Source: Legionella drozanskii LLAP-1
GTDB taxonomy: Bacteria > Pseudomonadota > Gammaproteobacteria > Legionellales > Legionellaceae
Assembly (NCBI RefSeq): GCF_001467585.1
Contig: NZ_LNXY01000020.1
Location: forward strand, 452,466-495,334
Length of the DNA stretch: 42,869 nt
Direction of reading: 5' to 3'
Shown here: positions 1-42,869 of the stretch, in pieces
Layout: each line of letters begins with the position of its first letter
How positions within the stretch are numbered: the first letter of the stretch is position 1
The notes under the pieces: generated by a model
Told to the model about the DNA's origin: nothing
The model's database searches: none
Seen by the model: only the letters and a program-made list of their open reading frames with translations
Program-made: the position numbers and the translations under genes

Positions 1-44
1 ATCCCAGGCCAAGTTGCAGCTATTATAGGACAGTGAAGTTGACA

Positions 45-123
45 GGCATGATTATTCGCATAATATGCCACCGGCTAAAATAGCAAATTGCTGGCCGAAA
101 CCCCTGATTATTTCGATAATCAG
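45..123. repeat. Two adjacent hairpins downstream of brnTA
   Basis: Two inverted repeats lie close together. The first (45-69) pairs GGCAT-ATTAT with ATAAT-ATGCC around a TCGC loop, with one bulged G. The second (104-123) is a perfect 8-bp stem, CTGATTAT/ATAATCAG, around a TTCG loop. Neither is followed by a T run, so neither is a standard intrinsic terminator. They lie beyond the 3' end of the brnT-brnA transcript. Protein binding or mRNA stabilisation is possible; no function is shown. Confidence 0.5.
79..92 (-). promoter_or_regulatory. Isolated copy of the partition-site core motif
   Basis: The minus strand reads ATTTGCTATT within AGCAATTTGCTATT. This matches the ATTTGCTA core of the 25-unit array at 38829-39378 and of the palindromes at 40552-40632. 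It may be a stray binding site for the parB analogue. The motif is short and AT-rich, so chance occurrence is possible. Confidence 0.3.
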
Positions 124-179
124 ACCTAGCGTAACTATCTGATTATAAATCATAATTTTGATATTTTTACCATTGCCAT

Positions 180-201
180 AAAAAGTTAAATTTCACTTTT
201 T
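180..201 (-). terminator. Possible terminator after brnA
   Basis: AAAAAGT (180-186) and ACTTTTT (195-201) form a 7-bp inverted repeat with an 8-nt loop, 46 bases beyond the brnA stop. The stem has little GC, so termination would be weak. The structure is symmetrical and could act on either strand. Confidence 0.3.
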
Positions 202-246
202 GCTGTTTAATTTCTTAATCTGAATTAAAATTAAATCTAATAGCGC

Positions 247-474
247 CTAACACGTTCGGTGATCAAGTTTATCTGCTATCCAAAATTTTATTAGGGATTG
301 GCGTGACGTGCCTATTCTGTTAGCTTCTTTATCAAGCGACTCAATCATCCATTCAGGGAAATCCACATTGATTCGCTTAACATCTAATCCAGATCGTTTT
401 GCGGCCTTTAGATCTAACATGTCAGTTATATCTTCGCCAGAATCAAATTTGTCGTCAAATTCAGATGCTTTCAT
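247..474 (-). CDS. brnA: BrnA-type antitoxin
   Basis: A 75-aa protein that should neutralise the BrnT toxin encoded just upstream and repress their shared promoter. The C-terminal half has the ribbon-helix-helix pattern of BrnA/CopG proteins: a beta strand (VKRINVDFPEWMIESLD), then two helices with a G-T-S-R-Q turn near residues 55-59. The N-terminus is acidic and probably flexible, as expected for the toxin-binding part. It overlaps the 3' end of brnT by 14 bases. BrnT followed by BrnA is the standard order in this family, unlike many toxin-antitoxin systems. The pair would act as a plasmid addiction module. Confidence 0.85.
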   Translation of the reverse strand: MKASEFDDKFDSGEDITDMLDLKAAKRSGLDVKRINVDFPEWMIESLDKEANRIGTSRQSLIKFWIADKLDHRTC

Positions 475-724
475 AAAGCTCTACCTCCTCTTTTCTAGCC
501 CGCCTGACAGAAATAATTCTTATGTTTTTATTGCGGTACGTTACCACAGCAGACCAATGTTTCTCGCCAATTAACCCAATAATCAGAAATCTTGGCTCAT
601 CAGTATTTTTGGCCGGTATTTCTAATCGCATTGGGTCACACCATAAAAGCTTAGCCTCTTCGAAATCGATGCCGTGTTTTATCTTATTAGTGTTATTTTT
701 GTCGGTATCATATTCAAATATCAT
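461..724 (-). CDS. brnT: BrnT-type ribonuclease toxin
   Basis: An 87-aa protein of the BrnT family, RelE-fold ribonucleases that block translation when free of antitoxin. Family hallmarks are visible: the start MIFEYD, the K-HGI-FEEA motif at residues 17-25, a central strand (RFLIIGLIG), and the C-terminal I-RIISVRRA-K-E segment carrying the conserved arginines. Length is normal for the family. brnA follows with a 14-base overlap. No good Shine-Dalgarno lies before the ATG, and a strong -10 (TATAAT) is only 7 bases upstream of it, so the mRNA may be nearly leaderless. Confidence 0.9.
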   Translation of the reverse strand: MIFEYDTDKNNTNKIKHGIDFEEAKLLWCDPMRLEIPAKNTDEPRFLIIGLIGEKHWSAVVTYRNKNIRIISVRRARKEEVELYESI

Positions 725-730
725 TCCATA

Positions 731-759
731 ATTATACCTTTTATATGGTAATTTTGCAA
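731..759 (-). promoter_or_regulatory. brnTA promoter with operator-like dyad
   Basis: On the minus strand, TTGCAA (754-759) and a consensus TATAAT (731-736) are separated by exactly 17 bp. The spacer holds TACC-ATATAAAA-GGTA, a short dyad that could bind BrnA. The predicted start point falls at or next to the brnT ATG. BrnA autorepression is known for the family; this operator is an inference. Confidence 0.65.
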
Positions 760-1046
760 CTAAATCATATTAATTTGTTCTAGCTCAGGGAAAATAAGAT
801 TTAAGAGATTAAACTTTAAGAGTTTGGTTATAACTTTATTTTGTCGATAAGTTTACATACCTAACCCCTCAAAATTTTTAATGTTGCTGCCTGTTCAGCA
901 GTAAATTATTTGAATTAGCCCAACTTGCCAATCCTATCACAAAGAGAGGCTCAATCTAGCGCCCAGCTAATCATTTCACCGTTGCGCCACACTATCGTCA
1001 TTCTGCGAATCAACCCAGTGTGAAACTTACTTACTTGCTTGCTCTA
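760..1046. other. AT-rich spacer without recognised gene
   Basis: This interval separates the brnTA promoter from the next small operon, whose genes end here. I found no ORF with a convincing start, no RNA gene and no strong hairpin. Confidence 0.5.
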
Positions 1047-1253
1047 TCATGCTTCCACCCCGCGCGCTACCATCTCATCAATGTAATTAACACCTGTCAT
1101 CATTGCGCAATTGAATGTTTTCTTGTGTTCCCAGCCAGCTATCAACTCACCGCATGGTTTTTTTACATCAAGAATGTAATCGCCTTGCTTCATTTCGTAA
1201 ATGGTTATGTCAAATCCTTTATATTCTTTGTCACTTACGTTTGTGTATCTCAT
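1047..1253 (-). CDS. Small protein of unknown function (68 aa)
   Basis: I do not recognise this protein. It is a soluble 68-aa product with alternating charged and hydrophobic residues (KGFDITIYEMKQGDYILD), consistent with a small beta-rich fold. The start is supported by GGAG 8 bases upstream and by an ATGA overlap with the stop of the gene before it (1250-1471), so the two are probably translationally coupled. The lack of membrane or secretion signals suggests a cytoplasmic accessory protein. Confidence 0.6.
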   Translation of the reverse strand: MRYTNVSDKEYKGFDITIYEMKQGDYILDVKKPCGELIAGWEHKKTFNCAMMTGVNYIDEMVARGVEA

Positions 1254-1471
1254 GCTGAGGACTCCACACGATAAGAATTCCCTTTGAATTTAATCGTGCT
1301 ACCATCTAGAAACGCATAAATTTCTTGGTTATTCTCTTGGATGTGCGATATCGCAGCCGATTGAACCATATTGAGAAACTGCTCATTTGCTTCTGATGGA
1401 CAATCAAACTCACCATCATCAACCATCAAATCAAAATCATCAGAAATTTGCCACGCTATTGTACTTGCCAT
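1250..1471 (-). CDS. Small acidic protein of unknown function (73 aa)
   Basis: A 73-aa, strongly acidic protein with no family I can name. Its middle is predicted helical (EANEQFLNMVQSAAISHIQE) and its end looks beta-stranded. It overlaps the next gene (1047-1253) by 4 bases, forming a two-gene unit. Acidic, helical small proteins on plasmids are sometimes DNA mimics or anti-restriction factors, but nothing here shows that role. Confidence 0.55.
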   Translation of the reverse strand: MASTIAWQISDDFDLMVDDGEFDCPSEANEQFLNMVQSAAISHIQENNQEIYAFLDGSTIKFKGNSYRVESSA

Positions 1472-1573
1472 TCGTATTATCTCGTCTAGTTAAGTAACAC
1501 CATTAAAAAACAGTATATGTACTGTAAAGAGAGGATTAGCCCATCTCAGAACCAATCCTGTTCTATTGGGAGA

Positions 1574-1942
1574 TTATTCCCAAATAACCGTTTTCAAAAA
1601 GTCGTAATTCTCTTTGTATGCCTGAACCACATAATCTTGCTCGGCTGAGTCATCAAGCTGGTTCTCATAATATCTTATCAACTGCTCAACATGGTCACGA
1701 AATCCCAATGTATCGCGCGGGGCTAAATCTAGTCGGCACTCATATTCATTGCCATCATCAAACAGCACATTAACTTTAGTCTTGTAATATCCGCAATACT
1801 GCTCCATAGGTTGCATCTTACGGCCTTTGTGAATCGCAACAGCCTGAGCCTTACGCTCAAAATCTGCAAAAGGAATAAGCTCGTTATCTTTAAACTTGCT
1901 CGATTCACTCCAACGTACTTGTACCCATACCGGTTTGCTCAT
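1574..1942 (-). CDS. LPD25-like plasmid protein (122 aa)
   Basis: A 122-aa soluble protein with a strong Shine-Dalgarno (AAGGAG, 8 bases before the ATG). The central part, KTKVNVLFDDGNEYECRLDL (residues 54-73), has the K-F-DG--Y-RLDL pattern I associate with large-polyvalent-protein-associated domains of the LPD25 type, which occur on conjugative elements. This is pattern recognition, not an alignment. The C-terminus is helical and charged. It stands alone, 102 bp upstream of the two-gene unit below it. Function unknown. Confidence 0.6.
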   Translation of the reverse strand: MSKPVWVQVRWSESSKFKDNELIPFADFERKAQAVAIHKGRKMQPMEQYCGYYKTKVNVLFDDGNEYECRLDLAPRDTLGFRDHVEQLIRYYENQLDDSAEQDYVVQAYKENYDFLKTVIWE

Positions 1943-1987
1943 TCTAAATTCTCCTTTCTTATTCTAATCTAACTAGAAAGCTCACCA

Positions 1988-2143
1988 CTAAATGTGAATT
2001 AATAATTGTTTGATCTGGTTAAGCTCAGAGGATAGGCGGATGTAATCTGCTTCAAGAGTTTTAAGATAAACCTGTTTTCTTTTAGAATGATTAAGAAAGG
2101 ATTTGAAAGAATATAATAATTTTGATAGGTTATGCTTAGTCAT
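1988..2143 (-). CDS. Possible 51-aa basic helical protein
   Basis: A short reading frame coding for 51 residues, rich in Lys and Leu (SKLLYSFKSFLNHSKRKQVY, then LEADYIRLSSELNQIKQLL). The layout, a basic amphipathic start followed by an L-E-x-L-x-x-x-L helix, loosely recalls DUF3563/YjiS-like small proteins. A GAGAG stretch 6 bases before the ATG could serve as ribosome-binding site. Genuine expression is uncertain; the coherent helix pattern and lack of alternative content in the interval favour it. Confidence 0.4.
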   Translation of the reverse strand: MTKHNLSKLLYSFKSFLNHSKRKQVYLKTLEADYIRLSSELNQIKQLLIHI

Positions 2144-2386
2144 TTTCACTCTCGTAAGTGTTGGTGATTAGTGATATTAGACTGTTTCAGCAGTTTAATA
2201 TCACGACTTAACTACCCCTCTATAGTATCAATAATTCGCTAAAAATTCAATAATTTCCCTATGTTTTTATTCATTTTTTGGAATTATTTTATGATTAAAT
2301 TCCATTAATTTAAAATTAAAACGGATAAAATAATCTCTATTTTTTGGGGCAGGTTCGAGTTGTATTTTAACTCAATGAATGAATTA

Positions 2387-2593
2387 TTAAGCTTCAGCCA
2401 ATTCAAGAGAAATCTTTTTAAACGCATTGTCCAGAGCAGTTAAATCAAATTTGTTCAGGCCATGTTTATAAGCAAGTTCACCTATATCAATTTTTTGTTT
2501 TTCCTGAAGCTTGCTTAATTTCTTTTTTGCATCAGCTATGATATTGACTAATTCTTTTTCTTTGTCCGAAGCTGTTTTTTTTATTTTTGGCAT
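2387..2593 (-). CDS. Small TraD/TraC-type relaxosome accessory protein
   Basis: A 68-aa protein: a lysine-rich N-terminal coiled coil (residues 8-37) followed by IDIGELAYKHGLNKFDLTAL and a final helix. The 'x-GELAxKxGLxxxDxxAL' pattern fits the short TraD/TraC accessory proteins (PF06412-like) that sit beside oriT on many mobilisable plasmids; these are unrelated to the coupling protein TraD. Its place directly next to the proposed oriT region supports a relaxosome role. AGGA lies 7 bases before the ATG. The family assignment is tentative. Confidence 0.5.
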   Translation of the reverse strand: MPKIKKTASDKEKELVNIIADAKKKLSKLQEKQKIDIGELAYKHGLNKFDLTALDNAFKKISLELAEA

Positions 2594-2800
2594 TAGTGAA
2601 TCCTAGTAATTTAAAGTTATGTTCAATCGTATAAAACTGGAATAGTATATATAAAAATTGCGCTTTTAACATCCTTCTTATAGAAGGATAATGAAGAATT
2701 TTTCTATAACTGTTATTTTTATTCAATGGAAATATCACATTATTTTAACTATTTTTTAAAAAATTAATTTAAGTGTTTTGGATTATTAGGACAAATGAAA

Positions 2801-2834
2801 TTAATCAAAACCACGCCATTGAAAGGCGCGCTTA
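2801..2834. repeat. Imperfect direct repeat, copy 1
   Basis: The segment reads AATCAAAACCACGCCATTGA followed by AAGGCGCGCTTA. A similar segment (AATCACAAACGCGCCATTGA then GAGACGCTTA) lies at 3070-3102. About 25 of 33 positions agree. The repeats bracket about 240 bp that contain the inverted repeat at 2911-2935. Confidence 0.55.
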
Positions 2835-2910
2835 AAACTCGCATAGATGACTGAGCTTAAATAAAATCCATGTTCAACTCACCAAAGCAGATTTAAAATC
2901 AAAACAAGCA

Positions 2911-2935
2911 CATGCAGCCAATTTTATGCTGCATG
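2911..2935. repeat. 8-bp perfect inverted repeat
   Basis: CATGCAGC (2911-2918) and GCTGCATG (2928-2935) flank a 9-bp AT-rich spacer. It is a candidate relaxosome or hairpin element of oriT. Confidence 0.55.
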
Positions 2936-3069
2936 ATCTATGAAACATTCCACCTTAAGTTGATCACGTTTTTGTTCAGCAATCCATAAATCATTGAGCT
3001 TGCTGGTTTATCCAGTTTTCAGTAGAGGTGTTGAACGCGATACTCAATTCCTTTGGCAGTTTCAAATAA

Positions 3070-3102
3070 TTCAATCACAAACGCGCCATTGAGAGACGCT
3101 TA
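3070..3102. repeat. Imperfect direct repeat, copy 2
   Basis: Second copy of the repeat at 2801-2834. Read on the minus strand this area continues into a short open stretch (IELFETAKGIEYRVQHLY, then stop) that looks protein-like, so one or both copies may be the remains of a decayed gene. Confidence 0.5.
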
Positions 3103-3283
3103 GAAAAACCATAAATTCAAATCAAAAAGAAAAAATGAGATCTAAATACAAAATGAAATAGGATAGAAAATCAAAAGCAGCACACCCCTCGCAATGGTCA
3201 TTGCCTAAAATATTTCCTTTATTATTCATACAGTTAACCATGATTTGGCATTTTGAATTTGATTAGCACCTCAATTGCTCATG

Positions 3284-3403
3284 GGTGTTGATACACTCTT
3301 ATATATTAATCAATAAGTTAAAATAAATCAACACCTAATCCACACCTATTTATTGATATAAAAAAGCCTTTAAATAGCCAATAGACACCTATTCCACACC
3401 CAC
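3284..3403 (-). other. Candidate nic region of oriT
   Basis: GGTGTTGAT (3284-3292) and ATCAACACC (3327-3335) form a perfect 9-bp inverted repeat. Two direct repeats follow (3331-3348 and 3386-3403; 16 of 18 bases identical). On the minus strand the second reads GTGGGTGTGG (3403 to 3394), close to the F-plasmid nic context GTGGGGTGT/GG. The TraI encoded here is an F-like MOBF relaxase, so a similar nick site is expected. The exact position of nic is inferred. Confidence 0.45.
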
Positions 3404-3480
3404 TATTAAATGGTACAATTCTATAAAACCATTGAAAACAGACGTGCGGAATGTGCATTATCAGTTAAATAGAGGAATTT

Positions 3481-3849
3481 ATGCCCAAGGCTTATTGTTA
3501 TCTAAATCAAAAAACAATCGACCAGCTCGAATCAATAAAAAAAGATGAAGGACATGATTCATCATCTCAAACCATGAAAGAAATGATTGAATTAGGGATT
3601 AAGGTTTATCTCCATAACAAAGACAATCCAGCGGTGAGTGAGGATGAAAAAAGACGCTTGGAAAAAGAAGAGGAATTGAATCGGCAACACACAACGCATC
3701 TTTTAAGATTGCTTGCGGTCAGTGCGGATATTTTTCGTTGCGTTTACGATAAAAACAAACTGCCAGAAGGATCAATCAATGCAGATGATCATATCGCGGC
3801 ACTTAAGAAGAAAGTAGATAATTTTGTGGATGGCTATATTAATAACTAA
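3481..3849 (+). CDS. traM: TraM-like relaxosome DNA-binding protein
   Basis: A 122-aa protein laid out like F TraM: an N-terminal ribbon-helix-helix (MPKAYCYLNQKTIDQLESI, residues 1-19, then a helix ending at E-L-G-I-K-V-Y-L), a charged linker (residues 45-70), and C-terminal helices (ADIFRCVYDKN and AALKKKVDNFVDGY) matching the tetramerisation region. TraM binds sites at oriT and contacts the coupling protein TraD, linking relaxosome to transfer channel. AGAGGA lies 5 bases before the ATG. It is the only transfer gene here on the plus strand. Assignment rests on architecture and context. Confidence 0.55.
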   Translation: MPKAYCYLNQKTIDQLESIKKDEGHDSSSQTMKEMIELGIKVYLHNKDNPAVSEDEKRRLEKEEELNRQHTTHLLRLLAVSADIFRCVYDKNKLPEGSINADDHIAALKKKVDNFVDGYINN

Positions 3850-3900
3850 GTCATTATAATGATTCTGCGAGTTAATAAAATAGCAACTGAACTGTTTAAT

Positions 3901-3924
3901 AAGGGTTTCCATAGTGAAACCTTT
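3901..3924 (+). terminator. Terminator-like hairpin after the TraM-like gene
   Basis: AAGGGTTTC (3901-3909) pairs with GAAACCTTT (3916-3924), with one G-T pair and a 6-nt loop. GTGTTTTGT follows. It lies between two convergent genes and could terminate both, though the T run is short. Confidence 0.5.
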
Positions 3925-3945
3925 AAGTGTTTTGTCACGCATTAT

Positions 3946-4227
3946 TTAGTTTTTTAACAGCCTCATTTTTACTTGAAAACCTAAAATAAAAACTAAATGA
4001 AGAAATAATAATAGGATTGATAGTGCATAAAAAACTTCAATTTCACCACCATTTAAAAGCCCAATTTTTCTTGGTAAAAAGCTTAGCAAACTGTAAATTA
4101 GCATAATTGCTGATGCGAAAAATAAAGTGTATTTTGTATGGTTCTCATTGAGAAAAAGTCCTGATAAAGCGTAAATTAATGAAAATATAAATCCATATAT
4201 GCTGATAAAAAGATTAAAAATGGCCAA
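3946..4227 (-). CDS. Small membrane protein or remnant (93 aa)
   Basis: A 93-aa hydrophobic frame with three predicted membrane segments (about residues 5-25, 35-52 and 65-87). The only usable upstream start is TTG, since an in-frame TAG lies three codons before it; there is no ATG before the second membrane segment. It may therefore be a true gene with a TTG start or the remains of a longer one. It follows the 142-aa membrane protein by 47 bases. I do not recognise the family. Confidence 0.4.
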   Translation of the reverse strand: MAIFNLFISIYGFIFSLIYALSGLFLNENHTKYTLFFASAIMLIYSLLSFLPRKIGLLNGGEIEVFYALSILLLFLHLVFILGFQVKMRLLKN

Positions 4228-4274
4228 AAAGCTCTAAGATCACTATTATCCAAATCCATCATTAAAGATAAAAA

Positions 4275-4703
4275 TCATGCTAATAAAAATGATGTGGATA
4301 TCAGGAATAAATCAGTTTTAAAAGCCTCTTTTTTCGTCATTTCAGAACTGCTCAACAAGAAGACTTTATTGTTTTTATATGACCAATAAATGAATGCCAT
4401 CACCAAAGGAAACGTCATAAATACCCCTTCTAAAGGCACACTAAACTTATAGGTCTGATATTCCATGGTTAAGGTTCCTAATAGGTAACAGACAATAATT
4501 AGCCATGTGTATCTGTTGATTTTCTTTAAGCCTTTTATAATTTTTTTACAAAAAATCAACATAATAAAGAGAGCAAGAATAATGATAATAGGTACATCAA
4601 TGGGCACCGTCATTAAGAGCCGATTAAATACCCCATTCATCATAAAAAATGTACCGATTAAAGCGAAAATAAATGCAGTAAAAATATGAACTGTATCGCG
4701 CAT
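4275..4703 (-). CDS. Membrane protein of unknown function (142 aa)
   Basis: A 142-aa protein with four predicted membrane segments (about residues 5-27, 30-50, 65-80 and 90-108) and a short charged tail before a last hydrophobic stretch. Start chosen at MRDTVHIF because GAGG lies 6 bases before it; an ATG four codons upstream has no ribosome-binding site. It lies downstream of traI, where F carries traX and finO, but no specific similarity to TraX is visible. A role in surface exclusion or regulation would be a guess. Confidence 0.55.
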   Translation of the reverse strand: MRDTVHIFTAFIFALIGTFFMMNGVFNRLLMTVPIDVPIIIILALFIMLIFCKKIIKGLKKINRYTWLIIVCYLLGTLTMEYQTYKFSVPLEGVFMTFPLVMAFIYWSYKNNKVFLLSSSEMTKKEAFKTDLFLISTSFLLA

Positions 4704-4810
4704 AATAAACCTCATTTGATGTCAATTTGATCGATTAGTTGCATGATGAACTCCATGAGAATAGCTATTATTAATAGATCCTGAATAACATCAATCAACT
4801 CTCTTTAAGA

Positions 4811-7800
4811 CTAATAAATTTCCATTTCCTCACGTTGTAACGTTCTTATTTTTTCAATGGATTGATTTTTGTTTTCAGGTATTTCTATTTTTAATTGTCG
4901 TGAAATGTTCTCAAGACAATTCTTGATTTGGTCTTCATTCACATCGATTTTATTAGTGACTCCAAGTATTTTATCAATACTTACCGCTTTGTTTAATGTG
5001 TCAACAACCCCTTGTATTCCACTGGATTTATTCACATCATTAAAATCTTTTTCCCGTATTGGCATGGAAATTTCTACGGTCTTTCCATGCTTCTTTAATC
5101 GTTCAATAGTTAGAATAATTGCTTTGTCATCTTTAATAGGTTTGCCATCATTATCAAGACAAAGAACCACTTTATTCGTAAGTAACGCCATATCAATGTT
5201 AGGGAAGTTTTCCTTGCCAAGGGTGGCTATAACCCGTTCATTATGCACTGCATCTCGAACACTTAATCCTGTTACAACCCCTTCTGCAAGGTAGGTAACA
5301 CTTTCTTTTCCATGGCCTTCGCTTAAGATAACCCCAGAGCCTGCTTTTGAACCATAAGATTTCTTATCTTTCATTTTCATTATTGGTTTATTTGCTGTTT
5401 CTTTATCCAGGTATATTGCTTCTACAGCGACTATCTTATTGTCTTTGTCCCGGGCAATATTTAATAATGCCGGTCTGTAGGTTACTGCTTCACTTTTATG
5501 GGTATAGACATGAGGATGAAAACGAATATTCTCCCCAGAAATATTGTGAATTTTTCTTATTTCTTTCAAATATTTTTCTGCAATCGTGCCCATTATAGGC
5601 TTTGATTCACGCGCCAATTGCAAACCATAATCTTGGGTCTTACTCTTTTGATTATCTATTTTTTCTTTAAACTCACCAGGCTTTTTACTCATCACTTTAA
5701 TGCTTTCTTTTAAATCATCGCCTGTTACTTTTGCCGCATATTCAAGGCTTTCTTTAAAATTCAGATTCAATGTTTTTTGAATCAAATGAAGCATATTTCC
5801 TTTATCAAGGGTTTCAAAGTTATACCATGTCCCTCGTTTTTCCCCACTTAAACAAAAGCTTAAACTACCGTTTGTTCCGTAACGATATTCATTTTTTGAA
5901 GAAAGTGCTCTATTCGGTTCCCCGAGCAAGGACTCGATGACTAGTTCAGCATGATGCGATAAATTTTGGGCAATTACCTTTGCGTCATACTGGACTGCTT
6001 TTTCCTTTATTATGGGCGTGCTAGGTACAGTCTTTGGTATAACTGAGGGGTTTGTGACTGCCTTTGTTTTGATGTCTTTATTAAGGCGATTTAAAGCTTC
6101 CAAGGCTGAGGTTTTTTCTGGGGTAACACGCAGTTGTTTTTGCAATTTCTTATAGTTATCTGTGTAAATCATGGCATGCATTGAGCCACGCGTTGCCATG
6201 ATGTAGAACGAACGCAAATGATTTACTTTAGCATTTCTTGTTTCGGCAACTCCTATGACAAAAGGAGATGAGGCTCCCTGAATAGAATAACTGGTGGCCG
6301 TATAACTATAGTCCCAATGAGAATCCTTCATCTCCTTTTTGTGTAACACATGAGTTGCTCCACTGCTGTCTTTTACTGTAAAAGATTCATCCTGTACATC
6401 AGTTACTTGCGCCCGTTCATTAGCAAAACGCCCTAAAAGCTTATCAGATTTTTTAAAATGAATTTTTTCACCAACAGAGATTTTTCCTGGCTTTGATTGA
6501 AATAATTCGATTTTCCAATCCTTATTTTCTTTTTCAGGTACAAATACAGTTTTATTTCCTTTGATATCATTTAAAACCACTACTTTAGCTGATTCATCCA
6601 CAGAAACCACTTTGAAATATTGATCCCCCTTTTTTAAAAAATACTCCCCATCTTTTTTTAAACAGTCACGATAAGTTTCACAATAATAAAGCTCTGCGGT
6701 GGTGTAGTTCGTACTTAATAATCGAGGGAATGACTTATTTTCAGAGCCTAGAGAGGATTCTTCCATTAGAGCATCCCGTATAAGAGTGTTTGCAATCTCT
6801 CTTTTTTTGTTTTCATGAATAATAACAATGGTATTATCACGACAAGCAGGAGTACGGGATAAATAGTCCCCTACTGCCATTTCAATGGGGCTATTTTGCT
6901 TTAACTGCTGCAAAGGAGTCTCATTAGCCTCTTGTTTTGAAGGTACGAGTTGGTGCTCATCATCCTTTTTACCTGTTTCCATAACAGAGCATTTAATCTC
7001 ATAATAAGGACTGTCCTCTTTATTTCGTTCAATGGAAACTAAGGGTAGCGCTGCTAATTGAGCTAAAGCCTTGTCGGTATCCCCGCCAATTAAGGTTTCA
7101 ATGGCTTTTTTATAACCTACGACTTGCTGCCTTACCAGCTCATCCATAGTGGCCACGCGAATGCTGCCCTCCTGCATCAATATCTTACTTGGTTTTCCGC
7201 TCTCAATACTCTGATGTTGACTAATATCTCCCAGAAAAGCGCAACGGGCGCCCGAATCTTTAATTTTTTGGACTAAGCTTGCGCAGTCTCGATTGGATAC
7301 CATCGATGATTCATCGAGAAGTAGCAGTGAATTATTGGTTAATGTAGGCTCTTGTTCTTGTTCAATAAGAAAACTTTTTAGGGTTTGTGCCTGAATACCT
7401 AATGCTTTCATTTCCTTCACCGCCTGATGTGTTGGGGCTACTGCAACAATATCAAAGCCACCAGGTACCATTGATTTTGCATGCTCAATGGTATCAATGG
7501 CCGTACGATTCATGGTTGTTTTACCCGTTCCTGCATAGCCCTGAATCATAATGAATTGATCGGCTGTAGTTGTGATTAACTCACAAGCTTCTTTTTGTCC
7601 TTTTGTAAGATTCGCCTGTTCTAATTGACTACGTGCCTCATCATTACTCATCAACGGATTAAGCGTGTTAATACCTGCCCTAACGGTATTAATAATCGAT
7701 TCTTCAAAAGCCACCGCTTCTTTGGTGGTCAATAAATTCTGCTGTCCAGAAATTAAATCACCGCTTTTTATAACCTTATCTAACATACTATCCAATTCGT

Positions 7801-10645
7801 TAAAGCCTGACTTCCCAATAGCCTTGTGAAGTGCAACCTTAAGTACTTCTGCCCTTTCAAATGCTGCTTCTCGCTCTGAAAGATGGGCAATAGCAAATTG
7901 CAGCGCTTTTTCTGCATCACTTTTTATTGGTTTTTCAGCGGACAAAAGGTCTAAGGCTTTCTCAAGGGTTGTTAGCAGTTCATTTGTTGTGGCGTTATCA
8001 ATAATGTGCGCGCCATGATTTGTTTTAGCAGCCTCTAAAGTTAAGGAAATTGCCGAAGCTTGAGAGGTAGTTTTCAGTGCATATCGATTGGCCTTATCCA
8101 CATCATCGGTAATAATCATTAACTCTTCTTTACTTGATTCCGATAACAACGACAGGGTGTTTTGACGAAGAGCATAGGCCGGTAGAGTCACGAGCGTTTT
8201 TTCAACAGACTTAAAATCATTAGCATGCATGGTTTTGGCATATGCATAATTTAAAGGAAGATATTTTTCGGTGCTCGTGATTAGGTGAATGGTGCTTTTT
8301 CCATTTTTTATCTTAATCCCATTGCGAGTGAACGCAGATACTTCATACTGCGCACCCATTTTTAGACCCTCAAAAGAAAGGCTGCCTGTGGCTACTAATT
8401 TATCACCTATCCCCACAGATAATGGGGTTTGTTCGTAAACCTGCATGGATTGTGTGATGTTTTTAGCAGGCAGTTGGGATAGGAGTCCATGGTGGTTACG
8501 CACAACCAGCAGATTATCCTTCTCATTAACACTAATCACGGTGAATTTTTTAGACTCTGTGCGTGTGTTATGGATTAATACAAAATCTTTCTTGTAACTT
8601 TTAGCCAATTTTTTCTCACTATCGGTCAGAAATAGTCGGGTCAAGGTATTGATGTTTTTTTCATCCGATGAAATCTCACCCTGCTCTTTTAACCTTGATC
8701 GAATCGCATCATTAACCTCTTTTGCTTCCAGCTTCGATGCGGTTAATACCCGGGTATTCTGTCTCTGGTTCAATGGTAGGGCGCTATACATCTGCGCTGT
8801 TTTTAAAATACGTGAATGTTTTTCTCGCGCCTCGATAAGATTAATAGTGGTGGTGTGCAATGGTCTGTCTTCAACTTTAAATGTTTTTACCTGAGCTTTA
8901 TCAAGAAGACCGGGTATGTCTGATTTAAATCCAGATAAGGATTGTGATTTTTCCAGAAGAATTACTTTGGCAGCCCTCCTATCTGCAATGGATAATAAGG
9001 TGTTCATCTCATCAGGAGAAAGGCGCTGTGACTCATCCACAATGAGTAACTCGCCCTCTTTTTTACTTTTAAAAAAAGGCAGCCTATGATCAGACTCATG
9101 ACGGTAATTAAATCCTGCAACTGTTTCGCACAAATCCTGCTTTCCAATAGATAAAATCCATTGCCACAAAGAAGGCGCTGATTTGGTCATGTCCTGATTA
9201 ATGCTTAGTGCAGAAAGAGTTGTAGGGCTAAGTACTCTAATTTTTTTTGATGTTTCTGCATAATCGATTAAAGTGCTTAAAAGCTCTCGTGATGTAGCAC
9301 TTTCCTGTTTGATTCGCACAACCCCCTCTTTATGAAATAAGGCCTGGGTAACACCCCTTTGAATGGACTCATTATTTGTTAATTCACCTACTTTATTCGT
9401 ATCGCGTACTATGGCATTTTTTTGTGGCCTAAAGGTTGAGATTTTTTTAATAAGTTCACGCTCTTTATTGATTAGTTTAGGCGTCGTAAAACAAGTATCT
9501 TCCGTATCAAGAGCAATAAGCTGTTGTGTGCTAAGCGCCTGTTCAATATGAGAAATCAGCGCATCAAAACCCTGCTCACCTAATGAAAAATGGAGGCTTG
9601 TCTGCAATAGCTCCTGATAAGTAAACTTAAGTTTTTTTTCTTCTAAGTGAGCAATAGCATCAAACACACCCATGCCAAACTCTTGACTCTTGAACTTAAG
9701 ATCCTTTATCGAGTGTGCGGCTTGAGTTTGTTCTTTCAAAGTAGCTAAATAAGTCGATGGATTAACGCCTAAGGCTTCGCTTTCTTTGTTCCAGCGTTCA
9801 CGCAATACCTCGGGGTCTGTCACTTCTTTTGCCTTGCGGGAATCTAGAGTGGCCCTGTCATAAGCTTTTAAGGAATCAGAGTGCATGCCTTTTATTTGTT
9901 CCTCAACTTGCGCGCGGCGTTTTGAAAATTGCGATAAGAGAGCCTTATCAAAATGTTTGATTTCAAATAAACCATGCGCATCACCCGTTTGCTCTATTTC
10001 CAACCCCATGTTTTTTAAACCAAGCGCAATTTCAGAGCGGTAAACAAGGCCTAAAAAGATTTGGTTATCCATAATCCATTCCATGGTGCCGTGATTGCGA
10101 CTGATATCAGAAGCTAAAGCACGCCACTTGCCATCAAGACGCTCAGTAAGATTCATCAATAACGCATGGACATGAAGCAGGGGATCTTGTTCGCGCGAGG
10201 TATCATGAAGAATGGTTGCAAAACAAAGATTCCCTGTTTTTTCATACTCCATACCTTCTTTCCCTGACTTGCGTGCTTCAGCAGCTTCCTTTTCGATTAG
10301 TTTTAATACGGTTTTTACGGCATTTAAGTGCAAATCAACAAATTCTTTATGGCCACAGACCAACGCAAGATAAGACACCGATTTAGGTGCGGAGAAGGTC
10401 AAATCATAACCGCCACGCTTGTTGATTTCGCCATTGGCTGATTTCAAACCCTTAATCACATCACCGCTTGGTAATGTACCGCTGACAACGGCTTCAAGAT
10501 CGAGCACGTTGACCTCTCCTGAAAGGTTTTGACGCGCAGCACTTAATCCAACCCATTCGGTAGTTAACTGATTCGTATAATAATAATTTTCTTTATCAAA
10601 ATAATAGTCAGGCTTTTTAATTGGTTTAACTCGTAGGCTTAACAT
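4811..10645 (-). CDS. traI: TraI: MOBF relaxase-helicase with C-terminal Toprim module
   Basis: A 1944-aa relaxase that should nick oriT, bind covalently to the cut strand and unwind the plasmid. The relaxase domain spans about residues 1-300, with catalytic-type tyrosines Y14, Y15 and Y21-Y23 and the metal site H147, H158, H160 (motif HVHALLMN), spaced as in F TraI. A helicase-like region without a recognisable Walker A follows (D537-E538 in LLIVDES), like the vestigial helicase of F TraI. The active RecD-type helicase has Walker A GYAGTGKTT (1036-1044) and DESSM (D1111, E1112). Unlike F TraI, the last 400 residues hold a primase-like segment (about 1580-1680) and a Toprim domain (E1788, D1831, D1833). 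AGAGGA precedes the ATG. It is the last gene of the transfer operon. Confidence 0.95.
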   Translation of the reverse strand: MLSLRVKPIKKPDYYFDKENYYYTNQLTTEWVGLSAARQNLSGEVNVLDLEAVVSGTLPSGDVIKGLKSANGEINKRGGYDLTFSAPKSVSYLALVCGHKEFVDLHLNAVKTVLKLIEKEAAEARKSGKEGMEYEKTGNLCFATILHDTSREQDPLLHVHALLMNLTERLDGKWRALASDISRNHGTMEWIMDNQIFLGLVYRSEIALGLKNMGLEIEQTGDAHGLFEIKHFDKALLSQFSKRRAQVEEQIKGMHSDSLKAYDRATLDSRKAKEVTDPEVLRERWNKESEALGVNPSTYLATLKEQTQAAHSIKDLKFKSQEFGMGVFDAIAHLEEKKLKFTYQELLQTSLHFSLGEQGFDALISHIEQALSTQQLIALDTEDTCFTTPKLINKERELIKKISTFRPQKNAIVRDTNKVGELTNNESIQRGVTQALFHKEGVVRIKQESATSRELLSTLIDYAETSKKIRVLSPTTLSALSINQDMTKSAPSLWQWILSIGKQDLCETVAGFNYRHESDHRLPFFKSKKEGELLIVDESQRLSPDEMNTLLSIADRRAAKVILLEKSQSLSGFKSDIPGLLDKAQVKTFKVEDRPLHTTTINLIEAREKHSRILKTAQMYSALPLNQRQNTRVLTASKLEAKEVNDAIRSRLKEQGEISSDEKNINTLTRLFLTDSEKKLAKSYKKDFVLIHNTRTESKKFTVISVNEKDNLLVVRNHHGLLSQLPAKNITQSMQVYEQTPLSVGIGDKLVATGSLSFEGLKMGAQYEVSAFTRNGIKIKNGKSTIHLITSTEKYLPLNYAYAKTMHANDFKSVEKTLVTLPAYALRQNTLSLLSESSKEELMIITDDVDKANRYALKTTSQASAISLTLEAAKTNHGAHIIDNATTNELLTTLEKALDLLSAEKPIKSDAEKALQFAIAHLSEREAAFERAEVLKVALHKAIGKSGFNELDSMLDKVIKSGDLISGQQNLLTTKEAVAFEESIINTVRAGINTLNPLMSNDEARSQLEQANLTKGQKEACELITTTADQFIMIQGYAGTGKTTMNRTAIDTIEHAKSMVPGGFDIVAVAPTHQAVKEMKALGIQAQTLKSFLIEQEQEPTLTNNSLLLLDESSMVSNRDCASLVQKIKDSGARCAFLGDISQHQSIESGKPSKILMQEGSIRVATMDELVRQQVVGYKKAIETLIGGDTDKALAQLAALPLVSIERNKEDSPYYEIKCSVMETGKKDDEHQLVPSKQEANETPLQQLKQNSPIEMAVGDYLSRTPACRDNTIVIIHENKKREIANTLIRDALMEESSLGSENKSFPRLLSTNYTTAELYYCETYRDCLKKDGEYFLKKGDQYFKVVSVDESAKVVVLNDIKGNKTVFVPEKENKDWKIELFQSKPGKISVGEKIHFKKSDKLLGRFANERAQVTDVQDESFTVKDSSGATHVLHKKEMKDSHWDYSYTATSYSIQGASSPFVIGVAETRNAKVNHLRSFYIMATRGSMHAMIYTDNYKKLQKQLRVTPEKTSALEALNRLNKDIKTKAVTNPSVIPKTVPSTPIIKEKAVQYDAKVIAQNLSHHAELVIESLLGEPNRALSSKNEYRYGTNGSLSFCLSGEKRGTWYNFETLDKGNMLHLIQKTLNLNFKESLEYAAKVTGDDLKESIKVMSKKPGEFKEKIDNQKSKTQDYGLQLARESKPIMGTIAEKYLKEIRKIHNISGENIRFHPHVYTHKSEAVTYRPALLNIARDKDNKIVAVEAIYLDKETANKPIMKMKDKKSYGSKAGSGVILSEGHGKESVTYLAEGVVTGLSVRDAVHNERVIATLGKENFPNIDMALLTNKVVLCLDNDGKPIKDDKAIILTIERLKKHGKTVEISMPIREKDFNDVNKSSGIQGVVDTLNKAVSIDKILGVTNKIDVNEDQIKNCLENISRQLKIEIPENKNQSIEKIRTLQREEMEIY

Positions 10646-10659
10646 GATTTATTCCTCTC

Positions 10660-12513
10660 TCAAAAAATGGATTCCATATCGCACTCACGTTCAACACGCT
10701 TTTTATTGGTTGGTGCTTGAACATCTACACGACGGTCTGTTGAGTTATTGTCAGCAGACTCATTTTTAAGAGCGGCATTACAGGCAGGAAGAGACGGTAT
10801 GGCACGAGGTAGAAAACCAGCGGCCTTTGCACTTCTTTTTTGATAATGAAGTTCCAATTTAGTAATAGGATATTGACCAGGTAAGCGCAGGTAACAGGTC
10901 AGAGGATCAAGTCCCATAATTTCAGGGTAAGTCACTAAAGGACGCGTAATACGGTTTTTTCCTAAGGAAATACCATCACGAATAGAGTTAGCGCCGTAGG
11001 AATAATTTTCTCGCGTGTCATCAATTTCTTCATTCCCGAGTTCTTTGCTCACGAGCTGCGCCATTTCATGGCTAGGGCTTGCAAAAAAAGCACGGGTATT
11101 GAGCAAGTCAAAAATTTCAGCCGCCCCACTACGCCCATAGACTTTTTCTAACTGGCTAAAACTTTGCATTCCCAGCAAGAAACAACCGCCAAATTTCCTG
11201 ACTTCGGCAATGGTTTCACCCAAAAGAGGTAATTTGTGCAAGCTCGGTAGCTCATCACAAATAAACCAAATTCGTCTATTAGCATCTTCTGGCAAACTTA
11301 AAAGTGTTAGGGATGCCATAGCAATCCACATGGAAATCAAGGGCTTTAAGGATTTATGTTGTTCTCCATTGGATGAAATAAAGAGCCAACCTGCCAAATC
11401 CTTGTTTAAAAGATAATCACGAATCGAAAAGGGGGCATGGCTTGAGGCCTCAAGACCACTTAACGATTGCATCGATTTGAGATAGGTTGTAATGACAGAC
11501 CGAATGGATATAGCTGTTTTTTCTATTTTGTTACTGACTAAAGTCGCTGCAGCCGTGCCTACAAGATACGGTTCTAACTCGCTAAACTCACCCGTTACCA
11601 GCAACCGTATTAGCTTGTCTAAGGAGCGTTCGTTGTCTTCGCGCATTTTACTTGCGACTGATGCAAAGACAGTGCGCGCTGCATTAACCCAAAACGGATC
11701 GGTTTCACCATGCATTGGAATTAAGCTTTCCGCCATATTTTCGAGTAATTCATCTTTTGGTGCTTCCCGCCACAAATCCCAGTTAGCACAACGCGCATCA
11801 AAGGGATTTAGTAAGACATCATGGCTTTCCTGAAAATAGGCTTCAGTAAACGTGCACCCCTTATCATAGACAATCACCCTATCGCCACGCGCACGTAAAC
11901 AATCCATCAATTTCATAATGAACTGACTTTTTCCCATCCCGACCGTGCCATGCACTAATACATGCTGTACTTCTGCCCCTTGCAAAAGGGGGAATCCATC
12001 AAGAGTTAAATCAGATGCTTTCTTTTCTTTAATAATTTGTTTTTTAAGCGTCTCAGCGGGCACTAAACTTGCCCCGCGAATAAATTGATTTTGCGTTTGC
12101 GCTTTTCCGCGATAAATAAAATAACGGCTTACTAAAAGTGCCACAATTAATGACAAAGGAAAGGCCCATAGAACTGACTGTAAAAACAAAGTCAGTAAGC
12201 GTTCGGAAGTTGCAGCAAAATAGTGATTGTGAAGTATCTGTTCAACGGTTTGTGATGCATATCCCCCTTTAACAGGGATAGAGAACACATGAGACTTCCC
12301 TGCTAAGTGATAAAAATGAGCGCCGTGATAAGCCAAAGCCTGACTTATCATTCCATGCGGTGCAGAAACCCAAGTTACTAGAACAGATAATACTGCCCAA
12401 ATGAATAGATACACTTGAAAGAGTGCTTTGTTAATCTGAAACCACATGCGCAGATTATGAAATGAAATCTGGCCGCCTCGGGTATAATGTTTGTAATTCG
12501 ATTCGTTGCTCAT
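10660..12513 (-). CDS. traD: TraD: type IV coupling protein
   Basis: A 617-aa VirD4/TraD-type ATPase that brings the TraI-bound DNA to the transfer channel at the inner membrane. Two N-terminal membrane segments are visible (about residues 25-50 and 95-120), then Walker A GTVGMGKS (189-196) and Walker B WFICDEL (D420, E421). The C-terminus is charged, as in proteins that dock to TraM. A GTG start 15 codons upstream is possible, but ATG at 12513 has AAGAGG 7 bases before it and begins like the family. traI follows after 14 bases; the membrane gene upstream is in the usual traS position. Confidence 0.95.
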   Translation of the reverse strand: MSNESNYKHYTRGGQISFHNLRMWFQINKALFQVYLFIWAVLSVLVTWVSAPHGMISQALAYHGAHFYHLAGKSHVFSIPVKGGYASQTVEQILHNHYFAATSERLLTLFLQSVLWAFPLSLIVALLVSRYFIYRGKAQTQNQFIRGASLVPAETLKKQIIKEKKASDLTLDGFPLLQGAEVQHVLVHGTVGMGKSQFIMKLMDCLRARGDRVIVYDKGCTFTEAYFQESHDVLLNPFDARCANWDLWREAPKDELLENMAESLIPMHGETDPFWVNAARTVFASVASKMREDNERSLDKLIRLLVTGEFSELEPYLVGTAAATLVSNKIEKTAISIRSVITTYLKSMQSLSGLEASSHAPFSIRDYLLNKDLAGWLFISSNGEQHKSLKPLISMWIAMASLTLLSLPEDANRRIWFICDELPSLHKLPLLGETIAEVRKFGGCFLLGMQSFSQLEKVYGRSGAAEIFDLLNTRAFFASPSHEMAQLVSKELGNEEIDDTRENYSYGANSIRDGISLGKNRITRPLVTYPEIMGLDPLTCYLRLPGQYPITKLELHYQKRSAKAAGFLPRAIPSLPACNAALKNESADNNSTDRRVDVQAPTNKKRVERECDMESIF

Positions 12514-12599
12514 TTTTAAACCTCTTATTCTTAATTTGGGCAAAGCAGCGGCTTCCACTGCTTCTTTTTGTGGTTAAAATTTAATCTTTTTGATTGGTT

Positions 12600-13223
12600 T
12601 TATTTATTTTGAGAAAAGTCAGCTATAGGCTTTTTTTCCCTATCAAAATAGTTTTTTACAAGAGTAAACAGCGTGCTGATTCCAATGCGATTAAGTTCCA
12701 TCTCAACAAGAATACTGGTTACTATACCGCTAATAAAAAAAGCGCCAAATGCCAGAAATAACGCAGCGCTAGGAAATAAAAAAAGTGAAGGAATAAGAAT
12801 AACAGCGGCATAGATGCGATAGGCTATAGTTCCAGCCAGTCTGATTTGCTTTACTATTAAATCCCCAGTTTTAAGATGGCCTTTTAATTGATGATTGATT
12901 AAAACGTAGTGATTTAAAGAACTGTATATAAAAAGAAACGCAAAAGCACATAGACCCAGAGCCATCAGCGGCATCCAAATAAAGAGGTAAAGCAGTTCAT
13001 GAGCGGAGAAACTCATCAATTCCCGCCAATAAAAAGGGCAAGGAAGTATAAATCCTAGAATAATTGTCCCGTATAATTTTAAAAAAACACGCAAAAACAA
13101 ACGACTGTTCGCCTTGTAATACGCGTCAGCAGGCATGATGTCTACATCCAGTGTTTTTAGTGTCTCAATATCTTTAGTGATGGCCTCTTTTAATTCCTGT
13201 GTATTCATTTCCTTAGTCCTCAT
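12600..13223 (-). CDS. Membrane protein between traG and traD; TraS-like exclusion candidate
   Basis: A 207-aa inner-membrane protein. A charged N-terminal region (residues 1-45) with predicted helices precedes four hydrophobic segments (about 48-68, 82-110, 135-160 and 162-185). AGGAG lies 8 bases before ATG 13223, and the gene overlaps the end of traG by 11 bases. F carries traS, the entry-exclusion gene, exactly here, and exclusion proteins diverge fast while recognising TraG of incoming donors. No sequence similarity to TraS can be claimed; the role is inferred from position and topology. Confidence 0.6.
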   Translation of the reverse strand: MRTKEMNTQELKEAITKDIETLKTLDVDIMPADAYYKANSRLFLRVFLKLYGTIILGFILPCPFYWRELMSFSAHELLYLFIWMPLMALGLCAFAFLFIYSSLNHYVLINHQLKGHLKTGDLIVKQIRLAGTIAYRIYAAVILIPSLFLFPSAALFLAFGAFFISGIVTSILVEMELNRIGISTLFTLVKNYFDREKKPIADFSQNK

Positions 13224-16104
13224 GGATAAGCTCCTTTTTTTGGGCTGATTTATCATGATGATCGACCCATTGAGTAAAATAAGCAGGAACTACCAAATTG
13301 GTTTGCCCTAGTTTTTTTCCTGCCGCCACATCATTGTTAGTTGTATTCACTGCTTGTTGGTATTGACTCTTAAGGCGCCCTCCTCCAGCCGTTGTCTCCT
13401 TCACTGTCAAATCCAGTTGATGATTGATAGCTTGCTGCATGCTTTGGGCAGAGGCTGCATTTACCCCTAAACCCATTGTTCTACCCTGATCCTGCAATCC
13501 ATCACTAGTTTTGTAGAAGCTCGCACTCATTTCCGCTTCTTTAGTGCTTAATGGGGCTGCGGCCTTCTGATAAATGGTATCAATGGCGGCGTTTTTCCCT
13601 GCATTCCCGTAGCGAGCAATTAAATCATCCCGTTTTTCACTAATAAATTCACTGCCAAGGGTTTGTAATTGTTGCAACGAAGCTAAATCCCCGGGATGTG
13701 AATACAACTCATCACGCGCTGATTCGCCCACACGGCTGGCAACAAAGCCTGCGAAGGCCTGATTGAGATCGGTCGTCATTTGCTCTGAGTTTGATTCCAC
13801 ATAACTTTTAGCCGTGCTGATACGAGAGGCTTTCGACATGGAGGCATCGTAATTATGACTTGCGGTTTGCGCATCGCGCAAATCAGCGCCCAACTGATTT
13901 GAAAGATTCGCCCCTTCGGAGTGACTGTTATCAAAATGATGCGTTTTTGCAAAATGGCTGACGTAATTAAGCGCCTGATTAAAGTCAGCGGCTTCCTTAG
14001 CCGACGCACTACTCTCTGTTCCTTCATGGAAACGATCACTTGAGGTTGAGGAACGCTCTATTTTTGCATGACCATCAACACCACCACTTACCCCAAACGC
14101 ATATTTTCCAAGGCTTCCCAGCATACTTCGATCACTTGAAACACCTGCTTGAGCATTTAATCCGGCGGAAGTCATTCGAGCGAGTGCATCTTCCTGCGTT
14201 ATGCCTTCGCGTTTTGCTACTTCCGAGGCGATATGAGTCATCGTGGAGAGTGCCTGGTTGTATTGTCCTGATTCACTTTCTGACACACCATCGCCCAAAC
14301 GCAAATCCTGTGCTTGCATTTTTGATAACTGCACGGCACTATGGGCAAAATTTGACAAGGAGGTTTGGTAATGTTGACTTTCGTTAGCAGCCGCCTGCTT
14401 CGATGCTTCAAACGCTTGATTTAAAGAACCACTCAGCGCTTTCGCATCGGACAGGTGCAAAGGCCCTCGTGATATCGCAGGATTACTATCAAAAACGGCA
14501 TCGCCACTGCCCGTGATGGTCTTTAAAACTCCGGTTCCCATTTGTTCGGTATGCATGCCGTGGAGATCTGTCCAATTCGAATCGTGTTTGTTTGCTGATA
14601 AATTATTTGCACTGGTATTATCATAATTCATATTCCAGCCGCTGTAAGAGGCCATTGAAACATTACCTTGTGCGGCAGATTGTGCTTCACTCACGGATAG
14701 GGATTGAGCCATGCCACCAAAATGTTGGGATGACGTACTTAAAATACTGCCAAGACCCTTAGTAATATAATAGGCAAGAACGGGCACACTTGTCGCTAAG
14801 GCGCCCGCGGTATAAGCAAAATTGCTGTGTAAGGTAGCCAGCGAATCAATATTAGAAAAGGTAACCCCTCCCGTTTTTTGACCAAATAGCGTGATTGTGG
14901 CACTGGAGGCCATCGAGACAAACCAATGAAAGATGATAAACATCGGAGGCCATGACCAAAGATAGACTTGTGATTGTAAATAGAGGAAATAGACGTTGTT
15001 CATCGTCGGAAAAAAAGAAATTAAGACGACTAAGGGAAAAATACAAAGCGTTAGCATCCACATGACTGTCATGTAATAAGGCAGACGAAAGCCTGCCAGC
15101 CAAAAACTATTGGCTTCGGCTATGTGCATTTTTTGGGTACTGTTCGTGTTGGTGTAATTCATGAGGGCAGCATCTGCTCCTGCAAAAGCAAAGGCATCGT
15201 TTGCCGCATCACGGGTCGCATTGATTAAAATATTTTGAGTAAGCGTTTCGGCCGCATCGGTGGTTATATTCATGTAATAGGTATGCGCTGCTTGTAATCT
15301 ATCCTTGAAAGACAGTTCAGCAACTTTTGGTTCTGCACCCGGTTTGGGACGGGTTGAAGAACTCCCTGTCGTGACTAACTGATTTAAACGCTCCAATTCA
15401 CGCTTTGCGGCAATCGGAAGTCGCTTCTTCAAATTGGTTGCAGCATCTCCACAGCTTAAATTAGTTCCATCCTGCAAAATTACTCGATAAATAGGCGAGG
15501 GGTTCTCAAAGTAGGTTTTGCTCAAATTGTCGCTATTAACCAGTTTCTTAGCAGATAGTTGATGGCTTGCAAGCACTTTAGCCGCAAATACACATTGACG
15601 AATATAGGCTGACATGTCGGCAGCCAAATCAGGGGACATGGAAAGGCGAGTTTGGGTCGCAGCAAGCCAGGTTCTTGCCCCAAAAATCAGGCCGGTTTTG
15701 TTGTATTCCAGCCCGTCTGGCATGTGAAACGCATCAGAAAAGCCTGTGGTTATTCCATAGCCCATGCCGCTAATAAGCGATGCAGGCAAGGCAACACCTA
15801 AAGGAACATTATCAACCGTTAAGGCCTCCCCTGCCCCTTCTGCTGTTTGCATGTCAATAATGGCCACGGGTGCGCGAAGCCCTAGAAGACAATAGGTCAC
15901 TAAAAAAGTGGTCAGAATAAACCGTGTCAACGATTCTAGCTTTTTACCTCGCACGTACTGATAGCCCACCATAGCGACTGATAGAATCATGATGATGTCA
16001 CAGGCGGTGGCAAAGGTTGATGAGTCTAGTAAAAGCGCCATTCCATCAAGCAATTCCTTTAAAAAAATTCCGTTTTGTGGCGTGTATATCAATAAAGGAC
16101 TCAT
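13213..16104 (-). CDS. traG: TraG: mating-pair stabilisation and pilus assembly protein
   Basis: A 963-aa inner-membrane protein. N-terminal membrane segments occur at about residues 30-50, 60-80 and 345-460, the usual TraG_N arrangement; the C-terminal 450 residues are polar, Ser/Ala/Gln-rich and predicted helical, matching the periplasmic part (TraG*) that in F stabilises mating pairs and is the target of entry exclusion. A perfect AGGAGG lies 6 bases before the ATG, which overlaps the traH stop by 4 bases. It is followed by the candidate exclusion gene. Length fits the family (938 aa in F). Confidence 0.92.
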   Translation of the reverse strand: MSPLLIYTPQNGIFLKELLDGMALLLDSSTFATACDIIMILSVAMVGYQYVRGKKLESLTRFILTTFLVTYCLLGLRAPVAIIDMQTAEGAGEALTVDNVPLGVALPASLISGMGYGITTGFSDAFHMPDGLEYNKTGLIFGARTWLAATQTRLSMSPDLAADMSAYIRQCVFAAKVLASHQLSAKKLVNSDNLSKTYFENPSPIYRVILQDGTNLSCGDAATNLKKRLPIAAKRELERLNQLVTTGSSSTRPKPGAEPKVAELSFKDRLQAAHTYYMNITTDAAETLTQNILINATRDAANDAFAFAGADAALMNYTNTNSTQKMHIAEANSFWLAGFRLPYYMTVMWMLTLCIFPLVVLISFFPTMNNVYFLYLQSQVYLWSWPPMFIIFHWFVSMASSATITLFGQKTGGVTFSNIDSLATLHSNFAYTAGALATSVPVLAYYITKGLGSILSTSSQHFGGMAQSLSVSEAQSAAQGNVSMASYSGWNMNYDNTSANNLSANKHDSNWTDLHGMHTEQMGTGVLKTITGSGDAVFDSNPAISRGPLHLSDAKALSGSLNQAFEASKQAAANESQHYQTSLSNFAHSAVQLSKMQAQDLRLGDGVSESESGQYNQALSTMTHIASEVAKREGITQEDALARMTSAGLNAQAGVSSDRSMLGSLGKYAFGVSGGVDGHAKIERSSTSSDRFHEGTESSASAKEAADFNQALNYVSHFAKTHHFDNSHSEGANLSNQLGADLRDAQTASHNYDASMSKASRISTAKSYVESNSEQMTTDLNQAFAGFVASRVGESARDELYSHPGDLASLQQLQTLGSEFISEKRDDLIARYGNAGKNAAIDTIYQKAAAPLSTKEAEMSASFYKTSDGLQDQGRTMGLGVNAASAQSMQQAINHQLDLTVKETTAGGGRLKSQYQQAVNTTNNDVAAGKKLGQTNLVVPAYFTQWVDHHDKSAQKKELIHED

Positions 16105-17471
16105 TGCGCGCCTCCTGTATAAGCCTGCCTTAATAGGGGATTAAGTGCATTAAGGGCTTGTTTTACATTGTTTTGCACCAATTGATTGGTTGTAAGGGCT
16201 GCGTTAAAACGCGCTCGAGTGTCGCTATTAAAGTGGTCTACAAATCGTTGTGCGCTTGCTAAATTCTTAAAAAGCTTCTCTTCATTAATGCTACCTAAAT
16301 CTTTACCTGCAAGGGATGCGCGAATCACTTCAAGCGAATTAGCCAAATATTGGGCAAGCAAATCAGTCGCTACACTTTGTGCCAGTTCATAGCTACTTTG
16401 AATGCCGATATTTTGTTGGGCGCTCGCTGAAATTAATTGAAAAACGGAAGGCTGAGTCAACTCAATTAATCCTTTTTGCTCAAGGCTAAGGGCTGTTCCT
16501 GACTTTATGTTGTCATAAATTCCTTGCAGTAAGGTCTTCACCTGAAACACTAAGGCATCTTTGCTATCGATTGTTTGATGGCCCGCGACATTAATCCCTA
16601 CACATTTAATAGGTATGCCGCCGTCAGTGCACTTATAGCTTGGCAATTGGCCGCCATAAAGTAATGCTTTGACAAAATCTTGATTCGTAGCCAAGGAGGG
16701 ATAGATTTGGACACTGCCTTTGGCATCAAAAACCAACGTGCCTGAAATTGACATGTAGACCTCAGAAAGATTGGTGTCATTCTTAATAAATTCATTCAGT
16801 TGTAATGAATCCCACACCACATTAGTGTTTAATAAAACACGGTCTTTATATTCGGGATTGGTTTTTGCCGCTTCTAAGTGTTTTTCCATCTCACCACCCG
16901 TCGAGCATTTTTGCCGTGCTTCAGCCCAATCATGGAACATCCCAGTATGACTGCCGATGTCTTCACACAACTTTTGATGCGCGGCTCGATTTTTTGGCCA
17001 AACCGCCGCGGCCAGGTTTTCACCCATTTCACAGGAGTTAAAATTGGTGCTGTTAATGTCATTCGCGAGTTTCTGCATGTATTGCATGGAATGAGCAATT
17101 TCAGGTAATTCTATCTCTAGGGCCAAATTAAGCGCATAACCTGCTCCAGAGCTTAAGACTGATTGCATGAATTTCACAATCTGGTCAGCTTTTATAAAAG
17201 AGGCGCCACCCGCAAAAATATCAATTCCCCCACAGCCTGAGCGAAACCCTGGCACATCAACGTGCGCTAGTTGAATGCTCCTAACCTGATTTCTTGCATA
17301 GACTGAGCCTAGGGAGGCAAAACCTGCTGCTTGAGATTCATAGGATGACGCACCCGTCACATTGCTTGCATAACCTAGATTATTGAAAAAATGAGTGAGA
17401 TCGCTACTTGCTGTGGCATTGAGGGAGTTACATAAAACGAGAGGTAATACGACCGTTAACCATTTAATCAT
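16101..17471 (-). CDS. traH: TraH: conjugative pilus assembly protein
   Basis: A 456-aa periplasmic protein of the F-type pilus machinery. It has a signal peptide (residues 1-21, ending NATA), the early motif HFFNNLGYASNVTGASSYES, and the GFRSGCGGIDIFAGG segment that marks TraH. The C-terminal half is helical and coiled. Start chosen at MIKWLTV, with GAGGAG 7 bases upstream, rather than an upstream codon inside trbB. It overlaps trbB by 8 bases and traG by 4. In F, TraH works with TraF, TraU, TraW, TrbB, TrbC and TrbI in pilus extension and retraction. Confidence 0.93.
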   Translation of the reverse strand: MIKWLTVVLPLVLCNSLNATASSDLTHFFNNLGYASNVTGASSYESQAAGFASLGSVYARNQVRSIQLAHVDVPGFRSGCGGIDIFAGGASFIKADQIVKFMQSVLSSGAGYALNLALEIELPEIAHSMQYMQKLANDINSTNFNSCEMGENLAAAVWPKNRAAHQKLCEDIGSHTGMFHDWAEARQKCSTGGEMEKHLEAAKTNPEYKDRVLLNTNVVWDSLQLNEFIKNDTNLSEVYMSISGTLVFDAKGSVQIYPSLATNQDFVKALLYGGQLPSYKCTDGGIPIKCVGINVAGHQTIDSKDALVFQVKTLLQGIYDNIKSGTALSLEQKGLIELTQPSVFQLISASAQQNIGIQSSYELAQSVATDLLAQYLANSLEVIRASLAGKDLGSINEEKLFKNLASAQRFVDHFNSDTRARFNAALTTNQLVQNNVKQALNALNPLLRQAYTGGAQ

Positions 17472-17958
17472 GAAACTTCTCCTCAATATGCCGCATTAAT
17501 TCGTGAACTCGGCGTGCTAACTGATAAGGGGAAGCTTCACCAAATAAGACAGCATAGGCCTCCAAGGTATGGCGGTTTACTAAAAATAAGGCAGGCACTG
17601 ACGGTTTATAACCGCCGGCAACATAAAAGGTTTGAAAAAGTTCAGGGGTTAATGGTGTGGTGTCAAAGCTGTCTAAAGACTCATTATCAAGGCTAAATGC
17701 GCGAACCTTGATATGAAAACTGTCTGAAAAGTCCTTCAGAACAGGTGAAAATTTCTGACAATGCGGGCAGGTGCTGCGATAAATATAAGCAAAATAATAG
17801 TTAGAGGATAAGTTTTTTCTTTCGCGCTCATCCTTTTTAGCAGCAGGCCTTAGCGTTTGTTTTTTCAAAATCAGCGCATTGAGCTCATCCACCGCCACAT
17901 TGGCTTGTAAGGGTTGTGTCAGAAAGAAGAGCATTAAAAATAAAGTGCGTAGCATCAT
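17464..17958 (-). CDS. trbB: TrbB: thioredoxin-fold thiol-disulfide isomerase
   Basis: A 164-aa periplasmic protein with signal peptide (residues 1-19, ending LQA) and a thioredoxin-like domain with the active site C64-P-H-C67, followed by FSPVLKDFSD. The cis-proline loop near SVPALFLV matches. TrbB is thought to correct disulfides in the Cys-rich transfer proteins TraN, TraU and TraH. It sits between traF and traH with ATGA-type overlap to traF, the usual F order. Slightly shorter than F TrbB. Confidence 0.88.
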   Translation of the reverse strand: MMLRTLFLMLFFLTQPLQANVAVDELNALILKKQTLRPAAKKDERERKNLSSNYYFAYIYRSTCPHCQKFSPVLKDFSDSFHIKVRAFSLDNESLDSFDTTPLTPELFQTFYVAGGYKPSVPALFLVNRHTLEAYAVLFGEASPYQLARRVHELMRHIEEKFHD

Positions 17959-18734
17959 GCTTCAAATCCCTCATAACTGAATCGTTTATAATGAGTCGCC
18001 ACATCCAATAAGCGTTCCTTTAACGCGGTTATGGAGACAAAGCCATAAGATAAGGGCGACATCGTTTGTGTTTTTAAATCAACGAGAAAAAGGGCTGGCA
18101 TGTAGCGAGATTTCAAATTCATGTTCTTTTGGATAAGCTTAAGGGGCACGCTTTTTGGATTTGGTAGACCTTGGATGGGTTGACCATCGGTTGTAACCGA
18201 AATCATTGAAAAGTGGGTTTGATTAACAAAGGGCACAAGGTGTGCTACAAATTTTTGTGAAATCGAACTGTTGCCTTTGTAAAAAAGAATGAAGCCATAG
18301 CGCTTAGCTCCTTCCTGTATAACCCGCTCCATTAAAAGATTCATTGAGTCGTTTTGAATCGCCACCGCCGTGTTGTCGGTAGGAAAATTTAAGGTGTTAT
18401 CAAGCTCAGGATGTGACATCAGTACCTGTTGCCAGTATTGCACAAATTTCTGGTTGTTTTTGGCATAGTACTGCTGTGCTTTCATATACTCATAGGTTGC
18501 ATCCAATGAGGGTGCAATTAAGGCGCTTGCAAGCTTGTTTAAGGTTGCCTTTCGTACCGCCATGAGTTTTTCATAGGGCGTTAGCGTTGGAGTGTTATTT
18601 AGTTTTGGCAGTGGTTTAGTTAATTCTTTTGGCTCCTCGGTGTACCAATGAAAACCATGCGCCGGCACCTTCATTAAATCTGCGAAGGCCGGCATTGTCA
18701 TTAAAATCAAAAGGCAGGCAACTAGTTTCATCAT
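17955..18734 (-). CDS. traF: TraF: pilus assembly protein with thioredoxin-like fold
   Basis: A 259-aa periplasmic protein with a signal peptide (residues 1-18). The motif GFHWYTEEP (27-35) is the family's G-W-HWY-EP signature, and the C-terminal domain (YGFILFYKGNSSISQKF..., then MPALFLVDL) is thioredoxin-like. No CXXC motif is present, as in F TraF, so it should be structural rather than an oxidoreductase. Four-base overlaps tie it to traN upstream and trbB downstream. F TraF is 247 aa. Confidence 0.92.
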   Translation of the reverse strand: MMKLVACLLILMTMPAFADLMKVPAHGFHWYTEEPKELTKPLPKLNNTPTLTPYEKLMAVRKATLNKLASALIAPSLDATYEYMKAQQYYAKNNQKFVQYWQQVLMSHPELDNTLNFPTDNTAVAIQNDSMNLLMERVIQEGAKRYGFILFYKGNSSISQKFVAHLVPFVNQTHFSMISVTTDGQPIQGLPNPKSVPLKLIQKNMNLKSRYMPALFLVDLKTQTMSPLSYGFVSITALKERLLDVATHYKRFSYEGFEA

Positions 18735-20518
18735 TGACCTGCCTTTTGTTGGATGCGTCGCGTCATCTCTGAAAGGGATGCCGCAGCATCAGGGCTATCG
18801 AGTTTAAAATCACTGACAATGCCTGCCTCTTTCATAGCGTGTCCAAAAGGATAGGGGTAGACCGGACTCACAAAATCAATGCGACCCATATCCAATTGTT
18901 CTAATTCAGCGACACTAAGACCTGCGCAGGTTGTGTGCTCTGCATCACCCAATGCTTTTGCATTAAGTTGCTTTAAGCGCCCTTCTTCCTGAATAAGTCG
19001 TGCCATTTTGCTATCAAAGACACAATAGCTGCGCTTATGTTCCGTGCAGACGCCTAAGACTTTTTCACTGCAGTATTTACCCACGTAATGCGCTAAATAA
19101 TTAAGCTTCGCTTTGCCTAAGGCTTTGTCTTCTTCGCGGCATAAATCAAGATGAATTTTGTCAGCCCAGCCTTTATGCGAACAGCAATCAATGAGATTCG
19201 CAATCCAGATTTTGCATTGAACGGGATGGCCTGCAAAAAGAGACGCTTGCGTTTTAGAAAATTCTCGACCGGCTTCTGCTGCTGTTGCCAAAGGGGCTAT
19301 CGCTTTGCCAAAGTCCTCATTTTGGGAAGGTGTGGTATCCACACAGTTACCATCAGCACAAAAAACATCTTTTAAGCAAACAGCAGCCTTATGACAAACG
19401 TTTTCCTCGCAACGGTAAACTTGGCTGTAGAGCGCACAGCCTATAGCATCCGTTCTTTCACAGTGAGAGCTTAGCTGAAAACACCCTTTTTCTTTTTGCA
19501 AGCGGCATTCATCCACCGCGGGACTTGAGCAAGAGTAAATATGCTCTATCTCCCAACAATCGCGCAAAAGGGGAACTCCATCAATTATTTTTGTCGAATT
19601 GGCATCAAGACATTGTTGATTTTTTAGTTGGCACAAGCTGCCTTTGTCCTCAAGGCTTACACAGCCATTGTCCCAAGTCTCAGTTCTTACGTAGGGTTTC
19701 GAGTGCGCGTCAATGGTTAAAGCTACCTGCACAGGATACGCTCTGCTAAAGTGTTTGGTGATATTGAGTATCATAAGACCATTGTTCAGACAGCTTGGAA
19801 GTTCAACCACGCTAATCCATGAGACACTGTCTTGATTATTTAAAATCGCATGAACGGTTGCAGTCATTGATTCGCAAGGCTTAGTGAAGCGAATCGGATT
19901 AGTGAGATAACCTCCCGCTGTATTCGTCATAACACCCGTTACTAAATTAACGGTCACAAAGCCTGACCACTTTTGAGGGACCACAAAATAAAAATCAGCG
20001 CGTTGGTTAATTGTTTCAGCGGCCATGGTTACTTTTCGTTTTTTAAGACAACGCTCATCAGGCAACTGCCTTGAGCGATAACAAATTTCATCATGTGCTT
20101 TGACTTCGCAAATTTCTTTCGCGTCGGTACAAAGCCCATGAGTCATGGCATAACTGTCTTTTTCAATCAGTTGGGACTGCTTGATTGCTTCACTGTTTTT
20201 ATTAATTTCAAAGGTTGTTTTGCCAAAATTATCACTCACCGTTTTGCCGCCAACATCATTCTTTAAAGCTTGAGTAGCCGCTGTGCTCAAATCAATTTTT
20301 TCATGCTCTGTCCCTAAATAAAAATGGGCTTCAGGAGGCGTGCTGCTATAGTCTTTGAACGTGGTTTCGGGATGAAATTGATTAATAGCATCACGCATTT
20401 GAGAGCTTAATGATTTTGCATAGTCCTTTGATTGTTGAAAATCGTAAGGCGTGCTATTAGCAAACACAGTCAATGAAAATCCCAGGCTTAACACCAGCAC
20501 CCAATTGATTCTAGTCAT
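18731..20518 (-). CDS. traN: TraN: Cys-rich outer-membrane mating-pair stabiliser
   Basis: A 595-aa secreted protein with signal peptide (MTRINWVLVLSLGFSLTVFA) and about 40 cysteines, typical of TraN, the outer-membrane protein that contacts recipient surface receptors and stabilises mating pairs. The Cys-dense part covers about residues 130-180 and 290-540. The C-terminal VYPYPFGHAMKEAG segment is the conserved tail. Start chosen at 20518, with GGAG 7 bases upstream; it overlaps trbC by 8 bases. The middle part, which determines recipient choice in F plasmids, has no recognisable subtype. Confidence 0.92.
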   Translation of the reverse strand: MTRINWVLVLSLGFSLTVFANSTPYDFQQSKDYAKSLSSQMRDAINQFHPETTFKDYSSTPPEAHFYLGTEHEKIDLSTAATQALKNDVGGKTVSDNFGKTTFEINKNSEAIKQSQLIEKDSYAMTHGLCTDAKEICEVKAHDEICYRSRQLPDERCLKKRKVTMAAETINQRADFYFVVPQKWSGFVTVNLVTGVMTNTAGGYLTNPIRFTKPCESMTATVHAILNNQDSVSWISVVELPSCLNNGLMILNITKHFSRAYPVQVALTIDAHSKPYVRTETWDNGCVSLEDKGSLCQLKNQQCLDANSTKIIDGVPLLRDCWEIEHIYSCSSPAVDECRLQKEKGCFQLSSHCERTDAIGCALYSQVYRCEENVCHKAAVCLKDVFCADGNCVDTTPSQNEDFGKAIAPLATAAEAGREFSKTQASLFAGHPVQCKIWIANLIDCCSHKGWADKIHLDLCREEDKALGKAKLNYLAHYVGKYCSEKVLGVCTEHKRSYCVFDSKMARLIQEEGRLKQLNAKALGDAEHTTCAGLSVAELEQLDMGRIDFVSPVYPYPFGHAMKEAGIVSDFKLDSPDAAASLSEMTRRIQQKAGQ

Positions 20519-21182
20519 GTCCACGCTCCAGAATAGTTCGTGCACGATCTGCTACCACATCCCCTTTTTTAGCAATCAGTTCTAAGGCCTTTCTTAAGCT
20601 TGCATTGCCATACACCACATCAAACGGTTGATTGTCACAATCACTCGCTATCGCGCACGTTTTTGGGGGCTCTGTTACCACAAGGGCTGGCACTGATTTA
20701 ATTTGAAACTGAGCAAACCAGACGGGATCAATCGACACCCCTTTAAAATTAAACTGTTGTTTTTTTGCCTCCGTATGAAGTCGCTTGAAGGTTTCAATGG
20801 TTTTTTTAAAATCCCCCTCCACAAGACCATTAATAACGACAGGAATATTAAAAAGAGCGGCTTCATCAGCCAGTGCAAATAAAAGCGAGTCCGGCATTGA
20901 AAACGATACAAACAATACAGCACCGTCTGCCGCTTGAGGTTTTTGCATGCCTTGTAAACCACTTTTAGCATTTTGCATCAAGTTATCGATAAGACTCTTG
21001 TGTTCCGATTGCGTACGGATAGAGGTCGCTTTCAAGGTTTCAATTTGAGTCGTTGACGTAAGCGCTAATGCATCAAGCCCTTCAGTTTCGTAGGTTCTAA
21101 TGGTGTCATTGGTATTGGCAAGGCTAGTCACTGCCCAGCAAACCAAACTTACAAACATAATTTTATTCAGCATGTTGGCCAT
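20511..21182 (-). CDS. trbC: TrbC: pilus assembly protein
   Basis: A 223-aa periplasmic protein with signal peptide ending at LAN. The type-F TrbC core is visible: VLFVSFSMPDSLLFALADEA (about residues 90-109), the N-I-P-VVINGLVEGD segment, and SIDPVWFAQFQIKSVPALVV, a thioredoxin-like fold without CXXC. TrbC acts with TraW in pilus assembly; in some plasmids the two are fused. Here they are separate, with traU between them. traN begins in the last 8 bases. Confidence 0.9.
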   Translation of the reverse strand: MANMLNKIMFVSLVCWAVTSLANTNDTIRTYETEGLDALALTSTTQIETLKATSIRTQSEHKSLIDNLMQNAKSGLQGMQKPQAADGAVLFVSFSMPDSLLFALADEAALFNIPVVINGLVEGDFKKTIETFKRLHTEAKKQQFNFKGVSIDPVWFAQFQIKSVPALVVTEPPKTCAIASDCDNQPFDVVYGNASLRKALELIAKKGDVVADRARTILERGHD

Positions 21183-21198
21183 CCTTAAACACTCCCCT

Positions 21199-22176
21199 TT
21201 AAAGAAAACAACAATTTTTCTTTCGCCAGATTAAAAACCCAAAATTATCGCCCTCACCCGGTTTCATATGCCCTGTTTCCCAGGTAATAACAGAACGCCC
21301 AAAGGGCTGACATTGCTTTGCATCCGGCAGGGTATTAACCAATTGATAGCGATAACGGCTTTTAGGCAAAATAGCCGACCTATAAGTTTTACAAATCGCA
21401 GGGGAATTTTTGCCTACCGAATCGGCAATAGCACCGATGCGATGCAATTTAAAATCAGTTCGCTCTGCAAGAAGGGCTGCTGCTGAAATGGGGCTTGATT
21501 GATTCGCCACAAAGCCTGTTAAAGGATAGGTTGAGCCTTGAGCACCTTGGCACCAAAAAAGAGAATCGATAGCAGTTGCTGCCAAAGCACTCGTTGCATC
21601 CAGCGCGCAAGCCTGCCTTGCAGGGGGACTGCTAAACAGCGTGGCTTCAGGATTTAAGACAAATGCAAACTCCGAGTCATTCCAAGTGGGGTCAAGCTCT
21701 GAAGGAAAGAGGATGTCAAAGTCTTGGTCTTCCATACAACCAATGGATGTTAAAATTTGCAACCAATACATGAGTGGGTATTTATACCAATGCACGTAAT
21801 AAAAAGCCCCTCGCCCGTCAGTTTCAGGCATTTGAGAACCGCCTAAACCTTGGTCTTTAATATTCAATTGCACGCCTAAATTCACCATACAATAAGGCTT
21901 TCTTGTCACATCAACTAAGGCAAAGGGTTCCCAAAAGCCAAGGGTAATGCCAAACAACTGTCCTTTCTGCGGGCATGAGCACAAGGGGCTTTTTGGGTTT
22001 TTTGTGTCGGGGTAGCGACTTTTAACCACTTTTGATGCCCCAATAGTCAGTGGAAATAGGCAATTCCAGCACACATCCTTGATAGGATTAACAAAGTGAC
22101 CTTTACATGGGGAAGCATATAGAGGCAGCAGTGCTAGGCACCACAGGAGCAGAGCGACCAGACCTTTATTCATCAT
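21199..22176 (-). CDS. traU: TraU: Cys-rich periplasmic DNA-transfer protein
   Basis: A 325-aa periplasmic protein required for DNA transfer more than for pilus extension. It has a signal peptide (ending LYA), the signature GHFVNPIKDVCWNCLFPLTIG (about residues 26-46), the GFWEPFALVDVTRKPYCMV block and many cysteines likely to form disulfides with help from TrbB. GGAG lies 3-6 bases before the tandem ATGs. It overlaps traW by 11 bases and is followed by trbC after 16 bases. Length matches F TraU (330 aa). Confidence 0.95.
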   Translation of the reverse strand: MMNKGLVALLLWCLALLPLYASPCKGHFVNPIKDVCWNCLFPLTIGASKVVKSRYPDTKNPKSPLCSCPQKGQLFGITLGFWEPFALVDVTRKPYCMVNLGVQLNIKDQGLGGSQMPETDGRGAFYYVHWYKYPLMYWLQILTSIGCMEDQDFDILFPSELDPTWNDSEFAFVLNPEATLFSSPPARQACALDATSALAATAIDSLFWCQGAQGSTYPLTGFVANQSSPISAAALLAERTDFKLHRIGAIADSVGKNSPAICKTYRSAILPKSRYRYQLVNTLPDAKQCQPFGRSVITWETGHMKPGEGDNFGFLIWRKKNCCFL

Positions 22177-22801
22177 TCACTCCAATCTCGACAACTTTCC
22201 AATAAAGCCCATCCTGGCTGACCACCGAGGGCACGTGTTTAATATGAAGTTGACTGGTGATTCGTCCTTCTAAATCAAAATAGATTCGCCCAAAGTGCTC
22301 AGAGGCTTGTCGGATATCGCCGCTTATCAAAATAAATTTGACGTAGTGATAATCGTTATAATGTTTCTTTACCCAGGCCATCTGGTTTGCATCATCGGCA
22401 TTGAAAAAAATCAGTGTTTTAGAAAATTGAAGGTGATTAAAGGGGTTAATTGCTGTCCCCTTTTTAGCAATGAGGGTTCCATCGGGCAAGGCTACATCGT
22501 GGGATACCAAAACAGTTGGATCAATACGAAATGTTTTAGGCGTTTTTGTAGGCGCAAGAGTTAAGGGCTTAGGTCTGATAATGTGTTCTGCCACTCGCTG
22601 TTCAATAAGACGTTGATGCTTTAAAAGTGCACCGCTTTCTTGCATCTCAGTTAAGCGCTTCATGATTAGCTCTCTTAAATCGGCTTCAATCACCGGAAAT
22701 ACTTGACCATAGTGGCCTAAATCCTTGGAATGACTTACAGGAAGAAGCAGGAACAGACCGATAAAGAAGAAGCCAAGTCCCGTTATTAGGTTAAGCTTCA
22801 T
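22166..22801 (-). CDS. traW: TraW: pilus assembly protein
   Basis: A 211-aa periplasmic protein with signal peptide (MKLNLITGLGFFFIGLFLLL). TraW features: DLGHYGQVFPVIEADLRELI (about 27-46), RIDPTVLVSHDVALPDGTLIAKKGTAINPF, a mid-domain typical of the family, and a C-terminal VPSVVSQDG-WKVVEIGV strand. It works with TrbC and TraU. The ATG overlaps the trbI stop; AGGATG lies 4 bases upstream of it. Length equals F TraW (210 aa). Confidence 0.93.
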   Translation of the reverse strand: MKLNLITGLGFFFIGLFLLLPVSHSKDLGHYGQVFPVIEADLRELIMKRLTEMQESGALLKHQRLIEQRVAEHIIRPKPLTLAPTKTPKTFRIDPTVLVSHDVALPDGTLIAKKGTAINPFNHLQFSKTLIFFNADDANQMAWVKKHYNDYHYVKFILISGDIRQASEHFGRIYFDLEGRITSQLHIKHVPSVVSQDGLYWKVVEIGVNDE

Positions 22802-23147
22802 GCTTCATCCTTGTAATAGTCTCAGCGACTACCTTATCAGTCACATCAAGACTGTTATTACTTGCCAAAACAGTGGCACTCATCACGGTCACTCGATGGG
22901 TCTGCCCATAGGCTTTTATTACCTGAGGTAACAGGGCAGAAAACTGCTTCATGAGCTTTGATTGCGCGTCTTTTGAAAGCTTGGAATGCGCAAGCATCAG
23001 TGAAGGCTTTTGAATGGCACGAGTCAGGTCTACCACGACAAGCGCCGTGGGTTTTTGCCCTATATTCAAACCAAGAGCGAACACCAGCACAAATCCAACC
23101 GCGCCTACTATAACCCCTTGTTTTATAGTCATCCGATTAAGCAGCAT
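22791..23147 (-). CDS. trbI: TrbI: pilus extension/retraction protein
   Basis: A 118-aa protein with one N-terminal membrane segment (about residues 9-30) and a periplasmic domain beginning PTALVVVDLTRAIQKP, then LSKDAQSKLMKQFSALLPQV, which matches type-F TrbI (128 aa in F). Start chosen at MLLNRM (23147): GGAG lies 6 bases upstream, inside the end of traC, which it overlaps by 11 bases. Longer in-frame starts lie deep in traC and have no ribosome-binding site. Confidence 0.82.
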   Translation of the reverse strand: MLLNRMTIKQGVIVGAVGFVLVFALGLNIGQKPTALVVVDLTRAIQKPSLMLAHSKLSKDAQSKLMKQFSALLPQVIKAYGQTHRVTVMSATVLASNNSLDVTDKVVAETITRMKHEA

Positions 23148-25689
23148 GAGCTTCTCCATAATGTTCATGAGCCACCAGGGACACCGCATCAAGAAAGTCT
23201 AAGCCCTGTGTTACATAATTAAGGACGGCTTGATAATCATCGCCATCAGAAGACAGAAGCACACGGGTAAAGGGGTCGACAAACAAACGATGAAAAGAGG
23301 AAATGCCATTGGCTCGCAGCAGCACTTGCGAGAATCCTGCTTCTTTGGCTTTAGGAAAGGATTTAAGGATGCTCATCTCATAGTCAGAAAACGTGTCGTG
23401 CTTTTTTTGATGCTCTGAAAGTGGTGATTCTTCCTGTAAAAAAATAAGCTTTAGAGCAGAGTTCTCCCACGCTGCACGGGCTTCTGAAAATTCAAAATAA
23501 TCCTCAATTCCTTGCGTTACCGTTACAAACGAGGCTTTGTGCCGACGTCCTGTACGAAATCCTTTAGTGATGAAGTTGGCAGCAATCGCATCCCCTGTAA
23601 AAAAAGACCATGCCTCATCAATGATGCACATCTTTTGTTTGTCTCTATCTGAATTAAAGATCCTGCGTTGAAATTGAGACATCACTGATAAAAGAACCGG
23701 CGCACGAATGCTTTTGTTGTCTTCAATTTCCTTCAAATCCACAACAATGATGCGAGCATGTGGCGATAATTGAGACGGCTCATTAAACGCTTTGCCGTGT
23801 TCTGCATCCGACCAATAACGCTGTAAATTTTTGGATAGTATCCGTGCTGTAGGATAGGTTTCGCGATCCGCGTCATATAAGGCTAATAATTCGTGAGATA
23901 CATTATCAATAAGAGTCTTGTTCTGATACTTATCAAAAGACCTCAGTATGGCCTCTCGTAACGTACCTCTATCATCATCTGTAGCACCACTAGTCGGACA
24001 GGTAAATAACTCAAACAACGCAATAAGATCATCAATCTCACGTAAAATATCGGTGACATGAGTAAACGGATTCATTGCTAAATTACGGTATTCGAGATAA
24101 GTCCCGCCAAGTGCCTCACACAATTTTTTATAGCTTCCGCCTACATCAATGATGAATATATCCCCACCATTAAAGAGCACATTAAGCATCAGCATTTGAA
24201 TAAAAAAACTCTTGCCACCACCCGAAGTACCCGTCACTGCCATATTGTAATTCGTTCCAAATACCCCTGAAAAAGGATCGATGCATGCGAACTGATCGCG
24301 CATGGTAGGAAGTAAAATGCCACGGCCAACGCCCGACCAATCAGCAAGAAGCGGCATGTATTGGGTTGCGTTCCAGGAGGAGATAGGCCACATCATAGTA
24401 GGCAAAGAGAAGTCTTTAACCAGATTTCCGGTGAAAAAAAACGGCATGGACACTAAAAAATAAGGCCATTGCATACGTTTGCACTGTGCTAGTTTAATAC
24501 CGTTGAATGCAAACGCTGTACGTGTTGCCTCTACATCCCGCTCTTTTTCATGCAATCTTGAAAAAAGTACCACGTTATATAGCATTTTAACGGATCGGGT
24601 CTTTTGTGCTGATAAATCATCACGGAAGGTACGCCACACACGCGCTTGAGTTTCAGTTCCTGCCACATTCACTGCATAATCACTTTTTAATTTCTTATCC
24701 AGGTCGCGGGTTTTACGATTAGCACGACCCTGCGCCTTACCCTGTTCTTCTACAAGATAAGTCACAGACACTATATGATTGCAGGGGATGCTTTTATCCG
24801 GGTGGAAAATATTGCTCGTATTATTAATGTTCTCCCACAAATGATACTCGCCTGGCAACCTGTCGATGGTCAGCACTGACACCGCAGTTTCATAAGCGCA
24901 TCCCTTATCATTCACACCACGAATCAATACCCCATCGTTTTTAATCTCTGCATCAAAGTCATGGGAAAGTGCCTGTTCTTTAAGTAACTTGGTTTTGTCA
25001 TAGGGAATAAGCTTGGGCACAATCGCATCTGGGCAGTTTGCCAGATAGAAATTAAGCAAATGTAAAAAATCAATGGGATCCCCTCGTTTATACCCAATTT
25101 TAGCCGCAGTTAGAGAGGCTTCAAACGACACGCGAAACTGACCAAAACAGGCTTTTAAATCACTCTCTGATTCCTCATTGACTTTATCAATCACAATAAA
25201 GCACTCAGTATTCGTCAAGCGTGGTGTACTTATCGTATTGGTTTTAAAGCCATGAATGGCAGCATGCTGATAAAATGCTTTGAGGTTATCCCCTAAAAGG
25301 CCTAAATTTTTAAACTCACGCCTTTCAAATTGACGGGTAAATGCCTCAATCTCATGCCCCACCTGGTTGTGTTTGACGCAAATCAACTGCAAGGTAAAGT
25401 CATGTGAGACCTTTGATTGAAGCAGGGTATCCAGTTGCTCTGCGATTTGTTCATTCGCACCAGTTAAAGGAATGATTCGATAGATTAATCCGGCATTGTA
25501 TTCATTAAAAAACAACTTAGACTCCTCATCAAAATACTGATAAGGCAATAGATGCTCGGTAAATGAAGGGTAGTGATGCTCGTCAGGATTAAGATCTACT
25601 GATTTATGTTTATCTCCATCCTCATCATTCAAACACTCTTTAAGCAGCTCGCGGGTGCCTTGAACCCAGTCTATGACTTTCGCAAACAT
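23137..25689 (-). CDS. traC: TraC: VirB4-type secretion ATPase
   Basis: An 850-aa peripheral inner-membrane ATPase that powers pilus assembly. The N-terminal TraC_F_IV domain (residues 30-440) includes HLLPYQYFDEESKLFFNEY-type residues. Walker A is GTSGGGKS (487-494); Walker B is MCIIDEAW (D691, E692); the downstream VTQGIEDYFE segment is typical of VirB4/TraC. AGGAG lies 6 bases before the ATG. trbI begins within its last 11 bases, and traV ends 34 bases upstream. Length close to F TraC (875 aa). Confidence 0.96.
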   Translation of the reverse strand: MFAKVIDWVQGTRELLKECLNDEDGDKHKSVDLNPDEHHYPSFTEHLLPYQYFDEESKLFFNEYNAGLIYRIIPLTGANEQIAEQLDTLLQSKVSHDFTLQLICVKHNQVGHEIEAFTRQFERREFKNLGLLGDNLKAFYQHAAIHGFKTNTISTPRLTNTECFIVIDKVNEESESDLKACFGQFRVSFEASLTAAKIGYKRGDPIDFLHLLNFYLANCPDAIVPKLIPYDKTKLLKEQALSHDFDAEIKNDGVLIRGVNDKGCAYETAVSVLTIDRLPGEYHLWENINNTSNIFHPDKSIPCNHIVSVTYLVEEQGKAQGRANRKTRDLDKKLKSDYAVNVAGTETQARVWRTFRDDLSAQKTRSVKMLYNVVLFSRLHEKERDVEATRTAFAFNGIKLAQCKRMQWPYFLVSMPFFFTGNLVKDFSLPTMMWPISSWNATQYMPLLADWSGVGRGILLPTMRDQFACIDPFSGVFGTNYNMAVTGTSGGGKSFFIQMLMLNVLFNGGDIFIIDVGGSYKKLCEALGGTYLEYRNLAMNPFTHVTDILREIDDLIALFELFTCPTSGATDDDRGTLREAILRSFDKYQNKTLIDNVSHELLALYDADRETYPTARILSKNLQRYWSDAEHGKAFNEPSQLSPHARIIVVDLKEIEDNKSIRAPVLLSVMSQFQRRIFNSDRDKQKMCIIDEAWSFFTGDAIAANFITKGFRTGRRHKASFVTVTQGIEDYFEFSEARAAWENSALKLIFLQEESPLSEHQKKHDTFSDYEMSILKSFPKAKEAGFSQVLLRANGISSFHRLFVDPFTRVLLSSDGDDYQAVLNYVTQGLDFLDAVSLVAHEHYGEAHAA

Positions 25690-25723
25690 TTAGTTCTCCT
25701 GTGAAATCACTTCAATCAACGCC

Positions 25724-25951
25724 CTACTTATACCCAGAATAAAGAACACGATTATTGGCTTGCTGCACAAATTGGCCATCAGGGGTGTAGCGTTTTTCTT
25801 GCACCATGCGATTGACCGCCTCCATGCTTTGGCACCCTCCCCTATCCGCAAAAGGACAGCGGGCATCCTCATTGTCCAATAGGGATTTTGAGCAGGCGCA
25901 TAATTGTGATAAGAGCAACATCAGGGTGAGTAATGCCTTAAACTTAATCAT
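25724..25951 (-). CDS. traV: TraV: short outer-membrane lipoprotein
   Basis: A 75-aa lipoprotein: hydrophobic signal (MIKFKALLTLMLLLSQ) with lipobox-like LCAC, and the TraV motif CPFADRGGCQSMEAVNRMV with its paired cysteines. TraV forms the outer-membrane ring with TraK and TraB. It is much shorter than F TraV (171 aa): the C-terminal half is absent, but the sequence ends cleanly. Start chosen at MIKFK, with GAGGAG 7 bases upstream; it overlaps traB by 8 bases. Confidence 0.8.
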   Translation of the reverse strand: MIKFKALLTLMLLLSQLCACSKSLLDNEDARCPFADRGGCQSMEAVNRMVQEKRYTPDGQFVQQANNRVLYSGYK

Positions 25952-27407
25952 GTAGGGGCTCCTCATTTTGTACGGTTGAGAACAAAGGGGCTGTGGGCTG
26001 TCCTTGCTGACTTAAGAATGCATTCTCCTTGCGCGCTGTTTGCATTAGAGGTTCTTGTCCGTTGGTTTTGAATAAGGAGCCCGCTTCTTCTCTTGGTTCA
26101 GGGCGGGTTCCATCAGCGCGACTGATGATTGTTGTCACAGTGGCCTCGTTTTCGGCTCTTCCTTCATTAATTGATTTCCCTGATTCATAAACCTGATGTT
26201 CTTTGTCAATCCAAAATCCCTTGGTAAATAAAACAGAAACACGGCGTCCGGCTCTTGCCACCACCAAGGGGTGATAAATATCAGCAATACGCATCACGTA
26301 ATCTGAAATACGGTTGGCAGGATTACTGAGCGCGCCACCGGCTGCTGATTGCGCCAATGTGGAAGCTTGCCCGTAAGTCGTGATAGTACCTGCCCCTGGA
26401 TTGATTGTTTGCGCGGTATTTAAATTCTTTAAGCCATCACCAAAGCCGGCTAAAATACCTGCGGCAGCCGAATAGCCAAGCAAAGGCTTGGTTTTTAAAA
26501 TGGATGTTCCACGCAAATCCTGCATAGCATCTAAATCAAAGACCGAGCCGTAGGCTTTTTGTTCAAAATTGATATCCTTTCCTGCGCATGACAGGGTTTC
26601 TACATGCAAAACAACCGAACTTCCTGATAAATCCCCATAGGTGGACACAAGGGCAAAACAGCCTTCCAGGCGCGAATGCTGATCATTAGGCATAATGCCA
26701 GCACTAGTTAATCGAATCATGGCCGTGCCCATGTTTTTTGAGCCATTAATTCCAGCATCCCCTAAAATTCCAGTCAGTAATACGCCCTCCACAAAAGTGC
26801 CTGCCCAGACGTAATTTCTAGAGGTTCGCGCTTCAATATTCTTTTTTCTGCGATTGTTAAATTGCACGGTTTCAAGTCCGGATTTCGCCAGTAGTTCACG
26901 CTCGATTTGCTGCCTTTGCTTTTGTTTCGCTTGGATTTCTTCTCGGGTTGGTGGGCTTACAGTAACAAGACTAGCTTGACGCGTAGAAAGGAGAGCGATT
27001 TGTAATTGTTCGTTGGTTTTTTTATTCGCATCTTCAAGTTGTACGAGCTTTTCTTGCATCGCGGCAACCAACGCTTTGGTGTCTGAATCAGGTTCTGGTG
27101 TAGTGGCTTGCGTTTGCTTTTTTTCATGGGTTGAGACGAGCTCTTTTAAGTCATCAATTTGATGCTGCTGTTGCTCAAGTAAGGCTTCGTCACTGGCTTG
27201 ATTGAATTGACTATCAAACACGCCATCAAAGTGGGCTTCTTCTTGCACAGGACGCTTTGTATAGTCTGTTTTAGAGTAGCAATAAAATCCATAGGAAACC
27301 CCAGCGACCAGCAATAAAACTGCAGCATGCTTAAGCTGTTCTTTTTTTGCCAATTTATTGGCATTTTTGGGCTTTAAAGACCGCCATTTTTTTATTTTTT
27401 CAAACAT
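25944..27407 (-). CDS. traB: TraB: VirB10-type channel scaffold protein
   Basis: A 487-aa protein spanning the envelope. An N-terminal basic cytoplasmic tail and membrane segment (about 28-46) lead to a coiled coil (residues 70-135) and then the VirB10/TrbI-type beta-barrel domain (about 190-430), including FVEGVLLTGILGDAG and the late RVSVLFTKGFWID segment. TraB links inner-membrane ATPases with the TraK/TraV outer ring. AAGGA lies 7 bases before the ATG. It lies between traK and traV as in F (475 aa there). Confidence 0.94.
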   Translation of the reverse strand: MFEKIKKWRSLKPKNANKLAKKEQLKHAAVLLLVAGVSYGFYCYSKTDYTKRPVQEEAHFDGVFDSQFNQASDEALLEQQQHQIDDLKELVSTHEKKQTQATTPEPDSDTKALVAAMQEKLVQLEDANKKTNEQLQIALLSTRQASLVTVSPPTREEIQAKQKQRQQIERELLAKSGLETVQFNNRRKKNIEARTSRNYVWAGTFVEGVLLTGILGDAGINGSKNMGTAMIRLTSAGIMPNDQHSRLEGCFALVSTYGDLSGSSVVLHVETLSCAGKDINFEQKAYGSVFDLDAMQDLRGTSILKTKPLLGYSAAAGILAGFGDGLKNLNTAQTINPGAGTITTYGQASTLAQSAAGGALSNPANRISDYVMRIADIYHPLVVARAGRRVSVLFTKGFWIDKEHQVYESGKSINEGRAENEATVTTIISRADGTRPEPREEAGSLFKTNGQEPLMQTARKENAFLSQQGQPTAPLFSTVQNEEPLHD

Positions 27408-27431
27408 CAGCTATTCCTTTGAGAATCAGCA

Positions 27432-28172
27432 CTAGGCTTTGTCTTGATTGCTGTATAAGCCATATAAATAGGCGACTTTTTTGGGCAAAAGGGTTTCGTC
27501 ACTGAGCGACAACCTCTTTGCAAACCGATGAGAAAATAAATCGGTTGTCAGTGCTATTTCATGCTTGGACTTATTCTCCAATCGATAGACATAACCTGTT
27601 AAACCGCCACCTTGATATTGTTTTTCAAGGGTTACTTTGATGTCTTTTTTAATGTAAAAAGGGCTTGGAATGATGTTTTTTTCATTAAAACCCTTCGGCG
27701 TTTCTCCGGCTTTTAAAGCAGCGATTGCTTCATCCACTTCGGTTAGATCAGGCGTATTTGACTTAACGTAGTTCAATTTGGTTGGCGCTTTAGCCACCAG
27801 TCGCAGTGTTTTTCCAATGGCTCCTCCCGGAGTCAAGGTCAAGGACAGGTGATGGCCTTTGTTGGTGGTAAGAAAAAGAGTGATGGGCACTTCAAAATTG
27901 GGTTTTAAATACACAGAGCTCTCCGTGCTTTCAGTCTTATCCATCTCGCTTTTATCAACGGTAAGAGAGCCTTCTGGGTAATTTAATTGAGTGATGGTTT
28001 CACCCTCAACAAACACTCGGTTAAAGTTAAGGTTCGATAAGGAGAGATTAAATTGCTCTCCTTCTTCAAACGCGATTACTGAGGGCGGGGCACCTGAAAA
28101 AACCAGGTTTGAACTTAAGATACCTAACCCAAAAAGGGCATTTTTAGCGTTAAAGAAACTTAAATTAGGCAT
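27432..28172 (-). CDS. traK: TraK: outer-membrane secretin-like protein
   Basis: A 246-aa periplasmic protein, related to VirB9, with signal peptide (ending VFSGAP). The N-terminal half has the ISLSNLNFNRVFVEG-type segment (about residues 43-60), and the C-terminal half has the YVYRLENKSKHEIALTTDLF block, both typical of TraK. AGGAG lies 8 bases before the ATG. It overlaps traE by 8 bases and traB follows after 24 bases. Length matches F TraK (242 aa). Confidence 0.93.
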   Translation of the reverse strand: MPNLSFFNAKNALFGLGILSSNLVFSGAPPSVIAFEEGEQFNLSLSNLNFNRVFVEGETITQLNYPEGSLTVDKSEMDKTESTESSVYLKPNFEVPITLFLTTNKGHHLSLTLTPGGAIGKTLRLVAKAPTKLNYVKSNTPDLTEVDEAIAALKAGETPKGFNEKNIIPSPFYIKKDIKVTLEKQYQGGGLTGYVYRLENKSKHEIALTTDLFSHRFAKRLSLSDETLLPKKVAYLYGLYSNQDKA

Positions 28173-28728
28173 GAGATATCTCCTGAATGGATGCTAAGTT
28201 TAAGAGCCCCTCACTATAGGAAAACTGTAGGCGATAGATTTTGTGTTGAGCCTTTAATTGAAGCCCATGGCTCGTACGATATAAAAGCCCTTCGATTTGC
28301 CCTTGATTTTTATTGACATCAACCGACACCCTTTCACTATAAAAAACCGAACTTATATTTTTTTCATGTACAGTTTTGCGTTCTGCATCTAACAGTTTGG
28401 TAAAGGATTCCTGATAATTCGCAGGAATCAGATGCGACAGCATGGTGTAACGTGTATCAATCGTTTCGGGGTTGTAGGTCAGGCGTAAATCAGCGACTTT
28501 TTGCGTCATTTCCTTTAAGTACTGAGGCGAATAGGCTTTGTCCCCGAGGCTAAATTCAGCCCCCGTACACATCGGTAGCCAATGAACTTGACGGTGTAAC
28601 AGGGTATAAAAATTTAAAGCGCTGAGAACGATAACTGCCAACGTGGAAGAAAGCGCCCAAATCAGGGTCAACTTAAATAAGAGCCTATTTTTTGCAATTG
28701 CATTATCACGAAAAGACGTATTCATCAT
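28165..28728 (-). CDS. traE: TraE: VirB5-like pilus assembly protein
   Basis: A 187-aa inner-membrane protein with one membrane segment (about residues 17-38) and a periplasmic domain. The motif HWLPMCTGAEFSLGDKAYSPQYL and later LSHLIPANYQESFTKLL are typical of TraE. Start chosen at 28728, with AGGTGA just upstream, giving a length almost equal to F TraE (188 aa). The longer start at 28770 would overlap traL by 41 bases. Confidence 0.93.
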   Translation of the reverse strand: MMNTSFRDNAIAKNRLLFKLTLIWALSSTLAVIVLSALNFYTLLHRQVHWLPMCTGAEFSLGDKAYSPQYLKEMTQKVADLRLTYNPETIDTRYTMLSHLIPANYQESFTKLLDAERKTVHEKNISSVFYSERVSVDVNKNQGQIEGLLYRTSHGLQLKAQHKIYRLQFSYSEGLLNLASIQEISHA

Positions 28729-28729
28729 T

Positions 28730-29020
28730 TCACCTGATATAAATTCGGTTGGCAGAGTCGGGTAATGCACGAAATAACAGGCAAGTTAACTCATGGGGAA
28801 GCGACCAATAGATAATGGCGAATAGGCTACGCAGTGGTAAGCCACCGTACTTAACATGCATCGTGATACTTAAGGCAGCGCCTATCATAAATAACTGATA
28901 AGCAAGGCCTGTGAGAAGTCCGATTCCTGTGAGTAAAAAGATAGGTAGCCCTGTGGTAATGGGAATACCTGCTATTTTTGGCTCATCAAAGAGCATGAAG
29001 GTTTGATAGCTTCTTGCCAT
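28730..29020 (-). CDS. traL: TraL: pilus assembly membrane protein
   Basis: A 96-aa VirB3-like protein. F TraL features: a cytoplasmic start with LFDEPKIAGIPI (about residues 11-22), hydrophobic segments at about 25-45 and 46-62, and LFAIIYWSLPHE near the C-terminus. The ATG overlaps the traA stop as TAATG, with little of a ribosome-binding site, so translation is probably coupled to traA. F TraL is 91 aa. Confidence 0.93.
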   Translation of the reverse strand: MARSYQTFMLFDEPKIAGIPITTGLPIFLLTGIGLLTGLAYQLFMIGAALSITMHVKYGGLPLRSLFAIIYWSLPHELTCLLFRALPDSANRIYIR

Positions 29021-29328
29021 TATTTCAGCGCCCAGTGGGTGAACACCATTAAGACAGGAACACCTGCAAGGACTGCAATATTTTTGGTTTTGATGTAAGC
29101 GTAAGCGCCTGCTAATCCTTCGGCTAAGAGAAGAAAGTAAGGAACATCAGAATTAGCACCAAAAGTGGCTCCTACCTCAGCCTTTAATCCTGCTAAGCGA
29201 TTCTCTGCTGCAAAACAATCGGGCATTAGACAAATTAGGGCTAATCCAATCATTAAAAACGGAAGTAATTGGCGGGCATAAAGATACCCTTTAACGCTTA
29301 AATCATTTAAAACTGCAGTGCTTTTCAT
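29020..29328 (-). CDS. traA: TraA: F-type prepilin
   Basis: A 102-aa pilin precursor. The long leader ends CFA-AEN, giving a predicted mature pilin from A41 (62 residues). The mature part matches F pilin in pattern: K-EVGATFGANSDV, then LLLAEGLAGAYAYIKTKNIAVLAGVPVLMVF, i.e. two hydrophobic helices joined by a basic TKN loop. No traQ or traX is recognised, so how the pilin is inserted or acetylated is unclear. AAGGAG lies 6 bases before the ATG. Confidence 0.92.
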   Translation of the reverse strand: MKSTAVLNDLSVKGYLYARQLLPFLMIGLALICLMPDCFAAENRLAGLKAEVGATFGANSDVPYFLLLAEGLAGAYAYIKTKNIAVLAGVPVLMVFTHWALK

Positions 29329-29493
29329 TACATTCTCCTTTTTTGGTTAAAGAAATCCCCTGAGCCCTAATTTGTGCTCATTTTTTATTCTTTTTAATTA
29401 ATTAATAACTTGTAGCGAATTACACTAAGAGCTACCCATCCATGGCTCCTCTTCCTAGTATAAAATTAAGTGCCATAATCAACTGATTCATTA
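29329..29493. other. Leader upstream of traA
   Basis: 165 bp, AT-rich, with no ORF supported by a ribosome-binding site. On the minus strand, TATACT (29457-29462) lies 14 bp from a TTGATT (29477-29482), a poor promoter spacing. A separate traA promoter is therefore possible but weakly supported. Confidence 0.4.
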
Positions 29494-29607
29494 TTAAAAA
29501 ATCCCTGTAATTCTTTTAACCAAACCTTGTTCTAGTGTAGGTCTTGCATCCCCAAACTTTAAATTTGCCTTATCTGTATTATTGAAATCTTGATCTACTC
29601 CACTCAT
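29494..29607 (-). CDS. 37-aa peptide upstream of traA
   Basis: A short frame with a very good ribosome-binding site (GAGGAG, 5 bases before ATG). The product begins MSGVDQDFNNTDKANLKFGD and ends VKRITGIF; it is soluble and has no signal or membrane segment. It stands between the secreted-protein genes and traA, in the same direction. The strong start suggests real translation. I do not recognise it; it may be a small regulator or pilus accessory peptide. Confidence 0.5.
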   Translation of the reverse strand: MSGVDQDFNNTDKANLKFGDARPTLEQGLVKRITGIF

Positions 29608-29663
29608 CTTAGCTCCTCAATATTTAAAGCCTTTGTGTGTAATATCGAAAACACTAGGACGCA

Positions 29664-29945
29664 CTACCTCTTTAACAACCTGTTGGTTTCACGTATTTCT
29701 TCAATTAACAGGTCCAATTTTTTTTCAATATTTGCCGATTGATTTAAAAGAGCTGCAAATTGCAAAGCCTTAAACTCCGTTGGTTTTTGAAAGCTTAAAG
29801 CTCTTATATAAGGCGGCATCGCCTCATCAATCTGCTGTATGAAATGCAAAGCGGGTTTTCCAATCGCATCCTGATTGAGTTTTAAGGGTGCTGCATTCGC
29901 TAGCGCTGCAGAGACTAGACCTAGTGCTAGAATGATAGTTTTCAT
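29664..29945 (-). CDS. Small secreted protein of unknown function (93 aa)
   Basis: A 93-aa protein with a clear signal peptide (MKTIILALGLVSAALANA) and an amphipathic helical rest, ending in a coiled segment (NIEKKLDLLIEEIRETNRLLK). AAGGATG lies 5 bases before the ATG, and the ATG overlaps the stop of the gene before it by 4 bases. It would act in the periplasm, perhaps in pilus assembly, given that traA is next but one. No family is recognised. Confidence 0.7.
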   Translation of the reverse strand: MKTIILALGLVSAALANAAPLKLNQDAIGKPALHFIQQIDEAMPPYIRALSFQKPTEFKALQFAALLNQSANIEKKLDLLIEEIRETNRLLKR

Positions 29946-30355
29946 TGCTCATCCTTTTTGTTTAACTTCAATGACATCTCAAGCTCATCAAGTTGCGTTT
30001 CTATAGTAATGAGCTTGGCTAAAAGAGGCTTCACCTGAGAGGCAAAATTGGAGCAGTAAGGCCGATACATGCTAATCGCCTTCAATTCATATTCCCCATA
30101 GTTAAGTGAGGTTGATGCCTGCTTGTATTTCCCTTTTGTAATTCGAATGCTTGCTGATTCGAGGTAAGATGCAGCAACCATCACATCACCAGCGCACGCA
30201 TCCTGGGATTTACTTTCCGCTAACTGATATAGCGCTCTTGCCATGTGGTCACACTCTGAACTTAAATAATGAGAGTCCTGCGTTAAGGCGTTCGCTGAGA
30301 AAGCAAGCAATGAACCCGCTGCTAACATAAGACATTTTTTATTATTTTTGATCAT
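29942..30355 (-). CDS. Secreted protein of unknown function (137 aa)
   Basis: A 137-aa protein with signal peptide (ending AFSANA) and four cysteines in the mature part, all plausible disulfide partners in the periplasm. The rest is helical (MARALYQLAESKSQDACAG..., then ASTSLNYGEYELKAISMY). Start chosen at 30355, with AAAGGA 6 bases upstream, over a TTG seven codons earlier. It is coupled to the 93-aa secreted protein. The pair lies between csrA and the pilin gene. I do not recognise it. Confidence 0.7.
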   Translation of the reverse strand: MIKNNKKCLMLAAGSLLAFSANALTQDSHYLSSECDHMARALYQLAESKSQDACAGDVMVAASYLESASIRITKGKYKQASTSLNYGEYELKAISMYRPYCSNFASQVKPLLAKLITIETQLDELEMSLKLNKKDEQ

Positions 30356-30402
30356 GTTCTTTCCTTTAATTATCAATTAAACAATCTTTTTTCTTTAACC
30401 AA

Positions 30403-30630
30403 TTAATGATTTTTACAGCCATAGACCGTTATCAATTTTTCATTATCGACCATTGAAATAGCTCTATTATTCTCATAAATTTGGTTGTAAATTTCTTGGC
30501 GATGTACAGGCATGTCTCGCGGGGCTTCAATGGCGAATTTGACCTGGTTTCCTTTAATGCCTTCGATTGTTAATTTGATATCATGACCAATCATAATTGA
30601 CTCACCTCTACGTCTCGTTAAAATCAACAT
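30403..30630 (-). CDS. csrA: CsrA-family RNA-binding regulator
   Basis: A 75-aa CsrA homologue. [15 protein letters not shown] (1-15), [14 protein letters not shown] (24-37) and VHRQEIY (42-48) match E. coli CsrA, with the RNA-contacting L4 and R44 kept. A 14-residue C-terminal extension ([14 protein letters not shown]) is additional. CsrA proteins bind GGA motifs in mRNA leaders and control translation. On Legionella mobile elements, csrA-like genes lie next to conjugation genes and couple transfer to the host life cycle. AAGGAAGAG lies upstream of the ATG. Confidence 0.93.
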
Positions 30631-30662
30631 CGCTACTCTTCCTTCTCTTAAATTTTTTTTAT

Positions 30663-30878
30663 TTACTCAATAGGATTTAAATCCAATTGAATGACGCTAT
30701 TTTCACTACATTCAATACCAAACCTTACTAAGTCTTCATGCATGCCACAGAGCATGATTTCAATTTCTTGATTGATAATTAGACTTTGGCCAATGCGCCT
30801 ATCAATCTCCGTAACCACCTTTGTCGGAGCGCCTTTTTTGTTTTCAATTTGCTTATCCCCTCCTTTCTTATTTGTCAC
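30663..30878 (-). CDS. Divergent CsrA paralogue
   Basis: A 71-aa protein, alignable with CsrA after a lysine-rich N-terminal extension: RRIGQSLII against RRRGESIMI, and [19 protein letters not shown] against the corresponding [19 protein letters not shown]. The VHR block with R44 is missing (VIQLDL instead), and the LILTR start is replaced by VTEID. It may bind RNA differently or form mixed dimers with CsrA. This recalls CsrT-type regulators of Legionella elements. Start chosen at GTG 30878, with AGAGGTGG 7 bases upstream; a more distal ATG lies only 8 nt from the predicted transcript start. Confidence 0.75.
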
Positions 30879-30896
30879 GAAAAAACCACCTCTCAT

Positions 30897-31107
30897 TGTT
30901 GTTTTTCAGTAGTATCTCAATAAAAAAACTTGCACATAATCCCCAAATTTGGGGATTGTTTTTTAATTTTATTTGTGATAATGATTTTTATTTTTTGGTG
31001 ACGATATAATTAGAAGATACTCGAAAATTGATCCAAGTTTCTCGAATAGAACTGGCATTAAAGGAGATAGAAAAGAAAGCAGAAAAGAGAAAGATAAATA
31101 CCCGCTA
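30897..31107. other. Promoter region between the LuxR-type gene and the csr pair
   Basis: 211 bp that carry a 20-bp perfect palindrome (30938-30957) and a minus-strand -10-like GATACT (30911-30916). No gene is seen. Runs of T follow the palindrome on the plus strand, but nothing is transcribed into it from the left on that strand. Confidence 0.5.
30911..30957 (-). promoter_or_regulatory. Candidate LuxR-type operator and promoter of the csr/tra operon
   Basis: AATCCCCAAATTTGGGGATT (30938-30957) is a perfect 20-bp palindrome. On the minus strand a -10-like GATACT follows at 30911-30916, placing the predicted start point near 30904 and the palindrome centre near -43. A lux box overlapping the -35 element at -42.5 is the classical setting for LuxR-type activators. 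The neighbouring gene encodes such a protein. Binding is inferred. Confidence 0.55.
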
Positions 31108-31743
31108 TTAGTACGGTTGTTGATTTATGGAAACAGGATTTATTTTACCGATAATGCCGCGTTGAATTGACTCAAACATCGCTTGAATTAAATTGTCACA
31201 ATTTAATGAAGTTCGAATGCGTTTTAAGTATTGTTCAACGGTGTGAGGGCTAATATTGAGTTCTTTCGCTATCACTTTGGTCTTTTTACCTTGGGCTGCT
31301 AAGAGTAAACATAACTGCTCTCGCTGTGAGAATGTAATCGTATCAAGATATTCCTGACGTATAACAGCATCTCTAAGCCTCTTATTACTTAAAATGAATG
31401 AAAAGCGATAGTCAGGATTATTATCAATGATCACATCCATCATCGAATCGACAAACTGAATGCAAAAGAGTTCAAATTTATCCCCATCCTTTTCTCGCCA
31501 ATGAAAGAACGCACTGGTCGAGTCCACTCTAAGGCCTTCAAATACAAAAGAACATTCATTATGAAGTCTTTCTATCGCAATAACAGTTAATGGGGAGTCG
31601 GTACAGACGCCCTCTTTCACAGGACTAGCCAATTCGAAGGTACTTCGATCACTAAATAAAAGACGCATCTTAAAGCCTGTTATTCCATAGTTGGCCAAAG
31701 GCTTAACCAGCGTGGCAATTCTTTCTTGAATAACGAGATTCAT
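31108..31743 (-). CDS. LuxR-family transcription regulator
   Basis: A 211-aa regulator. The C-terminal GerE/LuxR helix-turn-helix is clear: TFSQREQLCLLLAAQGKKTK, then VIAKELNISPHTVEQYLKRI (about residues 138-175). The N-terminal 130 residues look like a sensor domain but show neither a receiver fold nor obvious autoinducer-binding residues. AGGA lies 7 bases before the ATG. It lies upstream of the csr and tra genes, so it is a good candidate activator of transfer. A ligand is unknown. Confidence 0.85.
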   Translation of the reverse strand: MNLVIQERIATLVKPLANYGITGFKMRLLFSDRSTFELASPVKEGVCTDSPLTVIAIERLHNECSFVFEGLRVDSTSAFFHWREKDGDKFELFCIQFVDSMMDVIIDNNPDYRFSFILSNKRLRDAVIRQEYLDTITFSQREQLCLLLAAQGKKTKVIAKELNISPHTVEQYLKRIRTSLNCDNLIQAMFESIQRGIIGKINPVSINQQPY

Positions 31744-31766
31744 TGAAATTCCTTTTTTGTTTAATG

Positions 31767-31964
31767 CTAATGTACAGTGAAAGACGATTTTTCTGGTTGC
31801 AGCTTAAATAAAAGAAAAGCATAGGCCCTTGAAGCCTCTTTTGCCCTAGCATCTAGCGATTCCTCTTCAAGCACACGATGAGCTGAATCAAGTTTTACAG
31901 CACACTGTAGTAAACTCATTAGTTCAAAAGGACTAAAATGCTTTATGGAGAGGCGATTAATCAT
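31767..31964 (-). CDS. Small protein of unknown function (65 aa)
   Basis: A 65-aa, mostly helical soluble protein (SPFELMSLLQCAVKLDSAHR, then AKEASRAYAFLLFKL). AGGAG lies 7 bases before the ATG. It is 23 bases upstream of the LuxR-type gene and downstream of the winged-helix gene, in the same direction, so it is part of the regulatory front of the operon. No family is recognised. Confidence 0.65.
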   Translation of the reverse strand: MINRLSIKHFSPFELMSLLQCAVKLDSAHRVLEEESLDARAKEASRAYAFLLFKLQPEKSSFTVH

Positions 31965-32033
31965 AATTTGACTCCTAGTCGATAGTTGATTTGATTAAGG
32001 TGATAACAATCAATTTATTCATTTTCAGTCCAG

Positions 32034-33056
32034 TTATAGGTGTAAAGCTTCGCTTTCATGCAATCGTTTCTCAATCCGGCTGATTTTCTCCTTAGCCCTT
32101 TGGATAATGGACTCAAAGCAATTACTCCCCTCTTTTTCAAATTGTTGTAAGGATTTGAAATGTTTCATTTCGGCATAAGTTGCTTGTAATTCTGATTTAA
32201 GTTCTTCAAACGCAGACTCATTCCCTCGCTGTTCATTAATCACCATCCCAGCAGGGGTTTGCCATTCACCGCGAGAAATGACTAAGCGAATTGCGTTAAG
32301 TTTTCGGTGAAAATCTTGCCCGCATGCGGTAAAGTGCTTGGGATTTAGCAAGCAATAACGAATCTCTTGAGCAAGCACATCTGCATTTGCCAAATTGAAT
32401 GATTTCACCAACGCGTTAATTCGAGATTCCTGATTTAGGGTTAGTAGGTGCCCTATTACAGCATCCTCAGGTACTACATGATTCACGGCATGGTTTTCTT
32501 GTTCGAAGGTGGCATTAGAAGCTGAATAATTGAAGTGAGAAATAACAGCAGCAGCTTCGTTAGTGGGAATTAGTTCTTGGGTATGTTCTATTGCTGCTGT
32601 TATTAATTTATTATTTTTATTATTTATATAATTATTATTATTTACTATTGCAGATGCCTTTCCAGGCGACGAACATTCCGGCGCCTGGAAATCCGTCTCC
32701 GTGTTGTCAGGCGACAGATCATCAGGCTTGGGAGGTTCATTGTCTGATTTTTGGGGTAATTCATGCACCACATAATCTAACGACTTATACTCCCCACTTT
32801 CTGGTTTGCGTATCCATTCTGTGGTGATATAGCCTGCGTTTTTTAATTCTTTGAGCAACCCTCGCACTGAATCACGACCATTGCTTGCTTTTTCAACCAG
32901 TTTTTCAACTCTTATATGGCAGTCATCAGGCAATCCCATCAAATAGGAATGCAAGCCTTTAGCGGCCCAAGATAAATCCGGCTGGTTTAAACAAGTTTTA
33001 TCTACAATAAGAAAATTTCCTTTTTTATTGATGCGAAGTACAGTCATGGCGGACAT
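32034..33056 (-). CDS. Winged-helix DNA-binding protein at the head of the transfer operon
   Basis: A 340-aa protein. The N-terminal 90 residues form a winged-helix (LSWAAKGLHSYLMGLPDD, then NGRDSVRGLLKELKNAGYIT), as in plasmid and phage replication or regulatory proteins. A low-complexity Asn-rich linker (about 137-152) precedes a C-terminal domain with LNAIRLVISRGEWQTPAGM and a coiled coil. The candidate replication protein at 40950-42158 has the same layout and a W-x-T-P-x-G motif. It may be a transfer regulator (perhaps LvrA-like) or a second Rep-type protein. It has a weak ribosome-binding site and overlaps a leader ORF. Confidence 0.7.
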   Translation of the reverse strand: MSAMTVLRINKKGNFLIVDKTCLNQPDLSWAAKGLHSYLMGLPDDCHIRVEKLVEKASNGRDSVRGLLKELKNAGYITTEWIRKPESGEYKSLDYVVHELPQKSDNEPPKPDDLSPDNTETDFQAPECSSPGKASAIVNNNNYINNKNNKLITAAIEHTQELIPTNEAAAVISHFNYSASNATFEQENHAVNHVVPEDAVIGHLLTLNQESRINALVKSFNLANADVLAQEIRYCLLNPKHFTACGQDFHRKLNAIRLVISRGEWQTPAGMVINEQRGNESAFEELKSELQATYAEMKHFKSLQQFEKEGSNCFESIIQRAKEKISRIEKRLHESEALHL

Positions 33057-33093
33057 CCGTATTATTAATGTGAGAATTGAGCGAAATGTTCAT
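33025..33093 (-). CDS. 22-codon leader ORF overlapping the winged-helix gene
   Basis: ATG at 33093 is preceded by a strong GGAGGA (4 bases away) and starts MNISLNSHINNTDVRHDCTS. The frame ends at 33025, inside the start of the winged-helix gene, whose own ATGs (33056, 33047) have no good ribosome-binding site. Translation of the downstream gene may depend on reinitiation after this leader. Confidence 0.45.
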   Translation of the reverse strand: MNISLNSHINNTDVRHDCTSHQ

Positions 33094-33472
33094 ATGATCC
33101 TCCAGCGTGGAATTGTAGGAATTTTTTTGCGCAGCTCTTTGGCAAGATTCTTTGTAAAATACTTTTCGTTTCTTCTAAAAGCCGAAATAAAAATGTAAGT
33201 CTTTGAATAATGATGAGAATTGTTTTCCGATTTCAATTTAATTCCTTAAGAAAGTAATTTTAAGTCATCATGAGGATTCAGATTTCTCTATAAATTTTAT
33301 ATTACAAATTAATGGTTAATTTTTCAAATCTTTTTTTACCACAAAAGTAAATTTAAAATACTTTAAGTTAACCCATGTTAAGTGGTCGCATGTTTTTTAA
33401 ACATTCATATGGTAAATTTCATGCAAGATTTATTAACCAATTTGGTTTATTATAAAGTCGCATTCTATCTAA
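33094..33472. other. Divergent intergenic region with an operator-like dyad
   Basis: AT-rich, no gene seen. AACCAA-T-TTGGTT (33435-33447) is a perfect 6-bp dyad about 30 bases before the S24-like repressor gene, a plausible autoregulatory operator. The other end carries the leader of the winged-helix gene. TTAAC-CCAT-GTTAA (33367-33380) is a second short dyad. Confidence 0.45.
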
Positions 33473-33475
33473 TTG

Positions 33476-34132
33476 ATGATATTTAATATGAGCAATTCTT
33501 CAATAGACAACGCCTCATCTTCAGAGGCTCGAGGTAAAAGAATAAGATTTATTCGAGAGCATCTATTGTCTTTTACGAGAGAAGAGTTTTGTGAAGATTC
33601 CACCATTACACCTCAATCCCTAAAGGGATGGGAGTTAGCGTGGGGAGGCGGATTAACACCTCAAGGCGCTATAAAAATTGTTAATCGTAGTAAAGGGTTA
33701 AATATTTATTGCTCAGAGTCATGGCTGATGCATGGAATCGGAAGAGATGCAACTCGAATTACCAAAGATTTAAATATACAAGAGGGAGAGGAAAGCCACA
33801 TTGCTAAAGAATTATTATTATTCAGAGAAATACCAAACTCAATTGATACAGTGATAAAAGATGATTGCATGACACCCTTGTTCTATCCTGGAAATTATGT
33901 GGGTGGTATAATAATTAATAATCTAGAAAATGCCATAGGTAAAGAGTGTATTATTATTGCTGACAATGACGAAATATTCGTGAGGATTTTAAAATATGGC
34001 ACGGAGCCAGCTCGCTATGACTTGATCTGTCTAAATCAAAACACCACTCTAGTGAAAAAAGAAATAAAGAATACTGGCGTTAAATTGGTTGCGCCAATTA
34101 TATGGATTCGCAGAATATTTCGAGAATACTAA
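33476..34132 (+). CDS. S24-like repressor without protease dyad
   Basis: A 218-aa regulator shaped like phage CI/LexA-type repressors: an N-terminal helix-turn-helix (about residues 17-75) and a C-terminal S24-like fold. The usual nucleophile motif SMxP reads DCMTPLF (C131), and the usual catalytic lysine lies at an arginine (R170 in FVRIL), so RecA-stimulated self-cleavage is unlikely. An ATG at 33488 is an alternative start; both lack a strong ribosome-binding site. It leads a plus-strand cassette with an acetyltransferase and a histidine kinase and probably represses it. Confidence 0.7.
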   Translation: MIFNMSNSSIDNASSSEARGKRIRFIREHLLSFTREEFCEDSTITPQSLKGWELAWGGGLTPQGAIKIVNRSKGLNIYCSESWLMHGIGRDATRITKDLNIQEGEESHIAKELLLFREIPNSIDTVIKDDCMTPLFYPGNYVGGIIINNLENAIGKECIIIADNDEIFVRILKYGTEPARYDLICLNQNTTLVKKEIKNTGVKLVAPIIWIRRIFREY

Positions 34133-34215
34133 CCGCGGATACTTTAAGACAAATATCTAAAGTCAAATCTGATACCAGCATCTCTGGAAAGCAATTAATT
34201 AATTTTAGGAAAAAT

Positions 34216-34842
34216 ATGTACCAACTATTACCTGCAGAAGAAAAGCATTTAGATCAAATAGTTCCACTTATGGCTAGTACCGGATACTGGGAAGCAGGAC
34301 TAAGACGTAATACTCTTAATTTAACCACACATCAATTTATTCGCGAATATATTGCTAAGCCAAATTTACCTTTCACGACAGTTCTTACACCTAAAGATAA
34401 GAAAAACAAAGCATTGGGAATATTAACTTGTGGTTCGAAAGATGAATTAGAATCAAGCAGTGTTGATTATGGTGAGCATATACCTACCGAGGTTAAGCAT
34501 CTATTCAAAAATTTATTTACTTTTGAGATAAGCAATAGTTATCACATTGCTTTCCTTGCATTAAACAAAAGTTGTCGAGGAGAGGGGCTTGGAATAAAGC
34601 TTATGGCGTTGGCTGAGAAAAAATGGAAAGAATCCCAGATGGACACTCTATCCTTGTATACTTTTAGCTGTCAAACTAGTGCGATAAAATTATATCTGAA
34701 AGCAGGCATGATGGTTGCTAAAGCCATAAATGTTGAAGAAAAAGTTCCTTGTCCTTGTGTTTTATACTTCGAAAAAAATCTGCGCACAGAAAGCTTGCAT
34801 AATTTTTTTGAATCCCCCGCTTATCAAAATATAACTTTTTAA
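34216..34842 (+). CDS. GNAT-family acetyltransferase
   Basis: A 208-aa GNAT protein. The acetyl-CoA binding motif A is seen as LNKSCRGEGLGIKLMALAEK (R/Q-x-x-G-x-G/A pattern), followed by the motif-B type NLYTF..SAIKLYLKAGM segment. Start chosen at MYQLLP (34216), with TAGGA 6 bases upstream; an ATG at 34102 would overlap the repressor gene and has no ribosome-binding site. The histidine kinase starts 3 bases after the stop. Substrate unknown; modification of a signalling partner or small molecule is possible. Confidence 0.8.
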   Translation: MYQLLPAEEKHLDQIVPLMASTGYWEAGLRRNTLNLTTHQFIREYIAKPNLPFTTVLTPKDKKNKALGILTCGSKDELESSSVDYGEHIPTEVKHLFKNLFTFEISNSYHIAFLALNKSCRGEGLGIKLMALAEKKWKESQMDTLSLYTFSCQTSAIKLYLKAGMMVAKAINVEEKVPCPCVLYFEKNLRTESLHNFFESPAYQNITF

Positions 34843-34845
34843 CTA

Positions 34846-37362
34846 ATGATAAAAAAGCTGTCATGGAGCAATATATTAATTACCCTTAGTTTATTACTAT
34901 GGTCGGGTTTTTTTGTTTTACAATTTGTTAAATTTCAAGATGCAAATAAAATTAGTTATTTTGCAGCCAATATTGAGTTTATTTTACATGGCTTTACTCT
35001 ATTTTTATTTGCACTGATTTACAAAAAAACCTATTTACCCAACAAGAAAATATTGTCTTGGCTATTGGTAAGCCTAATTGGCCTTTTTTTGAACGACATA
35101 ATTTTTTACTATGTAATTTATTTACAAAACAATTATATTGCTCGGCTTTCTTCCTTAGATTTTTTATTAGATATGTCACCTTTTTTTATTTGGGTGACGG
35201 CAATAATTATTTTTTTCTACAAAATATTGAGAATCACCTTTGAATTAAAATATTTTTATAAAATTTTATCAGTTTTTATGATTTTAAATGCCACAGTAAT
35301 TTTTGTATGTTTTTCCTCTATTAATTATGCGACTTACACTATCACATGGCAGAACGTACTCCAATTTTTTGGATATATTGCCGAATCCTTTGTTTTCGAA
35401 CTAGCTATTTTATGTTTAATATTCTCTAAAAACAGAGGATTGTCATGGATTGCCACAGGTTTCGCCATCCTGATATCGGGCGATTTTTTCCTTACGTACA
35501 CCCATTTAACACAAACAGATAATACACTTGGGATCCATGGGGAATTATTCTGGTTTTTGGGTATGTTGTTTATTTTGATTGGCATTTATGATTTCAAACA
35601 TAACGAATCCAAAGCAATTGATTGGCTCAAAGAGGCACATTCAATTAAACATATTTTTGCGTTTTGGACATTTCGAGTATCATTATTAAGCACACTGCCA
35701 GCTATTATTTTAGCTTATTATTTTCTACCTATTAGTAAAGAATTATTTTTACTTTTGCCTCCCATACTAATTCTATATTCTATTGTACTTGTTAGTTTAT
35801 CCCTCTTAAACGGTCACCAGTTAGAGATTCCATTTAAACAGCTTGAGACTAATATCGATGCATTAATGCTGAAACAAGATAAAAGTCAGGTAAATGGTCA
35901 TTTTTCGATAAATGAATTTATTTTTTTACAAAAATTTATTAATCAAGCGGCGATAACTATAGAAGAAAAAGATAAAGCTAAACAAACTTTGCTTTACTTA
36001 TCATCTCAAGTTGCGCACGATATTCGGTCACCTCTCGCAGCCATAAACACAGCTATTTCTGATGTAAGCTCAATTCCTGAAAAAAAACGTATTATGATTA
36101 GGAGTGCAGCTAAAAGAATTAATGATATAGCTAATAATTTACTCTTAACGTCAAAAAATAATGTTTTGCCTTCACAGGAAAACATGGAGAATGAATTTCC
36201 TGAATTAATATTTGTTGTTTTAGACAATATCGTCGCAGAAAAACGATATGAATATTATGGTACAAACATACAGATTAATTTAGTAGGAAATGATTCCTCA
36301 TTTAATTGTTTCTCAAATGTACATCTAGCTTCTTTTAAATGTGTACTTTCTAATTTAATTAATAATGGAATTGAAGCTCTTGATTCTGAGGGTTTTATTA
36401 CAATTTACTTAAATTGTAATAAAACCCATGTTGAGATTATTATTGAAGACAATGGCTGCGGAATTCCTTCACATATTTTGCCCAAAATAACTCAGCCAGG
36501 TTTTAGTTTCAATAAAAAAACCGGGGCAGGTTTTGGTTTGGCACACGCAAATCAATATTTAAATCAATTAAAAGGGACAATGAATATTGATTCGCAGGAG
36601 AATATAGGCACAAAAATTACAGTTAGACTCAATCGCTCCCAGCCCCCTATATGGTTCTGCGATCAAATTAAAATAAAGCATAATATAAATATTGTAATAT
36701 TGGATGATGAACCATCTATTCATGATTCCTGGGAGGATAGATTCGAATCTTTTCCTACCGTCAATATAATCCATTGCTATAGCGTCACAGAACTATTGAA
36801 AAATAATATTTCCAAAGTGAATCAATTGTATTTGATTGATTACGAGCTAGGCACTTATGATCAAAGTGGTTTGGATGTTATTGAAGAGTTAAATTTAACT
36901 GATAAAGCGATTTTAGTAACAAGCTGTTTTGAAGATATTAACATTCGAAAACGCTGCGAAGTTATTGGAGTCCAAATTATTCCAAAAGCTTATGTGCCCT
37001 ATACTAAAATAATGCCTTTTTCAAACAACGAACCTCAAAGTAATTTTGTTTTTATTGATGACGATGAAATGATGCGAACCACTTGGAGATTCGCGGCTGA
37101 GGATGCTAAACAAACAATATCAACATATTCTTCCTTTGCTGATTTCATTAATGAAATAGATAGTTATAGCAAAAACACTGTTATTTATATTGATTCAGAT
37201 TTAGGAAATAACGTTAAAGGGGAGGAATGTGCAAAATATTTATTTGATAAGGGCTTTACCAAAGTTCATCTTTCCACTGGCCACTCAAAAGATCAATTTA
37301 AAGATATGCCTTGGATAAAAACTATTGTTAGTAAAGAGCCGCCTTTTATAATATCTGGGTGA
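34846..37362 (+). CDS. Membrane hybrid histidine kinase with two receiver domains
   Basis: An 838-aa sensor kinase. About nine membrane segments fill residues 8-325 with little extracellular domain. The HisKA box is VAHDIRSPLAAI (H391); the ATPase domain has the N-box (LINNGIEAL), DNGCGIP and GAGFGLA. Two receiver domains follow: the first with DDE and D665 (LYLIDYELG), the second with DDDE and D783 (VIYIDSDLG). Each ends with a lysine (PKAY, SKEPP). The gene has no clear ribosome-binding site and is probably coupled to the acetyltransferase. Its ligand and output are unknown. Confidence 0.9.
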   Translation: MIKKLSWSNILITLSLLLWSGFFVLQFVKFQDANKISYFAANIEFILHGFTLFLFALIYKKTYLPNKKILSWLLVSLIGLFLNDIIFYYVIYLQNNYIARLSSLDFLLDMSPFFIWVTAIIIFFYKILRITFELKYFYKILSVFMILNATVIFVCFSSINYATYTITWQNVLQFFGYIAESFVFELAILCLIFSKNRGLSWIATGFAILISGDFFLTYTHLTQTDNTLGIHGELFWFLGMLFILIGIYDFKHNESKAIDWLKEAHSIKHIFAFWTFRVSLLSTLPAIILAYYFLPISKELFLLLPPILILYSIVLVSLSLLNGHQLEIPFKQLETNIDALMLKQDKSQVNGHFSINEFIFLQKFINQAAITIEEKDKAKQTLLYLSSQVAHDIRSPLAAINTAISDVSSIPEKKRIMIRSAAKRINDIANNLLLTSKNNVLPSQENMENEFPELIFVVLDNIVAEKRYEYYGTNIQINLVGNDSSFNCFSNVHLASFKCVLSNLINNGIEALDSEGFITIYLNCNKTHVEIIIEDNGCGIPSHILPKITQPGFSFNKKTGAGFGLAHANQYLNQLKGTMNIDSQENIGTKITVRLNRSQPPIWFCDQIKIKHNINIVILDDEPSIHDSWEDRFESFPTVNIIHCYSVTELLKNNISKVNQLYLIDYELGTYDQSGLDVIEELNLTDKAILVTSCFEDINIRKRCEVIGVQIIPKAYVPYTKIMPFSNNEPQSNFVFIDDDEMMRTTWRFAAEDAKQTISTYSSFADFINEIDSYSKNTVIYIDSDLGNNVKGEECAKYLFDKGFTKVHLSTGHSKDQFKDMPWIKTIVSKEPPFIISG

Positions 37363-37371
37363 ATATAGAGT

Positions 37372-37599
37372 ATGAACACGAATGAAAAAAATAAATTAAA
37401 GCATGATCTTTTGAATGCAATTGTTATCATAAATAGCATGACGAAATCCGCATCAAATTTTTTTAATCAGGCTTCTATATCTAAGGATGGCAATGTTCTT
37501 AATCAAGAACAGAAAGATAAATTTTTATATGCCATGAGCACAATACGCGCTCAAACCGAAAAAATAGAGAATTACTTTCAAATTCTGCTAAACCAATAA
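37372..37599 (+). CDS. 75-aa phosphotransfer-like protein
   Basis: A small, all-helical protein. The start KLKHDLLNAIVIINSMTKS (H11) resembles the H-box helix of HisKA dimerisation domains (x-H-D-x-x-N), and the second helix (AMSTIRAQTEKIENYFQ) could complete a two-helix hairpin, as in stand-alone DHp or Hpt proteins. No ATPase domain is present. It follows the hybrid kinase after 9 bases and overlaps the convergent response regulator by 12 bases. A phosphorelay shuttle between the two is an attractive inference. Confidence 0.6.
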   Translation: MNTNEKNKLKHDLLNAIVIINSMTKSASNFFNQASISKDGNVLNQEQKDKFLYAMSTIRAQTEKIENYFQILLNQ

Positions 37600-38604
37600 C
37601 TCTTCGATACCACGTCTCTCTTTGATATAGGAGGAGTAAGAGGTTACCTTTCCCCAATCTATTGCATCTGTTGAATAATTTTGAGTAATACTGTAATAAT
37701 AACTATCATCTAGTTTTCTTGCGTCAAATAAATATTTGAGCCAATCATCTATAGGTTTTTTATATTCTTTTTCCGTTAATAGAAAAAGAATCTGTTCCTT
37801 ATTAGTAACTGAAGTCCTGGTTGGTGCAGGTAAATCATACCCATCTAATAAATCTATTTGATCTTTCAATTCATCCTTATGTCTTATAATAAGCCAGGTA
37901 TCTTTAGCATCTTTATCAAGAAAAAGAATACTTCCTGAATTATCAACTAGATAATACTCAATTGCCTGCGCTTGTACAGCGACCTGGGCAAATAATTTTT
38001 GGTAGGGAACATTATCAGATAAAATATTAACTAGGCTTGCATGCCCATTGACTATGCTCTTTGATAACTCTTTAAAATAACGCTGGGTAAGATCGTGTAC
38101 CGCTAATGCAAGCTCTGAATGCAAATTTTTGTTTGTTTTGAGTATAAATTTATCAATAAGACCGTTATTGAATGCTTCAATAACAGTATCTTTATCTGCT
38201 TCAGCAGTTAACATAATTTTATAACTTTTATTCCCTTTAATTTTTTTGCATAACTCTATTCCATTAATTATTGGCATTTCATAATCTACAACTAACACAG
38301 GTGTATGTTCAAATCTTCCTTTATCATAAATTAATTCCAATGTTTTGCTGATATCAAAGCCTAGAATTCTATAATCTCTAGCGTCTACATTATCATCAAT
38401 AATTGGTTTATATAGCGAACGGGTAGTGTCTTCGCTATATTTATTAATTATCTCCAATGCTTTATCTGGACTTGTTAGTGTAAGTAAATTAAATTTTTCA
38501 TCAAACTCTAACTTTATTGCATCTAAAAACTCTTGGTTGTCATCTAAAAAAATTATTTTAGTTGGATGATAAAAGCATGTTGGATCTTTATCGACAATAT
38601 TCAT
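37588..38604 (-). CDS. Response regulator with an insertion in its receiver domain
   Basis: A 338-aa response regulator. Receiver signs: acidic pair D21-D22 (IIFLDDNQEF), phosphoacceptor D107 (LVVDYEMP), MLTAEAD and a lysine in FILKT. The pair-to-acceptor distance is about 85 residues against about 45 in CheY, so some 40 residues are inserted between the first strands. The C-terminal half (about 160-338) is unfamiliar: no DNA-binding, GGDEF, EAL or HD motif. AGGA lies 8 bases before the ATG. It is convergent with the kinase cassette and overlaps the 75-aa gene by 12 bases. Confidence 0.8.
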   Translation of the reverse strand: MNIVDKDPTCFYHPTKIIFLDDNQEFLDAIKLEFDEKFNLLTLTSPDKALEIINKYSEDTTRSLYKPIIDDNVDARDYRILGFDISKTLELIYDKGRFEHTPVLVVDYEMPIINGIELCKKIKGNKSYKIMLTAEADKDTVIEAFNNGLIDKFILKTNKNLHSELALAVHDLTQRYFKELSKSIVNGHASLVNILSDNVPYQKLFAQVAVQAQAIEYYLVDNSGSILFLDKDAKDTWLIIRHKDELKDQIDLLDGYDLPAPTRTSVTNKEQILFLLTEKEYKKPIDDWLKYLFDARKLDDSYYYSITQNYSTDAIDWGKVTSYSSYIKERRGIEELLV

Positions 38605-38828
38605 CTAGTGATTCCTGTATTTTATAAAAATAATTATTTAGTTTTATTTATAGTCGCCTTGTTAAATCAAAATCCAATTATAAAATATATCACTATCCTC
38701 TTCTTTGATCATAATTTTTTTACAATCTTAGAAAGCCTCAATAAGAGCATAATATAAACATGCTTATATTAATATTCTTATAGCAACCCTGCAATCGCTT
38801 GGGGGCCTCTCGCGAGCACTCCGCTATC
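38605..38828. other. Intergenic region between response regulator and repeat array
   Basis: 224 bp, AT-rich, with no gene seen. It should contain the minus-strand promoter of the response regulator. Its right end (38807-38828) is a degenerate 22-bp unit (about 13 of 22 bases agree), so the array once reached further left. Confidence 0.45.
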
Positions 38829-39378
38829 TATTTGCTAGCACAATACTATCTATTTGCTATCATTATGCAATGTATTTGCTATCATTATGCAATGTATTTG
38901 CTAGCATTATGCAATGTATTTGCTAGCACAATGCTGTCTATTTGCTATCATTATGCAATGTATTTGCTAGCGCCCTACTATCTATTTGCTAGCGCCCTAC
39001 TATCTATTTGCTAGCGCCCTACTATCTATTTGCTAGCGCCCTACTATCTATTTACTAGCGCCCTACTATCTATTTACTAGCGCCCTACTATCTATTTGCT
39101 AGCGCCCTACTATCTATTTGCTAGCGCCCTACTATCTATTTGCTAGCGTCCTACTATCTATTTGCTAGCGTCCTACTATCTATTTGCTAGCACAATGATG
39201 TCTATTTGCTAGTGTCCTACTGTCTATTTGCTAGCACAATGATGTCTATTTGCTAGTGTCCTACTGTCTATTTGCTAGCACCCTACTATCTATTTGCTAG
39301 CACAATGATATCTATTTGCTAGCACAATGATATCTATTTGCTAGCACAATGATATCTATTTGCTAGCACATTATTATT
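38829..39378 (+). repeat. Array of 25 tandem 22-bp repeats, candidate partition site
   Basis: Twenty-five units in perfect 22-bp register. Each starts TATTTGCTAGC (with A for G or T for G in a few) and ends in an 11-bp variable half. Halves fall into a few types: GCCCTACTATC or GTCCTACTATC (units 7-16), ACAATGATATC or ACAATGATGTC (17, 19, 22-24), ATTATGCAATG (2-4, 6), and mixed. Length equals two helical turns, so protein would bind one face of DNA. It lies 240 bp upstream of parA. The core also occurs around parAB. Iteron-like replication control is the alternative role. Confidence 0.85.
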
Positions 39379-39619
39379 ATTACCGAAGAATAGATTGCTT
39401 AACTTCCTAATTTGTAAGCTGCTGCAAAACAAGTACTTAATTAAATAAATTTATAAATTACAATTATGAGAATTTGTTTCACTTAAAATAATATTTATCA
39501 GTTTTTACAATCTCAAACACAGTAAATGCCCTTCAAAATATATTGCAATTTGCTAGCATAATGATAGCATTAAGCAATCAATTTGATATCATTTCATAAT
39601 AATAATATTGGAGATATAT
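39379..39619. promoter_or_regulatory. parAB promoter and operator region
   Basis: 240 bp between the array and parA. TGCTAGCATAATGATAGCA (39551-39569) is a near-perfect dyad with the array core, and CAATTTGATATCATTTC (39579-39595) recurs exactly at 40599-40615. These are likely operators for autoregulation of parAB. No clean -35/-10 pair stands out. Confidence 0.55.
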
Positions 39620-40261
39620 ATGATAATTTTAATTGGAGGAGAAAAAGGCGGCACAGGTAAAACGACTTTGGCAACAAATATAGCTGCTACCTTTGCCATA
39701 AAAGGGGATGATATTCTTTTAGTGGACACGGATCCACAAAAGACAGCCAGTTTTTGGTCTTTAACAAGAGATGAAAAAAATATTCTTCCACGTGTAACAA
39801 CAATTCAAAAATTTGACAACGTTAAACAAGAAATATTGGCTTTAAAAAATAAATTTGACCATATAATTATAGATGCAGGTGGAAGAGACTCCTTGGAATT
39901 ACGAACAGCTCTTCTTGTTGCTGACAAAGCCTTTTTTCCTCTTAGAGCATCTCAATTTGATCTTTGGACACTGGCAAAAATTAACAATCATGTTAGTGAT
40001 GCTAAAGCAATAAATGAAAACCTTCGCGCTTTTGTTCTAATTAACCAATCCTCTCCAAATCCTTCTGTCAAAGAAAGTGATGAGGCATCAGTGTACCTTG
40101 AAGATTTTGAGGAGCTATCAGCACTCAAAACTAAGATTGCGGAAAGAATTGCTTATAGAAAAGCTGCAATTCAAGGATCTTGTGTGCAGGAACTTGATCC
40201 TGAAGATAAAAAAGCGACAGCAGAAATTCTTTCTTTTTATGAGGAAATTTTATATGTCTAA
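39620..40261 (+). CDS. parA: ParA partition ATPase
   Basis: A 213-aa ParA/MinD-type ATPase without the N-terminal DNA-binding domain of larger ParAs, so of the short (type Ib-like) class. The deviant Walker A is EKGGTGKTT (about residues 8-16), the next motif is LLVDTDPQKTASFW (38-51), and IIIDAGG is near 90. It should form ATP-dependent patterns on the nucleoid that position plasmid copies. Start chosen at ATG 39620, with TTGGAG 6 bases upstream, rather than a TTG inside that site. It overlaps its partner gene by 8 bases. Confidence 0.93.
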   Translation: MIILIGGEKGGTGKTTLATNIAATFAIKGDDILLVDTDPQKTASFWSLTRDEKNILPRVTTIQKFDNVKQEILALKNKFDHIIIDAGGRDSLELRTALLVADKAFFPLRASQFDLWTLAKINNHVSDAKAINENLRAFVLINQSSPNPSVKESDEASVYLEDFEELSALKTKIAERIAYRKAAIQGSCVQELDPEDKKATAEILSFYEEILYV

Positions 40262-40541
40262 TAAATCATCTTTTTCTCGTCCCCCCTTGTCACTAGAAGA
40301 GAAACAGAAAAAAGAAAAGGAATTCTTAAGTTTTGATAAAACCAAAAATGAGCAAGCCACTCCTTTAATAAAAAGAGAAAAAGAGCCTGTAAAAAGTATA
40401 TTTATAAGAGCACCTGCAAGCTTTTTAATAGACATCCATGAAATTGTAAGTTTAACTGGTTTATCAATGAATGCTGTTTGTTTGGAACTTCTCAGGCCCG
40501 CCATAAAAAGAAAACTAAAAGAATTAAAAGAAGATTTATAA
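40254..40541 (+). CDS. ParB-analogue: small ribbon-helix-helix centromere-binding protein
   Basis: A 95-aa protein: a charged, flexible N-terminus (residues 1-45, with EEKQKKEKE) and a C-terminal ribbon-helix-helix (VKSIFIRAPASFLIDIHEIV, then SLTGLSMNAVCLELLRPAIK). This is the shape of type Ib ParB/ParG proteins, in which the N-terminus stimulates ParA and the fold binds centromere repeats. Start chosen at 40254, with GAGGAA 8 bases upstream, overlapping the parA end. Likely target: the TTTGCTAGC core of the array and flanking palindromes. Confidence 0.8.
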   Translation: MSNKSSFSRPPLSLEEKQKKEKEFLSFDKTKNEQATPLIKREKEPVKSIFIRAPASFLIDIHEIVSLTGLSMNAVCLELLRPAIKRKLKELKEDL

Positions 40542-40551
40542 TTTCTAAAAA

Positions 40552-40632
40552 TAGCAATTTGCTAGCAAATTGCTAGCATCAAAACATTCTTTCGTTAGCA
40601 ATTTGATATCATTTCGCTAGCAAATTGCTATC
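40552..40632. promoter_or_regulatory. Palindromic sites with the partition core downstream of parB
   Basis: Positions 40552-40575 are a perfect 24-bp palindrome with TTTGCTAGCAAA at its centre. A second inverted pair, TAGCAATTTG (40596-40605) and CAAATTGCTA (40619-40628), follows, with CAATTTGATATCATTTC (40599-40615) repeating the sequence at 39579-39595. All share the TTTGCTAGC core of the array, so they probably bind the same protein. Confidence 0.7.
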
Positions 40633-40784
40633 AAATCAATATCATAATGCTTGCAACCCCACCAATTCGAAGTCTTGACACCATCTACCTACTATGTTTT
40701 TCTTAGCAACATAATAGAAACTAAAGTCTCAGTCTTAATTTATAAAAGGCTAATAGAAATGAAATAAAAAATGATTTGAGGAAA

Positions 40785-40814
40785 GTTATGAGAGGTCGGC
40801 AAACCCCTCATAAC
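40785..40814 (+). repeat. Hairpin in the leader of the replication gene
   Basis: GTTATGAG (40785-40792) pairs perfectly with CTCATAAC (40807-40814), with further G-C pairs inside. It lies 136 bp before the ATG of the gene at 40950. Leader hairpins often control plasmid replication genes, through antisense RNA or attenuation; no antisense promoter is shown here. Confidence 0.5.
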
Positions 40815-40949
40815 CAAAATACTTTGTGAACGGAGCTAAACATAAAAGTTTCAGGAATTAGTGGTGGTTCCTTAAAACTTCATAAGTTAATGCAATTTTC
40901 ATTTTAGCTTTGTTCCCTAAAAAAAACAATAAAGATAAGGATATTATCT

Positions 40950-42158
40950 ATGGGGAACCTTTGTTCAATTTTTCACTCAAGATTTAAACATCTTATTAGA
41001 GTGATTCCATCAGCTCGAAAAGCGCAGTTGATGGATTATATTTTACTTGGTTGGCAAACCAGCACTTACAAATTAAAGGGCTCCGATAAGAAATGGTTCA
41101 TGAAACCTTATTCCGAAATTATCAAAGACACCGGCATTCCTGAAAGTACACTTCAGCGCTATATCAGAGAATTAACTGAGGCAGGTTTTATTGAGCGAAG
41201 ACAAGCACTTTACAGCCGCACTAAAGAAGAGGGTGCCTTTGAGGTTAAAAAAGGAAACTACATCCATATTACCGAGCAATTACTTGTCTTACTAAAACCG
41301 GAAGCCTCATCCGAAGAAGATGTATCCAATCAAACGAAAGATGATAACAACAACATTGAGAAATCGTTCCAGGAAAATCATATAGCACAGGATAAATCTC
41401 CTCAAACTAAAAGTGATGGCAATCAAAATGAGGGGATCGATTCAATCAAAATAAGGGGATCATATATAAGAGATCTTTATGGTTCTTCTCTTATTAATAC
41501 TATTACGTTTGATAAAACCTTTTCTGTGGATAAACCAACCCTTCATCGATTGACCCAATCTTTTGACTCAGTCCAACAATTTCTATCTCAAGAAGTGAAA
41601 GAAGAAGTTCCTGATTCCATCAAACAACTGGTTGCGGGGACTTTTTTCAATTTAATCTTTAAACATCGAAAGCAACTATCTTCTCCCCAACAACTGGCCG
41701 CTGAATACTTATTTGCTTTATTGAACGTTGATTTTTATCTACCTAAGGTATCTTGTTTTAAACATCGAAATAACATTTTCTCAAAAATGATTCGCGATAA
41801 CTCTTGGCGAACGCCTAAAGGGTTTTACAAGCATTTTTATTTAGGTCAATCGTTTAAAGACAAAGAAGAATTACGTGAAAAACGATGGCAACGAGAAAAA
41901 GAAAAGGAAATGAGTCAAGAGACCTATGCTTTTGCTGATATTAACGATGAACGAATTCAACGATTGGAAGCTCAAATGACAGAAAAAAGCGCTTTAATCA
42001 ATGAACTGACGAAAAGTATTTATCAGCACTCAGATGAAGAAGTAATCAATGAAATTAGAGAGCGTATTCAATTGCATCGAAGAGAGCTTGATACTTTATG
42101 GGCTGAACAACTTCGCGTTGAACAAGAGATTGAAGCAGAAGAAAAGCGCTGTGCTTAG
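40950..42158 (+). CDS. Candidate plasmid replication initiator (winged-helix protein)
   Basis: A 402-aa protein. The N-terminal 125 residues form a winged helix (ARKAQLMDYILLGWQTSTYK, then IPESTLQRYIRELTEAGFIE) like plasmid Rep and phage O-type initiators. A polar linker follows (125-180). The C-terminal part has NIFSKMIRDNSWRTPKGFYK and a long coiled coil (about 330-395). Its layout and W-x-T-P-x-G motif are shared with the protein at 32034-33056. It follows parAB and is followed by DnaA boxes, the usual setting of a rep gene. AAGGA lies 9 bases before the ATG. Role inferred. Confidence 0.65.
   Translation: MGNLCSIFHSRFKHLIRVIPSARKAQLMDYILLGWQTSTYKLKGSDKKWFMKPYSEIIKDTGIPESTLQRYIRELTEAGFIERRQALYSRTKEEGAFEVKKGNYIHITEQLLVLLKPEASSEEDVSNQTKDDNNNIEKSFQENHIAQDKSPQTKSDGNQNEGIDSIKIRGSYIRDLYGSSLINTITFDKTFSVDKPTLHRLTQSFDSVQQFLSQEVKEEVPDSIKQLVAGTFFNLIFKHRKQLSSPQQLAAEYLFALLNVDFYLPKVSCFKHRNNIFSKMIRDNSWRTPKGFYKHFYLGQSFKDKEELREKRWQREKEKEMSQETYAFADINDERIQRLEAQMTEKSALINELTKSIYQHSDEEVINEIRERIQLHRRELDTLWAEQLRVEQEIEAEEKRCA
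41525..41533 (-). promoter_or_regulatory. DnaA box inside the candidate rep gene
   Basis: TGTGGATAA is the consensus DnaA box (TTATCCACA) in reverse. The 16 bases TTTCTGTGGATAAACC at 41521-41536 recur exactly at 42328-42343. Confidence 0.5.
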
Positions 42159-42317
42159 AAGAGGGTAGGGCGAGCGCGCCTATTTAAAATTGTTAGCTAT
42201 TAACTGGTGAGAAGAGGGTGGTCATGCGTGGATATTTCATGCCATCCTTTTCTTGCATTAGGCAGACATTGCCTCATCGATTACGGGCAAAACTAAAGCG
42301 CGTCGTTTGAGGTGGTT

Positions 42318-42340
42318 TTATCCACAATTTCTGTGGATAA
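42318..42340. promoter_or_regulatory. Inverted pair of consensus DnaA boxes
   Basis: TTATCCACA (42318-42326) and TGTGGATAA (42332-42340) are both perfect DnaA boxes facing each other with 5 bp between. The pair can also form a hairpin, but no T run follows, so a terminator is less likely. Confidence 0.65.
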
Positions 42341-42440
42341 ACCTGTCGATAGTGCTTTATAAGTTTAACTCCTTGAATCTAAAGTGCTAATTTAATTTTC
42401 AACCAAAAAGATTAAAAATGACCTGACAATGCCTGCTATT

Positions 42441-42480
42441 TTATTCTATTATTGATTTATGTACACCAATCATAGAATAA
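42441..42480 (+). promoter_or_regulatory. umuD operator-like inverted repeat
   Basis: TTATTCTAT-T-ATTG (42441-42454) pairs with CAAT-C-ATAGAATAA (42467-42480): 14-bp arms with one mismatch around a 12-bp centre, ending 6 bases before the umuD ATG. It does not match the usual LexA box. A repressor site is likely; which protein binds is unknown. Confidence 0.55.
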
Positions 42481-42486
42481 AAAATC

Positions 42487-42869
42487 ATGGTGCGAGGCGG
42501 TTTACGACCGGGTGCTGGACGACCAAAAGGGCGGGGCAAATATGGAGAACAAACCAAAGCGCTACGCATTCCTCTTTCACGTATAAACGACGTGCTGCAC
42601 TTTATTACGCATCCAAGTTTAACCTCTTATCAAATTCCGTTGTATTCAAGTACTGTAAGAGCAGGCTTTCCGTCTCCTGCTGATGATTACATCGAAGACT
42701 TTCTCGATTTAAACCACTATTTAATTAATCATCCTGCAGCGACCTTCATGGTAAGGGCCTCAGGAGACTCCATGACTGATGTGGGGATTCAATCGGGGGA
42801 TTTGCTGGTAGTTGATAGAAGCATCAACGTGACTCATGGCAAGATAGTGATTGCTGCTATTAATGGAGA
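42487..42869 (+). CDS. umuD: UmuD-type protein with N-terminal extension (partial)
   Basis: The frame runs off the window after 127 codons. The product begins [20 protein letters not shown], a basic extension seen on LexA/UmuD-like plasmid proteins, followed by the UmuD core: cleavage site A59-G60 (VRAGFPSP) and nucleophile S95 (ASGDSMTD), 35 residues apart as in E. coli UmuD. The catalytic lysine lies beyond the edge. After RecA-stimulated cleavage, UmuD' would join UmuC, whose gene is expected next, in an error-prone polymerase. The reading frame was derived directly from the nucleotide sequence. Confidence 0.85.

What the first reader, a model, noticed from the sequence alone, without database searches (positions are those of the whole stretch)
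38829..39378. Twenty-five perfectly phased 22-bp repeats as a probable partition centromere
Seen: 25 units in exact 22-bp register, each with an invariant TATTTGCTAGC-type half and a variable half that falls into about four types, arranged in blocks, suggesting repeated unequal crossover. Known: short-ParA (type Ib) loci use small ribbon-helix-helix proteins and repeat arrays as centromeres. Inferred: the protein at 40254-40541 binds the constant half on one DNA face. The copy number and two-part unit design are unusual for such centromeres.
Basis: partly seen in the sequence, partly recalled or inferred. Interest (0 to 1): 0.72.

Follow-up and report, generated by a model that had tools for sequence, protein, structure and literature searches.

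The report
Probable plasmid centromere repeat array
A block of 25 near-identical 22-letter repeats beside two plasmid-inheritance genes in what looks like a Legionella-family bacterium is most likely the DNA handle used to pass the plasmid to daughter cells; it is built from protein-binding boxes one DNA turn apart, and its counterparts in relatives differ greatly in length.

Summary
In detail: 38829-39378 holds 25 contiguous 22-bp units. A box model trained only on two relatives (TG[AC]TA[GT]CA) scores the constant half high (mean 10.95 bits) and the variable half, exactly 11 bp on, as a weak box (2.74); the other 20 phases average -4.18 or lower. The same boxes, 11 bp apart, precede parA and follow the 95-aa gene. 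Relatives of this gene pair carry such boxes, dispersed or amplified into 22-bp arrays of 3.5 and 10.6 copies. The boxes follow the par genes, not the neighbouring HTH gene: four plasmids sharing that gene but not this par pair have none. ParA resembles TP228 ParF; the 95-aa protein is predicted, not proven, ribbon-helix-helix. Two relatives with about 95% identical par DNA have 10.6 units and no array. Best reading: a homogenised type Ib centromere. Binding and segregation are untested. The contig is probably a conjugative plasmid placed in a chromosome scaffold by error.

The parts
38829..39378 (+). 25 x 22-bp array, proposed centromere; each unit = strong box (unit positions 5-12, TGCTAGCA type) + weak box 11 bp on (positions 16-23)
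38811..38829 (+). two further boxes in 11-bp register just 5' of the array (38811 CGCGAGCA, 38822 CGCTATCT)
   Evidence: 7.1 and 6.6 bits
39551..39591 (+). four boxes at exact 11-bp steps (39551, 39562, 39573, 39584) just upstream of parA; candidate operator
39620..40261 (+). parA, 213 aa, short ParA-type partition ATPase
40254..40541 (+). 95-aa protein, predicted ribbon-helix-helix centromere-binding protein; its start overlaps the parA stop
40560..40655 (+). six boxes downstream of the 95-aa gene (40560, 40571, 40604, 40615, 40626, 40648), all distances multiples of 11
40950..42158 (+). 402-aa winged-helix protein shared with Legionella/Fluoribacter plasmids; candidate replication gene, used as the control neighbour

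Best explanation
The array is the centromere of a type Ib (short ParA + ribbon-helix-helix) partition locus. Dimers of the 95-aa protein are proposed to bind 8-bp near-palindromic boxes (TG[AC]TA[GT]CA) spaced 11 bp, about one helical turn. In the array every 22-bp unit carries one strong box and, one turn on, one weak box, so the strong sites lie two turns apart on about the same DNA face and the weak ones could be filled cooperatively. The protein-coated DNA would engage ParA and stimulate its ATPase so that the plasmid is carried along the nucleoid. The short box clusters before parA and after the 95-aa gene would serve autoregulation and perhaps extend the centromere. The array arose by repeated duplication of a two-box unit. 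Shown here by sequence: the register, two boxes per unit, linkage of boxes to the par genes, and an array-size difference between two close relatives. Inferred: binding, cooperativity, ATPase stimulation, segregation, autoregulation.
Confidence: 0.82

Rival explanations
1. The array is a set of iterons of the plasmid's replication origin, bound by a Rep protein such as the neighbouring 402-aa winged-helix protein, and controls replication or copy number.
For: 22 bp is a usual iteron length (recalled), and a candidate replication gene starts about 1.6 kb from the array end (weak RP-C hit, E 0.0017, below cut-off).
Against: Four plasmids with the same HTH gene but other par genes have 0 boxes in the matching interval. 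L014, L015, L016 and L049 have par-linked boxes beside another HTH-like gene (in one search only L015 and L016 were scanned, weak HTH_36 hits below cut-off).
Confidence: 0.08
2. The array is mainly an operator or titration array: it binds the 95-aa repressor to set par expression or incompatibility, while the centromere proper is one of the short box clusters.
For: Four boxes in 11-bp steps lie directly before parA; L012, L013 and L049 have dispersed clusters without a long array, so a long array is not obligatory.
Against: The array ends 241 bp before the parA start, not over it; type Ib centromeres are described upstream of the operon (PMC5016525, passages), which is where the window, L014 and L015 have their arrays.
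Confidence: 0.12
3. The array is a neutral minisatellite left by slippage next to a functional short centromere (may overlap with the reading above).
For: Blocks of identical units and a 44-bp alternation point to recent duplication; near-identical par loci have 10.6 units or no array.
Against: 25 of 25 units keep a strong-phase score of at least 5.0 bits, and 22-bp arrays of three different unit sequences lie upstream of parA in the window, L014 and L015.
Confidence: 0.1

Closest known systems
TP228 ParF-ParG-parH (type Ib partition)
   Same: Short ParA (ParF is the best PDB sequence match), small RHH partner, repeats upstream of the operon plus more repeats between centromere and genes (PMC5016525, passages).
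   Different: Boxes here are 8-bp near-palindromes at 11-bp steps, homogenised to 25 x 22 bp; no sequence match of the 95-aa protein to ParG was returned.
pSM19035 omega/delta parS (type Ib)
   Same: RHH protein on contiguous short repeats; four or more contiguous heptads are needed for full ParA activation (PMC9499535, passages).
   Different: Gapless heptads, 7-10 per site (PMC5016525, passages); here 11-bp steps and 50 half-units.
pCXC100 parS (type Ib)
   Same: Centromere made only of direct repeats (PMC5016525, passages); a spacing near 11 bp is recalled, the paper is not held.
   Different: No two-box homogenised unit that I know of (recall).
R1/pB171 parC (type II, ParR)
   Same: RHH-bound tandem repeats of about one helical turn near the operon (passages; repeat length partly recalled).
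   Different: The motor there is actin-like ParM (recalled); here it is a ParA-type ATPase.

Membership tests
Type Ib (short ParA + RHH) partition locus | Short ParA-type ATPase without N-terminal HTH domain | tested here: met
   213 aa with the Walker-type motif starting near residue 6; AAA_31, CbiA and MipZ hits; TP228 ParF E 1.8e-12.
Type Ib (short ParA + RHH) partition locus | Downstream RHH centromere-binding protein with flexible N-terminal part | tested here: inconclusive
Type Ib (short ParA + RHH) partition locus | Repeated sites upstream of the operon | tested here: met
Type Ib (short ParA + RHH) partition locus | RHH protein binds the repeats and represses the operon | not testable with these tools
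   Only box positions are known.
Type Ib (short ParA + RHH) partition locus | Arginine finger in the N-terminal tail that stimulates ParA | not tested
   Described in PMC5016525 (passages); not examined here.
NCBIfam NF041546 ParA_partition (equivalog) | Score at or above the curated cut-off of 180 bits | tested here: not met
   153.7 bits over residues 3-209 of 213; a relative, not a certified member.
Iteron replication origin | Repeats stay with the adjacent replication-type gene | tested here: not met
   0 boxes beside the same HTH gene in four plasmids with other par cassettes.

The most novel reading that the evidence does not exclude
These are bacterial 'satellite' centromeres: a strong/weak two-box unit of exactly two helical turns is repeatedly amplified and homogenised beside nearly unchanged par genes, so that array length, not protein sequence, tunes partition strength or competition between related plasmids.
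Probability: 0.25. Interest if true: 0.65.

Novelty: new variant of a known kind. Interest (0 to 1): 0.42.

Why it matters
It gives a small family in which related partition genes occur with dispersed boxes, short arrays or a 25-unit array. That makes two questions approachable: how many RHH sites a type Ib centromere needs, and whether centromere length evolves quickly on plasmids as satellite DNA does in eukaryotes. It also gives an annotation rule: a TG[AC]TA[GT]CA-like box at 11-bp steps marks this centromere even where no tandem repeat is visible.

Tried and rejected
CRISPR-like reading rejected: the units are contiguous at 22 bp without spacers. Coding reading rejected: the only listed ORF of 60 aa or more that overlaps the array (38799-39014) ends inside it. 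ICE reading considered because the window lies in a 1.05-Mb scaffold: no tRNA in the window or in 17.5 and 19.7 kb of flank, no integrase noticed by eye in the ORF lists, and scaffold gaps at both ends make it weak but not excluded. P0002 alone found nothing in plasmids, viral contigs (46 stretches, none confirmed), phages or the 21 other genomes of its genus. They have another small partner family, and lag 11 is in none of their top six lags; for L044 and L045 the 'down' stretch of that call lies inside the partner gene and is not usable. Promoter scan: 9 promoter-like sites against 10.7 expected, uninformative. Literature: seven searches; no paper on this locus seen in the listings; two papers were seen in passages only; the pCXC100 paper is not held. 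ParG and omega are not among the structure rows shown, which excludes nothing. L025-L029 were fetched but used only for the tRNA and N-run checks.

Full report
What is there. The window holds 25 contiguous 22-bp units at 38829-39378. Downstream lie parA (39620-40261, 213 aa) and, overlapping its stop, a 95-aa gene (40254-40541). Then come a 402-aa winged-helix gene (40950-42158) and the first part of umuD (from 42487; named by likeness to the plasmids). The left part carries F-type conjugation genes: six proteins scanned match TrwC relaxase, TraD/TrwB-type coupling protein, TraG_N, TraC, TrbI and TrbC_Ftype.

Organism and replicon. No tool names the source. The window is C20:452466-495334 of a 3.56-Mb genome with 34 contigs, but it is bounded exactly by 10-N gaps on both sides. 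By eye the sequence before the left gap reads as the first part of a second umuD copy, and the sequence after the right gap shares 74 exact bases with the end of the window. The same HTH gene stands ahead of umuD and a Y-family polymerase, with one to three annotated genes between, in the circular plasmids; the L. anisa plasmid has the HTH gene but no umuD in the stretch shown. I therefore think the contig is a plasmid placed at a umuD repeat by scaffolding, but integration cannot be excluded.

Two boxes per unit. Relatives of parA at E up to 1e-20 were found in 10 of 140 family genomes, the own genome included. The five best besides the window (L012-L016, 81 to 52% identity) each have a small downstream gene related to the 95-aa protein; in L016 it seems split between frames. 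L012 and L013 have no 22-bp array but are flanked by 8-bp boxes at 11-bp steps (lag 11 has the top z upstream, 5.4 and 7.2). From these two loci alone I trained a symmetric box model, TG[AC]TA[GT]CA. Applied to the window it picks two of 22 phases, 11 bp apart: mean 10.95 and 2.74 bits; no other phase averages above -4.18. The weak half comprises seven distinct octamers; 16 of 25 copies exceed the window's 99th percentile, so the number of independent observations is nearer seven than 25. Outside the array, four boxes in 11-bp steps precede parA and six, all at multiples of 11, follow the 95-aa gene.

Boxes follow the par genes. Hits above 6 bits in 850 bp upstream / 250 bp downstream: window 31/6, L012 16/6, L013 21/5 (both training loci), L014 12/7, L015 18/7, L016 4/0, L032 6/2, L033 1/6. 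L016, whose partner is 27% identical over a 59-aa piece, has its own box, T[AG]A[CT][AG]T[CT]A, in 11-bp phase (28-56 of 54-83 pairs for seven of eight seeds; the eighth found another motif, 3 of 6). The named scan confirmed 4 of 330 candidate stretches: two are L013 and L015 again, two are new, L032 (Candidatus Odyssella) and L033 (a gammaproteobacterial MAG). These give TGATATCA-like boxes for 3 of 8 and 7 of 8 seeds, with phasing strong in L032 for those seeds (10 of 10 to 14 of 14 pairs) and partial in L033 (7-45 of 31-81). Conversely, in pLLO, pLA01-117_113k, an L. anisa plasmid and pLD-TEX-KL, which share the HTH gene but have other ParA and partner genes, the matching interval has 0 hits (four of the five plasmids, the fifth, NZ_CP045307.1, was not scored). 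Two of these four instead carry a different box, GTGAACCRTTT by eye, at 11-bp steps (L. dumoffii and L. anisa plasmids, lag 11 z 7.9 and 5.2; pLLO and pLA01 z 2.4 and 2.3 without such a box noted). So the box goes with the par cassette, not with the HTH gene.

Array dynamics. L014 has 3.5 and L015 10.6 copies of 22-bp units with other sequences; in L014 the second half-unit scores as a weak box (4.9 bits), in L015 it does not (-12.1). L049 (G141) matches L015 at 95.2% over 2,334 bp including both par genes, yet has no tandem array; it has two boxes 22 bp apart where L015 has its array. This points to gain or loss of units beside almost unchanged genes. It was not shown for the window's own array.

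Mechanism. By analogy with pSM19035, where four or more contiguous sites are needed for full activation of ParA (PMC9499535, passages), an array of phased boxes would let the RHH protein coat DNA and engage ParA. Type Ib centromeres lie upstream of the operon, and in TP228 further repeats lie between centromere and genes (PMC5016525, passages), which is the layout here. Binding and segregation remain inference.

Noticed in passing
L037:1-956 and L036:7148-8198 (pLD-TEX-KL and L. anisa plasmid): A different par cassette (ParA about 349 aa plus a partner of about 240 aa) sits beside a box GTGAACCRTTT repeated at 11-bp steps, an apparently convergent centromere design.
   Followed up: partly
42487-42867 and scaffold gaps on both sides: The window ends inside umuD at a 10-N scaffold gap, with a second umuD copy in the neighbouring pieces; the placement in a chromosome scaffold looks artefactual.
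   Followed up: partly
34846-38604: An 838-aa hybrid histidine kinase with receiver domains and a 338-aa convergent response-regulator-like protein lie next to the array.
   Followed up: no
L022:1501-1722 (G093): A truncated second parA copy (residues 1-74, 86% identity to the window's) with a copy of the L013 upstream box region near the contig end.
   Followed up: partly
L052, L053 (G146): Two relatives of the 95-aa protein with no parA visible by eye and no phased box array.
   Followed up: no
L013:3344-3637: An ORF running off the locus end that looks by eye like a tyrosine recombinase fragment, beyond the par box region.
   Followed up: no
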